Position numbers and translations under genes: made by a program
Shown: positions 1 to 64,000 of the stretch, in pieces
How the letters are laid out: each line of letters begins with the position of its first letter
How positions within the stretch are numbered: the stretch's first letter is position 1
Notes under the pieces: generated by a model
What the model saw: the letters and a program-made list of their open reading frames with translations, nothing else
Told to the model about the DNA's origin: nothing
Database searches by the model: none
Assembly: GCF_026240635.1 (NCBI RefSeq)
Contig: NZ_CP110848.1
Coordinates: forward strand, 1,676,501 to 1,740,500
DNA from: Trichothermofontia sichuanensis B231
GTDB lineage: Bacteria; Cyanobacteriota; Cyanobacteriia; B231
DNA length: 64,000 bases
Reading direction: 5' to 3'

Positions 1-285
1 ACTTGTCGCCGTGACCAGAGGATCAGCCCCCAACGTCAGACCCGCCACTGCCACCGTATCCTCTGGCAACTGGGGCAAAATTAAGCGGGCGATCGCCACT
101 GCCCCTGCCGGGTGAAGCGTCACCTGCTTACCGTTGATGTAGTAGGGACTGCTTTGACCAGAACTGAGTTGGAAGTGACCTTCCTGATACGCAACCTCAC
201 CAATAAATTGCAAGAGGCGATCGCGCAAATCGGGGAGAGCCAAACAGGTCGCAGCCTGAATTGAGAAAGGGAGGTTAACATTCAT
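1..285 (-). CDS. pyrE: Orotate phosphoribosyltransferase, N-terminal part (cut by window edge)
   Basis: This enzyme joins orotate to PRPP to make orotidine 5'-phosphate in de novo pyrimidine synthesis, in the cytoplasm. Reading the minus strand from the ATG at 285 gives 95 residues, open to base 1. It includes the stretch YQEGHFQLSSGQSSPYYING and then LHPAGAVAIARL and VAGLTLGADPLVTA, which match the N-terminal substrate-binding region of cyanobacterial PyrE as I know it. The PRPP-binding motif would lie beyond the window. The gene is divergent from the secreted-protein gene that starts at 718. Family assignment is firm; only the amino half can be judged. Confidence 0.9.
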   Translation of the reverse strand, partial: MNVNLPFSIQAATCLALPDLRDRLLQFIGEVAYQEGHFQLSSGQSSPYYINGKQVTLHPAGAVAIARLILPQLPEDTVAVAGLTLGADPLVTATS

Positions 286-717
286 GGATAGTATTCAAAA
301 ACCTTGAAATCCAAAGTCAAATCAAAACCTTGGGCAATGCGCTGATCCCAGCAACGGTTTCCCGTCAAAGTTGACACCGATCGCCGCCGAGTGGTCTGTC
401 AAACTTAATTTAGGTAGGCTGGGTCAAATACCGTGAACCCAGCAAAGCCAGCATGTTGGGTCTTGCAGAGCTACGATACCAACCTACAGCCCATAACTTT
501 AGGTATAACAGGCTACGGGAGATGCCCAGGGACGCCTGAAAATTCGCGCACCCCCATCTTACTGCTGACAGGGGGTTGCTCTACCTAAAGCCTGCACTCC
601 CCGACTCACCCTGGGTCTGAACCGCCTCACCTACAGCCAGAATCGGAACGACTGTACCCCCATGTCCCGACCGGCGAAATTGAGTTAAGATTGGGCAAAA
701 TTCTGAGGGTTAACCCT
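286..717. other. Intergenic stretch between divergent pyrE and a secreted-protein gene
   Basis: About 430 bases separate the divergent start codons. No open reading frame with protein-like composition, tRNA or strong terminator was seen. The region must hold the promoters of both flanking genes, but no clear -35/-10 pair could be picked by eye. Confidence 0.5.
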
Positions 718-1140
718 ATGGATGTGAGGAAGAGAAATCGTATTTTGGGCCTATTGACTCTGGTAGGGATTGCCCTAGCTGCCCCAGCCGTACGGGCTGA
801 AGAACAGCTAGAGTTTTACCGTATTCGCTATATCACTATTCCCGATGCGATCAATACGGAATTTCTCCGTGACTCCAAAGACATCTTTGGCAATGCCACC
901 CTGCTCGAACAAACAGTACAACTCTTTTGGGATTATCCTGAAAACCAGATTCTACGAGATTCCCACCGGGTCGCCCGACTCCATCAAGAGATCCTGCTCC
1001 AGCAAACGTCTAGCGATCCGCTGATTCGCACCTTGGATGCTGATAATCCGTTCAGTACCTCCATTCGCTTGTCACCGGAGTTAGGTGGTGCCCGGATTTT
1101 AGGGAGTGAACTGGTCTTTGAGCGGATCCCACCGCGCTAA
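718..1140 (+). CDS. Secreted protein of unknown function
   Basis: The product is 140 residues from the ATG at 718, which has a GAGG ribosome-binding site about 10 bases upstream; a TTG at 691 in the same frame has no such support. The N-terminus is a typical Sec signal peptide: basic residues, a hydrophobic run (ILGLLTLVGIALAAP) and an AVRA-like cleavage site near residue 26. The mature part is about 115 residues, polar, without cysteines or a motif I recognise. It is probably periplasmic or lumenal. It stands alone between the divergent pyrE and a tRNA on the other strand. No function is proposed. Confidence 0.6.
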   Translation: MDVRKRNRILGLLTLVGIALAAPAVRAEEQLEFYRIRYITIPDAINTEFLRDSKDIFGNATLLEQTVQLFWDYPENQILRDSHRVARLHQEILLQQTSSDPLIRTLDADNPFSTSIRLSPELGGARILGSELVFERIPPR

Positions 1141-1304
1141 GGCTGGCGTCGAGTAACCTGGCTGAGTCGGGACGATCGCGATCAGCAGCGTAAACGTAAT
1201 AAACGTCTCAGAAACTCAGTCACTGGCGTTGAATCGGATATCGTATAGGGATGAGAGGGGTAGGTTGCAACCTGCCCCTTAACTAGGGGGGGTGCTAACG
1301 TAAG

Positions 1305-1411
1305 TATAGTCATTGCAATTTAGGCTGAAACAGCACCCTCACCTCCAGCCTCTCTCCCGCTCTGGGGGAGGGGAGTCAAAAATTGTATCGTTCTTATTTG
1401 GATTGACCATA
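1305..1411 (+). repeat. Family B repeat (MITE-like), 107 bp
   Basis: The left end reads TATAGTCATTGCAATTTAGG and the right end GGATTGACCATA. These form imperfect inverted ends beginning TAT(A/G)GTCA, consistent with a TA-targeting element. The middle holds a CCCTC...GGGAGGGG hairpin. A second copy at 50172-50278 has the same length and the same two ends. No coding capacity. Confidence 0.65.
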
Positions 1412-1427
1412 GTATCGGTTTTGGCTT

Positions 1428-1447
1428 GTCATGACTCAAGTCATGAC
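1428..1447. repeat. Short inverted repeat with 9-bp arms
   Basis: GTCATGACT and AGTCATGAC are separated by two bases. A second inverted repeat, TAGCCCC...GGGGCTA, follows near 1458-1481. Together with the family B repeat these are the only structured parts of the 1141-1500 gap. The second one lies downstream of the minus-strand tRNA and could help end its transcript, but it has no T-run. Confidence 0.4.
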
Positions 1448-1500
1448 GACTACCCATTAGCCCCCTAGCCTGGGGCTAGCAGCTAAAGGGAAGAGAGAAG

Positions 1501-1573
1501 TCCAGGGTGCAGGAGTTGAACCTGCCTGAGGCGAATTATGAGTTCGCTGCCTAGACCGCTCGGCCAACCCTGG
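1501..1573 (-). tRNA. tRNA with CAU anticodon, probably tRNA-Ile2 (or elongator tRNA-Met)
   Basis: Read on the minus strand, the 73 bases fold as a cloverleaf. The acceptor arms are CCAGGGT/ACCCTGG, the anticodon stem is GCGAA/TTCGC with loop CTCATAA (anticodon CAU), and the T-arm is GCAGG-TTCAACT-CCTGC. The 3' CCA is not encoded. Position 1 pairs with 72, which argues against an initiator tRNA. The CTCATAA loop and D-loop resemble plastid trnI-CAU, where lysidine at C34 converts the tRNA to isoleucine reading AUA. The Ile2 call is inference from that resemblance; Met is the alternative. Confidence 0.85.
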
Positions 1574-1760
1574 TTATCCGTGCTAATTAGGGAACTGATC
1601 AGTGGGTTTTCCTGATCGGGGTTTCCCCAATTTTTCCCTATGGTTTTTCCCTATTGTAATGTTACTCAAAGGCACTGGTTGATTCCGAGACTGGCAAAAT
1701 TGAGCGATTTGCCTTAAAACGTAGCAAGTAGATGGTGCCAACAAGGCTTGGTTTGGCTGT

Positions 1761-2462
1761 ATGCGACTGAACTCTACGCTTGCCCTTAGTTTGCTGTTAC
1801 TGTCGTTGATGTTGGGTGCTGGCTTTGTCAGTGCAGCAGCAGGGTTCGCCCTAGGGCGACAAGCGCTCAAAGGCGTGAGACAACCCGAAGCGCGTCCGAC
1901 TAAAAAGCCCCTAGGCCACCGGCCCGGCATTAATGATAGCGAGACACCCATCTTACTGAAAGAGTCTGAGATCCTGGCAACGGTTCTCAAGCGGATGCAG
2001 CAGGGAACAGCAGCGGGTGAGTCGTTTACGAAACCCAAGGCTGAGGAATCTGTTGCTGTCCAGCCTAGCCCCCAAAGCAGCCCAAGTCCTAGCCCTAGCC
2101 CAACCCCGACTGTCGCCAGTTTCCCGTTCGTCAGTGAGGATAAGGACGTGAGGTTGGAGATCTTGGGGGCGCGTCGCCAGGGAGGTTCCCTCTTGCTGGA
2201 TGTGAGCTTGCAAAATGAGAGTGCTCAACCCATTCGGTTCCTCTATAGTTTCCTCGATGTTTCCGATAACAATGGACGACCCCTCAGCGCGATCGCGGAA
2301 GGGCTACCGGGGGAACTCCCCCCCCGCAGCGATGCCTTCAAGGGAACTGTCCGGATTCCCACCGCCTTACTGGAAGATGCCCAGAGTATCTCGCTGATGC
2401 TGACTAACTATCCTGATCAGGCGCTCAGTCTCAAAGTAGAGGGCATCCCGCTGAATCCCTAA
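1761..2462 (+). CDS. Membrane-anchored protein of unknown function
   Basis: The 233-residue product has one N-terminal hydrophobic segment (about residues 6-32) that should act as a membrane anchor or signal. It is followed by a charged region and a proline-serine linker of repeated SPSP units (about residues 100-118). The C-terminal roughly 105 residues look like a compact beta-rich domain (VRLEILGARRQGGSLLLDVS and onward), reminiscent of extracytoplasmic immunoglobulin-like or DUF4352-type folds. That resemblance is by eye only. The Pro-Ser linker suits a domain held away from the membrane. The ATG at 1761 lacks a clear ribosome-binding site. Confidence 0.6.
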   Translation: MRLNSTLALSLLLLSLMLGAGFVSAAAGFALGRQALKGVRQPEARPTKKPLGHRPGINDSETPILLKESEILATVLKRMQQGTAAGESFTKPKAEESVAVQPSPQSSPSPSPSPTPTVASFPFVSEDKDVRLEILGARRQGGSLLLDVSLQNESAQPIRFLYSFLDVSDNNGRPLSAIAEGLPGELPPRSDAFKGTVRIPTALLEDAQSISLMLTNYPDQALSLKVEGIPLNP

Positions 2463-2563
2463 GAGCCGTTCTATCCTGCTCATACCTGACTAAACCTGCC
2501 TACCCCCACGGCTAAGCCCTACAGTGGGAAAGCAGTGATATCTAGTGAGTGCGGAGGTGGGTT

Positions 2564-3049
2564 ATGGCCTACTGGTTGATGAAATCGGAACCAACGGTAT
2601 ACAGCATTGCCGACCTAGAGCGGGAGGGCACCACCCTCTGGGATGGCGTGCGCAATTACCAGGCACGCAACTATCTGCGGCAAATGCAACCGGGTGATTT
2701 GGCTTTTTTTTACCACTCCAATGCCAATCCCGCTGGGATTGTTGGCTTGATGCGCGTGATCCAGGTAGGGCTGGACGACCCCAGCCAGTTTGATGCCAAC
2801 AGCCCCTACTACGATCCCAAGGCAACCCCCACTGCCCCCCGATGGCAAACGGTGCGTGTGGAATTTGTCGAAACCTTCGCAACCCCGCTTAGCCTGGAAA
2901 CCCTCAAGCAGGATTTCAGTCCAGAAGATCTCCCGGTGGTCCGACGGGGTAACCGCTTATCCGTATTGCCCGTCTCAGAAAGGGTGGCAGCAAAGTTGTT
3001 AGCGGGGCGATCGCAACCTTTAGAGAAGGCCAGGAGTAGACCATCCTGA
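2564..3049 (+). CDS. EVE domain protein
   Basis: The 161-residue product is a single EVE domain of the PUA-like superfamily. It begins AYWLMKSEPTVYSIADLE, followed by TLWDGVRNYQARNYLRQM and GDLAFFYHSN, the conserved blocks of this family (related to human THYN1). EVE domains are thought to bind modified bases in DNA or RNA, and stand-alone bacterial ones are poorly understood. The ATG at 2564 is chosen because GGAGG lies six bases upstream and homology begins there; the GTG at 2549 overlaps that site. No restriction or modification gene is next to it, so no partner can be named. Confidence 0.88.
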   Translation: MAYWLMKSEPTVYSIADLEREGTTLWDGVRNYQARNYLRQMQPGDLAFFYHSNANPAGIVGLMRVIQVGLDDPSQFDANSPYYDPKATPTAPRWQTVRVEFVETFATPLSLETLKQDFSPEDLPVVRRGNRLSVLPVSERVAAKLLAGRSQPLEKARSRPS

Positions 3050-3401
3050 AGCCATCCTAATAGGCGTGGGTCAAGCGGTAGCCCCTTGGTCACTTACTGG
3101 GGTAAGGAGCGGAAAACCCCAGCAACAGAGGCTTGCTTTTCTCGATTCATCCGCTAGAATCTAGCAGAACCTCGACGAAATCAGAACTGGCTTCCTTTGG
3201 AAAAACTCTAGATTTAGAATTAGCTCAAATCCACAGGTAAGCTGTTATGCTGTTGCTTCAAATCCGCTGTGATACGGTTAGCCGCACGATCGGTTAACTT
3301 GGGTGATGCGGTTGGAGACATCGGATTGACTTGCGGTTCTGATTGATATGAATCTCACAACCTCACGCCCAATTCTCGTTGTGCGTTAGCCCTTCGCTTT
3401 G
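3050..3401. other. Intergenic stretch without recognised features
   Basis: Between the EVE gene and the phosphatase gene I see no reading frame of substance, no repeat copy and no clear terminator. It should contain the promoter of the phosphatase gene. Confidence 0.4.
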
Positions 3402-4862
3402 ATGACAACTGTGCCCCTTCCTCGACAGCCCTCCTCGCCCTTTGAGCGGCCTGAAGATGGTCCTCTGAGGGAAGAATCGCCAGTGGCGGTTCTTAAGGAG
3501 CTTGTAGCCCGCCTGCAGCGTGAGCAGAACAGGATTCAGGATTTGCTCAGTTCCCTGGGCTATGCCCTGCGCAGTTTTCGGAACTTGAATCAGTTTTTAG
3601 AACTGATTCCGCTGATGGCCACTCGCGTTACCGATGCCGATGGGGGTGTCTTGGTGTTGTTCCAGCATAATGGTCCCAATGGCCAGATGCGTTTGGAACG
3701 TTGGTATTGCCATGATACCGCCGAGTGTCAACGTATTCGGAGGTCCCTGGAAGCCGCTGCCCAGCAACTCAGTGTTCCCTTTTCAACCTCGGCTCCTCTA
3801 GCTCCAGCCATCAATCGCCTCGAACACCAGATGAACGGCTGGCTGGGGGTGGATACCCAGTTATTTGGCGCGGAAATCATGGTTAAAAATCGCGAACTGG
3901 GGCGGCTGTATGTCTTTAGCCTCGATCGCGAGTATAACTGGACCTCAACTCGCCAAAAGTTGGTGCGTCTGGTGGCGGATCAAACTGCGGTGGCGATCGA
4001 AAACGACGAACTCACAGTTGAATTGCGCAAAAAGGAGCGCATGGCGCGGGAGTTGGAAATTGGGGCCGAGATTCAACTCCAACTCCTCCCCAGTCACTGC
4101 CCTACGATTGAAGGCGTGCAACTGGCGGCCCGCTGCGAAACTGCGAATCAGGTGGGCGGTGATTATTATGACTTTGTGCCCGCTAATTACGATCAACTGC
4201 CCTTAAAAAAAGAGGGGAATGAGCGGGGGAAATGGAGTATTGCGATCGGTGACGTGATGGGCAAAGGCGTCGCCGCAGGACTGATCATGACCATGTTACG
4301 GGGAATGCTGCGGGCGGAAGTGCTCAACGGTCACAGCCCCGATCGCATTTTGCAGCACTTAAACCACATTATGTACACGGATCTGGAGAACTCGAAGCGC
4401 TTCCTTACCCTGTTCTACTCCGAATATGACCCCCTTACCCGCCGGCTACTCTACAGCAATGCGGCCCATCACCCGCCGCTGTTGTGGCGGGCAGCCACTG
4501 ATGAGATTGTGCGTCTAGATACGGTAGGGATGATGGTGGGGTTAGATGTTAACACTCCGTACGAAACGGGCGAGACCCAGCTTGAACCGGGGGATGTGGT
4601 CATTTTCTATACGGATGGGTTTACTGACGCGGCCAACCAGCAGGGCGAACGATTTGATGAAGAAAATTTACTGATCGCCTTCCGGGATGCCTGCCATCGC
4701 TACCAAAATCCGCAGGCCATTTTGGAGCTGTTGTTCAGTCGCGTGAAGCAATTTATTGGCCCCAATAGTCGCAATGCCGATGATATGACCCTGGTGGTGA
4801 TGAAGGTTAATGAGGAAGCGGCGATCGCCCCTGAGAGGGTGGCCTCGACCAGTCAGCAGTAA
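3402..4862 (+). CDS. GAF domain plus SpoIIE-type PP2C serine phosphatase
   Basis: The 486-residue product has an N-terminal coil, a GAF-like sensory domain (about residues 55-205, ending DQTAVAIENDELTVEL), and a C-terminal PPM/SpoIIE phosphatase domain. The phosphatase blocks are visible: ANQVGGDYYDF near residue 250, AIGDVMGKGVAAGLIM near 283, NAAHHPPLL, the acid-rich FYTDGFTDA, and ADDMTLVVMKV at the end. The aspartates in GDYYD, GDVMGKG and DD bind the metal pair in this family. Such RsbU-like enzymes dephosphorylate serine on STAS anti-anti-sigma factors. A STAS gene lies at 31616-31957, but no link is shown. ATG at 3402 is used rather than the TTG one codon earlier. Confidence 0.9.
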   Translation: MTTVPLPRQPSSPFERPEDGPLREESPVAVLKELVARLQREQNRIQDLLSSLGYALRSFRNLNQFLELIPLMATRVTDADGGVLVLFQHNGPNGQMRLERWYCHDTAECQRIRRSLEAAAQQLSVPFSTSAPLAPAINRLEHQMNGWLGVDTQLFGAEIMVKNRELGRLYVFSLDREYNWTSTRQKLVRLVADQTAVAIENDELTVELRKKERMARELEIGAEIQLQLLPSHCPTIEGVQLAARCETANQVGGDYYDFVPANYDQLPLKKEGNERGKWSIAIGDVMGKGVAAGLIMTMLRGMLRAEVLNGHSPDRILQHLNHIMYTDLENSKRFLTLFYSEYDPLTRRLLYSNAAHHPPLLWRAATDEIVRLDTVGMMVGLDVNTPYETGETQLEPGDVVIFYTDGFTDAANQQGERFDEENLLIAFRDACHRYQNPQAILELLFSRVKQFIGPNSRNADDMTLVVMKVNEEAAIAPERVASTSQQ

Positions 4863-4930
4863 GGTCACCCAGGACTTCAGAGACTGTGTTAAATTGCTTG
4901 GTCAGACGTTCCCAGAAGGAGAGAGCAGCA

Positions 4931-5188
4931 ATGGCAGTTGAACTTTGGACAATCGCTCTGGATACTGTACACCACGCCGTGAGCTATGGGACCGAGTGGT
5001 TACAGGTACAGATGGCAGGGCTGCCTCATCTCTCCAGCGACGGGATCACCCTGGCGCAACAGTTTAATCAAGACGTCTTTGCCGATATTCGTAAAGGGTT
5101 TAACCACTTTGTCCAGACTGGACAGGTGTGGGCATTGCTCATTGGTTTTGTCCTGGGGTACTTATTCAAAAGCGCCACCTCTTACTAA
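4931..5188 (+). CDS. Small membrane protein of unknown function
   Basis: The product is 85 residues from the ATG at 4931, preceded by AAGGAG at a normal distance; the upstream in-frame codons lack such a site. The C-terminus has one transmembrane segment (about 66-80, WALLIGFVLGYLF) after an amphipathic region. It lies about 70 bases downstream of the phosphatase gene on the same strand, so co-transcription is possible. The family is not recognised. Confidence 0.6.
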   Translation: MAVELWTIALDTVHHAVSYGTEWLQVQMAGLPHLSSDGITLAQQFNQDVFADIRKGFNHFVQTGQVWALLIGFVLGYLFKSATSY

Positions 5189-5312
5189 CCCCCTGTAGCA
5201 TCTCCCCCTTCCCCATCGTGCCCGCTGGGTATCCTTTGTGTCTAGTCGTTCAAGGGGGGGTAAAGCCGCCTAAAAGCTCAAAGCACTCGGCCCTGGCAGT
5301 CACGTCCCTAGT

Positions 5313-5342
5313 CATTTATTGACCCTTCATTTATTGACCCTT
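5313..5342 (+). repeat. Perfect 15-bp tandem duplication upstream of argH
   Basis: CATTTATTGACCCTT occurs twice without a gap at 5313-5327 and 5328-5342. It ends 17 bases before the argH start codon and abuts the AGAGGA ribosome-binding site. It is one of several such duplications in this window. Confidence 0.8.
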
Positions 5343-5359
5343 CAGAGGACTCCGTTATC

Positions 5360-6811
5360 GTGTCGCACGCCTCTCCTCCGACATCTCCCCAAACCTGGAG
5401 CCAACGGTTTGAAACGGCCCTTCATCCAGTTATTGCGACCTTTAATGCCAGTATTGGTTTTGACATCGCCCTGATTGAGTACGATCTGACCGGCTCGATC
5501 GCCCATGCCCAAATGCTGGGTCATACTGGGATTATTTCCCCTGCAGAAGCAGAGCAACTGGTGCAGGGATTAGAGCAGATCCGCCAAGAGTATCGCCAGG
5601 GCCAATTTCAACCGGGGATTGAAGCCGAAGATGTTCATTTTGCCGTAGAGCGACGACTGACCGAGTTAGTCGGCAATGTGGGCAAAAAGCTGCACACTGC
5701 CCGATCGCGCAATGACCAGGTGGGCACCGACACCCGCCTCTACCTGCGGGATCAGGTGCGGCAAATCCAAACCCAGTTACTGGAATTTCAGAAAACCCTG
5801 CTGGATCTCGCCGCCCAGCAGGTGGAAACCTTGATTCCTGGCTATACCCATTTGCAACGGGCACAACCCCTGAGCCTAGCCCACCATCTGATGGCTTATG
5901 TGGAGATGGTACAACGGGATTGGGAACGGCTGGAAGATGGCTATAAACGGTTAAATACCTCGCCTTTGGGGTGCGGGGCCTTGGCCGGAACCTCTTTCCC
6001 GATTGATCGGGTCTACAGTGCTAACTTGCTGGGCTTCGATCGCATTTATACCAATAGCTTAGATGGGGTTAGCGATCGGGATTTTGCCGTGGAATTCCTC
6101 TGTGCTGCAAGTTTAATCATGGTCCACCTCAGCCGCCTTTCAGAAGAAGTAATTCTGTGGGCATCAGAGGAATTCGGCTTTGTCACCCTGCGGGACAGTT
6201 GCGCTACTGGATCGAGCATTATGCCCCAGAAGAAAAACCCAGACGTGCCGGAGTTGGTGCGTGGTAAAACCGGGCGAGTCTTCGGCCATCTCCAAGCGCT
6301 GCTGGTGCTGATGAAGGGACTCCCTCTAGCCTATAACAAGGATCTTCAGGAGGATAAGGAGGCCCTGTTTGATGCGGTGAATACCGTCAAGAGTTGTCTG
6401 GCCGCTATGACGATCCTGTTCCAGGAGGGGTTGGAATTTCGTACGGAACGGTTGGCCGCAGCAGTAGAATCCGATTTCTCCAATGCCACTGATGTGGCTG
6501 ACTATCTAGCTGCTAAGGGGGTCCCTTTTCGGGAAGCCTACAACCTGGTGGGAAAGGTGGTCAAAACCTCGTTGGCCCAAGGCAAGTTACTCAAAGATCT
6601 AACCCTTGATGAATGGCAGGCCCTCCACCCTGCCTTTGCCGAGGATATCTATGCCGCGATCGCGCCACGACAGGTCGTTGCCGCCCGCAACAGTCTGGGA
6701 GGGACGGGGTTTGAGCAAGTTCGGCAGGCGATCGCGACCGCCCAGGAACGCAACCACACACTGCTTGCTCAGGCGCACACGCTGCTCGCTCAGACAGGGC
6801 GGCTCTCCTGA
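5360..6811 (+). CDS. argH: Argininosuccinate lyase
   Basis: ArgH splits argininosuccinate into arginine and fumarate, the last step of arginine synthesis. The 483-residue product has the fumarase/aspartase superfamily blocks: [20 protein letters not shown] (from residue 112), [17 protein letters not shown], and the signature [12 protein letters not shown] at 284-295 with the flexible catalytic serine loop. The start is GTG at 5360 with AGAGGA ten bases upstream. The last codons (RLS then stop) come from a family A element inserted into the 3' end. Without the element and one copy of its target duplication the frame would read Q-T-G-Q-stop, one residue after QTG. The enzyme core is intact, so activity is expected. 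Confidence 0.97.
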
Positions 6812-6912
6812 GTTTATGGTGGGGGCGCTACGCGCCCCCACCATAAACTCAACGTTTCCGATCGTTTATTTGTAGTTGCTGATACTGTTTACCCCAAAAT
6901 CCCAGAAGAGCC
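6801..6912 (-). mobile_element. Family A MITE, copy 1 (inside the 3' end of argH)
   Basis: The element is 112 bp, inverted relative to copies 2 and 3. It is flanked by exact 8-bp direct repeats GACAGGGC at 6793-6800 and 6913-6920. Its ends are inverted repeats, GGCTCTCCTG and CAGAAGAGCC. Inside is a palindrome with 18-bp arms (GAGTTTATGGTGGGGGCG) around a five-base centre at 6810-6850. It has no open reading frame. It contributes the last codons and stop of argH. Eight-base duplications and GG(C/T)TCTTC ends point to an ISL3-like transposase supplied from elsewhere; IS6, IS66 or IS256 types are alternatives. Confidence 0.9.
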
Positions 6913-7125
6913 GACAGGGCAATAAATGTATATGAATGTATATGTACGAGGTATATGTAGCGAGATTTAGCCTTTTCTTGCGTTTAATTTCAAATGTTCA
7001 AATATCCTTGATATTACTTATGAAAGTGTAAAACCCTTGGCCAAAGCGAGTGGGCTATGATTTGACCGTAGTTTGATTGAGATGTGGCGAGGAGTGCCTG
7101 CTCAACGACGATCGAGGAATCTTTT

Positions 7126-8625
7126 ATGATTGCGACTGCTCCTTCTGGAAATCGGCTCAATTTAGACGCCATGCGCTTTGGCCGCCCCAACATTTGTGGT
7201 TGGGAAGCGGATATCCAAGCCCTGGTGCAACATAATGATCCGATTTTTGCCCCCTACTCCAACATCAATCTGGATCAGGTGACGGCAGCGTTTGCCTGTG
7301 CGTTGCACATGCACCAACCTTCGATTCCAGCCGGAGCGCATGGTGAGGTGATTTGTAACCTGCAATACATGTTTGAACACCAAGGTGAAGGGGATAATCA
7401 CAACGCGGGGGCTTTTGCCTGGTGCTATAGCCGGATGGGTGACTTCATCCCGGAACTGGTTCATAACGGTGCGAATCCGCGCATCATGCTCGACTATTCC
7501 GGCAATCTGCTTTGGGGATTGCAACAAATGGGTCGGGATGACATCCTCAATAATCTCAAGCGGATTACCTGTGACATCACCTATCATCCCTACGTGGAAT
7601 GGTTAGGGACGATGTGGAGTCATGCGGTGGTTCCCTCTACCCCCATTCCCGACATTAAATTGCACATGCTGGCATGGCAACATCATTTTGCCGGCATTTT
7701 TGGACCGGATAACCTGCGTCGGGTTAAGGGGTTTTCGCCCCCCGAAATGCATTTGCCTAACCATCCTGATACCCTCTACGAATACATCAAGGCGCTGAAG
7801 GAGTGTGGCTATCGCTGGTTGATGGTTCAGGAGCATTCGATCGAGCGTCTGGATGGATCGGGGCCGCGCCATGAGGATAAATATGTGCCGAATCGTCTGG
7901 TGGCCCGCAACTCGCATGGTGAAGAGATTAGCATTACGGTGTTGGTGAAAACCCAGGGGTCGGACACCAAATTGGTGGCCCAAATGCAACCCTACCACGA
8001 GGCCAAGGGACGCGGACGGCAGTTGTTGGGGGGACGGGAGGTGCCCTCCTGTGTCACCCAGATCGCCGATGGTGAAAATGGTGGTGTGATGATGAACGAG
8101 TTTCCCCGCAACTTCCACGGTCCCTGGTATGAGATCAAGGATAATGGCCGGGGGGCAACAGGGGTTGTGGGCCTAAATGGGACGGAATATATTGAACTGC
8201 TGGAAGCTAAAGGGGTTAAGCCAGAGGATTATCCGGTATGTCAGGCCGTGGGGCAGCATAAGATTTGGCAGCGGGTGGATCCCGATCGCGCCACGCCGGA
8301 AACGGTTGCCAAGGCAATTGAGGATCTCAAGGCAACCGATCACACCTTCCACATGGATGGGGCTTCCTGGACCAATAACCTCAGTTGGGTGAAGGGTTAT
8401 GAAAATGTGCTGGGACCCATGAATCAACTGAGCGCGATGTTCCATCAGAAGTATGATCCGCTGGTTGCCAAAGATCCAGCGATTACCCAAAGCCCGGATT
8501 ATCAGGAAGCCCTGCTTTATAACTTGCTGGTACAAACCAGTTGTTTCCGCTATTGGGGGCAAGGGGTTTGGACCGACTATGCCCGTGAGCTGTATCGCCG
8601 GGGTGAAGAAGTCCTGAAGCGTTAA
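7126..8625 (+). CDS. Glycoside hydrolase family 57 protein
   Basis: The 499-residue product carries the GH57 region 1 motif in ACALHMHQPSIP (near residue 65), and the long alpha/beta barrel sequence expected for this family. GH57 enzymes act on alpha-1,4 or alpha-1,6 glucans (amylase, branching or amylopullulanase activities) by a retaining mechanism. This subfamily looks like the one commonly present in cyanobacteria as a single-domain protein, and its exact substrate is unknown to me. No signal peptide is present, so a role in cytoplasmic glycogen metabolism is inferred. ATG at 7126 follows GAGGA at 7114-7118. A strong terminator follows the gene, so it is probably monocistronic. Confidence 0.85.
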   Translation: MIATAPSGNRLNLDAMRFGRPNICGWEADIQALVQHNDPIFAPYSNINLDQVTAAFACALHMHQPSIPAGAHGEVICNLQYMFEHQGEGDNHNAGAFAWCYSRMGDFIPELVHNGANPRIMLDYSGNLLWGLQQMGRDDILNNLKRITCDITYHPYVEWLGTMWSHAVVPSTPIPDIKLHMLAWQHHFAGIFGPDNLRRVKGFSPPEMHLPNHPDTLYEYIKALKECGYRWLMVQEHSIERLDGSGPRHEDKYVPNRLVARNSHGEEISITVLVKTQGSDTKLVAQMQPYHEAKGRGRQLLGGREVPSCVTQIADGENGGVMMNEFPRNFHGPWYEIKDNGRGATGVVGLNGTEYIELLEAKGVKPEDYPVCQAVGQHKIWQRVDPDRATPETVAKAIEDLKATDHTFHMDGASWTNNLSWVKGYENVLGPMNQLSAMFHQKYDPLVAKDPAITQSPDYQEALLYNLLVQTSCFRYWGQGVWTDYARELYRRGEEVLKR

Positions 8626-8668
8626 GTCGGTGTGAATCAGGCTGATTGAGGCTCAGTCCATACATTGG

Positions 8669-8703
8669 GATGGGGGCAGTGCCACTGCTCCCATCAATTT
8701 TTA
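8669..8703 (+). terminator. Rho-independent terminator of the GH57 gene
   Basis: An 11-bp stem, GATGGGGGCAG pairing with CTGCTCCCATC through one G-T pair, encloses a five-base loop and is followed by AATTTTT. It lies 43 bases after the stop codon at 8625. Confidence 0.85.
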
Positions 8704-8791
8704 TAGTTATGGTCAATCCAAAATCGCTGTTGCCGCAGTAAGCTACCATAGGCAACGACCCCTCTTCTTGGTTGTGGGCAAAACGGAAGCG

Positions 8792-9871
8792 ATGATCGAA
8801 GTTGAACATCTGAGTAAAGTTTATCGCGATACACCCGCGATCGCCGATGTGACCTTCCAGGTTGAGGCAGGCGAGATTCTGGGGTTCCTGGGACCCAATG
8901 GAGCGGGCAAAACGACGACCATGCGCATCCTCACAGGCTATCTACCGGCCTCCAGCGGGACGGCTCGGATTGCCGGTTACGATGTGCATGAAGACTCAAT
9001 GGCCGTACGTCAGCGCATTGGCTATCTCCCGGAATCGCCCCCCCTCTACGGTGAAATGACTGTAGAGGGATTTCTCGATTTTGTGGCTCGTCTTAAAGGC
9101 GTTCCGGCAGGCGATCGCCCGAGTCGGGTTAACTCGGCGATCGCTCGCTGTAACCTGGCGGAACGACGGACCAGTCTGATTCGCAAGCTGTCTAAAGGCT
9201 TTAAGCAACGGGTGGGCATTGCCCAGGCGATCGTCCATGATCCCCCCGCTATTATTCTTGATGAACCAACGGTGGGTCTCGACCCTCGCCAAATTATTGA
9301 AGTCCGTAACCTGATTAAGCAACTGGCTGGCCAGCACACGATCATCCTCTCCACCCACATCCTGCCGGAAGTCAGCATGACCTGCGATCGGGTAGCCATC
9401 ATCAACCGGGGCCGCATCGTTGCTACCAACACCCCGGATAACCTGCTCAACCAACTGGCTGCGGGGACGGGTTATGAGTATGAACTGGAAATTGCGGGCG
9501 AATTACCGACGATTCTGGCCTGTTTAGACAAGGTCCCAGGGGTTGAGTCGGTTACCCCCCTTCCCCCAGCCCCCCGTTCTGCTTCGGCCTCGTCCAGCGA
9601 TCGCCAGGTGATCAAAGTGACTTGTCAGAGTGGGGTGGAAGCCGGCCACGAAATTGCCACCGCTCTGGTTAGCGCCAACTTAGGTTTATACGAAATGCGT
9701 CGCAGCCGTGCCAGCCTCGAAGATGTGTTCCTGGAACTAACGATGGAAGAAGCTCCCCCAACACCCATGCCAGGGGACGAGGCGATCGCCTCGGAGTCGT
9801 CCCCTGAGGCATCCGACAATTCCCCTCCTACCCCTGAAGCCACCCCGGCGGACGATCAGAACTCAGTTTGA
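8792..9871 (+). CDS. ABC exporter ATP-binding protein (GldA/CcmA type)
   Basis: This is the ATPase of an ABC-2 type exporter. It is 359 residues from ATG 8792. The Walker A motif GPNGAGKTT is at residues 34-42, the signature LSKGFKQRVG at about 133-142, Walker B in AIILDEPTVGLDP at 153-165, and the switch histidine in ILSTHILPE. A C-terminal extension of about 120 residues ends in an acidic, Pro/Ser-rich tail. It heads a same-strand cluster with a permease, a GldG-like protein and a DUF4340 protein, the arrangement related to the Gld gliding/export ABC system of Bacteroidetes. The cargo is unknown. The TTG at 8768 is a less likely start. Confidence 0.9.
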   Translation: MIEVEHLSKVYRDTPAIADVTFQVEAGEILGFLGPNGAGKTTTMRILTGYLPASSGTARIAGYDVHEDSMAVRQRIGYLPESPPLYGEMTVEGFLDFVARLKGVPAGDRPSRVNSAIARCNLAERRTSLIRKLSKGFKQRVGIAQAIVHDPPAIILDEPTVGLDPRQIIEVRNLIKQLAGQHTIILSTHILPEVSMTCDRVAIINRGRIVATNTPDNLLNQLAAGTGYEYELEIAGELPTILACLDKVPGVESVTPLPPAPRSASASSSDRQVIKVTCQSGVEAGHEIATALVSANLGLYEMRRSRASLEDVFLELTMEEAPPTPMPGDEAIASESSPEASDNSPPTPEATPADDQNSV

Positions 9872-10108
9872 GAAGTGATTTGGGAAGTTTAAGTTTGAAA
9901 GTTGATTTTAAATAGAAATGAGCGATTACTTGACGTTGGCTGAGCCTTGCCAGATGACCCATCCGAGTTGACCACTGTTGACCACCATCGAAGCAACCCT
10001 ATCGTCCTGCCCCCCCTTGGCCCAGCTTGCCACGATCGATACCTAACAATCTCTAACCCACCTTTTCGCTTTAACTTTTACCCTTTGCCCTTTATTAACC
10101 TTTGGCTT

Positions 10109-10915
10109 ATGCGGATTGTTGTTGGCAACATCATGGCGATCTACCGGCGCGAGTTGCAGGGATATTTTGCCTCGCCCTTGGCCTACGCGATTGCGGGAGC
10201 ATTTTGGTTTCTCAGTGGCCTATTTTTTGTCCTCATTGTGCAAGGGGCACTGATGCAATCATCGATGCTGGATATGCAGCGGCAACAAATGGGAGCCAAT
10301 GCTGTCCCCCCCTTTGATGTGCCCAGTATTGTACTGGAGCAGTTTTTAGGCGTGATTAGCTTCATCATGCTGGTGATTCTGCCGATGTTAACAATGGGGC
10401 TATATTCAGAAGAACGTAAGCAAGGAACCTTGGAATTACTGGCAACTTCACCGATTACCAATTGGGCTGTGGCCTTAGGTAAATTGTTAGGAGTCCTGAC
10501 CTTCTTTGTGACGCTGCTGTTGCCAGTGTTGATGTATGAGGCGATCGTCCTAACGGGAGCCGAGCCACCTTTTCCCGGCACGGTCTTCTGGGTTGGGCAT
10601 CTGGGCTTATTGTTGTTGGCAGCGGGGGTATTGTCGCTGGGGATGTTTATCTCTTCACTGACCGCAAGCACGATTCTGGCGGCGATTCTGACCTTTGTGC
10701 TGGTCTTTTTCCTCTGGGTGCTGGATGCGATCGGACGCAATCTGAGTGGTCCAATCGCTGAGGTATTTGGACACCTATCGCTGTTGCGTCACTTTGATAA
10801 CTTTAGCCAGGGCATTCTGGAGACCAGTGCATTGGTGCTGTTTGCCAGCTATATTTTTCTGGGGATCTTCTTAACGGCTCAATCGATCGAAGCCCTCCGG
10901 TACCAGCGATCGTAA
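10109..10915 (+). CDS. ABC-2 type permease (GldF-like)
   Basis: The 268-residue membrane protein has about six transmembrane segments. After the first comes a long extracytoplasmic loop rich in Met and Gln (about residues 45-75), then the cytoplasmic block YSEERKQGTLELLATSPIT, which is characteristic of ABC-2 permeases and contacts the ATPase. The start at ATG 10109 is chosen because the sequence upstream in the same frame is not membrane-like and family members begin with an IYRRELQGYF-type sequence. It is the membrane partner of the ATPase encoded upstream, with a gap of about 240 bases. No separate promoter was recognised in that gap. Confidence 0.88.
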   Translation: MRIVVGNIMAIYRRELQGYFASPLAYAIAGAFWFLSGLFFVLIVQGALMQSSMLDMQRQQMGANAVPPFDVPSIVLEQFLGVISFIMLVILPMLTMGLYSEERKQGTLELLATSPITNWAVALGKLLGVLTFFVTLLLPVLMYEAIVLTGAEPPFPGTVFWVGHLGLLLLAAGVLSLGMFISSLTASTILAAILTFVLVFFLWVLDAIGRNLSGPIAEVFGHLSLLRHFDNFSQGILETSALVLFASYIFLGIFLTAQSIEALRYQRS

Positions 10916-11037
10916 AGTGCTGTTTGCACCCCGGCGATCGCGGCCCCCCCTCCCCTGTACTCCCGCCCTAAGCCCTAAGCCCTAAGCTCTATCTTCTAAT
11001 CTCTCATTTCCTACTCTCTGTTGGCATTAACGTCCCC

Positions 11038-12699
11038 ATGAAAACCAAGCGCTGGCAAGGGTCAAAATATCTCCCATCTGTCTTCTGGTTGGGACCGATT
11101 TCCCTGATCATTGGGGTTTCCGCAGGCGTTGTCGCCGGGACCTGGGTACCAATTCCCCTCATGTTTTTAATCGGGGGGGGCATACTCATCGCGGGTTGGC
11201 TGTGGTGGCAAACCAGTGCAACAACCGGTTTCTGGGGACGACGATCGACCCAGGCAGGCACTAATGCCCTGCTCAGCACCCTGGCCGTCCTCGTCATTTT
11301 GGGCCTGATCAACTTCCTTGCCGTGCGCTACTCAGCCCGGTTTGACCTGACAGAAACCCAGTTTCACTCCCTTTCACCCCAGTCACAGGAAGTGGTGCGT
11401 GCCCTTGAACAACCCGTGAAGGTGTGGGTCTTTACCCGTCCGCCTAATGCCCAGGATCAGGCACTCCTGCAAAACTATCGCCGCAACAACCCCCGCCAGT
11501 TTCAGTTTGAGTTTGTTGATCCCCAACAGGACCCTGCCCTCGCTCGCCGGTTTCAGGTGACAGCCCCTGGGGATGTTTATCTGGAAATGGGCGATCGTAA
11601 ACAATTTGTCCAAAATCTTCAAAATGAACGCCTCTCAGAAAGTCGCCTGACTAATAGTTTGCTGCGCACCACTGAGTTTCCAGAGGATTACGTCTATTTC
11701 CTCCAGGGCCAGGGCCAGCGATCGCTCGATCAATTCTCCCAAGCCGTGACCCGGTTGGGCGATGAGAATTTCAGCAGTGAGCCACTCAACATTGCCCAAC
11801 GGATTGCCGCTGGGCAACCCCCCATTCCCGAAAACGCAACCGTGATCGTGCTCGCCGGGGCACAGCGAGCCTTATTCCCGCAGGAAGTCGATGCCTTAAA
11901 AGCCTTTCTCGATCGGGGGGGAGGGCTATTGGTTATGGCTGATCCCAATACCGATCCGGGGTTAGATCGCCTGTTGGAGGAGTGGGGTGTAACCCTGGAC
12001 CCCCGCCTAGTTATTGATGCCACAGGGGGAGCCGTTGGTCTGGATGCCAGTGGTGGTATTGTCGGGTTTGGCCCCACCGCCCCGCTGGTGACTGATTATG
12101 GGACCCATCCCATTACCGCCAACTTTCGCGGAGGTAATTCTTTCTTCCCCTCTGCCCGTCCCCTGCGGCTAACACCGAAACCAAACGTGGAGCAAACGGA
12201 GTTGCTGTTGACCAATGCCCAAAGTTGGGCCGAGAGTGATCTGAGCCAACGCCAGGTGGAATTTAACCCAGGACCAGATACGCGGGGGCCATTGATCCTT
12301 GGCGCTGCCCTGAGTCGGCCAGCCACCCAAGCGGCAAAGCGTGAACCCACACCCCCTGCGACCCCTTCCCCCAGCCCTTCCCCCAGTCCTGGTACACCCG
12401 AAGCGAAGGCCGATGATGCCAAGACCCAACCCCAGGCCCGCTTAGTGGTCATTGGCAATTCAGGTTTTGCCACCGACGGTTTCTTTAATCAGCAGTTGAA
12501 TGGGGATGTCTTCCTCAATTCGGTCAACTGGCTCAGTAATCGTGAGGGTGCGGTGCTGTCGATCCGGCCACGGGAGACGACCGATCGCCGCCTGATCTTG
12601 ACGCCTGCCCGCTCCCGGTGGGTTACCCTGCTGGCTTTGGTGATTTTACCGATCGTCGGCTTGGCGGCGGCGATCGGGGTATGGTGGAGGCGGCGATGA
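11038..12699 (+). CDS. GldG-like ABC transporter auxiliary protein
   Basis: The 553-residue protein has two or three N-terminal membrane segments (about residues 15-100), a large extracytoplasmic domain of the GldG/ABC-auxiliary type (RFDLTETQFHSLSPQSQEVV, then VIVLAGAQRALFPQEVDALK and LDRGGGLLVMADPN), a Pro/Ser linker near 440-465, and one C-terminal membrane segment before the basic tail WWRRR. GldG homologues pair with a GldF permease and are thought to shape the periplasmic part of the transporter; this is knowledge of the family, not shown here. Its stop overlaps the start of the next gene (ATGA), so translation is probably coupled. Confidence 0.85.
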   Translation: MKTKRWQGSKYLPSVFWLGPISLIIGVSAGVVAGTWVPIPLMFLIGGGILIAGWLWWQTSATTGFWGRRSTQAGTNALLSTLAVLVILGLINFLAVRYSARFDLTETQFHSLSPQSQEVVRALEQPVKVWVFTRPPNAQDQALLQNYRRNNPRQFQFEFVDPQQDPALARRFQVTAPGDVYLEMGDRKQFVQNLQNERLSESRLTNSLLRTTEFPEDYVYFLQGQGQRSLDQFSQAVTRLGDENFSSEPLNIAQRIAAGQPPIPENATVIVLAGAQRALFPQEVDALKAFLDRGGGLLVMADPNTDPGLDRLLEEWGVTLDPRLVIDATGGAVGLDASGGIVGFGPTAPLVTDYGTHPITANFRGGNSFFPSARPLRLTPKPNVEQTELLLTNAQSWAESDLSQRQVEFNPGPDTRGPLILGAALSRPATQAAKREPTPPATPSPSPSPSPGTPEAKADDAKTQPQARLVVIGNSGFATDGFFNQQLNGDVFLNSVNWLSNREGAVLSIRPRETTDRRLILTPARSRWVTLLALVILPIVGLAAAIGVWWRRR

Positions 12700-13436
12700 A
12701 ACTGCAACGGACAACGGTGATTGTTTTGGCCCTAGCAGCTACCTTGGGGGGCTTTGTTTGGTTCTATGAAGTGCAAAGCAAGCCCTATCGGGAGGAGGCC
12801 CAAAGCAAAGCCAAACAGATCTTTCAGTTTAAGGAAACGGATGTGCAAGCTTTGACCCTCCGCACGGCAACCGCAACCCTAGCCTTTGAGCGGGTTTCGC
12901 CCAAGGCAGGGAATCAGCCAGCCGCTAAGGCCAGTCCAGAGACCAGTCCAGAAGTTAGGCCAGACGCCAGCCCGCAACCAGCGCAAGCGCAGCATAAAAC
13001 TGAGACCTCTGAGGCGAGCCAGTGGCTGATGATCCAGCCGGAGCGCCAGCCTGCCAATGCCGCGACGATCGCCTTCCTCCTGAATCTCCTGGCCACCGAC
13101 AGCCCCAGCAAAACCTTCAAGGTGCCGACTAGCCAACTCCCCGAGTTTGGGCTAGAGCCGCCCCAGGCAACCGTTGAGGTCACCCTGGCTAACCAGCGCC
13201 GCCACACCCTGCGTCTGGGAACCCCTGACTTCAACCGCAGCGCCCTCTATGCCCTGGTTGATCCGCCAGCAACGTTGCCAGAGCAGGTGGAAGTGGCCTT
13301 AGTGACAATTAGCTTTGACGCAGCGGTCAATCGATCGCAGGCGGAATGGCTAGCTGAGTCTTCCCCTGCCTCTGACACAAACCGGGGCACCCCCTCACCC
13401 ACGTCCCCATCACCGACACTGCCAACAACTCCCTAG
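12696..13436 (+). CDS. DUF4340-like membrane-anchored protein
   Basis: The 246-residue product has an N-terminal transmembrane anchor (VIVLALAATLGGFVWFY) and an extracytoplasmic domain. It includes an early FKETDVQALTLRT block and a later TSQLPEFGLEPPQATVEV block followed by LRLGTPDFNRSALYAL, the pattern of DUF4340. A Pro/Ser/Ala-rich insert lies at about residues 70-105 and another at the C-terminus. It overlaps the GldG-like gene by four bases. DUF4340 genes usually follow GldG homologues in this cluster, so it is probably a further component of the same ABC system. The molecular role is unknown. Confidence 0.8.
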   Translation: MKLQRTTVIVLALAATLGGFVWFYEVQSKPYREEAQSKAKQIFQFKETDVQALTLRTATATLAFERVSPKAGNQPAAKASPETSPEVRPDASPQPAQAQHKTETSEASQWLMIQPERQPANAATIAFLLNLLATDSPSKTFKVPTSQLPEFGLEPPQATVEVTLANQRRHTLRLGTPDFNRSALYALVDPPATLPEQVEVALVTISFDAAVNRSQAEWLAESSPASDTNRGTPSPTSPSPTLPTTP

Positions 13437-13596
13437 GCCCTGGCGATCCGCAAACCTCCATAAACACTTGAGCAATTGGGTGGCCGCGCAGATGAATTTC
13501 TCAGTGGTTTCCGCGATAAATTAATGTCATCATCAGGTTAGTGCAAGTATCGCAATCCTGCCTTAGGGAACGTGATCGCAGACTCAGGGAGCATTT

Positions 13597-13809
13597 ATGA
13601 TTGAGGCTATGGCGCGTCGAGAGGACAATCCTCCTTCAGTGGTGCAATTGATCGAACAAGTCAAGACTCTGGGCCACATTAGCCGCGGTGAACATCGGCT
13701 GTTGACATCAGCCCTGTTGTGCGACCCATCCCTCTCTCCAGAAGAGCGTCGCCAAATTAATCACCTCCTGGATGCCGTCCGCATAGGACGCCTAAAACTG
13801 AGTAACTAA
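13597..13809 (+). CDS. Small conserved cyanobacterial protein of unknown function
   Basis: The 70-residue product contains LIEQVKTLGHISRGEHRLLT, then a short linker and EERRQINHLLDAVRIGRLKL. I recall this two-block pattern from short cyanobacterial proteins that occur in several paralogues per genome, though I cannot name a function. It looks wholly helical, with no membrane segment or cysteines relevant to metal binding. It sits 173 bases upstream of ccmK3 on the same strand. Whether it belongs to the carboxysome operon or is only a neighbour cannot be told from sequence. Confidence 0.65.
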   Translation: MIEAMARREDNPPSVVQLIEQVKTLGHISRGEHRLLTSALLCDPSLSPEERRQINHLLDAVRIGRLKLSN

Positions 13810-13982
13810 GCAATTCAGGGTTGCGGGCTAATGTCTCGCTTGATTGTTGCATTTCGTTGCGGCTTCCCCCGTGAATTAGATCTTTCTTAACAACCGCCTC
13901 AGGCATCTCACTCTCCTTTCGATCAGGGAGTATGTCAAAATGGAAAGCATTGATAATGGGGAATGCTAGCAGGAGACGATCG

Positions 13983-14294
13983 ATGCCAATTGCGGTGGGG
14001 GTAATTGAAACCCAAGGATTTCCAACAGTCCTCGCTGCCGCCGACGCAATGGTGAAGGCAGGGCGCGTAACCCTAGTGGTTTACGATCGTGCGGAGAGCG
14101 GTCGCCAGTTTGTCGCTGTACGTGGACCCGTCTCCGAGGTACAGCGGGCTGTTGCAGCCGGCATTGAAGCCGGCAATCAGCTACCCGGAGAAGGCAAGGT
14201 AATCACCCACTATATCGTGCCAAATCCACCAGAAAATATTGAAACCGTCCTACCCATTAATTTTACAGAAGCCAGCTTACCCTTTCAGGTTTAA
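13983..14294 (+). CDS. ccmK3: Carboxysome shell protein CcmK3
   Basis: The 103-residue product is one BMC (Pfam00936) domain. It opens MPIAVGVIETQGFPTVLAAA and has the AMVKAGRVTLV helix. It then departs from CcmK2/K4 with DRAESGRQFVAVRGPVSEV and HYIVPNPPENIETVLP, which match CcmK3 of Synechocystis as I know it. CcmK3 does not form homohexamers well and is known to assemble with CcmK4 into mixed hexamers. ATG 13983 is chosen because AGGAG lies seven bases upstream; the earlier ATG at 13932 adds a non-homologous extension. The ccmK3-ccmK4 satellite locus apart from the main ccm operon is typical of beta-cyanobacteria. Confidence 0.9.
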   Translation: MPIAVGVIETQGFPTVLAAADAMVKAGRVTLVVYDRAESGRQFVAVRGPVSEVQRAVAAGIEAGNQLPGEGKVITHYIVPNPPENIETVLPINFTEASLPFQV

Positions 14295-14321
14295 CCGCCA
14301 ATCCCAGTTAGAATTGACAAC

Positions 14322-14349
14322 TTTGCTGATAGGAATTTGCTGATAGGAA
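14322..14349 (+). repeat. Perfect 14-bp tandem duplication after ccmK3
   Basis: TTTGCTGATAGGAA occurs twice in a row at 14322-14335 and 14336-14349. The second unit overlaps the left target duplication of the family A element that follows. Confidence 0.8.
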
Positions 14350-14353
14350 TTAT

Positions 14354-14465
14354 GGCTCTTCTGGGATTTTGGGGTAAACAGTATCAGCAACTACAAATAA
14401 ACGATCGGAAACGTTGAGTTTATGGTGGGGGCGCGTAGCGCCCCCACCATAAACTCAGGAGAGCC
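14354..14465 (+). mobile_element. Family A MITE, copy 2 (between ccmK3 and ccmK4)
   Basis: This is a 112-bp copy flanked by exact 8-bp repeats GGAATTAT at 14346-14353 and 14466-14473. The ends are GGCTCTTCTG and CAGGAGAGCC. The sequence is nearly identical to copy 1 in its own orientation, including the CGTAG centre of the internal palindrome. It lies in the 436-base gap between ccmK3 and ccmK4, so any read-through transcript joining the two genes must now carry a long hairpin. Confidence 0.92.
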
Positions 14466-14595
14466 GGAATTATAGCCTTTGCTTATCAGAGAGTGGCTCT
14501 TTTCCTGGGCTATCTGCCGCTGCGAATCGGCAAGCAATTGCCAGGATGAGATTGTCAACCGCTATCTTCCCGCTATGCAGAGATTAGTACCAAGA

Positions 14596-14637
14596 TTTAT
14601 GTTAAAAATTTATGTCAAAAATTTATGTCAAAAATTG
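14596..14637 (+). repeat. Three tandem units of about 13 bp upstream of ccmK4
   Basis: Units of the form TTTATGT(T/C)AAAAA repeat three times in the gap between the family A element and ccmK4. They lie about 95 bases before the ccmK4 start codon. No protein-binding role can be assigned. Confidence 0.65.
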
Positions 14638-14730
14638 TCTTCAGATCCGTACAATTAGGATTGTAGGATTGGACGATCGTTATTAATCATCATCTAATCA
14701 TCATCGGTATTCAGACAGGGAGTTAGGAAA

Positions 14731-15072
14731 ATGCCAGAGGCCGTTGGATCACTTGAGACAAGAGGGTTTCCCCCCGTACTGGCGGCAGCAGATGCAATGG
14801 TGAAGGCAGGCCGGGTGACCCTAGTGGGTTACATTCGAGCCGGGAGCGCCCGCTTTACGATCAACATTCGGGGTGACGTTTCAGAAGTCAAAGCTGCGAT
14901 GGAAGCGGGGGTTGAAGCAGCCAAAAATACCCCCGGTGGGGTTCTCGAAACCTGGGTGATTATCCCCCGTCCCCATGAGAATGTGGTTGCGGTGCTGCCA
15001 ATCGACTATAACGAAGAAGTCGAACCCTATCGGCAAGCAGTAGAAACCGTGCGTCTGATTCCAGGCCGGTAG
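14731..15072 (+). CDS. ccmK4: Carboxysome shell protein CcmK4
   Basis: The 113-residue BMC-domain protein has the CcmK4 hallmarks: LVGYIRAGSARFTINIRGDV around the hexamer pore, TWVIIPRPHENVVAVLPIDY, and a short C-terminal tail. The pore segment RAGSAR differs from the KIGS of CcmK1/K2 and is thought to tune metabolite passage through the shell. The AGGGAGTTAGG region upstream of ATG 14731 gives a ribosome-binding site. It is the partner of ccmK3 upstream. Here the pair is split by a MITE and tandem repeats, so the usual tight operon spacing has been lost. Confidence 0.95.
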   Translation: MPEAVGSLETRGFPPVLAAADAMVKAGRVTLVGYIRAGSARFTINIRGDVSEVKAAMEAGVEAAKNTPGGVLETWVIIPRPHENVVAVLPIDYNEEVEPYRQAVETVRLIPGR

Positions 15073-15078
15073 AATTAG

Positions 15079-15156
15079 GAACCACTAAGACACTAAGTAC
15101 CCCAAGAAACACCCAGGGCTTCTTGCTTCTTAGTGTCCTTTGTGCCTTTGTGGTTC
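15079..15156. repeat. Imperfect inverted repeat between convergent ccmK4 and purB
   Basis: GAACCAC and a following TAAGACACTAAG are mirrored by CTTAGTGTCCTTTGTG and GTGGTTC, making a long imperfect hairpin of about 78 bases. It lies between the 3' ends of two convergent genes and may end both transcripts. I have seen similar GAACCAC/GTGGTTC-ended repeats in other bacteria, so it may also be a small mobile repeat. Confidence 0.5.
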
Positions 15157-15180
15157 AAAAAGCAGTTCTCGATCCCGCAA

Positions 15181-16491
15181 CTAAATATTCAACCGCTCAT
15201 AGATTTGTTCAAGATGGCGTAGATGGTATTTCGGATCAAAACAGGCTGCAATTTCCTCAGCCGTTAAATACTGTGTCACCTGCGGATGGGCTTGGATCAG
15301 GGCTTGAAAATTTCCATCCGGCGTATTCCATGCTTGGTGGGCACAGGCTTGGATGATCGCATACGCCTCTTCCCGTGATAGCCCTTTTTCCACCAGTGCC
15401 AGCAACACCCGCTGGCTGAACACCACCCCGCCATAGCAGTTCAGATTGCGCTGCATATTCTCTGGGTAGACGAGGAGCGTATTCACGAGGTCCGTCATCT
15501 CCACCAGCATGAAGTGGGCCAGGATACAGCAGTCGGGCAGCATCACCCGTTCCACGGAACTGTGGGAAATATCCCGCTCATGCCAAAGGGCCACATTTTC
15601 TAACGCCGCGATCGCATGGCCCCGCAGAATCCGCGCCACCCCAGTTAAGCGTTCCGAGCGAATTGGGTTGCGTTTGTGGGGCATCGCCGAAGACCCCTTT
15701 TGCCCCTTGGCAAAAAATTCTTCGACTTCGAGGACATCCGTCCGTTGCAGGTTCCGAATTTCCACGGCAAAGCGTTCGATCGAGGCCCCGAGCAACGCCA
15801 GTGCTTGGACATAGTGGGCATGGCGATCGCGGGAGATCACCTGGGTTGAAGCTGTGTCTGGCGTTAACCCTAGCTTCTGGCAAGCCAGCGCCTCTACTTT
15901 CGGGTCAATGTTGGCGTAGGTGCCCACTGCCCCAGAAATCTTACCCACCGCAATCTCCTGGGCAATGGCCGTCAGGCGATCGCGCTGACGCAGCATTTCC
16001 GCCAACCATCCCGCCAGCTTAAACCCAAAAGTAATCGGCTCAGCGTGAATGCCGTGGGAGCGACCAATCATGACCGTATAACGGTGCTGCTGGGCTTGAT
16101 GACGAATTGCCTGGATTAAACACTCCAACTGGGCTAAAATTACGTCCAGACTGGCCACCAGTTGGAGCGCTAATCCCGTATCCAGAACATCGGAACTGGT
16201 TAGCCCCAGGTGAATATAACGTCCTGCCTCCCCCACGTATTCATTGACATTCGTGAGAAAGGCGATCACATCATGGCGAACCTCTGCTTCGATCGCTAGA
16301 ATCCGCTGTGGGTCAAAGTTGGCCTTCTCCCGAATGGTTGCCACCGCCTCCGCCGGAATATACCCCAGTTCAGCCTGGGCTTCACAAACGGCAATCTCCA
16401 CCTGCAACCAGGTCTTGTACTTATAGGTTTCAGTCCATAGCTCGCCTAAGGCGGGCAGGGTATAACGCTCGATCAAGGCTGTAGTGCCCAA
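15181..16491 (-). CDS. purB: Adenylosuccinate lyase
   Basis: PurB catalyses two fumarate eliminations in purine synthesis, from SAICAR and from adenylosuccinate. The 436-residue product has the superfamily blocks GLTSSDVLDTGLALQ (about 96-110), MIGRSHGIHAEPITFGFKL (141-159) with the catalytic histidine, and the signature GSSAMPHKRNP at 266-276. The frame opens with TTG at 16491, but homologues usually begin at the (L/M)IERYTLP block, which would put the start at TTG 16476. Neither has a clear ribosome-binding site. It is the second fumarase-superfamily lyase in the window, after argH. Confidence 0.95.
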   Translation of the reverse strand: MGTTALIERYTLPALGELWTETYKYKTWLQVEIAVCEAQAELGYIPAEAVATIREKANFDPQRILAIEAEVRHDVIAFLTNVNEYVGEAGRYIHLGLTSSDVLDTGLALQLVASLDVILAQLECLIQAIRHQAQQHRYTVMIGRSHGIHAEPITFGFKLAGWLAEMLRQRDRLTAIAQEIAVGKISGAVGTYANIDPKVEALACQKLGLTPDTASTQVISRDRHAHYVQALALLGASIERFAVEIRNLQRTDVLEVEEFFAKGQKGSSAMPHKRNPIRSERLTGVARILRGHAIAALENVALWHERDISHSSVERVMLPDCCILAHFMLVEMTDLVNTLLVYPENMQRNLNCYGGVVFSQRVLLALVEKGLSREEAYAIIQACAHQAWNTPDGNFQALIQAHPQVTQYLTAEEIAACFDPKYHLRHLEQIYERLNI

Positions 16492-16692
16492 TACAACCGC
16501 TCTATTGTAGCCACTTGTGCCCTCGCCCGGTACTCCCTCAGAAAAAATTTTCCCTATTTTTACCCCAGGTTATTTGACCAAATTACTATTTGGTTATACA
16601 ATCTCATAAAGAATCGTGAAGATTGCCCTGATCTCTGGTGGCGATCCTCACCCCCACTGCTATCCGTTAAGGATAAAAGGAATTAAGTTCAA

Positions 16693-17100
16693 ATGTATCA
16701 TTTCAGTGCTGTGATTAACGCCACCTTCGAGGAGGCGATCGCCCTAGTGACTGAGGCGCTCAAGCAGGAAGGCTTTGGCGTCTTGACCGAAATTGATGCG
16801 CAGGCGGCCTTTAAGAAAAAGCTCGACGTTGACTTTCGACCCTATTGCATCCTTGGCGCTTGTCATCCGTCAATTGCCTATCAAATGCTGCAAACGGATG
16901 ATAAGGCGGGGGTACTCTATCCATGCAACGTGGTGGTACAGCAACATGAGGATGGTCGGGTAGAGGTGTCGGCGATTGATCCGTTAGCCATGTTTCTCAT
17001 GCTTCACAGCCCTAAGGCAAAGGAGATTGCGCTGATGGCGAGTGAGAAGATGCAAGCAGTGATAACCCATCTTCAGAACGCTCAGTGCGTAGCTGCTTAA
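16693..17100 (+). CDS. DUF302 family protein
   Basis: The 135-residue product fits DUF302: an N-terminal ATFEEAIALVTEALKQEGFGV block, FKKKLDVDFRPYCILGACHP in the middle, and a C-terminal helical part. Family members form small dimers and often sit beside thiosulfate, metal or stress genes; their biochemical role is not established. The stop is 26 bases before the permease gene on the same strand, which suggests an operon. There is no signal peptide. The Cys in ILGACHP is conserved as far as I recall. Confidence 0.82.
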   Translation: MYHFSAVINATFEEAIALVTEALKQEGFGVLTEIDAQAAFKKKLDVDFRPYCILGACHPSIAYQMLQTDDKAGVLYPCNVVVQQHEDGRVEVSAIDPLAMFLMLHSPKAKEIALMASEKMQAVITHLQNAQCVAA

Positions 17101-17126
17101 TTAGGGATATCGTGAGGGTTAGTGCA

Positions 17127-18104
17127 ATGTGGAAAGCATTAAATATTCTGCAAAAAAACTTGGTTTGGTCAGTCCCAGCCTTTATGATTGCCGGGATTAT
17201 TTTTGGTTACTTTGTCAACCCTGCTCCCCTTAAGGTTCTAATTGTGCCTCTAACCTTTCTCATGGTTTATCCCATGATGATCAACCTGCAACTGGCCAAA
17301 GTGTTTTCCGGGGGAGACTTTAAGCTACAACTCGTTACGCAACTGATTAATTTTGGCGTGATCCCATTCCTAGCATTTGGGATTGGAAAACTCTTTTTTC
17401 CGGAGCAACCCCTCCTGTTGTTAGGTCTGTTGCTCACGTCACTCTTGCCAACCAGTGGTATGACGATTTCCTGGACAGGGTTTGCGAAGGGGAATCTGAA
17501 TGCAGCAATTAAGATGACAGTGATTGGACTGATTGCCGGATCACTAGCTACACCTTTTTACGCCAAATGGTTGATGGGGGCAGTGATTGAAATTCCCCTC
17601 ATGGACACTTTTCGCCAGATTGCGATCGTTGTCTTCTTGCCCATGCTGTTAGGATTTATCACGAAGCAGATTCTCATCCAGACAGTTGGAGCAGATAAAT
17701 ACAATAAAAACTTGAAGCAGAAATTTCCAGCCTTCTCAACCCTAGGTGTTTTAGGGATTGTCTTTGTGGCAATGGCGCTCAAGGCCACTTCAATTGTTCA
17801 AAATCCCCTCAAGCTTGCTACCTTTTTCGTACCTCTGATCATTATTTATGGCTTTAATTTTGTCTTGAGTACGCTTGTAGGTAAAAATTTCTTTGATCGC
17901 GGGGATGCGATCGCCCTGGTCTATGGTACGGTGATGCGTAATTTGTCGATCGCATTGGCCATTGCTATGACTGTTTTTGGTCCGAAAGAAGGGCCAGAAA
18001 TTGCTTTGATTATTTCAATGGGTTACATTATCCAGGTACAGGCAGCAGCCTGGTATGTGAAGCTAACCGATCGTATTTTTGGTCCAGCGTTAGCTGAAGT
18101 CTAG
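17127..18104 (+). CDS. BASS/ACR3-superfamily permease (bile-acid:sodium symporter like)
   Basis: The 325-residue protein has about ten hydrophobic segments and the SLLPTSGMTISWTGFAKGN block, a variant of the conserved region shared by BASS transporters and ACR3 arsenite exporters. The C-terminal half contains YGTVMRNLSIALAIAM, another family block. The substrate cannot be read from sequence; arsenite or an organic anion are candidates. The ATG at 17127 follows a GAGGGTT site at a good distance. It is probably co-transcribed with the DUF302 gene. An HMA metallochaperone gene lies convergent downstream, which hints at metal or metalloid handling but proves nothing. Confidence 0.82.
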   Translation: MWKALNILQKNLVWSVPAFMIAGIIFGYFVNPAPLKVLIVPLTFLMVYPMMINLQLAKVFSGGDFKLQLVTQLINFGVIPFLAFGIGKLFFPEQPLLLLGLLLTSLLPTSGMTISWTGFAKGNLNAAIKMTVIGLIAGSLATPFYAKWLMGAVIEIPLMDTFRQIAIVVFLPMLLGFITKQILIQTVGADKYNKNLKQKFPAFSTLGVLGIVFVAMALKATSIVQNPLKLATFFVPLIIIYGFNFVLSTLVGKNFFDRGDAIALVYGTVMRNLSIALAIAMTVFGPKEGPEIALIISMGYIIQVQAAAWYVKLTDRIFGPALAEV

Positions 18105-18192
18105 GTTGACTGACAGAGGGGTGTTGCTCCAGAAGGGCAGCGTGGTTTTAGGCTCGCAAGGGTAGGTCTACAGTATCGTAGTCGGACAGTAT

Positions 18193-18225
18193 ATTGATAA
18201 GTCGATATATCAATAGGATATATCC
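18193..18225. repeat. AT-rich palindromes between convergent permease and HMA genes
   Basis: ATTGATA and TATCAAT flank eight bases at 18193-18214, and the perfect palindrome GGATATATCC follows at 18216-18225. They lie in the 143-base space between two convergent 3' ends. The position does not suit a promoter operator for either gene. A weak bidirectional terminator or a protein-binding site of unknown role are both possible. Confidence 0.45.
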
Positions 18226-18247
18226 ATATATCAATTATCAATGCGAC

Positions 18248-18445
18248 TTATGCTGGTTCATGCCCAGCTGCCACGATCGCTGCCCGCAAATCCACCTCTG
18301 ACAGCATCGTTTCTACCGTCAGAGATTTGGTACTGGGATCACCGGACACCACCGCTGTTGGGTCAGCCGTCTGAATGACGGATGTAATGGTATTGACACA
18401 ATGCTCACAGGCGATTGTCGGGACCTGTAGTTGAAACGTTGCCAT
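18248..18445 (-). CDS. HMA-domain metallochaperone (Atx1/CopZ-like)
   Basis: The 65-residue product is a single heavy-metal-associated domain. The metal site is in PTIACEHCVNTI, with the CxxC pair at residues 13 and 16, followed by the betaalphabeta pattern ending LRAAIVAAGHEPA. Such proteins carry Cu(I) to P-type ATPases, and in cyanobacteria the Atx1 homologue supplies the thylakoid copper pathway for plastocyanin and cytochrome oxidase. The ATG at 18445 is preceded by AGGAGGT at 7-9 bases, an excellent site; a longer frame reaching 18838 is only antisense to serS. The copper assignment is inference from the family. Confidence 0.92.
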   Translation of the reverse strand: MATFQLQVPTIACEHCVNTITSVIQTADPTAVVSGDPSTKSLTVETMLSEVDLRAAIVAAGHEPA

Positions 18446-18547
18446 TGCTAAGTACCTCCTGATGAGCTGCGGGACTGTCGGCCTACATTGTCCATGATAA
18501 CGGTATCCTAAGGGGTGACCCTGAGGTACAGACCCAAAACGACCACC

Positions 18548-19822
18548 GTGCTTGATCTCAAACTCATTCGCGAAAATCCAGCCTTTGTACAAGAACGACT
18601 CCAGCGCCGGGGTAATTACGATCTGCAACCGCTGCTTGCCCTCGATCAACAGCAGCGGGACCTGGAACACCAGCGTACCCAACTCCAGACCCGGAGCAAC
18701 GAAATCGGCAAACTCGTCGGCCAAAAATTGAAAGTTGATCGCCATGATCCTGCCATTTCCGCGCTGCGGGAGGAAGGCAATGCCATCAAGCTCCAATTGG
18801 GTGACCTGGAACCCCGCGAAAAAGAGATCAAGGCCCAAATCGAAAGCCTGCTGCTCACCTTCCCCAATTTACCCAGCGACACCACTCCCCAAGGTACCAG
18901 CGAAGACGATAATGTCGAAGTTCGCCGTTGGGGCGATGAATATCTCCCCCCAGCCGACGCCGATATCCTGCCCCACTGGGAAATTGGCGAACAATTGGGC
19001 ATCCTTAACTTTGAACGCTCGGTCCGCATTGCCCAAAGCCGCTTTGTCACCCTGATTGGTGCAGGTGCGGCCCTCGAACGTGCCTTGATTAGCTTTATGC
19101 TCGATCGCCAGATCGCGGCTGGTTATACCGAAGTCCTGCCCCCGCTGCTGATCAATAGCCAGACCCTCACTGCCTCCGGCCAACTGCCGAAATTTGCTGA
19201 CGAAAGTTTTAAGTGCGATCGCGATGACCTGTGGCTGACCCCCACTGCCGAAGTTCCAATCACCAGCCTTTACCGCGATGAGATTTTGAGTAGCGAAGAT
19301 TTACCGATCTACCACTGTGCCTATACCCCTTGTTTCCGGCGCGAAGCCGGTAGCTACGGACGCGATACCCGTGGCTTGATCCGGTTGCATCAGTTCAGCA
19401 AAGTTGAACTCTACAAACTGGTTCATCCCGATACCTCAGCCGATGAACACGAAGGCATCGTCGCCCATGCGGAAGCGATCCTACAAGCCCTAAAGCTGCC
19501 CTACCGCGTGATCGAACTGTGTACTGCTGACCTGGGTTTCTCCGCCAACAAGTGTTACGACCTAGAGGTATGGCTGCCCTCTGCGGGTAAGTATCGGGAA
19601 ATCTCCAGTTGCTCCAACTGCGGCGACTTCCAGGCGCGACGGGGCAATATCCGCTTTAAGGAACCGGGCAAAAAAGGTACCCGTTATGTGCACACACTGA
19701 ACGGTTCTGGCCTGGCGGTCGGACGCACAATGGCCGCGATCCTGGAATTGTACCAACAACCCGATCGCACTGTTCGCATCCCCGATGCCCTCCAACCCTA
19801 CCTAGGCCGCGACATCCTTTAA
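18548..19822 (+). CDS. serS: Seryl-tRNA synthetase
   Basis: SerS charges tRNA-Ser. The 424-residue product starts at GTG 18548, where the family consensus [13 protein letters not shown] begins; the frame upstream overlaps the HMA gene's promoter side and has no homology. The N-terminal coiled coil that grips the long variable arm spans about residues 27-105. Class II motif 2 is in [20 protein letters not shown], and motif 3 in [18 protein letters not shown] near the C-terminus. The length is normal. It is divergent from the HMA metallochaperone gene. Confidence 0.96.
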
Positions 19823-20074
19823 TAGGGGTTTTCCCAACATCATCTTCTGTAGGGGTGGGTCGCACCCGCATCCGGGTTGCAGACCAGGGGACTGTATAGA
19901 CCCGCCCCATGTGCCCAGGCGATCGATCCCACCCAGACCTGGGTTGCAGGGCAAGAATTTCCATAACCCCCCAATTCTTGGAGGGCAGGTCCATTGAGAC
20001 TATTGTTGTGCCTCATAGCTCCTCGTGCGACCTGCCCCTACATTTGAATACCCCTGGGTGGGCTGATCGTGTCC

Positions 20075-20206
20075 TTAATCCTCGTGTTCCTCAAATGGGT
20101 CCCGCAGATCCCTAGACGGCGGTCCAAAGGCCGTGTAAATGCCATAGCCCGTAATCGCCAGCAGGAGAACACCGATCGTAATACCAAGCGTCAGTGCAGG
20201 TTCCAT
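20075..20206 (-). CDS. psbN: PsbN, photosystem II assembly protein
   Basis: This short gene encodes 43 residues beginning [20 protein letters not shown] and ending [16 protein letters not shown], the highly conserved PsbN sequence. One transmembrane helix occupies most of the N-terminal half. PsbN is no longer regarded as a photosystem II subunit but is needed for early PSII assembly and repair. It is divergent from psbH, 93 bases away. The classic psbB-psbT partners are not in this window, so here psbN/psbH stand apart from psbB. Confidence 0.96.
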
Positions 20207-20299
20207 AGAATTTAGGGAGTGAATCGGACGTAAAGGGTGTACCGATCCTATGATAGATTACAGAAAGTTAATCGCTCTAGAACAAACAACGGATGAATC

Positions 20300-20488
20300 A
20301 TGGCACAGCGGACTTGGCTTGGTGACGTTTTAAGACCCCTTAACTCTGAGTATGGGAAAGTTGCTCCCGGTTGGGGCACTACCGTCCTGATGGGGGTATT
20401 CATGGCTCTATTTCTTGTCTTTCTGCTGATTATTCTGCAAATCTATAACGAGTCTATCCTCCTCGAAAGTTTTGATGTTGGGTGGTAA
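20300..20488 (+). CDS. psbH: Photosystem II subunit PsbH
   Basis: The 62-residue product has the PsbH signature: an N-terminal stretch [20 protein letters not shown], one transmembrane helix ([20 protein letters not shown]) and the tail [13 protein letters not shown]. It is a thylakoid membrane subunit of photosystem II that helps bind bicarbonate and CP47 and stabilises the acceptor side. In cyanobacteria it lacks the plant phosphorylation extension, as here. It is divergent from psbN and is followed by a good terminator 51 bases after the stop, so it is probably transcribed alone. Confidence 0.97.
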
Positions 20489-20538
20489 GGACTGGTCAAC
20501 TAAAAATTATTAGTTCCCTTTTCCTTACAAGTGATATT

Positions 20539-20561
20539 TCCCGGTTATACCGGGATTTTTT
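20539..20561 (+). terminator. Rho-independent terminator of psbH
   Basis: CCCGGT and ACCGGG pair around a three-base loop, extended by a T-A pair, and are followed by six T residues. Position and form suit termination of the psbH transcript. Confidence 0.88.
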
Positions 20562-20613
20562 GTTCTAATCTAGATGCTGTTATTGGGTTCAAAACCTCAA
20601 AAACTTAAACAAT

Positions 20614-20789
20614 TATAGCCTTTATCGAATTCACTCAGTACCCAGTTAAGGATCGGTTCTTGATCCTATCAGCAGTCCTCATCCCCCAACCCCTTTTCCT
20701 AAAGAGGGTGAGGGTCACACCCGTAGGATGCCCCCATCCTACCCATATAAAATATAAAACTGTACTTTATGATTGAGGTAAAGGCTGTA
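20614..20789 (+). repeat. Family C repeat (MITE-like), degenerate copy
   Basis: The left end reads TATAGCCTTTATCGAATTCA and the right end GATTGAGGTAAAGGCTGTA, imperfect inverted ends of the TACAGCCTTTACCT type. The middle holds CCCTCATCCCC...GAGGGTGAGGG. It fills most of the psbH-tatA gap, which otherwise contains only the psbH terminator and presumably the tatA promoter. Confidence 0.6.
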
Positions 20790-20907
20790 ACTTGGCACTT
20801 CAGGAGTAGGTCGGTTATCTAGGTTTGTTTCAAGCTACTCCTACCCGGTTAGAGGACCCATTAAATTCCGAATTGAGTTTTGCTCGCAGGCATAGGAGGG
20901 TTACCGC

Positions 20908-21261
20908 ATGAATATCTTTGGCATCGGCCTACCGGAAATGATCTTGATTTTCATTGTGGCCTTGCTGATCTTTGGGCCGAAAAAGCTACCAGAAATTGGT
21001 CGCACCTTGGCCAAAACATTGCGGAGTTTCCAAGAGGCTTCTAGGGAATTTGAAAGCGAATTAAAGCGGGAAGCGGCTGAGCTAGAGAAGGTTACCCGCC
21101 AGGAGTCAATGGCAGCTACCCTCGAAAAAGTCCCTCCCCAAGCCTTATCTCCTGCCAGTCTAGCAGCGAATGGGGACGCACCCCCTACGCCTGAGCTAAC
21201 TATGGAGGCTGCCCCCTCAACCCCTCAAGCGCCGGCACCCCCATCTTCACACGCCAGTTAG
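20908..21261 (+). CDS. tatA: Twin-arginine translocase subunit TatA (TatA/B family)
   Basis: The 117-residue protein has the family layout: a short N-terminal membrane helix (MNIFGIGLPEMILIFIVALL), the FGPKKLPEIG hinge at about residues 23-32, an amphipathic helix (LAKTLRSFQEASREFESELK), then an acidic and Pro/Ala-rich tail. TatA forms the pore that moves folded proteins with RR signal peptides across the thylakoid or plasma membrane. Cyanobacterial TatA and TatB are hard to tell apart by sequence; TatA is the usual neighbour of psbH, which supports the call. AGGAGGGT lies just upstream of the ATG. Confidence 0.9.
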   Translation: MNIFGIGLPEMILIFIVALLIFGPKKLPEIGRTLAKTLRSFQEASREFESELKREAAELEKVTRQESMAATLEKVPPQALSPASLAANGDAPPTPELTMEAAPSTPQAPAPPSSHAS

Positions 21262-21426
21262 TTCAGACTCCACTGAGATCGACTGATCCGAATCTGTCCT
21301 TGTCTATTGGTTTGGCTAGTTTGGGTGGGTCTATTGGGCGAGTCTATGCGGAAAGGTCTTACCTCTCGTTCCGGTTTAGCCCGGCCTGCCCGGAGTTGAC
21401 CTTGCCGCGATCGTTTGTTACCTACT

Positions 21427-22110
21427 ATGACAGCTAATGCTTCCGCAACTTCCCCAAGTCTGGTTATTCCCCAACTGATTGTTGGTCTAGGCAATCCAGG
21501 GAGTAAATATGACCAAACCCGCCACAATATTGGCTTTGCCGCGATCGATGCCTTGGCCGATCGCTGGCAAATCTCCCTAAGTGAAAACCGTCGGTTTCAA
21601 GGCTATATTGGCGAGGGTTGGGGACCCCAGCAGCGGAAAGTGCGCTTGCTCAAACCCCAGACTTATATGAATGCCTCTGGCCAATCGATCCGGGCTGTGA
21701 CGGATTGGTTTAAGCTGCCCCCCCAATCCGTACTCGTTGTTTATGACGATATGGATCTGCCTGTCGGTCGCCTTCGCCTCCGCCTAGCCGGTTCTGCCGG
21801 GGGACACAATGGCATGAAGTCCACGATCGCCCATCTGGGTACCCAGGACTTTCCCCGCTTACGCATTGGCATTGGTGCTCCCAAGGGGCGACCGGTTGAG
21901 CGTGATGCCGTTTCCCACGTATTGGGTCACTTTTCCGCTGCAGAAACCGCCATCATGAATCAGGTTCTTGAGCAGGTAGTGGCCGCCATTGCGCTCAGTT
22001 TAACGGAAGGGGTGGCTAAGGCCATGAGTCTGTATAACAGTCTCTCCCTGGTGCCAAATTCCCCCGATTTCCCCGACCAACACTCACAGTCTGAACCCGC
22101 TTCAGTATAA
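21427..22110 (+). CDS. pth: Peptidyl-tRNA hydrolase
   Basis: Pth frees tRNA from peptidyl-tRNAs that drop off ribosomes. The 227-residue product contains LIVGLGNPGSKYDQTRHNIG with the catalytic histidine in TRHNIGF, then KPQTYMNASGQSI, YDDMDLPVGRLRLR, and GSAGGHNGMKS with the second conserved histidine. The ATG at 21427 is preferred to the TTG at 21415. The N-terminal 18 residues and C-terminal 25 residues extend beyond the usual fold. It lies downstream of tatA on the same strand, with a gap of about 165 bases. Confidence 0.95.
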   Translation: MTANASATSPSLVIPQLIVGLGNPGSKYDQTRHNIGFAAIDALADRWQISLSENRRFQGYIGEGWGPQQRKVRLLKPQTYMNASGQSIRAVTDWFKLPPQSVLVVYDDMDLPVGRLRLRLAGSAGGHNGMKSTIAHLGTQDFPRLRIGIGAPKGRPVERDAVSHVLGHFSAAETAIMNQVLEQVVAAIALSLTEGVAKAMSLYNSLSLVPNSPDFPDQHSQSEPASV

Positions 22111-22311
22111 ATGTTGTGATTGTTAGACCCGAAAAAGGGCATTCTAAAAAAAGACGCTCTATCAAAAAGCGCCGCTAGGGTTAAGCACCTACCCGTTAAG
22201 CCGTTCTATCAGGCCACCCTATCAGGCCAGCCGCTGCCATCAAACCGGTTTTTAGCCATCTATCAACCCATACTTGGAGGGGGTGCTGGAAGCATCCTAA
22301 TTGTCTCGACT

Positions 22312-22662
22312 ATGTTTGATCGCTATTTACGTCACCCAAACCAGCCCTTTGAGAAAATAATGCCTGACCGTGTTCCGCCGAGCCAACCACTTGGCAATAT
22401 TCGCTGTCCGATTATTGACCAAAAGTTGGTGATTAATTGTCATATCCTTCTGCCGGATACCCCTAAAGCAGTCAGTGCGATTTGCTACAAGGGTGACTAT
22501 TATAGCTATGTGCGATTGTATCCCGATGCAGAGGCGGCTCAACGGGGAGTCGAGCGTATGCTCAGTTTGGGGAATAGCGTAATCTTGACGCAGGTCCGCA
22601 AGGGGTTTGTATTATGGGTACTGGAGCCGGATGCTCGTCTAGCCCGTCAGCAACGCCGCTAA
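22312..22662 (+). CDS. Protein of unknown function upstream of the DUF3146 gene
   Basis: The frame from ATG 22312 gives 116 residues; it is open further upstream to 22120, but that part is low in protein-like character. The product has a QPLGNIRCPIIDQKLVINCH block, then ICYKGDYYSYVRLYPDAEAA and an RKGFVLWVLEPDA ending. No membrane segment or signal peptide is visible. It is followed nine bases later by the DUF3146 gene, so the two are probably co-transcribed and may act together. I do not recognise a named family. Confidence 0.6.
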   Translation: MFDRYLRHPNQPFEKIMPDRVPPSQPLGNIRCPIIDQKLVINCHILLPDTPKAVSAICYKGDYYSYVRLYPDAEAAQRGVERMLSLGNSVILTQVRKGFVLWVLEPDARLARQQRR

Positions 22663-22671
22663 GCCATCACT

Positions 22672-22935
22672 GTGAGTTTCCGCCATTCCCCTGTTACCAC
22701 AGCCTATGTGCGTATTACGCAACATTCCTGGCAACAGGGCAAAATTGTTGGTGAAGTCAGGGCCAGCCATTTTGAGTGGCAGTTTCAATGGCATTTTCGC
22801 CGGGGGGCACTGTCTGTGGAACCGTCCCTAGGCCGTGCCCTGATCCAGGAACCCTTGAGTCGCTTTCTGGAACAGCGGGACTACCAACTTGAACCGGGAG
22901 GCGACTACTCATTTACCATCCGCGCGACTTTCTAG
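22672..22935 (+). CDS. DUF3146 family protein
   Basis: The 87-residue product contains ITQHSWQQGKIVGEVRASHF, EWQFQWHFRRGALSVEPSLG, and the C-terminal EQRDYQLEPGGDYSFTIRA, which I recognise as the cyanobacterial DUF3146 pattern. The start is GTG at 22672, nine bases after the preceding stop. The protein is small, soluble and beta-rich by eye. No function is known to me. A family B repeat lies just beyond the stop. Confidence 0.75.
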   Translation: MSFRHSPVTTAYVRITQHSWQQGKIVGEVRASHFEWQFQWHFRRGALSVEPSLGRALIQEPLSRFLEQRDYQLEPGGDYSFTIRATF

Positions 22936-22977
22936 GCAATGCATAATAGTTGCCCTAGGTTGCCCTAGCTGAACTAA

Positions 22978-23059
22978 CAGTTTTTTACTCGCCGCTGCCG
23001 CTCTGGGAGGAGGGGTTGGGGGTGAGGGTGCTGTTTCAGCTTAAATGGCAATGACTATA
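22978..23059 (-). repeat. Family B repeat (MITE-like), truncated copy
   Basis: On the minus strand it begins TATAGTCATTGCCATTTAAG, continues GCTGAAACAGC and the CCCTCACCCCC...CTCCC core, and then loses the usual far end. It sits between the convergent DUF3146 and M16 peptidase genes. Confidence 0.6.
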
Positions 23060-23083
23060 TCTTGCTCCCGACAGGAATGATGA

Positions 23084-24691
23084 TCACTGATGATTAAGCC
23101 GATTTAATGGACTGGATTCGCTCAGGAGTCGGCCCACTGTTCGGTTTTCGGGTCGAAAGGTTTGACGGGCAACCCGCTGGATATCGGCAGGGGTTACCGC
23201 TGCAATCCGATCGATCTCAGTAAATAAATTGCGCCAACTGCCTGTTTTGACTTCGTAGTCTACCAGAAGTGAGGCCATGCCCATCGTCGAGTCCAGCGAT
23301 CGCAACAAACTGGCTCGTGCCTGGTTTTTCACCCGCTCTAACTCATTCGCGGTCACTGGTTCGGTCTTTAGGCGTTCCAACTCCTGCTGCAATGCCTTGG
23401 CAATCGTATCCAGATCATGGCCAGGGGCACTCAGGGCATAAAACAACATCAGGTTTGGGTATTTATTGGCTGGATAACCCACCGCTCCCCGTGCAGCTAG
23501 GGCAATCTGCTGTTGCTCCACCAAAGTGCGATAAAGACGTGAGGTGCGACCACTGCTGAGCAGGTCCCCCATGAGTTCATAGATCACATAGTCGCGATCG
23601 GCCATGGCGGGGGCATGGTATGCCTCGAAGTACCAGGGTTGGGTGGACATCGTCAGGCTGAGTTCGCGCGGCTCTGTCTGCTCCGGTTCAACTTTGTCTA
23701 GGAGCGGTGGTTTCGGGGCTGCCGGATAGCGACCAAAGTAGGCTTGGGCCATGCGCTTGACGGTTTGGGGATTTACATCACCGACGATCGCGATCGTTAA
23801 ATTGGCCGGTACATAATAGGTATCAAAAAAATCCTGGACATTGGCCCGTGTCAGGTTTTCAATGTCCGCTTGGTAGCCAATCAGCGATCGGCGGTAAGGA
23901 TGCACCTGGAAGGCCACCGCGCGTAATTCCTCTAGCATCCGGTTAATGGGATCATTCTCCAGCCGCAGCCGCCGTTCTTCGAGAATGACATCCTTCTCTT
24001 CAAAAAATTCGCGGAATACGGGTTCGAGAAAGCGCTCGGACTCCAGGGACATCCACAACTCCAGCTTATTGGCTGGAAAACTGTAGAAGTAGCGAGTCGC
24101 ATCCATTGAGGTGGCTGCATTCAACCCGACGCCACCGGCCTGTTCAACGATTTGCCCGAATTGGTTTTGACGGACATAGGTGGCAGCTTTGGCCTTGAGG
24201 GCTTGGAATTCTTGCGCTAGGGGTTTGATGCGATCGGTTTTCCCACTGGCTTTAGCCGCTTGGATTTGATCAAATAGCTGATCCAGTTGGTCTAACAACG
24301 GGCGTTCAGCGGCATAATCCTCGGTCCCAATTTTCGGCGTTCCCTTAAATGCCAGATGTTCTAAAAAGTGGGCCACGCCCGTTTGCCCTTCCGGTTCATC
24401 CACCCCGCCCACGTCGGCATAGGTGACAAAGGAAATAATTGGAGCCTGGTGATTTTCCAAGACGATGAACTTCAGACCATTATCCAGACGAAACTCGGTG
24501 ATATTGCGACTGACGCGATTGAGGTAGGGCTGGATTGAACGCACCGTGCTAGGGACAGCTTCCGGCTTGAGAGATTGGGCTAGGGCCGGACGACTGGCTA
24601 AGCAAAAACTCCCCAGGAGAACTAGCAGCAGACTCACGACAAATCGCCACTGCCACTGATTGGGCAGGTAGAGCCGACCACTGGATGGCAT
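23084..24691 (-). CDS. M16 family zinc peptidase, exported
   Basis: The product is about 535 residues from the ATG at 24691 (545 from an in-frame GTG at 24721). An N-terminal hydrophobic segment (VVSLLLVLLGSFCLASRPALA) is a signal peptide. The inverted zinc motif HFLEH is in QTGVAHFLEHLAFKGT, and the distal glutamate region follows in FFEEKDVILEERRLRLEN. The C-terminal half is the paired M16 domain. Family members degrade peptides in the periplasm or process proteins. A full HxxEH with downstream glutamates suggests an active subunit; no inactive partner gene of the usual PqqF/YmxG pair lies beside it. Confidence 0.9.
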   Translation of the reverse strand: MPSSGRLYLPNQWQWRFVVSLLLVLLGSFCLASRPALAQSLKPEAVPSTVRSIQPYLNRVSRNITEFRLDNGLKFIVLENHQAPIISFVTYADVGGVDEPEGQTGVAHFLEHLAFKGTPKIGTEDYAAERPLLDQLDQLFDQIQAAKASGKTDRIKPLAQEFQALKAKAATYVRQNQFGQIVEQAGGVGLNAATSMDATRYFYSFPANKLELWMSLESERFLEPVFREFFEEKDVILEERRLRLENDPINRMLEELRAVAFQVHPYRRSLIGYQADIENLTRANVQDFFDTYYVPANLTIAIVGDVNPQTVKRMAQAYFGRYPAAPKPPLLDKVEPEQTEPRELSLTMSTQPWYFEAYHAPAMADRDYVIYELMGDLLSSGRTSRLYRTLVEQQQIALAARGAVGYPANKYPNLMLFYALSAPGHDLDTIAKALQQELERLKTEPVTANELERVKNQARASLLRSLDSTMGMASLLVDYEVKTGSWRNLFTEIDRIAAVTPADIQRVARQTFRPENRTVGRLLSESSPLNRLNHQ

Positions 24692-24814
24692 ACGTTGGGT
24701 TAGCACGATAGGGAATGCCACTTGCGAATAGTGTTTAACCGATTAACTCAGGACAAGAGTAGCACTCTGTCAAGCTTAAAAGTCTCCTGGGAAGGACAGA
24801 CCCGCATCGCTGCC

Positions 24815-25411
24815 CTAGCGGCACCCCAGACTCTCGCGGGTAGCCACCCCCGTAACCGGATTGACGCCCGCGGCCCGTTGGCACAGTTGAACTACCTGGT
24901 AGGTATCTAGGAGTGCGCCGGAAAAGTCAGCACCGGTAATGGTGGCTTGGTAGAAGCTACTTTGGGAGGCGATCGCATCCACAAGTTGGGCATTGGTTAG
25001 GTTCGCACCTTCGAGGTTGACGCGATCGATGAGGGCATCGGTGAGGTTAGCGCCGGTCAAATCCGTGTGTAACAGGGTCGCCTTGGTAAAGATTGCCCGC
25101 GTCAGATCGGATCCGGCAAAGGTAGCCTCGCGCAGATCCGCTGCCGCGAACACCGCCTGTCGCAAGTCCAGGTTAGAAAAGTCCCGTCCTTGAAGTTCGC
25201 CATAGGTATAGTTCACGGTCTTGTCCTGTGCCCAAGCTGGACGCGCCGATAGGAGTACCCATAGAACCGCCAGGAGTAATACCCCCAGGATCTGGAGCAG
25301 GATGCGCCTAAGATTTGCCAGTTTGTAGGGCCATGTTGACGATGGTTTTGACGAGCTTGACGATCGCGCCTGCATAAGTTGATGAAGAAATCCGCCGTGT
25401 ATTTCAACCAT
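24815..25411 (-). CDS. Pentapeptide-repeat protein, exported
   Basis: The 198-residue product has a signal segment (about residues 36-60, [20 protein letters not shown] then AWA cleavage site) and a run of pentapeptide repeats of the A(D/N)Lxx type: [20 protein letters not shown], then further units to about residue 165. These build a right-handed quadrilateral beta-helix. The C-terminus has a short cysteine-bearing tail (LCQRAAG...SLGCR). Lumenal pentapeptide proteins of this size are common in cyanobacteria and chloroplasts; their function is unknown. The ATG at 25411 or the internal ATG 12 codons later could be the start. Confidence 0.85.
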
Positions 25412-25519
25412 AGCGGAAAGCTGGATCGGTCGCTGCGTGCTAATGGGGCGATCGTAACCTAATTTGTCCGTATCCCATTAGTTAAAAGATTGGCTAAAGA
25501 TTGGCTGAGGAGAAAGAAA

Positions 25520-25540
25520 CCCTAGAGGGTTGCTCTAGGG
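25520..25540. repeat. Perfect 8-bp hairpin in the gap before cobM
   Basis: CCCTAGAG and CTCTAGGG flank five bases. On the minus strand it is followed by TTTCTTTCT, so it would be a fair terminator for a minus-strand transcript coming from the right, but no such gene is present. The rest of the 25412-25713 gap shows nothing; I saw no cobalamin riboswitch upstream of cobM. Confidence 0.45.
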
Positions 25541-25713
25541 CTGCATCAGGGTGCATCTACCACTCCTCCTTACCAGATTGCCCCAGGCTGATCCGGAAAA
25601 CTGGCGATCACGAGAGCTATTTTTTTGACCAGTGGGACTACCGTTGCCCTGCTAGAGGCCGCTGAACCTGCTAGGCTACGGGCAGCCCATCCCTGTTGTG
25701 CTTGTGAACCTCC

Positions 25714-26502
25714 ATGTCCTTTACCAATCCCCCCTCACCCCTCGCTCCTGCGGTCTATTTGGTCGGCGCCGGTCCGGGTGATCCGGATTTGCTAACGGTG
25801 AAGGCCCAACGACTTATTGCCCAGGCTGATGTGGTGGTGGTCGCCAATTCGTTGGTACCACCGGCGATCCTGGCGGGAGTCCGTCCCGATGCTGAGGTCG
25901 TGCGCACAGCCAATCAAACACTGGAGACGATCGTGCCCCTGATGATCGATCGCGTCAGAGCCGGGCGATCGGTGGTGCGCCTTCAGTCGGGAGACCCCAG
26001 TCTCTACAGTGCGATTCATGAACAAATCGAGGCCCTGGTGGCTGCTGATATTCCCTTTGAAGTGGTACCGGGGATCAGTGCCTTCCAAGCTGCCGCTGCC
26101 CACTTAGGGGTGGAATTGACGGTTCCCGGTGGGGTACAGACGATTATTTTGACCCGCATCGGCGGACGCACTCAGGTGCCGGAACCGGAGGCATTGGCCA
26201 CTCTTGCTGCCCATCAAGCTAGCCTTTGCCTCTATCTCAGTGCCCGCCATGTTACTACGGCCCAAGCCCAGTTACTCACCCACTACCCTCCGGATACGCC
26301 CGTTGCAGTGTGTTATCGCCTCGGTTGGCCGGATGAGCGGGTAGTGGTAGTACCGCTGTCGGAGATGGCCCAGGTTACCGCAGCAGAGGATCTCATCCGC
26401 ACAACGCTCTATGTGATCAGCCCAGCCTTAAAGGCGATAGGCGGACGCTCTCGACTGTACCACCCTGAACATGACCACCTCTTCCGACCCCAACAACCTT
26501 AG
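25714..26502 (+). CDS. cobM: Precorrin-4 C11-methyltransferase
   Basis: CobM (CbiF in the anaerobic route) adds a methyl group from S-adenosylmethionine at C11 of precorrin-4 in cobalamin synthesis. The 262-residue product has the tetrapyrrole methylase fold blocks: YLVGAGPGDPDLLTVKAQRL (about residues 15-34), RLQSGDPSLYSAIHEQ, VVPGISAFQAAAAHLG, and the C-terminal TTLYVISPAL. Length is normal. It stands alone, with tRNA-Thr 136 bases downstream. Confidence 0.92.
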   Translation: MSFTNPPSPLAPAVYLVGAGPGDPDLLTVKAQRLIAQADVVVVANSLVPPAILAGVRPDAEVVRTANQTLETIVPLMIDRVRAGRSVVRLQSGDPSLYSAIHEQIEALVAADIPFEVVPGISAFQAAAAHLGVELTVPGGVQTIILTRIGGRTQVPEPEALATLAAHQASLCLYLSARHVTTAQAQLLTHYPPDTPVAVCYRLGWPDERVVVVPLSEMAQVTAAEDLIRTTLYVISPALKAIGGRSRLYHPEHDHLFRPQQP

Positions 26503-26638
26503 CCGCGATCGCGTGGGTTAGGTCACACGGACAGGGGAACCGGGAGAGCGTGATCGTTGCCGGAAGCGACTGATCACGCTATGATCAAAGTCTAGACCCC
26601 ATTAGTGGCAACCGTTTGATGCCTGTAGGGAGCTAAAT

Positions 26639-26711
26639 GCTGGTGTAGCTCAGTTGGTAGAGCAGCTGATTTGTAATCAGCCGGTCGTGAGTTCGAGTCT
26701 CTCCACCAGCT
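26639..26711 (+). tRNA. tRNA-Thr (UGU)
   Basis: The 73 bases form a full cloverleaf: acceptor GCTGGTG/CACCAGC, D-arm AGCTCAGTTGGTAGAGC, anticodon stem GCTGA/TCAGC with loop TTTGTAA (anticodon UGU), T-loop TTCGAGT, and discriminator T. CCA is not encoded. A decaying, AT-richer segment begins right after it, as often seen where tRNA genes serve as integration sites, though no attachment-site repeat of the tRNA 3' end was found. Confidence 0.95.
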
Positions 26712-26774
26712 TTGATAAAACCTAGATACAGCAAGGGTTTTGCGTTATCGGGCTTGTACCAGGATGGATATTTT

Positions 26775-26836
26775 GTCTACCGTTTACCCCAATTGTCTAC
26801 CCAAAATTTGTCTACCGTATGTCTACCGCAGTAGAC
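26775..26836 (+). repeat. Cluster of GTCTACC heptamers downstream of tRNA-Thr
   Basis: GTCTACC occurs at 26775, 26795, 26810 and 26821, followed by an inverted GTAGAC at 26831-26836. Spacing shrinks from 20 to 15 to 11 bases. It is a cluster of short direct repeats with one inverted unit, the form of a protein-binding array, but no regulator or replication gene is nearby. Confidence 0.55.
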
Positions 26837-26924
26837 ATAGGATGTTATCCAGCAAATAATCTAAACTTATTACGTTTATGACTAAAACTAATCTCAGAAG
26901 ATTAGATACCTTATCTACGGATAG

Positions 26925-26960
26925 GGTGTAGAGAGATAGAACGGTGTAGAGAGATAGAAC
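26925..26960 (+). repeat. Perfect 18-bp tandem duplication
   Basis: GGTGTAGAGAGATAGAAC occurs twice without a gap. A second duplication, 17 bp (AATATAAATACTTATTA), lies at 27139-27155 and 27156-27172. Beyond these and the GTCTACC cluster, the 26712-27509 gap holds a CCCTC/GAGGG repeat core near 27209-27310 and no genes. Confidence 0.8.
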
Positions 26961-27208
26961 TACTTAGACGAAAAACCTATCCCTGTAGCCAGACATCACT
27001 GTGAACTCACATCATCTAGGTCTGTCTGGCAACCTTACCAGATGACTAGCCATAAAGTCAGCATCTATCCCAGGCAATGATCTAAGGGGTTTAGTCCAGA
27101 TTTAGTCTAAAATCACAAGGCATAGCCTAAAATCCTTCAATATAAATACTTATTAAATATAAATACTTATTAACTGATGCTGGCTTTTACGATCGCTTAC
27201 TACTATTG

Positions 27209-27310
27209 ATTGACAAAACTCGAACTGCCCTCACCACAACCCCTCTCTGCAAGCGGGTGAGGTTCATCGAGTTAGTTTTTGCAGTTCAAGTCCCTTCGCC
27301 CCTTGTAGGA
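27209..27310 (+). repeat. CCCTCACC-core repeat with TTGACAAAACTCG end
   Basis: The segment starts TTGACAAAACTCGAACTGCC, continues CCTCACCACAACCCCTCTC, and reaches GAGGTTCATCGAGTTAGTTT. The same TTGACAAAACTCG-type end, inverted, closes the repeat at 37280-37441. It belongs to the same broad family of short repeats as B and C, with a different terminus. Confidence 0.5.
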
Positions 27311-27509
27311 GAAGGAATTTAGAGATGAAGGGAAAAGATTTACTGAGTAACCAGATACCTACCTCAGGTATTTCTTTTATTTATCCTGTAATCTCTAGAA
27401 AATTTTTCTCTACAGAAAAGCGTATTGCCAGTTAATACCATATCCACATATCATCATATAGACGATCATCTAAATAACGACTAAATGACGACTATCTCTC
27501 TATGAATAT

Positions 27510-27851
27510 CTACGAATGGTGTGAATGATGTTCTATACGACTCACCAACCAGAATGGAATCGCAATCCCGACAAATTCGGCTACAATCATACTGATATTC
27601 GCCTGCACGACAAAAATATCGATCGATTCAATTAACTGCCCTGTTCGATAGATAACTGCTCCCTGAGGAACTGATAAAGTCTTGAGAAGCAGTACTCCAA
27701 CAATAAGTTGCATCCCAACGAGAGTTAGTAACATAGCTATTAAGTTAATTAACACCCCTAGTTGCAGGATTTGAACAGTTTCCTTACGGCTGGGATGCAA
27801 ATCAGGCTCTGGATTTTTCAACTGTTGCCCTAAATGAACATTATCCTGCAA
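27510..27851 (-). pseudogene. DUF3611 protein, N-terminally truncated remnant
   Basis: The frame encodes up to 113 residues matching the C-terminal half of DUF3611 membrane proteins: LQLGVLINLIAMLLTLVGMQ, then LLKTLSVPQGAVIYRTGQ and DIFVVQANISMIVAEFVGIA. Family members have about 180-200 residues with two further N-terminal membrane segments and a chloroplast relative. Upstream of 27851 the same frame meets a stop at once and nothing protein-like follows, so the first half is gone. The remnant may still be translated, but function is doubtful. It lies in the decaying region behind tRNA-Thr. Confidence 0.7.
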
Positions 27852-28108
27852 GTTATCCTTGAAACCTTTGGCTTAATCCATGCGGTAACTTAGGGTTTAC
27901 TGCTTTGCTTTGATTAATAGATGGCTAAAGTGGTTTGTTACTTATATACAATAACCTTAATTTTTATATCCTTGCTGACTTTCATTTTTAGAGTTAATAG
28001 GCATTATGTGATAGATCTGAGCGCAGTTACCCAGGCAACTTAGTGGCATTGGGGATCATCACCTTTGACATTAGGTGTATATTAGAGGTATGGCTTAGTG
28101 GATGAGCT

Positions 28109-28537
28109 ATGGATCATACCTATTACTGTCCAGCCTGTTTTGCCGAAATTCAACGAGAGGCGTCTACTTGTCTGATGTGTGGTGTGGATATTCAGCAGTG
28201 GGAGGAAGCGCACTCTTCCTACGATGAGCGTTTAATTCATGCTTTGAAGCATCCTAATCCTGAAGCACGCATGGGTTCAATTATCACATTGGGAAATCGC
28301 AAGACTATTGAGGCAGCAATTCCCCTAGCCGAATGCGCATTAGCGCATCCCATCGATACCTGGCAAGATATGGAAATCATTCGTGCTTTAAGAAAATTCC
28401 CAAACAGTCTGGAGAAAGAAACTGCTCTGAGGATGTTACTAAAACATCCCGCGAGGGTGATTCGAGAGGAAGCGGCAGTAAGTCTCGTCGCAAAAGAAAA
28501 GGATGAAATAAAGAATGAAATTGATTTTTATAAATGA
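28109..28537 (+). CDS. Zinc-ribbon plus HEAT-like repeat protein
   Basis: The 142-residue product opens with a Cys4 zinc ribbon, CPAC at residues 8-11 and CLMC at 21-24. It continues with two or three HEAT/PBS-lyase-like helical hairpins (LIHALKHPNPEARMGSIITL, and LKHPARVIREEAAVSL). Such short HEAT proteins act as scaffolds; cyanobacterial relatives include phycobilin lyase-like and regulatory proteins. It is the only apparently intact gene among the remnants at 27.5-29.4 kb. The ATG at 28109 is preceded by GAGCT only, a weak site. No partner can be named. Confidence 0.65.
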   Translation: MDHTYYCPACFAEIQREASTCLMCGVDIQQWEEAHSSYDERLIHALKHPNPEARMGSIITLGNRKTIEAAIPLAECALAHPIDTWQDMEIIRALRKFPNSLEKETALRMLLKHPARVIREEAAVSLVAKEKDEIKNEIDFYK

Positions 28538-28649
28538 AGTAAAATAAATGAAGTAAAAAGATAAACACTATGGTGTTTTTGTAAAACCAGCTTTAGAGTT
28601 CATATAAGATCAGGTTTAGATACAGAAAAATAATTTTCTTCATCTTCCA

Positions 28650-28951
28650 GCGTTCCAATCTAGAAACTATCGTCTATATCTTATGGGTCAGGGTTTATCC
28701 TTAATGGGAACCTGGATAACGAGGGTGGCAACCGTTTGGTTGACCTATCATTTAACCCAGTCTCCTCTGCTGTTGGGCCTGCTCAGTTTTGCCAATCAGT
28801 TGCCGAGTTTTGTTCTAGTGCCGTTTGCGGGTATTTTAGTCGATCGCTGGAACCACGGTCAAACGTTGATCATCACCCAGGCTCTATCGATGTTGCAGTC
28901 ACTGGCATTAGCAGTGCTGGCCATCACAGGTATCATTCGGTTCTGGCACAT
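28650..28951 (+). pseudogene. MFS transporter, N-terminal fragment
   Basis: The reading frame encodes the first part of an MFS exporter: RNYRLYLMGQGLSLMGTW, LTYHLTQSPLLLGLLSFANQ, VLVPFAGILVDRWN, then a third membrane segment ending IIRFWHI. Homology is already visible upstream of the ATG at 28683 and stops abruptly near 28950, where the sequence continues as an AI-2E transporter in another frame. Some 300 or more residues of the MFS protein are missing. It is a deletion remnant. Confidence 0.75.
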
Positions 28952-29403
28952 CATCAAGTTCGTATTGCATTTCAAGAGCAATTTAGAAGTTATTTTATCG
29001 GACAATTCACAATTGCTGTGCTGATGGCTACAACATTGTCGATAGCTTTCTTCCTGCTTAGAATCCCCTATTGGCTTGTATTTGTAACTTGTATTGGCAT
29101 ACTCGCATTAATTCCATTTCGAGACACAATTTCTATTTTTATAGCAGCCATTATCGTCAGTTTCAAAAGTATTATTTTAGGAGGCGAGTTAATGATCGTT
29201 TCACTCATCATTGATCAAGTCATTGATAATGCTGTCACACCCAGGATTTTAGGAAATTTAATTGGTTTAATCCAATTTGGATCTTGCTTGCCCTGCTTAT
29301 TGGCTCGCAGTTAGCTGGGGTCCTAGGGTTATTATTGGCTGTACCACTGGCCGGATCACAGAAACGGATATTTGAACAGCGCCTACCATCAAACCCACAT
29401 TGA
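28945..29403 (+). pseudogene. AI-2E family transporter, C-terminal fragment with a frameshift
   Basis: The frame HHQVRIAFQEQFRSYFIGQF, ILALIPFRDTISIFIAAIIV and IIDQVIDNAVTPRILGNLIG matches the C-terminal half of AI-2E/PerM exporters. Near 29267-29271 one base is missing: the frame then ends in NLIGLIQFGSC, while the next frame continues correctly as NPIWILLALLIGSQLAGVLG and runs to TGA at 29401. The N-terminal part is lost where the fragment meets the MFS remnant. Both faults mark it as non-functional. Confidence 0.82.
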
Positions 29404-29447
29404 TATAACATCGATATAAGGGAAAAATACAGCTCTTCCCTCAATCA

Positions 29448-29550
29448 TATAGTCATTGCAATTTAGGCTGAAACAGCTCCCTCACCCCCAACCCCTCACC
29501 CCCTGTGGGAGAGGGGCTTAGACATCTCTTTCTAATCTGAAATCACTATA
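29448..29550 (+). repeat. Family B repeat (MITE-like), 103 bp
   Basis: The left end is TATAGTCATTGCAATTTAGG and the right end AATCTGAAATCACTATA, giving inverted ends of about 17 bp (TATAGTNATT...CANATT) suited to TA target duplication. The core is CCCTCACCCCCAACCCC...GTGGGAGAGGGG. It lies just behind the AI-2E remnant. Confidence 0.68.
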
Positions 29551-29597
29551 AATTCCCGTTTTACATGGGTAGGATGGGGGCCTTACCCACCTATCGA

Positions 29598-30239
29598 CTA
29601 TCGACTTGCAGTTGGATCGAACTGTACGGTGTTGCCGGAGTCGGTGCGGTAAACCCAGCGTTTTTGTTGATGGGCGATCGTCACTTGCCAACCGGGTACC
29701 ATCGCACTGGTGCAAACACCGCCCGTGGGTAAATCAAAACACCCATTACTCCAAGTTTTTTGTTCCACCCAGTTCACCTGCAACTGGCCGATGGGCAGCC
29801 GCGATCGCTGGGCAGCATCCCGCAAGGCAGCACGGGTGATAGCGATCGGGACGCTGGTGAAGCCATTGAGCTTAAACCCCTGGCTGGGGGTGGCATGGTA
29901 GAACCAGTAAAATTGCCCGCCGGCTACGGCCACCCGCCAACCGGGTAAGGCAATCATGGTACAAGCCCCATCCCTGGGGGCCACGCTTAAGCAGCCGTCA
30001 AAGGTGTCCGGGTCAACCCGCATAACCTGCAGTTGCGAGACGGGGAGCAAGGTCCGGCGCGACATATCTTGCAAAATGTCATTTCGCAGCGATCGCGGTA
30101 AGGCTGACCGTCGATTGCTGGTGGCTTGGGCGATCGTCGTTTCCCCGGATGCTTGGGCCGGTTGTGATAGGGGCGTGGTCATCAGAACTCCGGACACACC
30201 GATCGTGATCGCAGCCGTACCCCAAAACTTTGGTTGCAT
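29598..30239 (-). CDS. Secreted protein with two repeated modules
   Basis: The 213-residue product has a signal peptide (ITIGVSGVLMTTPLSQPAQA) and two related modules of about 75-80 residues. Module 1 has LPVSQLQVMRVDPDTFDGCL, a second Cys, and IALPGWRVAVAGGQFYWFYH. Module 2 has LPIGQLQVNWVEQKTWSNGC, a second Cys, and VPGWQVTIAHQQKRWVYRTD. Each module carries two cysteines that could form a disulfide outside the cytoplasm. The internal duplication is clear by eye. The fold resembles other small exported cyanobacterial proteins but I cannot name a family or role. ATG 30239 is the start. Confidence 0.7.
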   Translation of the reverse strand: MQPKFWGTAAITIGVSGVLMTTPLSQPAQASGETTIAQATSNRRSALPRSLRNDILQDMSRRTLLPVSQLQVMRVDPDTFDGCLSVAPRDGACTMIALPGWRVAVAGGQFYWFYHATPSQGFKLNGFTSVPIAITRAALRDAAQRSRLPIGQLQVNWVEQKTWSNGCFDLPTGGVCTSAMVPGWQVTIAHQQKRWVYRTDSGNTVQFDPTASR

Positions 30240-30311
30240 TAACTGTTTTCTCCATGATTAAAAAATTGCGCACTTCCGAGCCTTATCCAGGCTCCCTAGT
30301 CCAGGCTCGCT

Positions 30312-30423
30312 GGTTCTTCTGGGATTTTGGGGTAAGCAGTATCAGCAGCTACAAATAAACGATCGCAAATGCTGAGTTTATGGTGGGGGCGCTACGCGCC
30401 CCCACCATAAACTCAGAAGAGCC
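30312..30423 (+). mobile_element. Family A MITE, copy 3
   Basis: This is a 112-bp copy flanked by exact 8-bp repeats GGCTCGCT at 30304-30311 and 30424-30431. The ends are GGTTCTTCTG and CAGAAGAGCC. It differs from copy 2 at roughly seven positions, and the five-base centre of its palindrome reads CTACG instead of CGTAG while the flanks keep the same direction. It lies in the 30240-30708 gap between two minus-strand genes, which shows no other feature. Confidence 0.92.
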
Positions 30424-30708
30424 GGCTCGCTAGCGGTTGTCGTAGCTCAGTTGCGGTTTCAAAAATGGGGACGTACTCAAGGACTAAAGGTGTAGTTTCC
30501 TTAATTTAGCGAAAATTTAGCGAAAAAGGATAACCACTGGGGATGTGGTTACAAATTCTGCAACGACTTGAGGGATATCAATCAATATCAATCACACCTG
30601 CCGGGGAAAGAATTCCCAACGCCAGAGAATGGTACGCCTGAAGGATTCTCCTAGCCCCCCAACCTATAAAATACAGCCTTGTAACAACCCTCTTGAGATC
30701 GTAGCTGC

Positions 30709-31401
30709 TTAATAAGCCCCATCCCTGACAAAGACAACAAACACCGTTTGGACCACGAGGCTGAGATCATAGAGTAATGACCAGCGATCCTGATACTGCA
30801 AATCTAATTGCACAATTTCCTCAAAATCTTCAATCTTAGAGCGACCGCGTACCTGCCATTCCCCCGTAATCCCTGGCTTCACTTCCAAACGCTTCCAATG
30901 ATGTTCCTTATAGCGCATCACCTCAGAAACTGTTGGTGGGCGCGTCCCAACCAAGCTCATGTCCCCCTTCAAAACGTTCCAAAATTGGGGGAATTCATCT
31001 AGACTTGTGCGCCGCAAAAAACGCCCTACACGTGTAACACGGGGATCATGACGATTCTTAAAAATATTTCCTTTGGCTTGGTTATGGACCAAATGTTGTA
31101 GCTTATCAGCGTCAGCAATCATCGAACGGAACTTCCACATCCGAAACGTCCGTCCGCGATGGCCACAGCGAATTTGGCTATAGAAAATGGGGCCTGGATC
31201 ATCTATTTTAATCGCGATCGCGATCGGCAGAAATAGGATAGCCGTAATCAACAACCCAATAATTGCCCCTAAAACATCAATTAATCGTTTTGCCCAGCTC
31301 AGGGTCGATGGGTGCGAAAAATCGACAGGATTTTCTAATTGAGACTGTGGTTGCAAGCCACTTGAGGAGGGTATGAGATAGGCATATTTTTGCGAAATCA
31401 T
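30709..31401 (-). CDS. Polyprenyl-phosphate sugar-1-phosphate transferase (short WcaJ/HepC type)
   Basis: These enzymes start exopolysaccharide or glycan synthesis by moving a sugar phosphate onto undecaprenyl phosphate at the membrane. The roughly 230-residue product has one membrane-re-entrant segment ([20 protein letters not shown], near residues 45-65) and then the bacterial sugar transferase block: [56 protein letters not shown], and [10 protein letters not shown]. The N-terminal multi-span and CoA-binding-like domains of full WcaJ proteins are absent. ATG 31401 fits; an earlier codon at 31434 is possible. No glycosyltransferase cluster adjoins it. Confidence 0.92.
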
Positions 31402-31615
31402 TGAAAGTACATCCAGCTTTTCAAAAATGAGCAATCTCGACCACCTGACTCAATTGATTTAATCAGTGGTGTATGGTTACGGAAAACCATATTCAAGTGT
31501 TTTTGGACTTTAAAATTGTGATAAGTCAATAAAGAATTACTGCCTATCGGATCGAGTGTATAATCTCACTCAACAGAGCTGAAGATCTGACTGGGTTTGC
31601 AAATCGGTAAAGAGA

Positions 31616-31957
31616 CTAAACTTCCATGCTCAAGAAGAGTTCTAGCCCTGTGATTGATAAGACAACTCCAATACTTGGGCTAACATTCCTGACAATAAAT
31701 TCAATGCCCTTCTGTCTAGCTATGTTCAACATTTTTGCTAGTTCCACTACACCAAATCCATCAAGAAATGTTGTCTTGTTGAAGTCTAGAACGATCTTCT
31801 GAATAAAGAGATCACCTTGAAAAATCTGCTGTAACATTTGTTGAAGGATTAGCGCTTCATTGAGACTAAAGCGACTTGGTAAAGTCAAGGAAAATATTCC
31901 ATCAAAATGGCGTGTTTGAAAAAGGCTACTATTATGCATGATCATCTTACAGCCCAT
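31616..31957 (-). CDS. STAS domain protein (anti-anti-sigma-like) without phospho-serine
   Basis: The product is about 113 residues with the STAS layout: beta strands FSLTLPSRFSL, a helix LILQQMLQQIF, the loop region KIVLDFNKTTFLDGFGVVEL, and a second helix-strand pair. In canonical SpoIIAA/RsbV proteins the loop reads D-S-S-G-like, with the phosphorylated serine where this protein has glycine (LDGFG). It could therefore not be switched by a serine kinase in the usual way. A sigma factor gene lies divergent downstream and a PP2C phosphatase at 3.4-4.9 kb; any link is inference. Several ATG codons (at 31957, 31945 or 31939) could be the start. Confidence 0.78.
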   Translation of the reverse strand: MGCKMIMHNSSLFQTRHFDGIFSLTLPSRFSLNEALILQQMLQQIFQGDLFIQKIVLDFNKTTFLDGFGVVELAKMLNIARQKGIEFIVRNVSPSIGVVLSITGLELFLSMEV

Positions 31958-32605
31958 TATTTCATTGGAGATGACAGGATTTGCTGGATATTGGTCATTG
32001 TTATTCTCACAATGTTACTCACAATTAATTTAGTCAGTTGTTCATTGCTCCTTTTCTCAATAACATTTCTTCTAAATAACACTTCAAACATTCGAGAACG
32101 CTGCTCGCTGTTGATTAAGACTGTCCTGATGGGCTGGGCATGGTCTGGTAAGTACCTAAAGTAGACTATGTACTCATGGCTGATACGCCATCTCGGCCTC
32201 TACTGTCACTTGAGCCTGACCCTCAGTTGGCAAACCGTCACCTGAGTGTGTACTGATTGTGGGAGGAAATTGCCGAGGACGATCTATCTTGCGACAGAAA
32301 GTTCCATAATTTCCACATTGGCATGGTGACAAGTAGAGTGCTGCGAGACCAGGAAGAGCTGGTTATCTTTACAGAAACTTCATAGTTACACAGGATCTTC
32401 ATGGAAAGTACATAGAACTTGTGACTTAAACCACATATTTCTCCCCACCACTCACTGAGGATAGAAAAGTATACCTGGATGCAAGGGGATCGCGTTATCT
32501 GAAGTTTTGTAACTGTGATAGTCTGTTCCTACCGTCTTGAGTCCAGTGATCTTGGTGTTCAACCTCCGTGTGTCTACCCCCACCATGAGTTGCAGGGAGC
32601 CTGAT
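31958..32605. other. Gap between the STAS and sigma factor genes
   Basis: About 650 bases separate the divergent genes. A frame at 31907-32164 encodes hydrophobic residues but overlaps the STAS gene and shows no family pattern, so it is not called. No repeats of families A-C are present. The promoters of both flanking genes should lie here. Confidence 0.4.
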
Positions 32606-33529
32606 ATGCAAAGCGCTTCTCCTCAATCCCCGTCCCCCCGTGCAACTGGCCACATCAGTCAGTACCTATACGAAATTGGTAAGTACCCCCTGCTGACTCC
32701 TGACCAAGAAGTTGAACTGGGACAACACGTCCAAGCGATGATGGCTCTGGTTGATATCCCCGATCCCACCCCTGCCCAAAAGCAGGTGATCCAGCGCGGC
32801 AGGCGTGCCCGTGATCAATTGATCCAATCCAATTTGCGCTTGGTTGTTGCAGTCGCTAGGCATTTCCAACGCCAGGGGGTAGACCTCCCTGACTTGATTC
32901 AGGAAGGATGTCTGGGACTGGCAAGGGCAGCAGAGCGGTTCGACCCCACCAAAGGGTTTCGCTTTTCTACCTATGCCTATCCCTGGATTCGCCAAACGAT
33001 CGCCCGTTCCCTCGCGACCCAACCCCGTCTTATTCGTCTACCGGTTCATGTTTACGAGAACCTCAATCGCCTTAAGCGTCTGAGGCAAACCCTGACGGCG
33101 GAACTGGGACGGACCCCAACGGTCGCCGAGTTAGCGGCTGGCCTTGAAACCAGCACCGATGAGGTGCAAGCCCTGTTATTGCACCATCGCCCAACCACCT
33201 CTCTGAACACCCAAGCGGGAGCGGATGAGGGGCATGAGTGGATGGAATTGATCGCGTCAGCGGGGGCAACCCCTGCCGATTTACTCGATCAGGAAGCCCA
33301 ACGGGAGTTAGCCCACCAACTGGTTGGCCGCTTACCGGAGCGGATGCAGGAAACCATTAACCTTCGCTACGGGATGGCGGATGGGGTCGAGCGGACGTTC
33401 GTGGAAATTGGCAAACACTTACAGTTATCGAAGGAGCGGGTACGACAAATCGAGGCCCAAGCGATCGAAAAACTACGGGCAGAAATGCAACGGGAAGAAG
33501 CCATCCCCGCCGTTGGCTCAAAAGTTTAG
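32606..33529 (+). CDS. RNA polymerase sigma factor, sigma-70 group 2
   Basis: The product is 307 residues from ATG 32606, preceded by CAGGGAG; the frame is open to 32537. Region 1.2 is visible in ISQYLYEIGKYPLLTPDQEV, region 2 in LIQSNLRLVVAVARHFQRQG with DLIQEGCLGLARAAERFDP and FSTYAYPWIRQTIARS (the -10 reading part), region 3 in LGRTPTVAELAAGLETSTDE, and region 4 in YGMADGVERTFVEIGKHLQL with SKERVRQIEAQAIEKLR (the -35 reading helix-turn-helix). It lacks the long region 1.1 of SigA, so it is a non-essential stress or nutrient-type sigma. Which of SigB-SigE it matches cannot be told by eye. Confidence 0.92.
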   Translation: MQSASPQSPSPRATGHISQYLYEIGKYPLLTPDQEVELGQHVQAMMALVDIPDPTPAQKQVIQRGRRARDQLIQSNLRLVVAVARHFQRQGVDLPDLIQEGCLGLARAAERFDPTKGFRFSTYAYPWIRQTIARSLATQPRLIRLPVHVYENLNRLKRLRQTLTAELGRTPTVAELAAGLETSTDEVQALLLHHRPTTSLNTQAGADEGHEWMELIASAGATPADLLDQEAQRELAHQLVGRLPERMQETINLRYGMADGVERTFVEIGKHLQLSKERVRQIEAQAIEKLRAEMQREEAIPAVGSKV

Positions 33530-33557
33530 GGCATCGCGGGCGTTTCGCTCAGGGCCG

Positions 33558-35636
33558 TTAATAGCCACTGCCAATGACCGTAAAGGCAGACCAATAATAG
33601 GGATGCCTAAACTCTGCTGGGAGGGTACGGCTATCGCTGGGCAGGGCAATCGGGGTTTGGCGGGTGAGGCGGAGGGTATCCCCTTCCAGGCGGGTTTTGC
33701 CATGCAGCATGGCTAATTGGGCTTGACGGAGGGCTTCTGCTTTCGTGGGGGCCGTATGTAAATGGCGATAAAAGTCACTGATCAGCCCTAGCGTTGCGGC
33801 ATCACTGACATCCCACAGGCTCCCGATCGCAGTTTTGACGCGAGCACCCAACGCGACCCCCGCAAACCCTAACTCGGCTTGCTCATTCCCCAAGGCGGTG
33901 CGGCAGGCACTCAACACTAACATTTGAATGGGCTGGTTCTGACCTTGCAGGGCTTGCATCCAGCTAGGCAGCTGGTTTAATTTTAATCGCTCACCCCAAA
34001 ATTGAATATAGGACTGTTGGGCTTGGCCAGGAGAAAAGTGGGCATGGGTGGCGAGGTGCAAAATCCCAAACCGTTGCGTTCGGTTGGCCTGTTCCACCTG
34101 GGCGATCGTGGCTTGCTGATTCAGGAGACCTTGACCTTGCCAAACCCCACGGGTGACGTTTTCCACCTCGATCGCCGCCGCCGGTAAGGGTTGTTGCCCC
34201 TGGGTGCTCTGGGAAATACCCATTGCCAGCACGGGTTGATTGCGCAGCGTCGCCGTGCCATAGTCCGTGAGGGCAAAGCTAGGGATGAGGGTCAGGCTAT
34301 AGCGCTCGATCAGAAACTGTTGGCCATCATGTAGAGCGGCAAAGGGGAGCGATCGCAGGCCCACATCGGCAGAAATTTCCAGGGTTTGAATTTGGTTAGC
34401 CGTCAGTTCCGGGAGAATTGGGGCAATGAGGGCCTGGTAGAGTTGCTGCGCAGGTTCTAGATAATCGGTCGGCTCCCCATTCTCACCGGCAAGCAGGGCT
34501 TGTCGAAACTGGGTGACCACCGCTTGCAAGCTGGCACGATCGGTCCGAAGTAACACTTTACGAACCGCCTGAGACGGGGGGGATTGGACCAGAGACCCCG
34601 CCGCTGGTACCTTTCTCGACAAGGGGAAGACTATCTGTAAAGGATCGAGGGCTTTGGAGAGGCGACCCAGGGGATAGGGCTGGCCAGCCGTGGGTGAGTT
34701 GGGCAAAACTAGGATCAGATCCAGGCGATCTTGCAGGGAAACGACGTAGGAAAGGGCTGGTTTCTTCCCAGTCTGCCGATGCCAATGGTTCAAGGTCTGG
34801 CTAATTTGGTCGATGCTGATCGCAACAGTGGGCGGGCGCAAGCCATAGTAATCAGTAAATTCCCGTGATCGATACTGCTCAACCAATTGCACAGCGGTTG
34901 CCAAATCCGCCTCCCGAAAGGCTCGTTCAAAGCTGGCGCGATCGCTGGGGGGTTGGGGCGGTTGGGCGATCGTGGGTTCACTCATGGCCGGATCAGGGAC
35001 TTCCCCAAACCACAGCACCGCATAGCCCTGGTAAATCGCGAGTCCGATCGCCTGCCAGCGTCGTTCCTGCCAGAGACCCCGGTTGAGCAACATATCATTG
35101 TGGTGAGAACTGGCCTGCCAGTCCTGTAGGGCTGAAGCAGCTGTTGCCCGGTAACCCGCAGGGCCGCCGTGGGCACTTTCGTAACCCATGCCGGGATAGG
35201 CTGTGCCTAAACGCTGGGGAGCGTTCCACATACAGGGATAGGTATTAGGCTGATTGGGGTTGTAGGGACAATCACTCCAGGCATGGGTAAACTGGCGCAG
35301 ATTCTCAGCCATATCCCGCACATGGCGATTGGCAACCCGATTCAGGGAGGGGGCCAGGGGGATAGGGGGCAAGCCATACTGGGCACGATACTGGTTAATC
35401 TGTTGGTATAGTTGGGTTTCTTCCGCATCCAGTTCATCGCCGGGACAAACAGCAGCACGCAAAACCTCGACCCCTGTACAGTTACCTACCGCAACTGTCT
35501 GGCTCAATTGATGACTAGGGGTGCCGACGGCGGGGGGAGCCGTGATCGACCCCGTAGCCGCGATCACCGTGACGCTCACACCCAGACCCCAAAGCCAGCG
35601 CTGCCATCCTTGACTCCTGGCGATTTGACTGTCCAT
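33558..35636 (-). CDS. Exported CAP (SCP/PR-1) domain fused to a CHAT caspase-like protease domain
   Basis: The 692-residue product (from ATG 35636) has a hydrophobic export segment (about residues 15-35), then a CAP domain at about 70-217: LYQQINQYRAQYGLPPIPLA, NRHVRDMAENLRQFTHAWSD, MGYESAHGG and LWFGEVPDP. A linker region (about 225-370) is followed by a CHAT domain to the end. The CHAT catalytic pair is present: His531 in LHLATHAHF and Cys578 in MLVLSACRTALG, with the GFAGVALGARVKTAIGSLWD strand after it. The C-terminal DUF218 gene lies directly upstream in the transcript. CHAT proteases are usually cytoplasmic and coupled to TPR or defence modules; an export signal plus CAP is unusual. 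Substrate unknown. Confidence 0.88.
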   Translation of the reverse strand: MDSQIARSQGWQRWLWGLGVSVTVIAATGSITAPPAVGTPSHQLSQTVAVGNCTGVEVLRAAVCPGDELDAEETQLYQQINQYRAQYGLPPIPLAPSLNRVANRHVRDMAENLRQFTHAWSDCPYNPNQPNTYPCMWNAPQRLGTAYPGMGYESAHGGPAGYRATAASALQDWQASSHHNDMLLNRGLWQERRWQAIGLAIYQGYAVLWFGEVPDPAMSEPTIAQPPQPPSDRASFERAFREADLATAVQLVEQYRSREFTDYYGLRPPTVAISIDQISQTLNHWHRQTGKKPALSYVVSLQDRLDLILVLPNSPTAGQPYPLGRLSKALDPLQIVFPLSRKVPAAGSLVQSPPSQAVRKVLLRTDRASLQAVVTQFRQALLAGENGEPTDYLEPAQQLYQALIAPILPELTANQIQTLEISADVGLRSLPFAALHDGQQFLIERYSLTLIPSFALTDYGTATLRNQPVLAMGISQSTQGQQPLPAAAIEVENVTRGVWQGQGLLNQQATIAQVEQANRTQRFGILHLATHAHFSPGQAQQSYIQFWGERLKLNQLPSWMQALQGQNQPIQMLVLSACRTALGNEQAELGFAGVALGARVKTAIGSLWDVSDAATLGLISDFYRHLHTAPTKAEALRQAQLAMLHGKTRLEGDTLRLTRQTPIALPSDSRTLPAEFRHPYYWSAFTVIGSGY

Positions 35637-35681
35637 CGTACTGTCCAGCGCATATTCACGATTATGCCGCAGTGATTCCAA

Positions 35682-36473
35682 TCACAGCCACCCTAACCCT
35701 CGATAAACCGCAATCCCGATATATTCCTTCAACGCGCGAGTGGTTTTTGCTAGGGCGTCGGCATCGGGCAGCCAATTGAGGACGAATGCCTGGGGTTGGG
35801 TACGCCCAAGGGCACGATCGGCATCGGTATATAAAAAGTCCGTGGGAGCGGCGATCGGGTCTAACCCCTGCCGTTGGAAAATTAACATTGCACGGGGCAT
35901 GTGCATAGCTGAGGTGACCAGCAGAAACTGCTGCACCCCTTTTTCAGCCAGAATGCGCCGCACATTCACTGCATTCTGATAGGTATTGAAAGACTCAGTA
36001 TCCAGCAGTATCGCTGAAGCCGGTACCCCCAAACGCCTAGCCAGATCAGCCATATCGGCAGCCTCGGATTGCCCACCCCCCATCCAGGAGATACGCCCGC
36101 CACTGAGCACCAGCCACGGCGCTTTACCCGCCTGATACAACTGGGCACCATAGAGGACTCGATCGCCCGCTGCAGCAAGATCAACACTAGGCCGCGGCGG
36201 CAGCGCTGGTTTTGTGCCCCCGCCCAACACCACGATCGCCGCAGCAGACGGTAAGGGGCCAACCGGAACATGTTGCTGCTCCAGGGAAGAGACCAGCCAG
36301 AGAGCCGTCCAAGGGCTACTGCTGATTAGGAGAATAGCCCATCCCAGGGCGATCGCTGCGTGAGCGAGCCGGGGCCACCGCCGCCGACTGAACAGGGCCA
36401 CCCCCAGCAGCACACAAGTCAGCCCCAGGGGATAGATCAGGAGCGGCAGCAGTTTAGATAGAAAAAGCAACAT
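35682..36473 (-). CDS. DUF218 membrane protein (ElyC/SanA/YdcF family)
   Basis: The 263-residue protein has two N-terminal membrane segments (about 5-28 and 36-55) and a DUF218 domain: AAIVVLGGGTKPALPPRPSV, LVLSGGRISW, ILLDTESFNTYQNAVNVRRI, and LLVTSAMHMPRAMLIFQRQG. Family members such as E. coli ElyC act in envelope and peptidoglycan lipid-carrier homeostasis; the activity is not settled. Its stop is 46 bases before the start of the CAP-CHAT gene on the same strand, so the two are likely co-transcribed. That would place both products in the cell envelope. Confidence 0.88.
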   Translation of the reverse strand: MLLFLSKLLPLLIYPLGLTCVLLGVALFSRRRWPRLAHAAIALGWAILLISSSPWTALWLVSSLEQQHVPVGPLPSAAAIVVLGGGTKPALPPRPSVDLAAAGDRVLYGAQLYQAGKAPWLVLSGGRISWMGGGQSEAADMADLARRLGVPASAILLDTESFNTYQNAVNVRRILAEKGVQQFLLVTSAMHMPRAMLIFQRQGLDPIAAPTDFLYTDADRALGRTQPQAFVLNWLPDADALAKTTRALKEYIGIAVYRGLGWL

Positions 36474-36519
36474 CGGCGATCGGCCTCTCCAGACGCCCCC
36501 ACAACCAGATAGAGCTAGA

Positions 36520-36742
36520 CACAGGTTTTACCTAATTTACTGAGTACACAATTAAGGTTTGGATCTTAATCCTAGTGGTAGCCCTCATCCCCCAACCCCT
36601 TCTCCCAAGTAGGGAGAAGGGGAGCCTGATTTTCAAGTCCCTCTCCCGCTCTGGGAGAGGGATTTAGGGTGAGGGCCACACCCGCGGGCTGCACCATTCT
36701 ACCTTTGTAAAACTGTACTTTATGATTGAGGTAAAGGCTGTA
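36520..36742 (+). repeat. Family C repeat (MITE-like), about 223 bp
   Basis: The left end reads CAGGTTTTACCTAATTTACT with GAGTACACAATTAAGG. The right end reads AAACTGTACTTTATGATTGA with GGTAAAGGCTGTA. These ends are inverted copies of each other to about 30 positions. The core holds two CCCTC/GAGGG hairpins. It fills most of the gap between the DUF218 gene and psaK. Confidence 0.65.
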
Positions 36743-36771
36743 AGCGTACTGGCTAAGCGTAGATAAACATT

Positions 36772-36801
36772 AGATAAACATAAAAAAGATAAACATAAAA
36801 A
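36772..36801 (+). repeat. Perfect 15-bp tandem duplication downstream of psaK
   Basis: AGATAAACATAAAAA occurs twice at 36772-36786 and 36787-36801. The second unit supplies the A-run that becomes the T-tract of the psaK terminator on the minus strand. Confidence 0.75.
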
Positions 36802-36820
36802 AGGAGAGACAGGCTCTCCT
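36797..36820 (-). terminator. Rho-independent terminator of psaK
   Basis: On the minus strand, GGAGAG pairs with CTCTCC around a five-base loop and is followed by TTTTTTATG. It lies about 80 bases beyond the psaK stop. Confidence 0.85.
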
Positions 36821-36901
36821 CTCATCAATGAGATCTCCCCGAGATCTCCCCTACATTAGGTCATGGCATAGGGAATCTGGAAGTTAGACAGTGCCAGAAG
36901 T

Positions 36902-37159
36902 TTAGATAGCACCAGAATAAGACAGGCCGAGAATGACGCCCGCTCCGAGGATATGGCCAAAGCAGGCAGTACCGATCACAGCCCCTTGGCTCAGGCCACC
37001 AAACAACTCAGGGGATGGCATGGCCGGACCAACATTGGGATTCTTGATCGTACTTTTGGCGATCGCCGCCGCCAGAATATTGCAAAGGATCATGATTACG
37101 GCCACCGTGGGACTCCATTCGGGCGTGTGGGGCACAGCCGCCAGTAGCATTGGGGTCAT
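36902..37159 (-). CDS. psaK: Photosystem I subunit PsaK
   Basis: The 85-residue thylakoid protein has two membrane helices joined by a short stromal loop, as in PsaK: PHTPEWSPTVAVIMILCNIL in the first, then the KNPNVGPAMPSPELFGGLSQ loop, and FGHILGAGVILGLS at the end. PsaK sits at the edge of the PSI core beside PsaA and helps in antenna coupling. ATG 37159 is taken; an in-frame TTG precedes it. AGGAG is 11-15 bases upstream with AGGT nearer. The gene is single, with a terminator behind it. Cyanobacteria often have a second copy used in high light; which copy this is cannot be said. Confidence 0.93.
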   Translation of the reverse strand: MTPMLLAAVPHTPEWSPTVAVIMILCNILAAAIAKSTIKNPNVGPAMPSPELFGGLSQGAVIGTACFGHILGAGVILGLSYSGAI

Positions 37160-37279
37160 CAATCTACCTACTCCTAACGAAAGGGTTAAATAATGGGCGA
37201 ATGAAAAAACTTAAGCTAAATTTCTATCAGAAAACTTCACGCAAGCACCAAAGAGCGTATTAATAATTAACAAACCAAT

Positions 37280-37441
37280 TACCGCCTTTACCTAATTTAC
37301 TCCGATCGGCAGACCTCATCCCCCAACCCCTTCGCCCACGAGGGGCAAAATGACTTTAACCCCAAACCTTGGCTCGTGAGCACCTCTCCCGCTCTAGAAG
37401 AGGGGTTGGGGTGAGGGCAGTCCGAGTTTTGTCAAGCAATC
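37280..37441. repeat. Composite CCCTC-core repeat
   Basis: The left part is a family C end (TACCGCCTTTACCTAATTTA). The middle has CCTCATCCCCCAACCCCTTC and CTCTCCCGCTCTAGAAGAGG. The right part ends in the GAGTTTTGTCAA terminus seen inverted near 27209. It appears to be a hybrid of two repeat types. It fills the gap between psaK and the kinase gene, which share the minus strand. Confidence 0.55.
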
Positions 37442-37465
37442 AGGGAGTATTCGACAACCCGTCCA

Positions 37466-38974
37466 CTATTGCCTGTTGTTGGCTGTAAGGTCGCTGTTAA
37501 GGTTAACGTGCCCTAGATCCTCCCTACTGGTCGGCTCTAACACGAAGTCTTGGCGCTGGAGCAGAGCAGCTATGGCAATGACCCAATGGAGCGGCGGGTG
37601 GGGAAGATGACCCCTGGGAGCCGTTTCTAGATCAAAAATCAAATGCCGCCAGTCCAACCAGAGGGCTTGCAGGGACCAACCCAGGCGATCGCTGAAAGTA
37701 TACCAGGCATCCAGATCAGCATAGGGTGTGCCCACCAAGCTGTACCAAACCTGCTGTTGAACACAAAACCCAAACCGTCCGCCACTGCTGTTATACCAAA
37801 GGCGATCAATCGTGCGCAGATCCACTGCCGGCAACTGTTGCAGATCCTCCAACCGCAACCAGCCCGCTGCCTGTCGCCCCGCAAGTTTCAGCATTAGGCC
37901 CGTTGTTTCTGCATCAGCCCACTGCCACTGTTGCGCTCCCAAGTGCTCCCGCAAGGGGCCATAGTCCACCCCCGTGGCTGAAATCAGGGGGACCGATTCT
38001 AAGGTAGATAGGGGTGGAACGGATAACACCGCAACCCTCGCGCTGCCTGCTTGTTCCTGAGGCGCAGGCAGTGGTTGATCGCCCCCATTTGTCGCGTTGG
38101 CAAGCCTAAGCGGCGAAGCCGAGATCCGATCCGTTTCCCCGATCGTCGGTAACTGACTCAGCCAATCCCGCACGGTTTGGGGGCGATCGCGGGCCTGGAG
38201 GGCCATCCCCTGTAGGATCGCCGCATTGGTGGCTTCACTAATCCGGGGGTTGAAGCGGTTGGGCGGTTTGAGAGCCGCCTTGGCAGCACGGGCATGGGCA
38301 GAAACCGGAATCTCCCGCGTCAGCACATAGTAGAGGGTGGCAGCAAGGGCATAAACATCGGAAAATTCACCCCGCAGGGCTTCGCGGATATATTGCTCGA
38401 TCGGGGCAAACCCGTGGGTCATCACCAACGTATAGGCTTGGCTGGTATCCGGGATAAACTCCCGCGCTAGCCCAAAGTCAATGAGAACCGCTTCATAGCA
38501 GGGAGCCGCCGGCGGTGAGTCGGCCACCTGTCGCATCATGATATTTTGCGGCTGGATATCCCGATGGAGTAAACCCTTCTCGTGGATCGTGCTCAGGGCG
38601 CTGCCAATCTGGCGAATGTAGGTCAGTCCCTCCGCCTCCGACAGGGCACCCCGTTCCTCCACCCACTCCCAAAGCGTTCGACCCGCCACATATTCCATCA
38701 CAATGCAGGGAAGATCGCCTTCCTGAAAAGCATTCTCGATCTGGACAATGTGCGGATGGCGACACAGGGCAAGTCGCAACGCCTCATCCCGAAAGCGATC
38801 GCAACGGTGACTAAAGTCCTTCTCCTGGCGGAGACTATCCTTCAGGGTTTTAATGACCACCTGCCGATTCCGGGAATCTCGCGCCAAGTAGGTAATGCCA
38901 AACCCCCCCACCCCCAAGGGTCGCTCGATTGTATAGCGATCGCCGTGGAGGGTGTGCCCTGCGTTCCAACTCAT
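37466..38974 (-). CDS. Ser/Thr protein kinase fused to a GUN4 domain
   Basis: The 502-residue product has a Hanks-type kinase domain (residues 1-275): glycine loop GVGGFG at 21-26, VVIK lysine 42, catalytic loop HRDIQPQN at 137-144, DFG at 166-168, and the APIEQY activation segment of cyanobacterial kinases. The catalytic-loop lysine of HRDxK is glutamine here (Q141). After a linker comes a GUN4 domain (about 335-460): DYGPLREHLGAQQWQWADAE, DLRTIDRLWYNSSGGRFGF, and RLGWSLQALWLDWRHLIFDL. GUN4 binds Mg-porphyrins and stimulates Mg-chelatase, so the fusion could couple tetrapyrrole level to phosphorylation. No membrane segment is seen. Confidence 0.92.
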   Translation of the reverse strand: MSWNAGHTLHGDRYTIERPLGVGGFGITYLARDSRNRQVVIKTLKDSLRQEKDFSHRCDRFRDEALRLALCRHPHIVQIENAFQEGDLPCIVMEYVAGRTLWEWVEERGALSEAEGLTYIRQIGSALSTIHEKGLLHRDIQPQNIMMRQVADSPPAAPCYEAVLIDFGLAREFIPDTSQAYTLVMTHGFAPIEQYIREALRGEFSDVYALAATLYYVLTREIPVSAHARAAKAALKPPNRFNPRISEATNAAILQGMALQARDRPQTVRDWLSQLPTIGETDRISASPLRLANATNGGDQPLPAPQEQAGSARVAVLSVPPLSTLESVPLISATGVDYGPLREHLGAQQWQWADAETTGLMLKLAGRQAAGWLRLEDLQQLPAVDLRTIDRLWYNSSGGRFGFCVQQQVWYSLVGTPYADLDAWYTFSDRLGWSLQALWLDWRHLIFDLETAPRGHLPHPPLHWVIAIAALLQRQDFVLEPTSREDLGHVNLNSDLTANNRQ

Positions 38975-38997
38975 CGCGCTATCCCCCTCCCTCGCCC

Positions 38998-39381
38998 TTA
39001 CTCTAATTTGGCGGAAACCGACTGCCGCTGTCGCCGCATTTCCACGGCAACCTGCCCCGCAAAGTGGGGAATCGGTGGGGTGAGTTTCGTTAACCGGACC
39101 TGAACATGCTCAATCCGGCTATCCCAATCAAACACAGCCGTCACGATCGCGGTGGCTAAACGCTCCAACAACTGAAAACGGGACGTTTCCAGCAATTCCT
39201 GGACCAGTTCGACCACCTGAGCATAATTCAGTGTATCCTCCAGGCGATCGCTCTGCCCGGCAATCGTTAGATCCACCCCCAGCGTCAGATCCACCTCAAA
39301 CCACTGCCCCAGGGTGCGCTCCGCCGCCAAAAAGCCCGTGTACCCATACCCGCGAATCCCGGTCACCTGTATGCAATCCAT
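38998..39381 (-). CDS. folB: Dihydroneopterin aldolase
   Basis: FolB cleaves dihydroneopterin to 6-hydroxymethyl-dihydropterin in folate synthesis. The product is 127 residues from the ATG at 39381, where family similarity starts (DCIQVTGIRGYGYTGFLAAE, then LGQWFEVDLTL). TLNYAQVVELVQELLETSRF and LERLATAIVTAVF follow, with the RLTKLTPPIPHFAG C-terminal block carrying the conserved lysine. The ATG at 39402 is a longer alternative; neither has a clear ribosome-binding site. It lies 23 bases upstream of the kinase-GUN4 gene on the same strand, so they may be co-transcribed. Confidence 0.92.
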   Translation of the reverse strand: MDCIQVTGIRGYGYTGFLAAERTLGQWFEVDLTLGVDLTIAGQSDRLEDTLNYAQVVELVQELLETSRFQLLERLATAIVTAVFDWDSRIEHVQVRLTKLTPPIPHFAGQVAVEMRRQRQSVSAKLE

Positions 39382-39605
39382 GCAGCGTTGGGTTGTTACC
39401 ATTCGCCAGACTCACCCCTTAAACCTAACACCTACGTGTGACATCCACATTCCCCAGCCGCTGCGTTCTTGGTTGCGCCGCTATTCCCTTCCCTAAAGCG
39501 CTTACCCCAGCAACGGACCGCCAGCTTCTCCCTTCCAAGGGGGTCTTTGATATCATGGCACGAGTAGCCAGGAACCACCACTGATCAAAGCTGGCGACCC
39601 CTAGG

Positions 39606-39827
39606 TACAGCCTTTACCTTAATCATAAGGTACAGTTTTACAGGAATAGGATGGGTGCACCCCGCCGGTGCGGCCCTCACCCTCAATCCCTCTCCCAGAG
39701 CCGGAGAGATTGAGGGTGAGGGTTTGCTTCTCCCCACCTAGGAGAAGGGGGTGGGGGATGCGGGCTGTCGGTCGGATCCAGCATCTAAACCTTAACTGTG
39801 TACTGAGTAATTTAGGTAAAAGCTGTA
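39606..39827 (-). repeat. Family C repeat (MITE-like), full copy of 222 bp
   Basis: The left end TACAGCCTTTACCTTAATCA and the right end TACTGAGTAATTTAGGTAAA with AGCTGTA are inverted copies of each other, starting and ending in TA. Two internal hairpins are made of CCCTC...GAGGG. It is the most complete member of family C here, in the gap between folB and murI. Confidence 0.7.
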
Positions 39828-40106
39828 AGGGTTGTTCCTACCCAAGGGAATCCGAGTAAGGAATTGTGTCCAGTCAGGCCGCGTTTGGGTAGATGGGCTG
39901 GGGGGAAAATGTCACAGCTGACCGAGAGCGCACGATTCGGGAACACACAATGGCGCTTGTCTAACCAACTTCAAGTGGGTTTCATTGAACCCTCAATCTC
40001 AGCATCTTTCAGCGCAGGGAATGTCAGGGTAGGATACAGTATCCAGACTCATCTGCCTTTGTGAAGGCTGAGTTGCTCCTTTGTATTAAATCAAGAGTGT
40101 TGGTTT

Positions 40107-41048
40107 GTGAGGAATCCTTCATCCCATTGTTGCCCCAACCGAGCCGGGGCTGTCGACACGTCAGCCACGCCTTTACCACTCCCCTTGGACTTAGGCGGGG
40201 CTACCCCTAACCCATCCACTGTCAGTCGGATTGGGATTTTTGACAGCGGGTTGGGTGGTCTGACCGTTCTGCGGGAAATCCAGCGCCAACTGCCCCAGGA
40301 ATCGGTCCTCTATTTTGCCGATACCGCCCGTCTGCCCTACGGCACCCGCAGTCCTAGTGAAATCCTCCAGTTCGTTCGGGAAATCCTCACCTGGATGCAA
40401 ACCCAGCGTGTGAAGATGGTCATCATGGCCTGCAATACCAGTTCAGCCCTCGCTCTAGAGACGGTCCAGGCAGAGTTTAACCTGCCGATTCTAGGGTTGA
40501 TTTTGCCCGGTGCGCGGGCGGCAGTCCAACAAGCCCAGCGGATTGGCGTCATTGCGACACCCGCCACAGCAGCGAGCGGGGCCTATGGCCATGCTATTCG
40601 GGAAGTTGACCCCAATGCCCAGGTGTGGCAAATCGGCTGTCCCGAATTCGTCCCCCTAATTGAGCAGAATCGTCTCGATGATCCCTACACCTACCAGGTG
40701 GCGCAGCAGTATCTTGCCCCCCTGCTCGCCCACCAGATCGATGGCCTGATCTATGGATGTACCCACTATCCCTTACTCGAACCCATTCTGCGCCAGATCC
40801 TCCCCCCATCTGTACGCTTGATTGACCCGGCCCAGTCCCTGGTTGCTGCCGCCGCCCAAGAATTGGATGCCCTAGGGTTAGCCAGTACCCGCCCCCCACT
40901 ACCAACCCGCTTCTGCGTCAGTGGTGATGCCCAGGCATTTAGTCAGGCAGCCCGTCGCTGGTTAGGGGTAGCACCTCCCGTCGAACGGGTAATGCTCCCA
41001 AGGGTTGTTCCCAATCAGCTTGGGAGCCAGATTGGCTCGTTGGGTTAG
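40107..41048 (+). CDS. murI: Glutamate racemase
   Basis: MurI makes D-glutamate for peptidoglycan. The 313-residue frame has the family blocks RIGIFDSGLGGLTVLREIQR, YFADTARLPYGTRSPSEI, MACNTSSALALETVQ with the first catalytic cysteine, and GLIYGCTHYPLLEPIL with the second. The first 40 residues before IGIFDSG are not conserved. The frame opens at GTG 40107, and a later, non-ATG start is possible. In cyanobacteria murI is often next to sds, as here, but the interval now holds a small membrane-protein gene and an IS remnant. Confidence 0.94.
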   Translation: MRNPSSHCCPNRAGAVDTSATPLPLPLDLGGATPNPSTVSRIGIFDSGLGGLTVLREIQRQLPQESVLYFADTARLPYGTRSPSEILQFVREILTWMQTQRVKMVIMACNTSSALALETVQAEFNLPILGLILPGARAAVQQAQRIGVIATPATAASGAYGHAIREVDPNAQVWQIGCPEFVPLIEQNRLDDPYTYQVAQQYLAPLLAHQIDGLIYGCTHYPLLEPILRQILPPSVRLIDPAQSLVAAAAQELDALGLASTRPPLPTRFCVSGDAQAFSQAARRWLGVAPPVERVMLPRVVPNQLGSQIGSLG

Positions 41049-41065
41049 CTGCGGTGGGGACCTGA

Positions 41066-41290
41066 CTAGCCGCGCTGATCTCGGGGCCGCAGGATCAGCC
41101 GGAGCGATCGCCAAGACAGGGCGCGGGGAGGGGATACCGACACGGGTTGGGTTCCCTCACCCGCAGGCAGCTCCTTAGAAAACCGTCGGCTACGGTAATA
41201 TTGGGCACCCAGACGCAGGACGAAATAAACCGCCAACAGATAGCCTGTGGCCAGGGCCAAAATCAATATTGGAGTTGAATCATAAAACAT
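41066..41290 (-). CDS. Small single-span membrane protein of unknown function
   Basis: The 74-residue product starts at ATG 41290 and has one transmembrane segment (TPILILALATGYLLAVYFVL) followed by a basic, arginine-rich cytoplasmic tail. The sequence RLGAQYYRSRRFSKEL lies just inside the membrane. No family is recognised. It is convergent with murI, ending 17 bases beyond the murI stop. Confidence 0.6.
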   Translation of the reverse strand: MFYDSTPILILALATGYLLAVYFVLRLGAQYYRSRRFSKELPAGEGTQPVSVSPPRALSWRSLRLILRPRDQRG

Positions 41291-41938
41291 AGGGCGCAAC
41301 ACGGCAGAAGAAGAAGAAAAAGGAGGAGAGAAATTAATAAAGCGGAAACCTAGACATAGCCATCTCAGGCCGATCGCTAAACGGAATCAACCGCGCACGA
41401 TCGCACCCTTCCTCGGTCATCCTTGGAAGCGAGCCAATGATAGCCATGAGAACCGGCGACCGCGGTCCCCGGCGGAACCCCTGTACAATGCAGTCAAGCA
41501 AACGCTGCTACCAACCGTGACAGCTAAAACGCTGCCCCCGATCGGCGAAAACCTACCACTTAACCCGAAGCGTATCGATGGTCCTGATCGCCAGAGTACT
41601 CTAATACTCCGCCGCGATCGATATCCCTAGCAGGACATGACAACTGGGTAACGAAATGTTACGTAGTTTTACATGCCACTGCTCATCAATCCGGGACCCC
41701 ACCTGACCAGGTTCTCGTGTATTTAATGCTTGTGGATGCTTATTTTAAAGGTAACATAAGCATTCCCAAAGTCACGACCGCCGCCCTGGGATTGCGCCTT
41801 AATTCACAAAACTTCATGATCAGAGCGACTCGATCCCCATCAAGGGGGGTGACGGCGGTTGATCGTCGGGTTGATCGTCGGGTAAGACAGACTACGAGCA
41901 AGGGTCAGGGTGCCCCCCGACCGTAAGATTTGGGATTG
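41291..41938. other. Gap upstream of an IS remnant
   Basis: About 650 bases show no gene I can support. A 69-codon frame at 41717-41926 has no family pattern and ends in repeated GTTGATCGTCGG units (tandem GGTTGATCGTC near 41857-41882), so it is not called. Confidence 0.4.
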
Positions 41939-42144
41939 TTGACATCCTCGACCCTCCTAAGGGACGGGGATTCCTCCTCTGCCAGCACTAAGCTGACTCC
42001 TGATGGGTAGACGGATCATCGCCAACCGCCCCGATGGGGGTCTTCACTGGCTTACACGTCCATTCAAGTCGGTGTGCCCCACCGCTCGCTAGACTGTACT
42101 AGCCTTGTGCCCTAAAGGGCAGGGCTTGAAACCCGCTAGTTTTT
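41939..42144 (-). mobile_element. IS200/IS605-type 3' remnant (right end and tnpB tail)
   Basis: On the minus strand the segment ends GAGGAATCCCCGTCCC...GGAGGATGTCAA-like, with GAGGATGTCAA at the terminus, the form of an IS605/IS1341 right end. Just before it a frame reads HRLEWTCKPVKTPIGAVGDD and STHQESA then stop (41988-41990), which looks like the C-terminal tail of a TnpB. The other side has TGCCCTTTAGGGCA, a hairpin like an IS605 left end. At about 206 bp it is either a non-autonomous derivative or a deletion remnant. The transposase core is absent. The tail identification is inference. Confidence 0.6.
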
Positions 42145-42226
42145 GGTCATCAGAATTCCAGAGGGTTAGCTTAGAATAAGGACAGACAATGTAAAATTTC
42201 GTAAATTTGCTGGTTCTGGCTCGCCC

Positions 42227-43198
42227 ATGACTTCCGTCAAATCCCTTTTCTCCCCCGTTGAAGCCGACCTCCAAGATCTCACCAACAACTTGAAGCGTTT
42301 AGTCGGTGCCCGTCATCCCATCCTGTATGCGGCGGCTGAACATCTGTTCGGTGCGGGTGGTAAACGATTACGACCGGCGATCGTCCTGTTGATCTCACGG
42401 GCAACGCTGCCTAACCAGGCGATTACCCCCCAGCATCAGCGCCTGGCCGAAATCACAGAGATGATCCATACGGCGAGCTTGGTGCATGATGACGTGGTGG
42501 ACGAGGCAGAAATTCGGCGGGGGGTCCCGACGGTCAACCAGGGATTTGGCAACCGCATTGCCGTGCTGGCGGGTGATTTTCTCTTTGCCCAGTCCTCCTG
42601 GTATTTGGCCAATCTGGACAATCTGGAGGTGGTCAAGCTGCTTTCGGAAGTGATTATGAATCTGGCTGAAGGGGAGATTCGCCAAGGTCTCAATCGTTTT
42701 GACACCAGCCTTTCCCTGGAGGCATATTTGGAGAAAAGCTACTACAAAACGGCCTCATTAATTGCCAACAGTGCGAAAGCGGCGGCCCTCCTCAGCCAGG
42801 TCTCCCCGACGCTTCAGGAAAATCTCTACTTCTATGGGCGGCACTTTGGTCTCGCGTTTCAGATCGTCGATGATATTTTAGACTTTACGGCCTCGGCGGA
42901 GGTGCTAGGTAAACCGGCTGGCTCGGATCTGCGCAGCGGCAATCTCACGGCTCCGGTTCTCTTTGCGCTGGAGGAGCATCCCTGCCTGGAAACCCTGATT
43001 GAACGAGAATTTGCTCAACCGGGAGATTTGGAGCAGGCCCTCGCCCTAGTTTTTGACAGCCGTGGTATTGAGCGATCGCGGGAACTGGCAGCTCAACACG
43101 CGAAAACCGCGATCGCCTATTTGGCCGATTTGCCCACCAGTGAACCCCAGCAGTGCCTAGTAAAATTGGCGGAGTATACCCTCAGTCGTTTGTACTAG
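42227..43198 (+). CDS. sds: Solanesyl diphosphate synthase
   Basis: This trans-prenyl synthase lengthens isoprenyl diphosphates with IPP to build the side chain of plastoquinone. The 323-residue product has both aspartate-rich motifs: LVHDDVVDEAEIRRG (first, near residue 87) and FQIVDDILDFTASAEVLGKP (second, near 212), plus FGAGGKRLRPAIVLLISRA and AEGEIRQGLNRFD. Spacing between the motif and upstream aromatic residues suits a long-chain enzyme, though chain length cannot be fixed by eye. The name is based on close resemblance to cyanobacterial Sds and on the neighbour murI. Confidence 0.9.
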   Translation: MTSVKSLFSPVEADLQDLTNNLKRLVGARHPILYAAAEHLFGAGGKRLRPAIVLLISRATLPNQAITPQHQRLAEITEMIHTASLVHDDVVDEAEIRRGVPTVNQGFGNRIAVLAGDFLFAQSSWYLANLDNLEVVKLLSEVIMNLAEGEIRQGLNRFDTSLSLEAYLEKSYYKTASLIANSAKAAALLSQVSPTLQENLYFYGRHFGLAFQIVDDILDFTASAEVLGKPAGSDLRSGNLTAPVLFALEEHPCLETLIEREFAQPGDLEQALALVFDSRGIERSRELAAQHAKTAIAYLADLPTSEPQQCLVKLAEYTLSRLY

Positions 43199-43266
43199 GC
43201 GGGCGCCGATAGGTGGGCACAGATAACAGAACGTTGGTTGTGGGGGCCAAAGCCAGCAACTGGCCT

Positions 43267-43917
43267 TTAGCGGGAAGTCCAGTCAGCCGTCAGGCGGCGG
43301 TAGTCATACTGGGGGGCACCGGGATGACAGGTAACACAACCGGCTAGGGTAATCGGGCGTTGTAGCGGTACATCCGGATGGAGTGCCTTAAAGTAGCGCG
43401 ATTCCTGTACCCGGAAGGGGATAGATTCATCAGCGGCATGGGGGCGCGAGGACAGGAGCAGGTAATTCCAGACGAGGCGGCGAGCTGGATCTATCAGGGG
43501 CGTTAACTGTTGGCCATAGTGTTGTGAGTCCTGCAAGAGTTGCCGCCAGGTTTCAGTGGGCAGGACGGCGGGCGGAACAGCCACATGGCAGCCTTGACAG
43601 GCGTCGAGGTAAAGTTCTTCGCCAAGACGATAGGGAGCAGGCGTTGGATCAACGGTACCGATCGCCGGGAGGGTTTCCCAGGACCGTTGTGGCGATTGCT
43701 GGACCTCCACTGGGGGGAGGGTTGGGGCTGTCCCCGTAGCAGGTACCGTCGCCCTAGCGGTAGCCAGCCAGGCTCCCAATAGCAGGCTGATGCTGAGCAG
43801 GCTAATACGGGCAAACCAAGTGCCTATTGCCGTGGGTAACGCTGCCGATCGCCGAGTTCCCCCCCCGGCATACCGATAGATAGGCCGCGAGGCATGACGG
43901 AGATAACGTGTAACCAT
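43267..43917 (-). CDS. Diheme c-type cytochrome
   Basis: The product of about 216 residues has an N-terminal hydrophobic export segment (SLLSISLLLGAWLATARA, near residues 35-55) and two heme-attachment motifs, CQGCH near 107-111 and CVTCH near 196-200. It would be attached to the membrane or free in the periplasm or lumen. Between the motifs are LLQDSQHYGQQLTPLIDPAR and LVWNYLLLSSRPHAADESIP. I recognise it as a type of diheme cytochrome widespread in cyanobacteria, but its electron partners are not known to me. The start is ATG 43917 or the codon just before. It is convergent with sds. Confidence 0.88.
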   Translation of the reverse strand: MVTRYLRHASRPIYRYAGGGTRRSAALPTAIGTWFARISLLSISLLLGAWLATARATVPATGTAPTLPPVEVQQSPQRSWETLPAIGTVDPTPAPYRLGEELYLDACQGCHVAVPPAVLPTETWRQLLQDSQHYGQQLTPLIDPARRLVWNYLLLSSRPHAADESIPFRVQESRYFKALHPDVPLQRPITLAGCVTCHPGAPQYDYRRLTADWTSR

Positions 43918-44004
43918 CAACCCACCCCACCCTCAACACACGTCACTACGATTGTTGACGGCCAGGTCCGCAATGGGGTCTCTGCCAATACTCCCCTATC
44001 GGCA

Positions 44005-46440
44005 TCAACTCCGGGGTTCGGAGAGTGCGCGCTCGACCGGCACTTGGGTGGGCGAGGGTTCCTGGTTGGTTCGATGGGTGAAAAACTTTGACATAACCTG
44101 TGGCGTATCTTGCAAGTTGCTATTCTGTCGCTTCTTACCAGCATAATTGGCAACGATCCCCAGGCTGGGGAGATGAAAAGTACTCAATTGCTCTAATACC
44201 TTAGACGTTTTTGAGCGACGAGTCGTTCCGATATCCACCACCATGACCAGCCCATCGGTATAGTCAGCCAAAAAGGCCGCATCCCGTACAGTGGTGAGAG
44301 CAGGGGTGTCATAGATGACCCAATCATACTGGGCTTGCAACCGTTCCGCTAACTGTCGGGTTTGGGGTGCGGCCAAGAGGCGGGCTGCATTCAGAATGGG
44401 GGGACCAGCCGTCAAGACCGATAAATTTTTCACCAGGGGCGATCGTTGAATTGCTTGCTGAATACCATGCTTGCGCAATTTGCCGGTCAGCAGATTACTC
44501 AGTCCCCGCTGGTTTTCCATCCCCAGTCGGAGATGGATTTGGGGAGTACGAAGGTTAGCATCCACTAGCAACACCCGTTGACCGGCTAGGGCTGCCGATT
44601 GGGCCAGATGCAAAGCCACGGTGGACTTGCCATCACCGATCATGGGTGATGAAATGACAAACGATCGTAGGGGGGCTTGCGGTCGGAGGAAACGGAGGGT
44701 TGTATAGAGGGCATCAAAGGCATCCAGGAAGGGTGCAAACGTCCCACTGTTGTCTTCTAGAACCGATAACTTGAACAGGGATTGGGAACTCAAGGGTTCA
44801 CGTCCCTGGTAACGAGGAATTGTACCGAGAATTGGCAATTTAACCGCATCCTTGAGATCATCCGGTTCAAAGAACACATTTTGCAACTTCTCCAACGCCA
44901 TGGCGGCCACCACCCCTGCGATCGCCCCACTGAGTAGACCCATCAGAATCATGCGGCTGGCTCGACTCACCCCCCGGCTTTCTGTGGCATCGGGTTCGGT
45001 TAGCTGCTCCCACGGCACCTGGGTCTGGGCACCTTCGAGCCGCAGGGCTTCCCGCTGGGTTAACAACTGGGTTAGGGTACGGGAGGCAATATCGAGTTGT
45101 TGTTGCAAGTCGGTATAACGGCGAATAATGGCTGGCTGTTGCTGAAGCAGGGGAGCAAGTTCAGCCGCCGAACGACTTAATTCCTGTTCACGGGTTTCTA
45201 GCACCCGAATTTGATTGAGGGCCGCAAACATTTGTTGAATTAACCCTAGGCGCAGGGCATCTTGAAAAATGCCGATCGAGGACATGCCGGCCAGTTGCGC
45301 ACCTGAGGTCCCTAAAATTTGGCTAAGCTGTTGCCTGAGTAAGGCTTCCTGGTTCTGGCGTTTGCGCAGCAGGGCTTGGAATTCTAAGCTTTCCGGACGG
45401 ACGCGGGCGGCCTGAATGGCAATCTCTGCGTCCGTCTCTGTCAGTTGGGTGAGTAATGCCTGATAACGCGAATCTTGGCTCAAAGCTGATACGATCATCG
45501 CCTGTTGTGGAGTTAAGCCGACTTGACGTTGGAGATCGGCGAGGAGGGTTCGTTGCTCTTGTAGCTCACGACGCGTTTGTAATTGTTGTGATTCGATCTC
45601 GCGGGCCTGTTGCACCAATGTCTGCCCAGTAACTGCCGGATCAAGGGTAGACTGTTGTTCGCGTAATTGTTGAATCGCGCCCTGGAGTTGATTCACGCGC
45701 TGTTGCACAGTGGGTAACTGTCCTTCAATAAACCGGATGCCTTCGCTGATGACTGTCCGCCGTTCCTCTAGGCTATAACGCAAGTAGCGCTCAGCAGCCG
45801 CCTGCAGAACGATTTCCGTGAGGCGCTTGTTCGGTGACTCAAAGCTCACTGTGAGAACGCGCGTCCCCTCTGAGCGGGTTCCCTCCTGGGTCTGGAGGCG
45901 TTCAACCTTCAAAGCCTCTTTCAAATACCGTTCATTAAACCTTTGCAATTGCTCCAGGAGGGCTTGTTTATCTGCTGGGGGGAGATCCTGTAGGAGGGGA
46001 TGGTCAGGGCTGGTTTTTTGCACGGCAGCAGCGATATCGGCGAGTATGCGGGGACTAGTCAGGATCTGAATTTGGGTTCCGTAGTCAAGGGCATACAGTT
46101 CCGCGCTGGGTACCCCCCCCCCAGCGCGTGCGAGGGAGGTTGGCTGCACGATTCTGGCTTCGGTCGTTGCCGGTTCTACCAACAGTTGAAAATTGGCCTG
46201 CCAGGTTGAACTAACGGTTTTGGGGCTGCGATGCCAAGCTAACCCACCCAATAAACCGGTCAGCAGCAAAATCAACCATGCTTTACGACGACAGGTCCTC
46301 AATAAGGGACGTAGGTTCAAGCCCTGAGACTCTGTACTTGCCTCGGTATCCTCAAGGCCACTGGCGGGGACAACTGGCGGCTCATTCCATTCCAGTTTGT
46401 GTTCGGAGTCGGGTCCAATGTATGAACGGTTACCCTGCAT
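44005..46440 (-). CDS. Wzz domain plus BY-kinase-like ATPase (polysaccharide co-polymerase)
   Basis: The 811-residue product controls chain length and export in polysaccharide synthesis. It has a cytoplasmic N-terminus, a first membrane segment (AWLILLLTGLLGGLAW, near 55), a long periplasmic coiled coil (about 180-440), a second membrane segment (MILMGLLSGAIAGVVAAMAL, near 490), and a cytoplasmic kinase domain. Walker A SPMIGDGKST is at about 598-607, Walker A' VLLVDANLR near 623-631, and Walker B VIYDTP near 708-713. The last 45 residues have no tyrosine, unlike typical BY-kinases with a C-terminal Tyr cluster. ATG 46440 follows AGGAAGG. Confidence 0.9.
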   Translation of the reverse strand: MQGNRSYIGPDSEHKLEWNEPPVVPASGLEDTEASTESQGLNLRPLLRTCRRKAWLILLLTGLLGGLAWHRSPKTVSSTWQANFQLLVEPATTEARIVQPTSLARAGGGVPSAELYALDYGTQIQILTSPRILADIAAAVQKTSPDHPLLQDLPPADKQALLEQLQRFNERYLKEALKVERLQTQEGTRSEGTRVLTVSFESPNKRLTEIVLQAAAERYLRYSLEERRTVISEGIRFIEGQLPTVQQRVNQLQGAIQQLREQQSTLDPAVTGQTLVQQAREIESQQLQTRRELQEQRTLLADLQRQVGLTPQQAMIVSALSQDSRYQALLTQLTETDAEIAIQAARVRPESLEFQALLRKRQNQEALLRQQLSQILGTSGAQLAGMSSIGIFQDALRLGLIQQMFAALNQIRVLETREQELSRSAAELAPLLQQQPAIIRRYTDLQQQLDIASRTLTQLLTQREALRLEGAQTQVPWEQLTEPDATESRGVSRASRMILMGLLSGAIAGVVAAMALEKLQNVFFEPDDLKDAVKLPILGTIPRYQGREPLSSQSLFKLSVLEDNSGTFAPFLDAFDALYTTLRFLRPQAPLRSFVISSPMIGDGKSTVALHLAQSAALAGQRVLLVDANLRTPQIHLRLGMENQRGLSNLLTGKLRKHGIQQAIQRSPLVKNLSVLTAGPPILNAARLLAAPQTRQLAERLQAQYDWVIYDTPALTTVRDAAFLADYTDGLVMVVDIGTTRRSKTSKVLEQLSTFHLPSLGIVANYAGKKRQNSNLQDTPQVMSKFFTHRTNQEPSPTQVPVERALSEPRS

Positions 46441-46861
46441 AGTGCCTTCCTGCTTCAACCGAGTGCAAAACCGCTTTTAGCATAAGGATAGAGCCAGTGA
46501 TTCTCTGCCTCCTACCCTTCATAATGACCTTCATAATGATTATTGAGATCAGTCGTCGTAGCGACCACACTTGACAGGGATCTTCAGCCGATCCTCATAG
46601 ACTTGAGTGCAACCGAAGCTTGCTCACGCTGCTGGATCAACCGCAGCCTTGCTGTGCTGCAACTGTACTGCAACAATACTGCAACACGGTAGTGCCATGT
46701 CTAACGAAACCCTGACTGCTCAATATAACTGCTCAATATAGACGACTTAATCTAGGCAATGCTCGGCCTATCCTCACTCGCAGCTTAATAGCTAGATCAC
46801 AGGCACAATTTAACTACGATGATATTACAATTTAAGCCTTTGAGGCCCTAAGCGGGGCAAA
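46441..46861. other. Gap between divergent polysaccharide and usp genes
   Basis: No gene is supported. It contains a 13-bp perfect tandem duplication, ACTGCTCAATATA, at 46715-46727 and 46728-46740, and shorter CTTCATAATGA and ACTGCAAC repeats. The promoters of both genes should be here. Confidence 0.5.
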
Positions 46862-47326
46862 ATGACGATGTATCAACGGATTTTGATTCCGATCGATGGC
46901 AGTCCCTGTAGCCAGGCGGCCCTGCACCACGGTCTGCAATTGGCCCACGCGATCGGTGCCGAGGTCACCCTCCTTCACATCCTGGAAAATCCCCTGACGA
47001 CTTCCCTGGTGAACTGGATGGGACCTGGCCCGACGGCCTATAGCTATGATTTGCTCCAGGATTTGCGCAAGGCGGCTCAAACAATTCTGGCAACCGCAGC
47101 CCAACAGGCGGCGCAATTCCCCGTCATGGCCCAAACGGTGCTGATTGAAGAGGACTTTCCCGCAACTGTGATTGTGCAGCAGGCCCAAGATCACGATTTG
47201 GTGGTGATGGGTACCCACGGACGCAAGGGTATTGATCGCCTGTTTATTGGTTCGATTACTGAGGGCGTTCTCCGGAATACCCAAACCCCCCTCTTAATTG
47301 TCCACCCCGATCCGCAACCGGGCTAG
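46862..47326 (+). CDS. Universal stress protein, UspA family
   Basis: The 154-residue protein is a single Usp domain: YQRILIPIDGSPCSQAALHH at the start, VTLLHILENPL, and the ATP-binding loop in VVMGTHGRKGIDRLFIGSIT with the GxxGx9GS pattern, ending LLIVHPDP. An ATP-binding Usp with that loop usually dimerises. The function in the cell is stress-related but unspecified. Its 3' end overlaps that of pepP by four bases on the opposite strand. Confidence 0.93.
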   Translation: MTMYQRILIPIDGSPCSQAALHHGLQLAHAIGAEVTLLHILENPLTTSLVNWMGPGPTAYSYDLLQDLRKAAQTILATAAQQAAQFPVMAQTVLIEEDFPATVIVQQAQDHDLVVMGTHGRKGIDRLFIGSITEGVLRNTQTPLLIVHPDPQPG

Positions 47327-48630
47327 TGCTCCAGATCCTTTACCTCCTTGGGAACGGCGGCACTGAGCACCTCATGGCCGGTTGTCGTCACGAGGACATC
47401 ATCTTCAATCCGAATACCGATCCCCCGCCAGTGTTCGGGAATGTCGGGCTGACCTTCAGCAGGCTGGGTTTCAGGACCAATGTAGAGGCCGGGTTCGACA
47501 GTTGTGATGTATCCTGGCTGGAAAGTTTGCCAGGTATCCCCCTGGCGATAGATGCCGGCGTCATGAACATCTAGGCCCAACCAATGGCCAGTGCGATGCA
47601 TGTAGAAAGGTTTATATTTTTCTTCCTCAATCAGTTGATCGAGGCTGCCCGTTAATAGACCCAGTTCAACTAACCCCTCAGTTAAGACTCGCACTGCCGT
47701 TTTATGCATTTGATCGTAGGAGTTATTCGGTTTCACTTCGGCGATCGCGGCTTTTTGGGCGGCTAAAACCAGTTCATACAATGCCTTTTGTTCTGCCGTA
47801 AACCGGCCATTAATGGGGAAGGTGCGCGTAATATCAGAGTTGTAATAGCCGTAGGCGCAGCCAGCATCAATAAGGAGTAAATCTCGATCCTGCATCTGCC
47901 GTGTATTCGCAACATAGTGCAAAATGCAGGCATTGGGTCCAGAAGCCACGATCGAGGGGTAGGCGGGTCCCATTGCCCCTTTGCTCCGGAAGTAATGTTC
48001 CAGTCCTGCCTGAATTTCGTATTCATAGCGACCGGGGCGGGCCTGCTGCATAGCTTGAATATGGGCCTCTGCCGCGATCGCGATCGCCTGCCGAGTGAGG
48101 TCTAATTCAGCCTCACTTTTGACCTGTCGTAATGCCCCTAGGATAAAACGCGGATCTTCGATCGCGATCGGGCCTGTCCCTCGTTTATTATAGGTTGCCA
48201 ACAGGCGTTGCCAGTGGTGCAAAATTTTATCATCAAAGGCTTGATTACGCCCGAAACGATAATATAAACGATCGGCCTTTTCAAGATATTGAGGTAGCTT
48301 TTCATCTAATTCAGCAATAGGATAAACGACATCAGCGCCCAAAACGTCCTTAGCCGCCTCTACCCCCAGCCGATAGCCGGTCCAAACTTCTTGCTCCCAA
48401 TCCTTCGATCGCACAAACAGGACATAGCGATGTTCCTCATGGTGGGGGGCCAAGACAGCCACCGCCTCCGGTTCATCAAAACCCGTCAGATAGAAGAAAT
48501 CACTATCCTGCCGAAAGGTATACTCGACATCATTGTGCATAATGGCCATTGGGGCACTGTGAAAAATCGCGGTCCCATGACCAATCTTTTCCATCAGGCG
48601 TTCTCGCCGTTGCCGATACTCGTTCTGCAT
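47323..48630 (-). CDS. pepP: Xaa-Pro aminopeptidase
   Basis: The 435-residue enzyme removes N-terminal residues before proline. The N-terminal domain has NDVEYTFRQDSDFFYLTGFD (about residues 33-52). The C-terminal pita-bread domain carries metal ligands in LLLIDAGCAYGYYNSDITRT (two aspartates), HRTGHWLGLDVHDAG (histidine), TVEPGLYI (glutamate) and IRIEDDVLVT (glutamate). All five ligands of the dinuclear Mn site appear present. ATG 48630 is the start. Convergent overlap with usp at the 3' end is four bases. Confidence 0.94.
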   Translation of the reverse strand: MQNEYRQRRERLMEKIGHGTAIFHSAPMAIMHNDVEYTFRQDSDFFYLTGFDEPEAVAVLAPHHEEHRYVLFVRSKDWEQEVWTGYRLGVEAAKDVLGADVVYPIAELDEKLPQYLEKADRLYYRFGRNQAFDDKILHHWQRLLATYNKRGTGPIAIEDPRFILGALRQVKSEAELDLTRQAIAIAAEAHIQAMQQARPGRYEYEIQAGLEHYFRSKGAMGPAYPSIVASGPNACILHYVANTRQMQDRDLLLIDAGCAYGYYNSDITRTFPINGRFTAEQKALYELVLAAQKAAIAEVKPNNSYDQMHKTAVRVLTEGLVELGLLTGSLDQLIEEEKYKPFYMHRTGHWLGLDVHDAGIYRQGDTWQTFQPGYITTVEPGLYIGPETQPAEGQPDIPEHWRGIGIRIEDDVLVTTTGHEVLSAAVPKEVKDLEH

Positions 48631-48935
48631 CCTACAGTTCCCATTGCAACTGAATTTTCACTTTAGCAAACTTGGCTAGGGGAACCGTCAGCCGTGCCAC
48701 AATCCCCCCAGGGATGGCGCAATTCTCCGGCACAGACACTGGAGGGAGGGGACTTGGCGCAACCTTTCGCAACATCAATAACGCTAGAATCAATAACGCT
48801 AGAATAGAATAAAAGTCCCCTCCTGCATTGGGGGGGAAGTGATTGATCTTGAGAGCGTGATGCGCCATGTCCCTACCCCCCGATAGCTTCGCGATGCCCA
48901 AGGCGTATCATGCTGCATCCCCAATAGGGACTGAA
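48631..48935. other. Gap between divergent pepP and hisH
   Basis: It holds an 11-bp perfect inverted repeat, GGAGGGGACTT at 48745-48755 and AAGTCCCCTCC at 48813-48823, enclosing a perfect 15-bp tandem duplication ATCAATAACGCTAGA at 48774-48803. A minus-strand frame at 48632-48901 was not accepted as a gene. Confidence 0.5.
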
Positions 48936-49604
48936 ATGACTGGCGATCCGACCGTGTCTTGTCCTCCGAGGATCGCGGTCGTAGACTATGACATGGGTAA
49001 CCTGCACTCGGCTTGTAAGGGGTTGGAAAAGGCGGGGGCCACGCCGATCGTCACCGATCGCCCCCAGGATTTGGAGCGGGCCGATGCGGTGGTCTTGCCG
49101 GGGGTTGGCGCCTTTGACCCAGCGATGCAACACCTGCGATCGCGGGATTTAATCACGCCCTTAAAGGCAGTGATTACTAGCGGTAAACCTTTTTTAGGCA
49201 TTTGCCTGGGGATGCAAATTCTCTGCGACAACAGTGAGGAAGGTCAGGAACCGGGATTAGGGGTTATCCCTGGCACTGTGCGGCGGTTTCGTTCCGAACC
49301 ACGGATTACTATCCCCCACATGGGCTGGAACCAACTCGATTTGACCCAACCCCAGGCTCCCCTCTGGACCGATTTGCCCTGCCCCGCCTGGGTTTATTTT
49401 GTGCACTCCTATTACGTAGACCCGATCGATTCCCAGGTTACCGCAGCTACGGTTACCCACGGCACTCAGCAGGTGGCAGCGGCGATCGCCTGTGATCACC
49501 TGATGGCGGTGCAGTTCCACCCGGAAAAGTCGGCCCAGGTGGGTTTAAAGATTTTGGCGAATTTTGTGAGTTATGTCCGGTCCCAACGGTTGGCCACCCG
49601 GTAG
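48936..49604 (+). CDS. hisH: Imidazole glycerol phosphate synthase, glutaminase subunit
   Basis: HisH releases ammonia from glutamine for the HisF subunit in histidine synthesis. The 222-residue product begins at ATG 48936, with AGGGA five bases upstream; the frame is open to 48867. The class I amidotransferase triad is visible: the nucleophile Cys in KPFLGICLGMQILC, and His plus Glu in MAVQFHPEKSAQVG. IAVVDYDMGNLHSACKGLEK and VVLPGVGAFDPAM mark the N-terminal part. rsmD starts six bases after the stop, so they form an operon. hisF is not in the window. Confidence 0.95.
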   Translation: MTGDPTVSCPPRIAVVDYDMGNLHSACKGLEKAGATPIVTDRPQDLERADAVVLPGVGAFDPAMQHLRSRDLITPLKAVITSGKPFLGICLGMQILCDNSEEGQEPGLGVIPGTVRRFRSEPRITIPHMGWNQLDLTQPQAPLWTDLPCPAWVYFVHSYYVDPIDSQVTAATVTHGTQQVAAAIACDHLMAVQFHPEKSAQVGLKILANFVSYVRSQRLATR

Positions 49605-49610
49605 CAGACC

Positions 49611-50195
49611 ATGCGTATTGCTGGCAAACGAGTCCTCAAGACGACTGCTGGGTTAGAAACCCGTCCCACAACTGCCAAGGTGCGGGCCGCTTTGTTTAAC
49701 ATTTGGCAGGGGCGGATTGCCGATCGCGATTGGCTGGATATTTGTGCGGGCAGTGGCGCGATCGGGGCAGAGGCCCTCCATCGCGGGGCACGGCGGGTGG
49801 TGGGCATTGAGCAGTCAGCCCGTGCCTATCGGATGATTCAGGGCAATTGGCAGGCGATCCTGGCCCACAGATACTGCCCGAACACCCCACCGGCTCAGGT
49901 ATTTGAGGTCTTGAAGGGGGATGCCCTACAACTGCTGCCCAAGCTCCAGGGCCAAACGTTTGACTGTATTTATTTCGATCCACCCTATGCGAGCGATTTA
50001 TATGATGCCGTGTTATGGGCGATCGTCACCTACGAGCTATTAAGCCCCCAGGGGGAACTGGCGGTTGAATATCATCCCAAGGTTTGGCAACCCCCACCCC
50101 AGGTGGAGGGGCCAGGGGCTGGCCTGATCCTGTGTCGTCAAAAGCAATATGGCAGTACCGCCCTGGGATTTTATGGTCATTGCCATTTAGGCTGA
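49611..50195 (+). CDS. rsmD: 16S rRNA guanine-966 N2-methyltransferase
   Basis: RsmD methylates G966 of 16S rRNA using S-adenosylmethionine. The 194-residue product has the family start MRIAGKRVLKTTAGLETRPT with TAKVRAALFNIW, the SAM-binding DICAGSGAIGAEALHRGA, and the catalytic IYFDPPYAS motif. The last residues after STALGF (YGHCHLG then stop) are encoded by the family B repeat that starts at 50172, so the original C-terminus has been replaced. The active site is unaffected. It is six bases downstream of hisH. Confidence 0.93.
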   Translation: MRIAGKRVLKTTAGLETRPTTAKVRAALFNIWQGRIADRDWLDICAGSGAIGAEALHRGARRVVGIEQSARAYRMIQGNWQAILAHRYCPNTPPAQVFEVLKGDALQLLPKLQGQTFDCIYFDPPYASDLYDAVLWAIVTYELLSPQGELAVEYHPKVWQPPPQVEGPGAGLILCRQKQYGSTALGFYGHCHLG

Positions 50196-50278
50196 AACAG
50201 CCCCCTCACCCCCAGCCCCTCTCCCAGAGCGGGAGAGGGGAGTGAAAAACTGTATCGTTCTTATTGGGATTGACCATA
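50172..50278 (+). repeat. Family B repeat (MITE-like), 107 bp, overlapping the end of rsmD
   Basis: The left end is TATGGTCATTGCCATTTAGG and the right end GGGATTGACCATA. The inverted ends share TATGGTCA. The core is CCCTCACCCCCAGCCCC...GGGAGAGGGG. Length and ends match the copy at 1305-1411. Its first bases encode the final residues and TGA stop of rsmD. It also separates rsmD from the convergent IMPase gene. Confidence 0.72.
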
Positions 50279-50293
50279 TCAGTCCTCACTCGG

Positions 50294-51109
50294 CTAAAGG
50301 ACGGCTGGTGCTAGCCAACCCGTCAGGGGCTGTACCCGCTGGAGTTCCGCACTCATGGCCTGGTGCAGCCGACCATTACTGGCTAGAATTCGCCCCGACT
50401 GCAACACAAACGGACTGCCGTCATAGGCCGTTACCTGCCCCCCGGCTTCCTCAACTAACACGACCCCCGCTGCCAAGTCCCACGGTGATAACCCACGCTC
50501 CCAATAGCCATCCAAACGACCACAGGCCACATAGGCCAGATCCACCGATGCGGATCCCCCCCGGCGCACGCCCTGGGTGAGATGGGTAAAGTAGCAAAAT
50601 TCTGCATAGTTGTTGTCCGGCGTTTCCCGGCGATCGTAGGCAAAGCCTGTCACCAGCAAACTCTCCCGTAGCGTTGCCGTTGAGGACACCTGGATCGGTT
50701 TCCCATTACAGGTGGCCCCCAATCCTTTCGCTGCACAAAATAGCTCCTCCATAAAGGGGGCAAACACCACCCCCACCTGGGGTACCCCCTGGACCAAAAG
50801 GGCGATCGACACGGCGTAAAAGGGATAGCCGTGGGCAAAATTAGTTGTCCCATCGAGGGGATCGATCGCCCAAAGGTAGGGACTCTCCATCATCCCTGCC
50901 GGTCCTGACTCTTCGGCCAAAATCCCATGTTCCGGGTAGTGGCGTTTGAGAATTTCAATGACCGTTGCTTCCGATGCCTGATCCGCTTCTGTGAGGAGAT
51001 CCCCCGGTCGACCCTTTTCCTGAATGGACGCTAATTGGCCATAGTAAGTTTGGAGGCGTTCACCTGCCGCGAGGGCTGCTTCCGTCGCGATCGCTAGAAA
51101 TTCCTGCAT
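50294..51109 (-). CDS. Inositol monophosphatase family protein
   Basis: The 271-residue protein has the IMPase signature blocks: ILAEESG (metal ligand glutamate), YLWAIDPLDGTTNFAHGYPF, and the C-terminal GLSPWDLAAGVVLVEEAGGQ. These aspartates and glutamate bind two or three Mg ions. Substrates in cyanobacteria may include inositol-1-phosphate, fructose bisphosphate or PAP; this paralogue cannot be assigned precisely. ATG 51109 gives the usual length. It lies 26 bases downstream of proA on the same strand, so they may be co-transcribed. Confidence 0.9.
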   Translation of the reverse strand: MQEFLAIATEAALAAGERLQTYYGQLASIQEKGRPGDLLTEADQASEATVIEILKRHYPEHGILAEESGPAGMMESPYLWAIDPLDGTTNFAHGYPFYAVSIALLVQGVPQVGVVFAPFMEELFCAAKGLGATCNGKPIQVSSTATLRESLLVTGFAYDRRETPDNNYAEFCYFTHLTQGVRRGGSASVDLAYVACGRLDGYWERGLSPWDLAAGVVLVEEAGGQVTAYDGSPFVLQSGRILASNGRLHQAMSAELQRVQPLTGWLAPAVL

Positions 51110-51135
51110 GGGACTCGCTCAGCATCTGCAAAAGT

Positions 51136-52410
51136 TTAATCCCCACTACCCTGAATCACTTGCTTTAAGGTTGTCAATGTTTCCAAGCCAATCATCCCCC
51201 GACGCTGGCCCTTCTGACTCGACATCCCTAGGGCAATGTCGCGGGCACGTTTCGGATTGCGGGTAAACTGAGGCGAGGCATTGATGTAGACCGCGGCACT
51301 GGTTACCCCGATCGCAAACTGGCGGCTCTCACGATAGGACTCAGTGATTAAACAATCGGCATGACCGCTACTGTAGTGATTAATCCAGGTGATGGCTGTG
51401 GCCAAACTGTCGACCCACTTAAAAATCACCACCTTATCCAACGCTGACTGACCCCACTCCTCCGGGGCCGTGGGTTCTAACTCCGGAAATTCTGCCACTA
51501 GGGCCTCATCTCCCTTGAGTCGAAACCCTTGCTCCCGCAAATGGCTCCAGAGGGTCGTGAGGGCAGCGGGATTTTGCTTCGTGTGGACCAGGACTTTTTC
51601 GATCGCATTCACCGCATCCGGTTCTCGGCGATGGCTTTCGACAATGACCCGCCGCACCATCTCTAAATTGCCCGACGCCGACCAGTAGAGGTAACAATTG
51701 CCGATCGCCGTGCGCAGGACAGGGGCCGTGGCCTGCCGCACCACCTGTTGCACTAAACTGGGGCGTCCATAGGGAATGACAAGATTAATCCACGCATCCT
51801 GAGTGACTAAGTCGCGAATCGAGTTCCCTTGCTCACTAGCCAGGTGGGTGACGCAACTGGTGGGCAAACCCACTTCTTCCAGGGCCGCCTGTAAAGCCGC
51901 CGCGATCGCCTGGTTGGAGTGGCTGGCCTCATTACCTCCCTTCAGGACCAGGCTATTGCCCGTGCGCAGGCACAACCCCGCGGCGATCGCCGCCAATTCG
52001 GGTATGGCCTCATAGACTAGGGCAATCACACCGAGGGGCGTATGTTGGGCATAGGATTGACAATTTTCGACGGGATACCGGGTAGAAATGACCTGCTGAA
52101 TCGGGTCTGACAGATCACTCAACTTTTGTAAAATCTGGACGGCGGTTTGGATGCGCTCTGGCGTTAGCTTCAGCCAATCGAGGATCAGGTCCGGCATCGC
52201 CATTTCGTGGCTAGTTTCCAAATCCAGCGTGTTAGCCTCTAAAATATCGTCCTGGCGTTCCCGCAGGGTTTGGGCCATTGCCCGCAGGGCACGACTGCGA
52301 TCGCTCCCACTCACCTTCGCTAGCTGGATAGCACTGTGGGCCGCAGCCTGCACCGCTGTGACCACCGTCATTGTAGGACCCTCACTGGGGTTAGGGGAAT
52401 GCGCTGTCAT
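51136..52410 (-). CDS. proA: Gamma-glutamyl phosphate reductase
   Basis: ProA reduces gamma-glutamyl phosphate with NADPH in proline synthesis. The 424-residue product has the family blocks PLGVIALVYEAIPELAAIAA, LRTGNSLVLKGGNEASHSNQ, LVIPYGRPSLVQQVV and, near the C-terminus, HYSSGHADCLITE and INASPQFTRNPKRARDIALG. One oddity is the sequence TAIGNCYLYWSASGN: in typical ProA the corresponding segment is a (V/I)xGxCHxYVD-like active-site strand, with the catalytic Cys retained here. Its upstream neighbour ends five bases before the ATG at 52410, so translation is likely coupled. Confidence 0.92.
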   Translation of the reverse strand: MTAHSPNPSEGPTMTVVTAVQAAAHSAIQLAKVSGSDRSRALRAMAQTLRERQDDILEANTLDLETSHEMAMPDLILDWLKLTPERIQTAVQILQKLSDLSDPIQQVISTRYPVENCQSYAQHTPLGVIALVYEAIPELAAIAAGLCLRTGNSLVLKGGNEASHSNQAIAAALQAALEEVGLPTSCVTHLASEQGNSIRDLVTQDAWINLVIPYGRPSLVQQVVRQATAPVLRTAIGNCYLYWSASGNLEMVRRVIVESHRREPDAVNAIEKVLVHTKQNPAALTTLWSHLREQGFRLKGDEALVAEFPELEPTAPEEWGQSALDKVVIFKWVDSLATAITWINHYSSGHADCLITESYRESRQFAIGVTSAAVYINASPQFTRNPKRARDIALGMSSQKGQRRGMIGLETLTTLKQVIQGSGD

Positions 52411-52414
52411 GGGC

Positions 52415-52780
52415 TTACCGCCGATAGGCTAACCACTGCACCAGCGGAATCAAAAGAATCAGCAAGAGTGGGATCATCACCAGCCAGAGATTCATCTCTG
52501 GACGAGCCAGCAGCACCAGGAGCAACCAGACGATCGGCAACATGAGAATCGTCAGGGCTAGGGGCAGATAACTATCCTGTAACCCCGAATGTGCCCGTTG
52601 CCATTGGTGCCCGTTCCACCGCCAAGCCTGTTTATAGGGATAGTGGGTTGAGAGTTGCTCGATCACATACCCCCCCTCTTCCACAACGAAAATCTGTTGG
52701 CAGCGATCGCAACCCAAGGCCTCCGTCAGGGCGATCGGCAACAGCCGCCCCCGCCGCCGACAGGGACAGGGATAATCCAT
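52415..52780 (-). CDS. Zinc-ribbon-like membrane protein of unknown function
   Basis: The 121-residue product from ATG 52780 opens with MDYPCPCRRRGRLLPIALTE and GCDRCQQIFVVEEGG, giving two CxC/CxxC pairs that may bind zinc. It ends in two membrane segments (about 75-92 and 98-115) separated by a short loop. It is immediately upstream of proA. I recognise it as a conserved cyanobacterial type without known function. A longer frame to 52810 exists but homology seems to begin at the MDYPCPC block. Confidence 0.7.
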   Translation of the reverse strand: MDYPCPCRRRGRLLPIALTEALGCDRCQQIFVVEEGGYVIEQLSTHYPYKQAWRWNGHQWQRAHSGLQDSYLPLALTILMLPIVWLLLVLLARPEMNLWLVMIPLLLILLIPLVQWLAYRR

Positions 52781-52837
52781 ATTCAAATCAATTTTGTGTG
52801 ACTTTTGCACAGGTGACAGCTGATGATTGCCTGATCT

Positions 52838-53180
52838 TTGACATCCTCCCCGCGCTGAAGACGCAGTGATTCCTCGCCACGTCCTAATCTGTAAGCAGAA
52901 GCGGGTTATTCAATCGGGTTGACGCTTCCACAAGCATACCTGATGACTCAGGTCTTACCTTACTTTCCGCGTCTGTTTTAAGTCTTGGTTTTAAGACTTG
53001 GAATACCCTCCCGCGGCTGATGGCAGATTTAGGATGCTCCCGTTGTCTAGTGCTTCAGGTGCGGATGCTCCGTTGACCCTTGGTTTGTTCCCTCTCACTG
53101 GTTCAGGCTCGGTTTTAACACCTGTCTGGTGTGTCTATCGGCTGCCAACGGAGGCGGGGATTTCAACCAGCTAAATTATA
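52838..53180 (-). mobile_element. IS200/IS605-type 3' remnant (right end and tnpB tail)
   Basis: The plus strand starts TTGACATCCTCCCCGCGCTG with AAGACGCAGTGATTCC, the inverted form of an IS605-type right-end hairpin. On the minus strand a frame ending at 52991-52993 reads GVKTEPEPVRGNKPRVNGAS and onward to YSKS-stop, which looks like the tail of a cyanobacterial TnpB. The far side ends GGGGATTTCAACCAGCTAAA, similar to the remnant at 41939-42144. An AAGTCTT/AAGACTT inverted repeat lies near 52980-53000. About 340 bp remain, without the catalytic part of any transposase. The tail identification is inference. Confidence 0.6.
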
Positions 53181-53343
53181 TCGAGATCGCAATCCAAAAG
53201 CGATGCCCCCTATCCCCCTCCTGGCCGCTGCCGGCGGCACGTTGCAGGCCCATGCTGATCGCGATGACTAATCAGGGGCCTCCCCAACGGGTCAATCGTC
53301 CGCGATCGCTCAGGAGGGCATAGCCCACCCCCCTAGGATAGGT

Positions 53344-54513
53344 TCATACTTTAAGAAACTGGGCAATTTTCTCTGCCGCCGTTGTCAGGATGTGGGGATC
53401 ATGAACCAGGGCAAAGCGAACATAGCCTTCACCCGATTTGCCAAAGCCTGCCCCCGGTGCAACCGCTACTCCTGTTGCTTCCACCAGTTGCCGGGAAAAC
53501 TGCATAGAATCCTGATCCCAGGGAGTTGGGAGTTTGGCCCAGATGTACATGGTGGCATTCGGCACTGGCACCTCCCAACCCAGACGGCTTAAGGTTTGCA
53601 CGAAGGCATCCCGCCGCTCCCGGAAAATCTTGACCGATCGCGCCACGTTATCCTGAGGTCCCGTCAGGGCCGCGATCGCCCCGTTTAAGATGCCCCGGTA
53701 CTGGTTAAAGTCGATCGCCGCTTTGACCTGCCGTAGTGCCCGGATCAGGTCGGCGTTGCCGACAGCATAGCCGATGCGGAAGCCCCCCATGTTGTAGGAC
53801 TTGGACAGGGTAAAAAACTCGATCGACACGCTCTTATCGGGATCCGCCTGGAGGATCGACGGCGGTTTGGTTTCGCCAAACACCATATCAGCGTAGGGAA
53901 AGTCATGCACTAACACGAGATTATGTTGCTGGCAAAAGGCTACGGCTTCCTGGAAGAAGCTCAGGGGAGCGATTGCCGTCGTGGGGTTATGGGGATAGCT
54001 GAGCACCATCATGCGGGCCTGCTGCAACACCGCTGGGGGCACATCCGCCAGGATCGGGAGAAACCCATTTGCCGCCAGGATTGGCATGGGGTAAATCTGG
54101 CCACTGGCCAAGTAAACTCCCCCCGCATGGGACGGATAGCCCGGATCGAGGAGCAGCGCAAAATCCCCCGGATTCAGGACCGCTAGCGGCAGATGGGCTG
54201 TCCCTTCCTGGGAGCCAATCAGGGGCAGCACTTCCGTTTCTGGATCGAGCGGTACGCCATACCGTTGGGTATGCCATTTGGCCACCGCTTCGCGAAACGG
54301 TCGAGTACCGTGGAACAACAGATAGCCGTGGGTCGTGGGATCGGCGAGGGACTGGCTGATCACGTCCAAAATACGTTGCTCGACGGGCAGGTCAGAGGAC
54401 CCCAGGGACAGGTCAATAATTTCCTGGCCGGCTGCCCTCGCTCTGGCTTTGGCCTGATCCATATCGGCAAATACGTTGGACTGAAGGGGCCGAAGACGGG
54501 TGGCGAATTGCAT
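53344..54513 (-). CDS. Class I/II aminotransferase (DapL/AspC-like)
   Basis: The 389-residue PLP enzyme has the fold-type I blocks: DLSLGSSDLP at the start, EVLPLIGSQEGTAHLPLAVL, DPGYPSHAGGVY, LSYPHNPTTAIAP (with Asn for the cofactor), VHDFPYADMVF, and the Schiff-base lysine in FTLSKSYNMGGFRIGY. The C-terminal substrate arginine is in EGYVRFALVHDP. It resembles LL-diaminopimelate and aspartate aminotransferases of cyanobacteria; the exact amino acid substrate cannot be fixed by eye. ATG 54513 is preferred over the earlier codon at 54564. Confidence 0.85.
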   Translation of the reverse strand: MQFATRLRPLQSNVFADMDQAKARARAAGQEIIDLSLGSSDLPVEQRILDVISQSLADPTTHGYLLFHGTRPFREAVAKWHTQRYGVPLDPETEVLPLIGSQEGTAHLPLAVLNPGDFALLLDPGYPSHAGGVYLASGQIYPMPILAANGFLPILADVPPAVLQQARMMVLSYPHNPTTAIAPLSFFQEAVAFCQQHNLVLVHDFPYADMVFGETKPPSILQADPDKSVSIEFFTLSKSYNMGGFRIGYAVGNADLIRALRQVKAAIDFNQYRGILNGAIAALTGPQDNVARSVKIFRERRDAFVQTLSRLGWEVPVPNATMYIWAKLPTPWDQDSMQFSRQLVEATGVAVAPGAGFGKSGEGYVRFALVHDPHILTTAAEKIAQFLKV

Positions 54514-54669
54514 AGACCAACTGATCTCAAATCGTGTGAAGGAGGTGCATGACAGAATGCTCACCTAGCCTAACAGAGTTGTGGCCAAGCTTAGGCAGTT
54601 AACCTCAAAGCCTAATGCTTTCTTATTAATTCTCGCTAAATTAATTCTCGCCAAATAATATCACTAGGA

Positions 54670-55410
54670 CTAATATCGGACTAAAACCCCTGGTTCCTTC
54701 TGAATGGGGACAACATCAAGGGTATCCAGTTGGGCACAATAGGCTAAATCGGCATCGCCATTGAGGCGCAATAACCGTTGACCATGACTGGCGTGGTGGA
54801 AGAGTTCTAACAAACGGGACTGCCATTGCTGGAAGAGGGCGATCGCACCGATCACTTCATCGTTACCGATCGCGTCTGATGGCAATTGTCCCCCCCAGTG
54901 TTGATCGCAGAGCAACTGAAGTAGCGCGCCCGCACAGGCCGTATCCTCCAGGGAGAAACTGCCCTCCCAACCGGAACCCAGAATCCAGATGGTTTCGGGT
55001 TGCTGCTGACTAACATAGGAAACCACCGCCCTACGGTTAACGAGGGTGGCAGTGATGACAATTGGCACAGTTGCCACCCGTTGCAGGGCACGGGTACCGT
55101 TGGTGGTGCTGATAAACAAGCGTCGTCCCTGGACCACATCGGGTGTACAGTCGAGGGGAGAATTGCCCAGATCGCAGCCGTCTACCTTGGCTCCCCCGCG
55201 CTCCCCGGCCCGCAGGCGCTTCTCGACCGGCCAACGCTCGCTGGCTGCCATCAGGGTATCTAGATCACTGAAGGCTTGCACGGCTTCAGCCCCTGCCGCT
55301 AGGGCTGCCGCGATCGTGGTCGTGGCCCGCAGGACATCCACAACGATTGCGCAGTCGGGCACCGTATCAGTGGGAGTCAGTTCCGGGGTGTGATAGACAA
55401 AAAGTTTCAC
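54670..55410 (-). CDS. comB: 2-phosphosulfolactate phosphatase family protein (ComB)
   Basis: ComB removes phosphate from 2-phosphosulfolactate in the archaeal coenzyme M pathway, but homologues are widespread in cyanobacteria, which lack coenzyme M, so the true substrate here is unclear. The 246-residue product has the family blocks [20 protein letters not shown] (near residues 21-40), [32 protein letters not shown] and [20 protein letters not shown]. These contain the Mg-binding acidic and glycine residues. The name refers to the phosphatase, not to competence. The gene is single, divided from the PMT gene by 41 bases. Confidence 0.88.
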
Positions 55411-55451
55411 GGGTTTCAGAAATCATTATTTGGATAGAGGGCGAACTGATT

Positions 55452-57137
55452 TTACCAACCCGGCAGCCAAAGCCGTAAATAACGCGCCGTTGGTGAAAGT
55501 GGCCAGCCTAGATACAAGGGCAACCAAAAGAGAAAGCTCAATACAATCCCCCATAAAATCCCAATTGCTAGGGGACGCAGGAGCGGTTGACGGGGCTGGG
55601 CGGGACGCACGGGTTTGGTCTGAAGCCAGCGATCGAGGACAAAGGCCAGGGCCAAAAAGCCAAACAGAGCGGCCCCCATGTGATGATAAATAAACGTACA
55701 CCGGCTCACTTTTGCCCACGGCAACCAGTTAGCAGCATAGTTGAGGACACAATAGGTAGCTAGCCAGTTGAAGCTGACGAGCGTGCGCTCTCCCCTAGCA
55801 TTGGGTGGGGTGGGGGCAAAATTGGTGGGTGGGGTGGGGGCAAAATTGGCAAGGGTTGGGGCTGCCTTGGGGTTAGGTAAAGTTAGTTTAGGCAGGAGGG
55901 GGTCCTCAAAGTGACAGGTGCCAACCCAGGCTGTCAGCCATTGACCCAGGTGATACAGCAGGTAAAGGCTGAGCAGTCCGATCGCCGCGCCTGAAATCCA
56001 CCAGAGGATCGGATTCCCGATCGCGTGAACATCATAAACCACCTGGGCTGTTCCCGCGGGTAGAGGTGGGCCGTAGACCGGCAATTGGGCCGTTGCCTGG
56101 GGGACGGCTTCAAAAAAATAGACCATGGGCCGCAGCAGCAAGGGCCAAGTCCACCAAGCCGAACAGTAGGGATGGACCTGGGGTGTATTGCCCCCCACCC
56201 GCTGGTGATAATTCAGGATTTCCTGCTGCAAGCGCCAGAAACCCATGTCGGGGTTCAGGTGCAGGTGGGGCAGCCAGATTACGCCATAGACCAGGATCGG
56301 CACGATCGCTAAGCCCAATCCCACCCCCCAAACCGGTAAATAACTGGGGGTTTGCAGGTTCAGCCGACGGAGCAGCGGTGCAGCAATCGCCTCATATTGG
56401 CCAGAGGATACCGAGGCCGCGGGTCTTCGCCCTGGGGACAACCACCGGATGACCCAGGCCAGTCCCCATAGTAACCAGGCCCCCAGCCAAAAACCCAGGC
56501 CGTTCCACTTAATCCCAAAGGAGGCAGCAAAGCTAATCCCGGCCAACAGTAACCAGAGCAGCGTGCGCCAAGAATAGGATTGGCCAGCAGCCACACTGTT
56601 AATTGCAGCAAGAAAGGCATACTGGCCACCCAAGCCAAACAAAACCAGGTACACATTAACGAGGGCATAACGAGACTCTACCAAGAAAAGGCCATCCATT
56701 GCCACGAGGAAGGCAGCCAGAAGGGCAATGCGGCGACGATGACTCAATTGGTAAACCACCCCTGCGCTGAGGAGGGGGATGAGGGAACCAGTCACCGCAT
56801 TGAGCCAGCGGTAGCTCCAGGTAGACAGCCAGGACCCGGCTAAATCGTTGTAGGGGAAATTACCGGGGACGTGTTGACCTAACCAGATGCCAAGGGCAAT
56901 GAGGTATTTGGCAAAGGGGGGATGCCCGTCAAAGAACGGGGTTTGGGTGAGGTAATTATTGGCAAACTTGACGTAATAAACCTCATCAAAGACAAAGGTA
57001 TTAAAGCGGCTGAGGCCCCAAAACCGTAGGGCCAGGGCAAAGAGCCAAATGGCCACTAACCCCCAACGAAAGGTTGTCATCGTTAAATCCGGACAACGGC
57101 GCTGGCTGCGCACTTCCAGGGGTGTAGCATGACTCAT
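55452..57137 (-). CDS. Dolichyl-phosphate-mannose-protein mannosyltransferase-like protein (GT39/PMT)
   Basis: The 561-residue protein is a polytopic membrane glycosyltransferase with about eleven segments. The catalytic Asp-Glu pair is in the first lumenal loop, RFNTFVFDEVYYVKFANNYL (about residues 44-63), with HPPFAKYLIALG after it, as in PMT/ArnT enzymes. It would use a polyprenyl-phosphate sugar donor to glycosylate protein or lipid at the outer face. A low-complexity loop near residues 420-450 contains NFAPTPPT in tandem, produced by a 24-base duplication at 55803-55850. The start is ATG 57137. Confidence 0.88.
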   Translation of the reverse strand: MSHATPLEVRSQRRCPDLTMTTFRWGLVAIWLFALALRFWGLSRFNTFVFDEVYYVKFANNYLTQTPFFDGHPPFAKYLIALGIWLGQHVPGNFPYNDLAGSWLSTWSYRWLNAVTGSLIPLLSAGVVYQLSHRRRIALLAAFLVAMDGLFLVESRYALVNVYLVLFGLGGQYAFLAAINSVAAGQSYSWRTLLWLLLAGISFAASFGIKWNGLGFWLGAWLLWGLAWVIRWLSPGRRPAASVSSGQYEAIAAPLLRRLNLQTPSYLPVWGVGLGLAIVPILVYGVIWLPHLHLNPDMGFWRLQQEILNYHQRVGGNTPQVHPYCSAWWTWPLLLRPMVYFFEAVPQATAQLPVYGPPLPAGTAQVVYDVHAIGNPILWWISGAAIGLLSLYLLYHLGQWLTAWVGTCHFEDPLLPKLTLPNPKAAPTLANFAPTPPTNFAPTPPNARGERTLVSFNWLATYCVLNYAANWLPWAKVSRCTFIYHHMGAALFGFLALAFVLDRWLQTKPVRPAQPRQPLLRPLAIGILWGIVLSFLFWLPLYLGWPLSPTARYLRLWLPGW

Positions 57138-57154
57138 ACCTGGAAATTCAGGTT

Positions 57155-58021
57155 TCAGGCTAGGGGGGCAGGTGGCGTCCGAGGCCGACGCGGGGCGGGG
57201 AGATCCAGGGGAGTTCCGAAGGCCAAATCAGACCGAGCCGAGGCAAGGCTTTGCAAGGTTTCCAAAGCGGCTTCTCGAACCAGGCTTTCGGGTTCTTGGG
57301 TCAGTAGGAGTTGTAAGCAATCCCGCACTTCGCGCTGTTGGGGAGCTTCCAGGTGGGGTAGCTGCCGCCCTAACCGACGCACGCTAATCAGCCGTTGCAG
57401 GGGATCAGCCTGGGTGAGGGCCACCAGATCCTGTTCCAGCGAGGCCGCGATCGTCGCTTCCGGACGTAACCCAATGTGCCAGACCACCAGCCCACAGGTC
57501 AGCACCATCACCAACCCTTGTAAAATCAGGCTGGCCGCCGTCCAGGGATGCTCCGCTTCCCTCCAGACGGCGATCGCCAGAAAGGTACTCAGGGTGGCCA
57601 CACCCCCTCCCCCTACGGCCAACAATAACCGGCGATTGATGCCCCGCACACAGCGTTGGAGGCTATGCCAATAGGCTTGCCACTGCCGACTTTGGGCCAT
57701 ATAGAGGGCTAGCATGGTCCCCACCCCAACACTGGTGGACAGGGATAATTGCCAGTCCCAGAGCATCATGCCTACGGCCAAGGTGCCTCCCAGCAGCCAC
57801 CGCCCCTTGGGGGAAGTCGCCCCGGTAATACTCCGGCGAATCTCGCGGACGATCAGGTTTAGCCAGATCCGATGGGCAGAGCGACGGGACGATCGGGCCG
57901 GATCTCTAACCGGCTCGCGACGGGAGCTTCGGGTGGGGCGGATCGGCGATCGGCGCTGGTCGACTTGGAGAAAGTCAGCCGCTAGGCGAGAAGGTCGATA
58001 GGGAGGAGAAGCGTGGGCCAC
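57155..58021 (-). CDS. Membrane protein with a C-terminal HEAT-like region
   Basis: The 288-residue product has an arginine-rich N-terminus (about 60 residues), three or four membrane segments (about 70-180), and a soluble helical tail (about 190-265, LISVRRLGRQLPHLEAPQQR then SLVREAALETLQSLAS) resembling HEAT/armadillo hairpins. The start is GTG 58021. It lies 17 bases upstream of the PMT gene on the same strand, suggesting co-transcription and a shared place in the envelope. No family is recognised. Confidence 0.65.
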   Translation of the reverse strand: MAHASPPYRPSRLAADFLQVDQRRSPIRPTRSSRREPVRDPARSSRRSAHRIWLNLIVREIRRSITGATSPKGRWLLGGTLAVGMMLWDWQLSLSTSVGVGTMLALYMAQSRQWQAYWHSLQRCVRGINRRLLLAVGGGGVATLSTFLAIAVWREAEHPWTAASLILQGLVMVLTCGLVVWHIGLRPEATIAASLEQDLVALTQADPLQRLISVRRLGRQLPHLEAPQQREVRDCLQLLLTQEPESLVREAALETLQSLASARSDLAFGTPLDLPAPRRPRTPPAPLA

Positions 58022-58237
58022 AGGAGGTTAAGCCGCAGGTACAGTTTGATTGTTAGCTTATTTCTTAGCTTATTAGCTTAGCAGCAACATTCCCCCAGAG
58101 ATATCAGAACTCGTAGCGTTGCCTCAGAGACTTGTCATTGACTGGCTAATCAGGGTTATGGCAAGGTTACAAACGCTTTCACCCAGGCATCCCCCAGCCA
58201 ACTCCCCCGGCCTGACGGTTGCCTATAGGCCTAGACT

Positions 58238-59312
58238 GTGCTAAATATCAGCCCTTGCTCCTGTAACCGGGCCGCTTGTGGGTATTGGATCCTCGCTCTC
58301 TCAAGCTGGCTGGGTGAGATTCCACGCGATCGCCCTTTAAAATTGGGCATTCCCCAAAATTGGGCATTCCCCCAACGACTTGCCGTTATCGAGTGTGCAA
58401 CCTTGCCTTACCCTGCTTTGCGTTTAAGCCAAACGGCCCTTCTCAGCCTGTTTTATATTCTGGGGCTGTTACTGACACCGTTGCCCTGGGGGGGCTACGG
58501 GTTGGTCGGTATTGGGGTGATAGCAGGGGTCGTGATGCCCCGGTTATGGCGATCGGGGCCTCGGTTTACGGTCTGGTTGCTTGCGGGTTTGATTGGCTTC
58601 CTGGCCAGCCTGTATTTACAGTCACGGGTGCCCCACCCACTTGCCAACGACATCAGTCGCTTTGTGGCTGAGGGGGGATCTAGCCAGATAGTGACGGTGC
58701 GGGGTCGGGTTGGGAGTGATCCGCAATTAACCCGGGGCCAGAAGGTGCGCTTTTTTCTCGAGGCGAAACAACTGGATGAACTGATTGCTAAAACGGATGT
58801 GGCGCGGGCTAACCAGGATGTGGGGGGTCGGGTCTATGTGACGGTACCTCCCCTCCAGGCAACGGGGCTGCAAGCAGGACAGCGAGTCGCCATTACGGGA
58901 CGGCTGTATGCACCGCAACCGGCCACCAATCCGGGCGGGTTTGATTTCCAAGCCTATCTAGCACGGCAAGGGGCCTTCGCCGGCTTAAGTGGCTATCAGG
59001 TAACCCTGGTGGATGCGCAACCACCCTGGGGGTTGTGGGTGGTGCGACAGCGGATTGTCCGATCGTTGACCCGGTGGCTAGGGGTACCGGAGGGTTTGCT
59101 AGTCAGTTCGATGGTGATGGGACGGCGGGCGGTGGATTTACCCTATCCGATCCAGGACGCGTTTGCCTGGGCGGGTTTGGCCCATACGTTGGCGGCTAGC
59201 GGTTACCATGTCTCCCTGTTATTGGGGGTGGTGCTGGGGCTAACCCAACGGCTACCGGCCCGTGTTCGCGTGCTCGTCGGGGTACTGACGTTAGCGCTGT
59301 TTGTCAGTCTTA
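58238..59312 (+). pseudogene. comEC: ComEC competence channel, N-terminal fragment (broken by IS)
   Basis: ComEC is the inner-membrane channel that brings single-stranded DNA into the cell during transformation. This part has the N-terminal membrane segments, the oligonucleotide-binding-like DUF4131 region (SQIVTVRGRVGSDPQLTRGQ, GQRVAITGRLYAPQPATNPG with GFDFQAYLARQG) and the start of the Competence domain: FAWAGLAHTLAASGYHVSLL. After VSL at 59310 the frame enters the IS and stops within it (TAA at 59324-59326). Joining this half to the second half at 60265 restores VSLTGLQPSVLRA without loss. The frame opens at GTG 58238, but the first 60 residues are not family-like. Confidence 0.9.
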
Positions 59313-60261
59313 GAGCTAATTTGTAAAGTAAACCTTAAGGGGCAACCGTGGCTACTGCATCCGCTTTTATAGTACTGATTTTATAGTACTGATGAGCTGA
59401 GTTCAAGCCGCATCACCATGAGTCGCCTGCCTAAAGTTGCCCCAGCCCAGCGTCAACCCTATCCCAGTGACTTGAGCGATGCCGAGTGGACCGTACTGGC
59501 CCCGCTCTTACCGGCACCAAAAGGTTTTGGTCATCCCCGGACAGTCGATTTACGCGAGATTCTCAATGCCATTTTCTATGTTCAGCGCAGCGGCTGCCAA
59601 TGGGAGATGTTGCCCCATGACTTGCCACCGTATCCAACGGTTTATGGCTATTTTCGCAAATGGCAACGTCAAGGTATCTGGGCGGCGCTCCATGACCAAT
59701 TGCGCCAGCAACTGCGCCAAAAGTTGGGTCGGGAGCCAGAATCCAGTGTGGCCATTGCTGATTCCCAGTCCGTGAAGACGGCGGAAAAAAGGGGCGGTTT
59801 ACGGTTATGACGGTGGCAAAAAGGTTAAAGGCCGTAAACGCCATATCGTCGTAGACGCGCAGGGTTTGGTCATTGGGATGTTAGTGAGTGAGGCCAACGC
59901 TTCTGAGCGCTTAGGGGCGGTGGTGGTTCTGCATGAAGCCCAGCCTAAATTGAGTCGCCTCGAGGTCGTGTGGGTCGACCAAGGTTACTCCGGTGAGAAC
60001 TTCGCACGAGCAGTGCAGCAAGTGTGTGGCGAGTCGGTGCGGGTGGAGGTGATTGAGCGACAATCGTCGGGGTTTGAGATTTTGCCGAAGCGCTGGATCG
60101 TAGAACGCACCTTTGGTTGGTTCAATTGGTTTCGACGTTTGAGCAAGGACTATGAACTGTACACCAGCATGAGTGAAGCGATGCTTTACGGCGCGCTCAT
60201 CCGGCTCATGACGGGGCGACTGGCTGCTTAAGTACTTAAGCTTTTGTTTACAAATCAGCTC
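59313..60261 (+). mobile_element. IS5-family insertion sequence interrupting comEC
   Basis: The element is 949 bp with inverted ends GAGCTAATTTGTAAAGTAAA and, read inward from the right, GAGCTGATTTGTAAACAAAA. It is flanked by a 3-bp direct repeat TTA at 59310-59312 and 60262-60264. It encodes one transposase split over two frames. Size, DDE transposase with frameshift and short duplication fit the IS5 family, IS427 or IS1031-like group. Complete ends and a nearly uniform coding sequence suggest recent arrival. Confidence 0.92.
59418..60231 (+). CDS. IS5-family transposase made by -1 frameshifting
   Basis: The first frame (59418-59810) encodes 130 residues with the DUF4096-type N-terminus (SDAEWTVLAPLLPAPKGFGH, IFYVQRSGCQWEMLP) and the first catalytic Asp in VAIADSQSVKT. 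The second frame (ending 60231) carries the second Asp in VVWVDQGYSGENF and the Glu in KRWIVERTFGWFNWFRRL. The frames join at AAAAAAGGGG (59785-59794): a slip of -1 there turns EKRGG into EKKGAVYGYDGGKK, the expected family sequence. Programmed frameshifting is known in IS427-type elements, so the product may well be functional; a disabling mutation is the alternative. Confidence 0.9.
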
Positions 60262-61634
60262 TTACCGGGTTGCAACCCTCGGTGTTGCGGGCGGCGGTGA
60301 TGGGTGTGGGGGCGTTGCTGGCGCTTGCGACGGAACGCAAAATCCGATCGCTCGGCTCCCTCCTGTTGGCCGCGGTCCTGCTCTTGCTGTTTAACCCCCT
60401 CTGGATTTGGGATTTAGGGTTTCAACTCAGCTTTCTTGCCACCTTGGGGCTATTGGTGACCAGCCCTCCCCTGATCCGCTGGCTTAACTGGTTACCGCCG
60501 ACGATCGCGGCGATGATTGCCGTGCCGATCGCCGCCTACATCTGGACCCTGCCCTTAAGCCTCTACACCTTTGGGCAAACTTCCCCCTACGCGGTATTGA
60601 TCAATGTGCTGACGATGCCCCTGATCGCTGTCCTGAGTTTGGGGGGGATGCTCAGTGCGGCGGTGGGTGTCCTGTATCCCCCGGCAGGGAGTGGGTTGGC
60701 CCTGCTGTTGTTGCCGTTTTGCCGCTGGTTACTGGCGATCGTGGCGGCCTTTGCTAATTTACCCGGCTCGATCCTGGCCTTAGGCACCCTTTCTTTGGGA
60801 CAGATGTTGGCGTTGTACAGCTTGATCTTGTTGGTATGGCTACAAACCTGGTGGCAACGTCGTTGGTGGCTGGCTTATGCCCTGGGGATAGCGATCGTGG
60901 CCGTACCCTTCTGGCAATTGCAAACGACCTTACTCCGGGCTACGGTCCTCTCGGTGACCCAGGACCCGATTCTAGTGATCCAGGATCGGGGGCAAGTTAC
61001 CCTGGTCAACAGCGGGGATGAAGTAAGCGCCCGCCTAACCGTACTACCGTTCCTGCAACAACAGGGAACCAATCAACTCCACTGGGCCATCCGTGCGGAT
61101 GATACTCTGGACTTTAATCACCTCCAGGGATGGCAACTGATTCTGGGTTACCTGCCGGTTGAAACCTTCTACGCGGCCCAAGACCCCAGCCCTGAGGCAA
61201 ATTCCCTAGCCCAGTGGACGATCCAGAATGGCGGTACCTATGAGATTCTGGCTCCCAACCAAACGGTGAAGAGTGGTCTCATCTCGCTGCAACGCCTAGA
61301 AACAGAGCCACCCCTCTGGCAATTTCAGATTCATGACACAACCTGGCTATGGTTGGGCGCTTTACCGGAGTCGGCCCAAATTCCCCTAGCCAGTCAGCTA
61401 CGGGCGGTGTCGGTGCTATGGTGGGAGGGCGGTCCGATCGTGCCCCAGTTGTTAGCGGTACTGCAACCCAAGGTGGCGATCGCCTCGGCCAGTGTAGTTG
61501 ATCCGACGACGCTAGCCCTCCTCGAAGAACGCAAGACCCAGGTATTCTGGACAGGGCGTGACGGTGCCCTCCAGTGGACACCCCAAGCTGGTGTGCGGCC
61601 TACCCTCGAAAGTGCTGAGGCAACCGTTTGGTAA
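60262..61634 (+). pseudogene. comEC: ComEC competence channel, C-terminal fragment
   Basis: This half resumes at TGLQPSVLRAAVMGVGALLA, the Competence domain, with further membrane segments (FNPLWIWDLGFQLSFLATLG, PIAAYIWTLPLSLYTFGQTS, LINVLTMPLIAVLSLGG) and then a C-terminal beta-lactamase-like region (ATVLSVTQDPILVIQDRGQV and onward). That region lacks an HxHxDH metal motif, so its nuclease-type activity was probably absent even before the insertion. The frame is clean up to TAA 61632-61634, immediately before a family B/C repeat. Without its own start and first half it should not make a working channel. Confidence 0.9.
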
Positions 61635-61636
61635 AT

Positions 61637-61812
61637 TATAGTCATTGCAATTGAGGCTGAAACAGCCCCCTCACCCTAAATCCCTCTCCCGCTCTGGGAG
61701 AGGGATTTAGGGTGAGGGCCGTACCAGCAGGCTGCACCCAGCCTACTTCTGTAAAACTGTACTTTATGATTGAGGTAAAGGCGGTATCTCTTTCTAATCT
61801 GAAATAACTATA
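61637..61812 (+). repeat. Hybrid family B / family C repeat, 176 bp
   Basis: The outer ends are family B: TATAGTCATTGCAATTGAGG and AATCTGAAATAACTATA. Inside is a family C segment (AAACTGTACTTTATGATTGA with GGTAAAGGCGGTA) next to a perfect CCCTAAATCCCTCTCCC / GGGAGAGGGATTTAGGG inverted repeat. It starts three bases after the comEC stop. A lone family C end (TTAGGTAAAGGCTGTA) recurs at about 61936-61958; the rest of the gap to 61993 shows nothing else. Confidence 0.68.
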
Positions 61813-61993
61813 GTGCATAGGTGACAGTACATAGGTTATGACAGTAGACATAGGTTACAGATGCAAAAACCGCCCCAAACTCGCACTGGCCAAAATTGAA
61901 TTGCACTGATCAGTTCAGTCCACCGATGCGAAGAGCCGTAGATTAGGTAAAGGCTGTATATTTGTGCTGATAGTTGTGCAGGGTTTGTGCAGG

Positions 61994-64000
61994 TTATGTT
62001 GGCACAGACAGCCCCCTAAGCGATCGCTGTTGTAGACGCTGGAAGCGACGGCGAAGTTCGGTTGTATCAACGGTTTGGGCACCATAGCGCCAGTTCACGT
62101 AGGCATTGGTAATCGCAGCGATCGTGGCGGCGGTTTCGGGTTCATAGACCGCCTGCATCTGTTGGGCAAACTCCAGGGGGGTTTGGGCAGCCCGTTTCCG
62201 ATGACCTTGACTAGCAGACCAGCGCAACAGTTGCTGATAGAGACTTTCCATTTCTGGCAGACGGGTAAGCCAGCGTTGATAGCGCCACTGTCGCCAGCCC
62301 TCAAACCCCAACCAACCCAGGAAGCTCACCGCGACGGCGGTAATGAGGCCGGTAAAAATCCCTAACCAGCCCCGCGAGAACTGGCCGAGAAACCAGCCGA
62401 TCGCCTGGGCTAACACCATCGCAATTACGCGAAAGACCCCACTGATGACCGCCGTAATCGGCGGCGGCAACCACCCCGCCACCCATTGCCAAAATTGCTT
62501 CAACACACTAAAGGTATAGTCTTCCTCTGGCGAGGGAGGGATCAATTCGTGGCCAGGGATGGGGTCAAAGCCAAACCAGCCATAGTCGGGGAAATAGACT
62601 TCTGTGATGGCATAGGCATCGGTGTTGCGCACAATGTAATAGCCTGTAAACGGGTTAAACTCACCTGCCCCAAAGCCAACTGCTAACCGGGCCGGAATCC
62701 CGATCGATCGCAGCATAACCGTCAACACCGTTGAAAAATGGTCCGGATAGCCTCCTCCAAAGCGGAATAGAAAGGCTTCCGTTAACTCTTCGCCTTCGCC
62801 TAAGTAGGGCAGATCCGGTTGAATTTGGTAGGTCTGCTTCAGATATTGGGCCAGGTAGAGGGCCTGCTCATAGGTTGACGTGAGGGGTTTACTGGACTTG
62901 GCCAGAATCGCTTCGGTCTGTTGGCGAATCCGGGGACTGAGGGAATCCGGTAGTTGCAGGTAATAGGTCCGTAAACCGGGAGGATAGTTGCCTTTGGCCT
63001 TCCCTAAGGCCGTGCGATCGCGCAACGGCACATTGGAGACAACCGTGTAGGTTAACCCATCACTCAGGTTAACTGGCGATCGCAGTCCCCCTTCCGCATC
63101 GAGCGCCACCTGATCCGTAGGGAAATACAACCGCTCTGGAACTGACATGGCTGGAATCAAATTCGGCAGTTCCGCAACGATCGTGTAGGTTTGCACAACC
63201 TCCTTCGTGGCGGCTGAGGTGAGCAACCGGGGTAAGAAAAATTGGGGAGACCAGAAGGGCCGATCGATAATTTCAGCAGCTTCATTACGGGAAATTGACC
63301 AACCCTGACCCGTATAACGATCGAAACCGAGAACACGCCAGAACCCCTGCGCCTGCGATCGCACCCGCATGACAATTTGGGGTTTCATCTGTCCCCGCAG
63401 GTTTTGATCCATTTCCGTGTTGAAGCCGTAGTAAAAGGTATCGTCCATCACCCCGGCTTCCCCTGTTCCCTGTCCACGTACCTGACCCGCGCCTGCCCCT
63501 TCGGCTCCCCCTTGCTCGTCAAACCGCCCCCCTCCCACCGGGCCACTCACATAGCCTGGATTGATAATCCGACGGGCATCAAATTCCCCTTCGATCGTGA
63601 TTGGTGCACTCACCGGAAACGTTTGCAACTGATAACCCGGTAATCGGGGCAGAAACGCAAAGACAATAAGGCCCAGGGCAACCGTTGCCAAGAGCAAACC
63701 CAAGATCCGTTTGGGGGTCAGTTCCGGGAAGGACCACCAGCGCGAGGCAGATGGCCTCGTTGTGGAGACAGGGTGGGACTGGCTGAGTAACCCCAAGCGC
63801 GATCGATAGTCCAACACCAGAATGGGCAAGACCACCCCGAGAAACGCCAGCAGCAAAGGCGCAAACGCCAACGTCTGGCTCAAGGTAGCCGCGACACTCA
63901 GCAGGATCAGGCCAATCACCATCGAGTAACCCAGATCTCGGCGGCGCGGCAGATCAAAGCTATGGAGCACTTGCAATTGGATCAGGAGTTCAGCCAGGAC
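61994..64000 (-). CDS. TgpA-like transglutaminase-fold membrane protein (start beyond window)
   Basis: The frame runs from the stop at 61994 through the window edge; about 669 residues are visible. N-terminal membrane segments (LGYSMVIGLILLSVAATLSQ and more) precede an extracytoplasmic transglutaminase-like domain and two C-terminal membrane segments with a DUF4129 tail (SLYQQLLRWSASQGHRKRAA). In active TgpA-type enzymes the triad lies in G(F)CEH, SDAHAW and DP; here the sites read GGYPDHFSTV, NTDAYAITEV and FDPIPG, so Cys is Pro and His is Tyr. Catalysis by the usual route is not possible; a structural or binding role is inferred. Confidence 0.88.
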   Translation of the reverse strand, partial: VLAELLIQLQVLHSFDLPRRRDLGYSMVIGLILLSVAATLSQTLAFAPLLLAFLGVVLPILVLDYRSRLGLLSQSHPVSTTRPSASRWWSFPELTPKRILGLLLATVALGLIVFAFLPRLPGYQLQTFPVSAPITIEGEFDARRIINPGYVSGPVGGGRFDEQGGAEGAGAGQVRGQGTGEAGVMDDTFYYGFNTEMDQNLRGQMKPQIVMRVRSQAQGFWRVLGFDRYTGQGWSISRNEAAEIIDRPFWSPQFFLPRLLTSAATKEVVQTYTIVAELPNLIPAMSVPERLYFPTDQVALDAEGGLRSPVNLSDGLTYTVVSNVPLRDRTALGKAKGNYPPGLRTYYLQLPDSLSPRIRQQTEAILAKSSKPLTSTYEQALYLAQYLKQTYQIQPDLPYLGEGEELTEAFLFRFGGGYPDHFSTVLTVMLRSIGIPARLAVGFGAGEFNPFTGYYIVRNTDAYAITEVYFPDYGWFGFDPIPGHELIPPSPEEDYTFSVLKQFWQWVAGWLPPPITAVISGVFRVIAMVLAQAIGWFLGQFSRGWLGIFTGLITAVAVSFLGWLGFEGWRQWRYQRWLTRLPEMESLYQQLLRWSASQGHRKRAAQTPLEFAQQMQAVYEPETAATIAAITNAYVNWRYGAQTVDTTELRRRFQRLQQRSLRGLSVPT

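Follow-up and report, generated by a model that had tools for sequence, protein, structure and literature searches.

CHAT proteases and their described settings

CHAT-type proteases of known role, i.e., those of Craspase, separase, and HetF, function within the cell or at the divisome. In Craspase, the catalytic residues are H585 and C627 (PMC9729208). HetF from Anabaena is a CHAT protein of the envelope and divisome with an active-site-dependent phenotype; its CHAT domain lies within residues 1-555 and is accompanied by one transmembrane segment and TPR (PMC8406250). In the open-access literature, no report could be found that mentions a CHAT domain along with two-partner secretion, SCP, filamentous hemagglutinin, or the exoproteome.

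Modular architecture of the CAP-CHAT protein

In the window, i.e., the whole stretch of 64,000 nucleotides from Trichothermofontia sichuanensis B231 that was analyzed, a complete and uninterrupted ORF on the minus strand (33558..35636, stop codon included, ATG at 35636) encodes a CAP-CHAT protein of 692 amino acids. The source genome consists of one contig of 4.44 Mb and is 99.8% complete. Both domains announced by the original prediction score above the Pfam cut-offs in this ORF: CAP is matched by PF00188 at residues 79-186 (E 1.2e-6, 29.8 bits versus a cut-off of 21.1) and CHAT by PF12770 at residues 394-690 (E 1.8e-62, 211.8 bits versus a cut-off of 24, model positions 2-289 of 289).

The following parts are all encoded on the minus strand. 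A putative export signal, recognized by hydropathy and from exported relatives, spans about residues 1-37 (35526..35636), with a core at about residues 15-31 and a plausible cleavage site near AVG/TP. It is followed by a domain of a cyanobacterial CAP subfamily at about residues 52-222 (34971..35483), delimited by the Pfam match and by alignment, and by a proline-rich linker visible in the sequence at about residues 223-229 (34950..34970), which connects CAP to the CHAT unit; model confidence is low at residues 193-225. The conserved CHAT unit comprises region 230-393 (34458..34949), common to signal-peptide-CHAT and TPS-CHAT proteins, and the CHAT domain itself at residues 394-690 (33567..34457), where the codons of H531 and C578 occupy 34046-34044 and 33905-33903, respectively. 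Only five cysteines can be found in the whole protein, namely four in CAP (C53, C64, C123, and C135) and C578. Pfam detected no TPR repeats, which sets the protein apart from TPR-CHATs of the Craspase type, and no TPS domain (PF05860), though it is present in paralogues, which separates it from TpsA proteins.

The CHAT domain and its catalytic dyad

The residue numbers H531 and C578 proposed for an intact His/Cys dyad were correct, and both residues, which align with H585 and C627 of Craspase, occur without exception in the alignment of 52 CHATs. The solved Craspase CHAT proteins were matched weakly by a profile built from 14 CHATs (E 0.01-0.2), the motifs of H531 and C578 falling on H585 and C627 (chain numbering) in the profile alignment with the solved structures. 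In the AlphaFold model, pLDDT is mostly 70-97 over residues 231-690, and mostly 85-97 at residues 231-310 and 361-400. Foldseek matched the model of the CHAT unit to Csx29/TPR-CHAT, then to separase, DdvA, SAVED-CHAT, and gingipain; no description of DdvA with CHAT was found in the open-access literature. Because of the invariant dyad, the alignment with Craspase, the AlphaFold model, and the structural matches, this CHAT is likely to be an active protease, a prediction drawn from sequence and model. Exported CHAT units are Cys-poor (L026, L009-L012, L020-L025, and the TPS-CHAT rows). Across the final 460 residues, 19 of 26 TPS-CHATs contain no Cys besides the catalytic one, and the remaining 7 contain three, the catalytic one included.

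The exported CHAT branch of cyanobacteria

The original prediction started from CHATs as mostly cytoplasmic proteins, a premise that is wrong for this branch, where the nearest kin are TPS-CHAT and signal-peptide-CHAT proteins. In the tree, the CHAT under study sits among signal-peptide-CHATs (support 99/95), in a wider clade of signal-peptide-CHATs and TPS-CHATs (support 99/99) that stands apart from TPR-CHATs. All 20 long relatives with fetched N-termini combine TPS and CHAT, and Pfam confirms the TPS domain in four TPS-CHATs, including three paralogues from the source genome. Of the 11 CHAT proteins encoded there, about 8 have an N-terminal hydrophobic segment and 3 lack one (one start codon being uncertain). 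The idea of an outlier among cytoplasmic CHATs was consequently rejected on the basis of the N-termini and the tree, the nearest clade being exported; since export is the norm for cyanobacterial CHATs of this branch, the predicted export of this one comes as no surprise.

The closest tree neighbor, L021, is a minus-strand ORF of 629 amino acids in which a signal peptide precedes a separate N-terminal module, about 120-150 residues long and dissimilar to CAP. At L158:4121-12249 (genome G231), the genes of a signal-peptide-CHAT, a ShlB-type TpsB, and a TPS-CHAT adjoin, which suggests that a CHAT protease is exported by two-partner secretion. The TPS-CHAT ORF of this trio (L158:7639-12249) opens with a partial glycosyltransferase-2 domain before the TPS domain (Pfam), and a glycosyltransferase-2-like start is indicated for the TPS-CHAT ORFs of L107, L111, and L115 by N-terminal resemblance to it; such unusual starts may be mis-starts or real fusions. 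At L160:3752-14616 (genome G002), signal-peptide-CHAT, TPR-CHAT, and TPS-CHAT genes can be found within about 11 kb.

The CAP domain and probable export of the protein

The profile of the CAP subfamily matches the solved SCP-domain protein 4ifa (E 3.5e-4); a PDB search with the single protein gave weak CAP matches, that to 4ifa having come from the profile search. In the AlphaFold model, the CAP region has a pLDDT below about 65, no CAP relatives being among the alignment rows. H118, E153, and H179 are invariant in 20 of 20 sequences of the CAP alignment, and the helix Glu position is variable, with Ala in the protein under study. These three residues are presumably those of the His-Glu-Glu-His tetrad of the CAP cavity, the usual fourth residue, i.e., the helix Glu, not being conserved here. 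About 20 CAP relatives at 46-61% identity can be found either alone or combined with RTX, VHL-beta, or other modules. One member of the CAP subfamily, encoded at L164:6072-7058, carries a fused VHL-beta domain and starts with a signal peptide.

The original prediction of an exported protein is supported at the sequence level by a signal-like N-terminus, by the exported CHAT relatives, and by the pattern of CAP cysteines. The signal peptide, judged by hydropathy only, has n-, h-, and c-like regions of modest hydropathy: the hydrophobic stretch 15-31 has a mean KD of 1.63, the highest of any 17-residue segment of the protein, yet modest. Four cysteines at fixed positions are present in 10 of 10 signal-type CAPs versus 0 of 10 other CAPs, several of which are RTX-type, and the counts for four cysteines against a hydrophobic N-terminus are 8/1/2/10 (Fisher p 0.002), a correlation that may partly reflect shared ancestry. 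The putative export is better supported by the CAP cysteines and the exported relatives than by the hydropathy of the N-terminus.

Distribution of the fusion

The architecture is unusual, as had been supposed: the phylogenetic survey gave the fusion in this genome only. No second CAP-CHAT protein was found in 386 genomes of the phylum, 59 relatives, 390 genomes of the class, and 36 of one family; these sets overlap, the queries were the whole protein or its CAP, and the lineage of the window was sampled thinly, its genus and family being represented by this genome alone. There were no other copies in the genome contigs, none covering 80% in plasmids, and no relative of the protein in viral contigs. 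Regarding 'Rosetta stone' arrangements, no CAP gene adjoining a CHAT gene was found at the CAP loci, with flanks of up to about 11 kb and less at contig ends; in genome G448, a TPS protein lies close to one CAP gene, but it has no CHAT.

Proposed role and alternative explanations

We regard it as reasonably probable, judging from the sequence, that the protein belongs to the exported-CHAT branch of cyanobacteria and works as an exported cysteine protease with CAP as its N-terminal module, in which CAP docks the enzyme and CHAT makes limited cuts. The Sec pathway would carry the protein across the inner membrane, and the four CAP cysteines would pair in two disulfides, so that C578 would be the one free Cys and the nucleophile. 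CAP would dock the enzyme to an envelope component, whether lipid, glycan, or protein, and a ligand or partner would relieve a closed state of the CHAT unit, which may then cleave exported proteins, surface proteins, or its own linker at a limited number of specific sites. In other members of the branch, the part of CAP would be played by a TPS adhesin-like body or a short linker. By this sequence comparison, CAP probably replaced the usual N-terminal module and positions the protease in the envelope; wall-linked proteolysis or controlled lysis, as initially proposed, is a possible, putative role.

The main rival is autoprocessing that releases CAP. CHAT would mainly cut its own chain in the linker after CAP, which would be freed as a diffusible extracellular effector, and the protease would be a maturation device comparable to the C-terminal proteolytic processing of other large exoproteins. 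While the proline-rich linker between CAP and the CHAT unit, the fact that long TPS exoproteins end in the CHAT unit, and the occurrence of the same CAP subfamily as free secreted proteins are consistent with such a device, free-standing signal-peptide-CHATs exist without any passenger domain and no cleavage motif was found, and we consider this explanation unlikely. Recent chance fusion, in which both halves are merely tolerated and have no selected joint function, would fit the restriction to one genome; however, neither half looks decayed, since both keep the residues that are invariant in their families and CAP shares 56-61% identity with the signal-peptide CAPs found in distant genera, so that chance alone is hardly credible.

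The locus itself bears on two further explanations. The neighbors identified by Pfam are a DUF218 gene, a sigma factor, psaK, and a kinase-GUN4 gene; none of these genes is a CRISPR gene, and no association with Cas7-11 of the Craspase type was seen among them. The kinase-GUN4 gene (37466-38974, minus strand) encodes a protein kinase fused to a GUN4 domain. The DUF218 gene (35682..36473, minus strand) encodes a membrane protein of the SanA/ElyC/YdcF type (PF02698, E 2.6e-38) and had been taken as a pointer to an envelope role. It ends 45 bp upstream of the CAP-CHAT gene on the same strand, with no predicted terminator or promoter between them, which would suit a two-gene operon for wall precursor metabolism or lysis. 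However, DUF218 homologues can be found in 47 of the 59 genomes searched and no CAP or CHAT gene lies beside them at any of 29 inspected loci, so the adjacency carries little functional weight. DUF218 as a conserved functional partner was rejected for lack of such neighbors, an envelope-biogenesis pair appears very improbable, and the two genes may be co-transcribed without a conserved functional link. An inter-cell conflict, with the secreted protein acting on neighboring cells or predators, also seems a poor prospect: the protein appears exported and lineage-restricted, the N-termini are modular, and CAP as well as caspase-fold proteins are encountered in conflict settings, but no immunity-like partner gene was seen, the neighbors being the widespread DUF218, the sigma factor, and psaK.

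The exported cysteine protease with an N-terminal CAP remains the preferred explanation. A large cyanobacterial branch with an intact dyad on predicted secreted proteins suggests that caspase-like proteolysis takes place at the cell surface, for which no substrate or regulator was found described in the literature searched. In this branch, the CAP-CHAT protein is a compact and testable member and could tie CAP, a fold of poorly understood role in bacteria, to a defined enzymatic output, while the broader family of exported or TPS-linked CHAT proteases is of more general interest than the CAP fusion alone. More tentatively, and somewhat short of probable, it can be hypothesized that cyanobacteria use a broad, undescribed family of extracytoplasmic separase/caspase-like CHAT proteases, many of them TPS cargo, and that the N-terminal targeting modules of this family are exchangeable. 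The CAP-CHAT protein would be one such swap, in which CAP binds or senses an envelope ligand to gate or place extracellular proteolysis.

Comparison with known systems

What is new here is CAP as the front end of a probably exported CHAT, exported CHATs of this branch being themselves common in cyanobacteria. The gingipain RgpB, which is exported, is a caspase-fold cysteine protease like the CHAT studied here but belongs to a different family (about 10% identity). Csx29/TPR-CHAT of Craspase and separase share the caspase-like fold and the His/Cys dyad; in contrast, they have a TPR N-terminus, are cytoplasmic or nuclear and CRISPR- or cohesin-linked, and are only about 9-13% identical to this CHAT. 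HetF is likewise a cyanobacterial CHAT protein but, as described, not of the signal-peptide-CAP type. The secreted CAP subfamily (L058, L087-L092, and L101) has the same four-Cys CAP at 53-61% identity, either stand-alone or joined to a different N-terminal module (VHL-beta in L058/L164), but never with CHAT. TPS-CHAT exoproteins (L077, L078, and L080 in this genome, and many elsewhere) belong to the same exported branch with the same dyad, but carry at their N-terminus the FHA-type TPS domain for two-partner secretion that is missing here. Cyanobacterial signal-peptide-CHATs (about 440-630 amino acids; L020-L026, L049, and L009-L012) have the CHAT unit (230-690), the dyad, and, as far as hydropathy indicates, the putative export signal in common with the CAP-CHAT protein, whereas in place of CAP they display a short linker or, as in L021, another N-terminal module.
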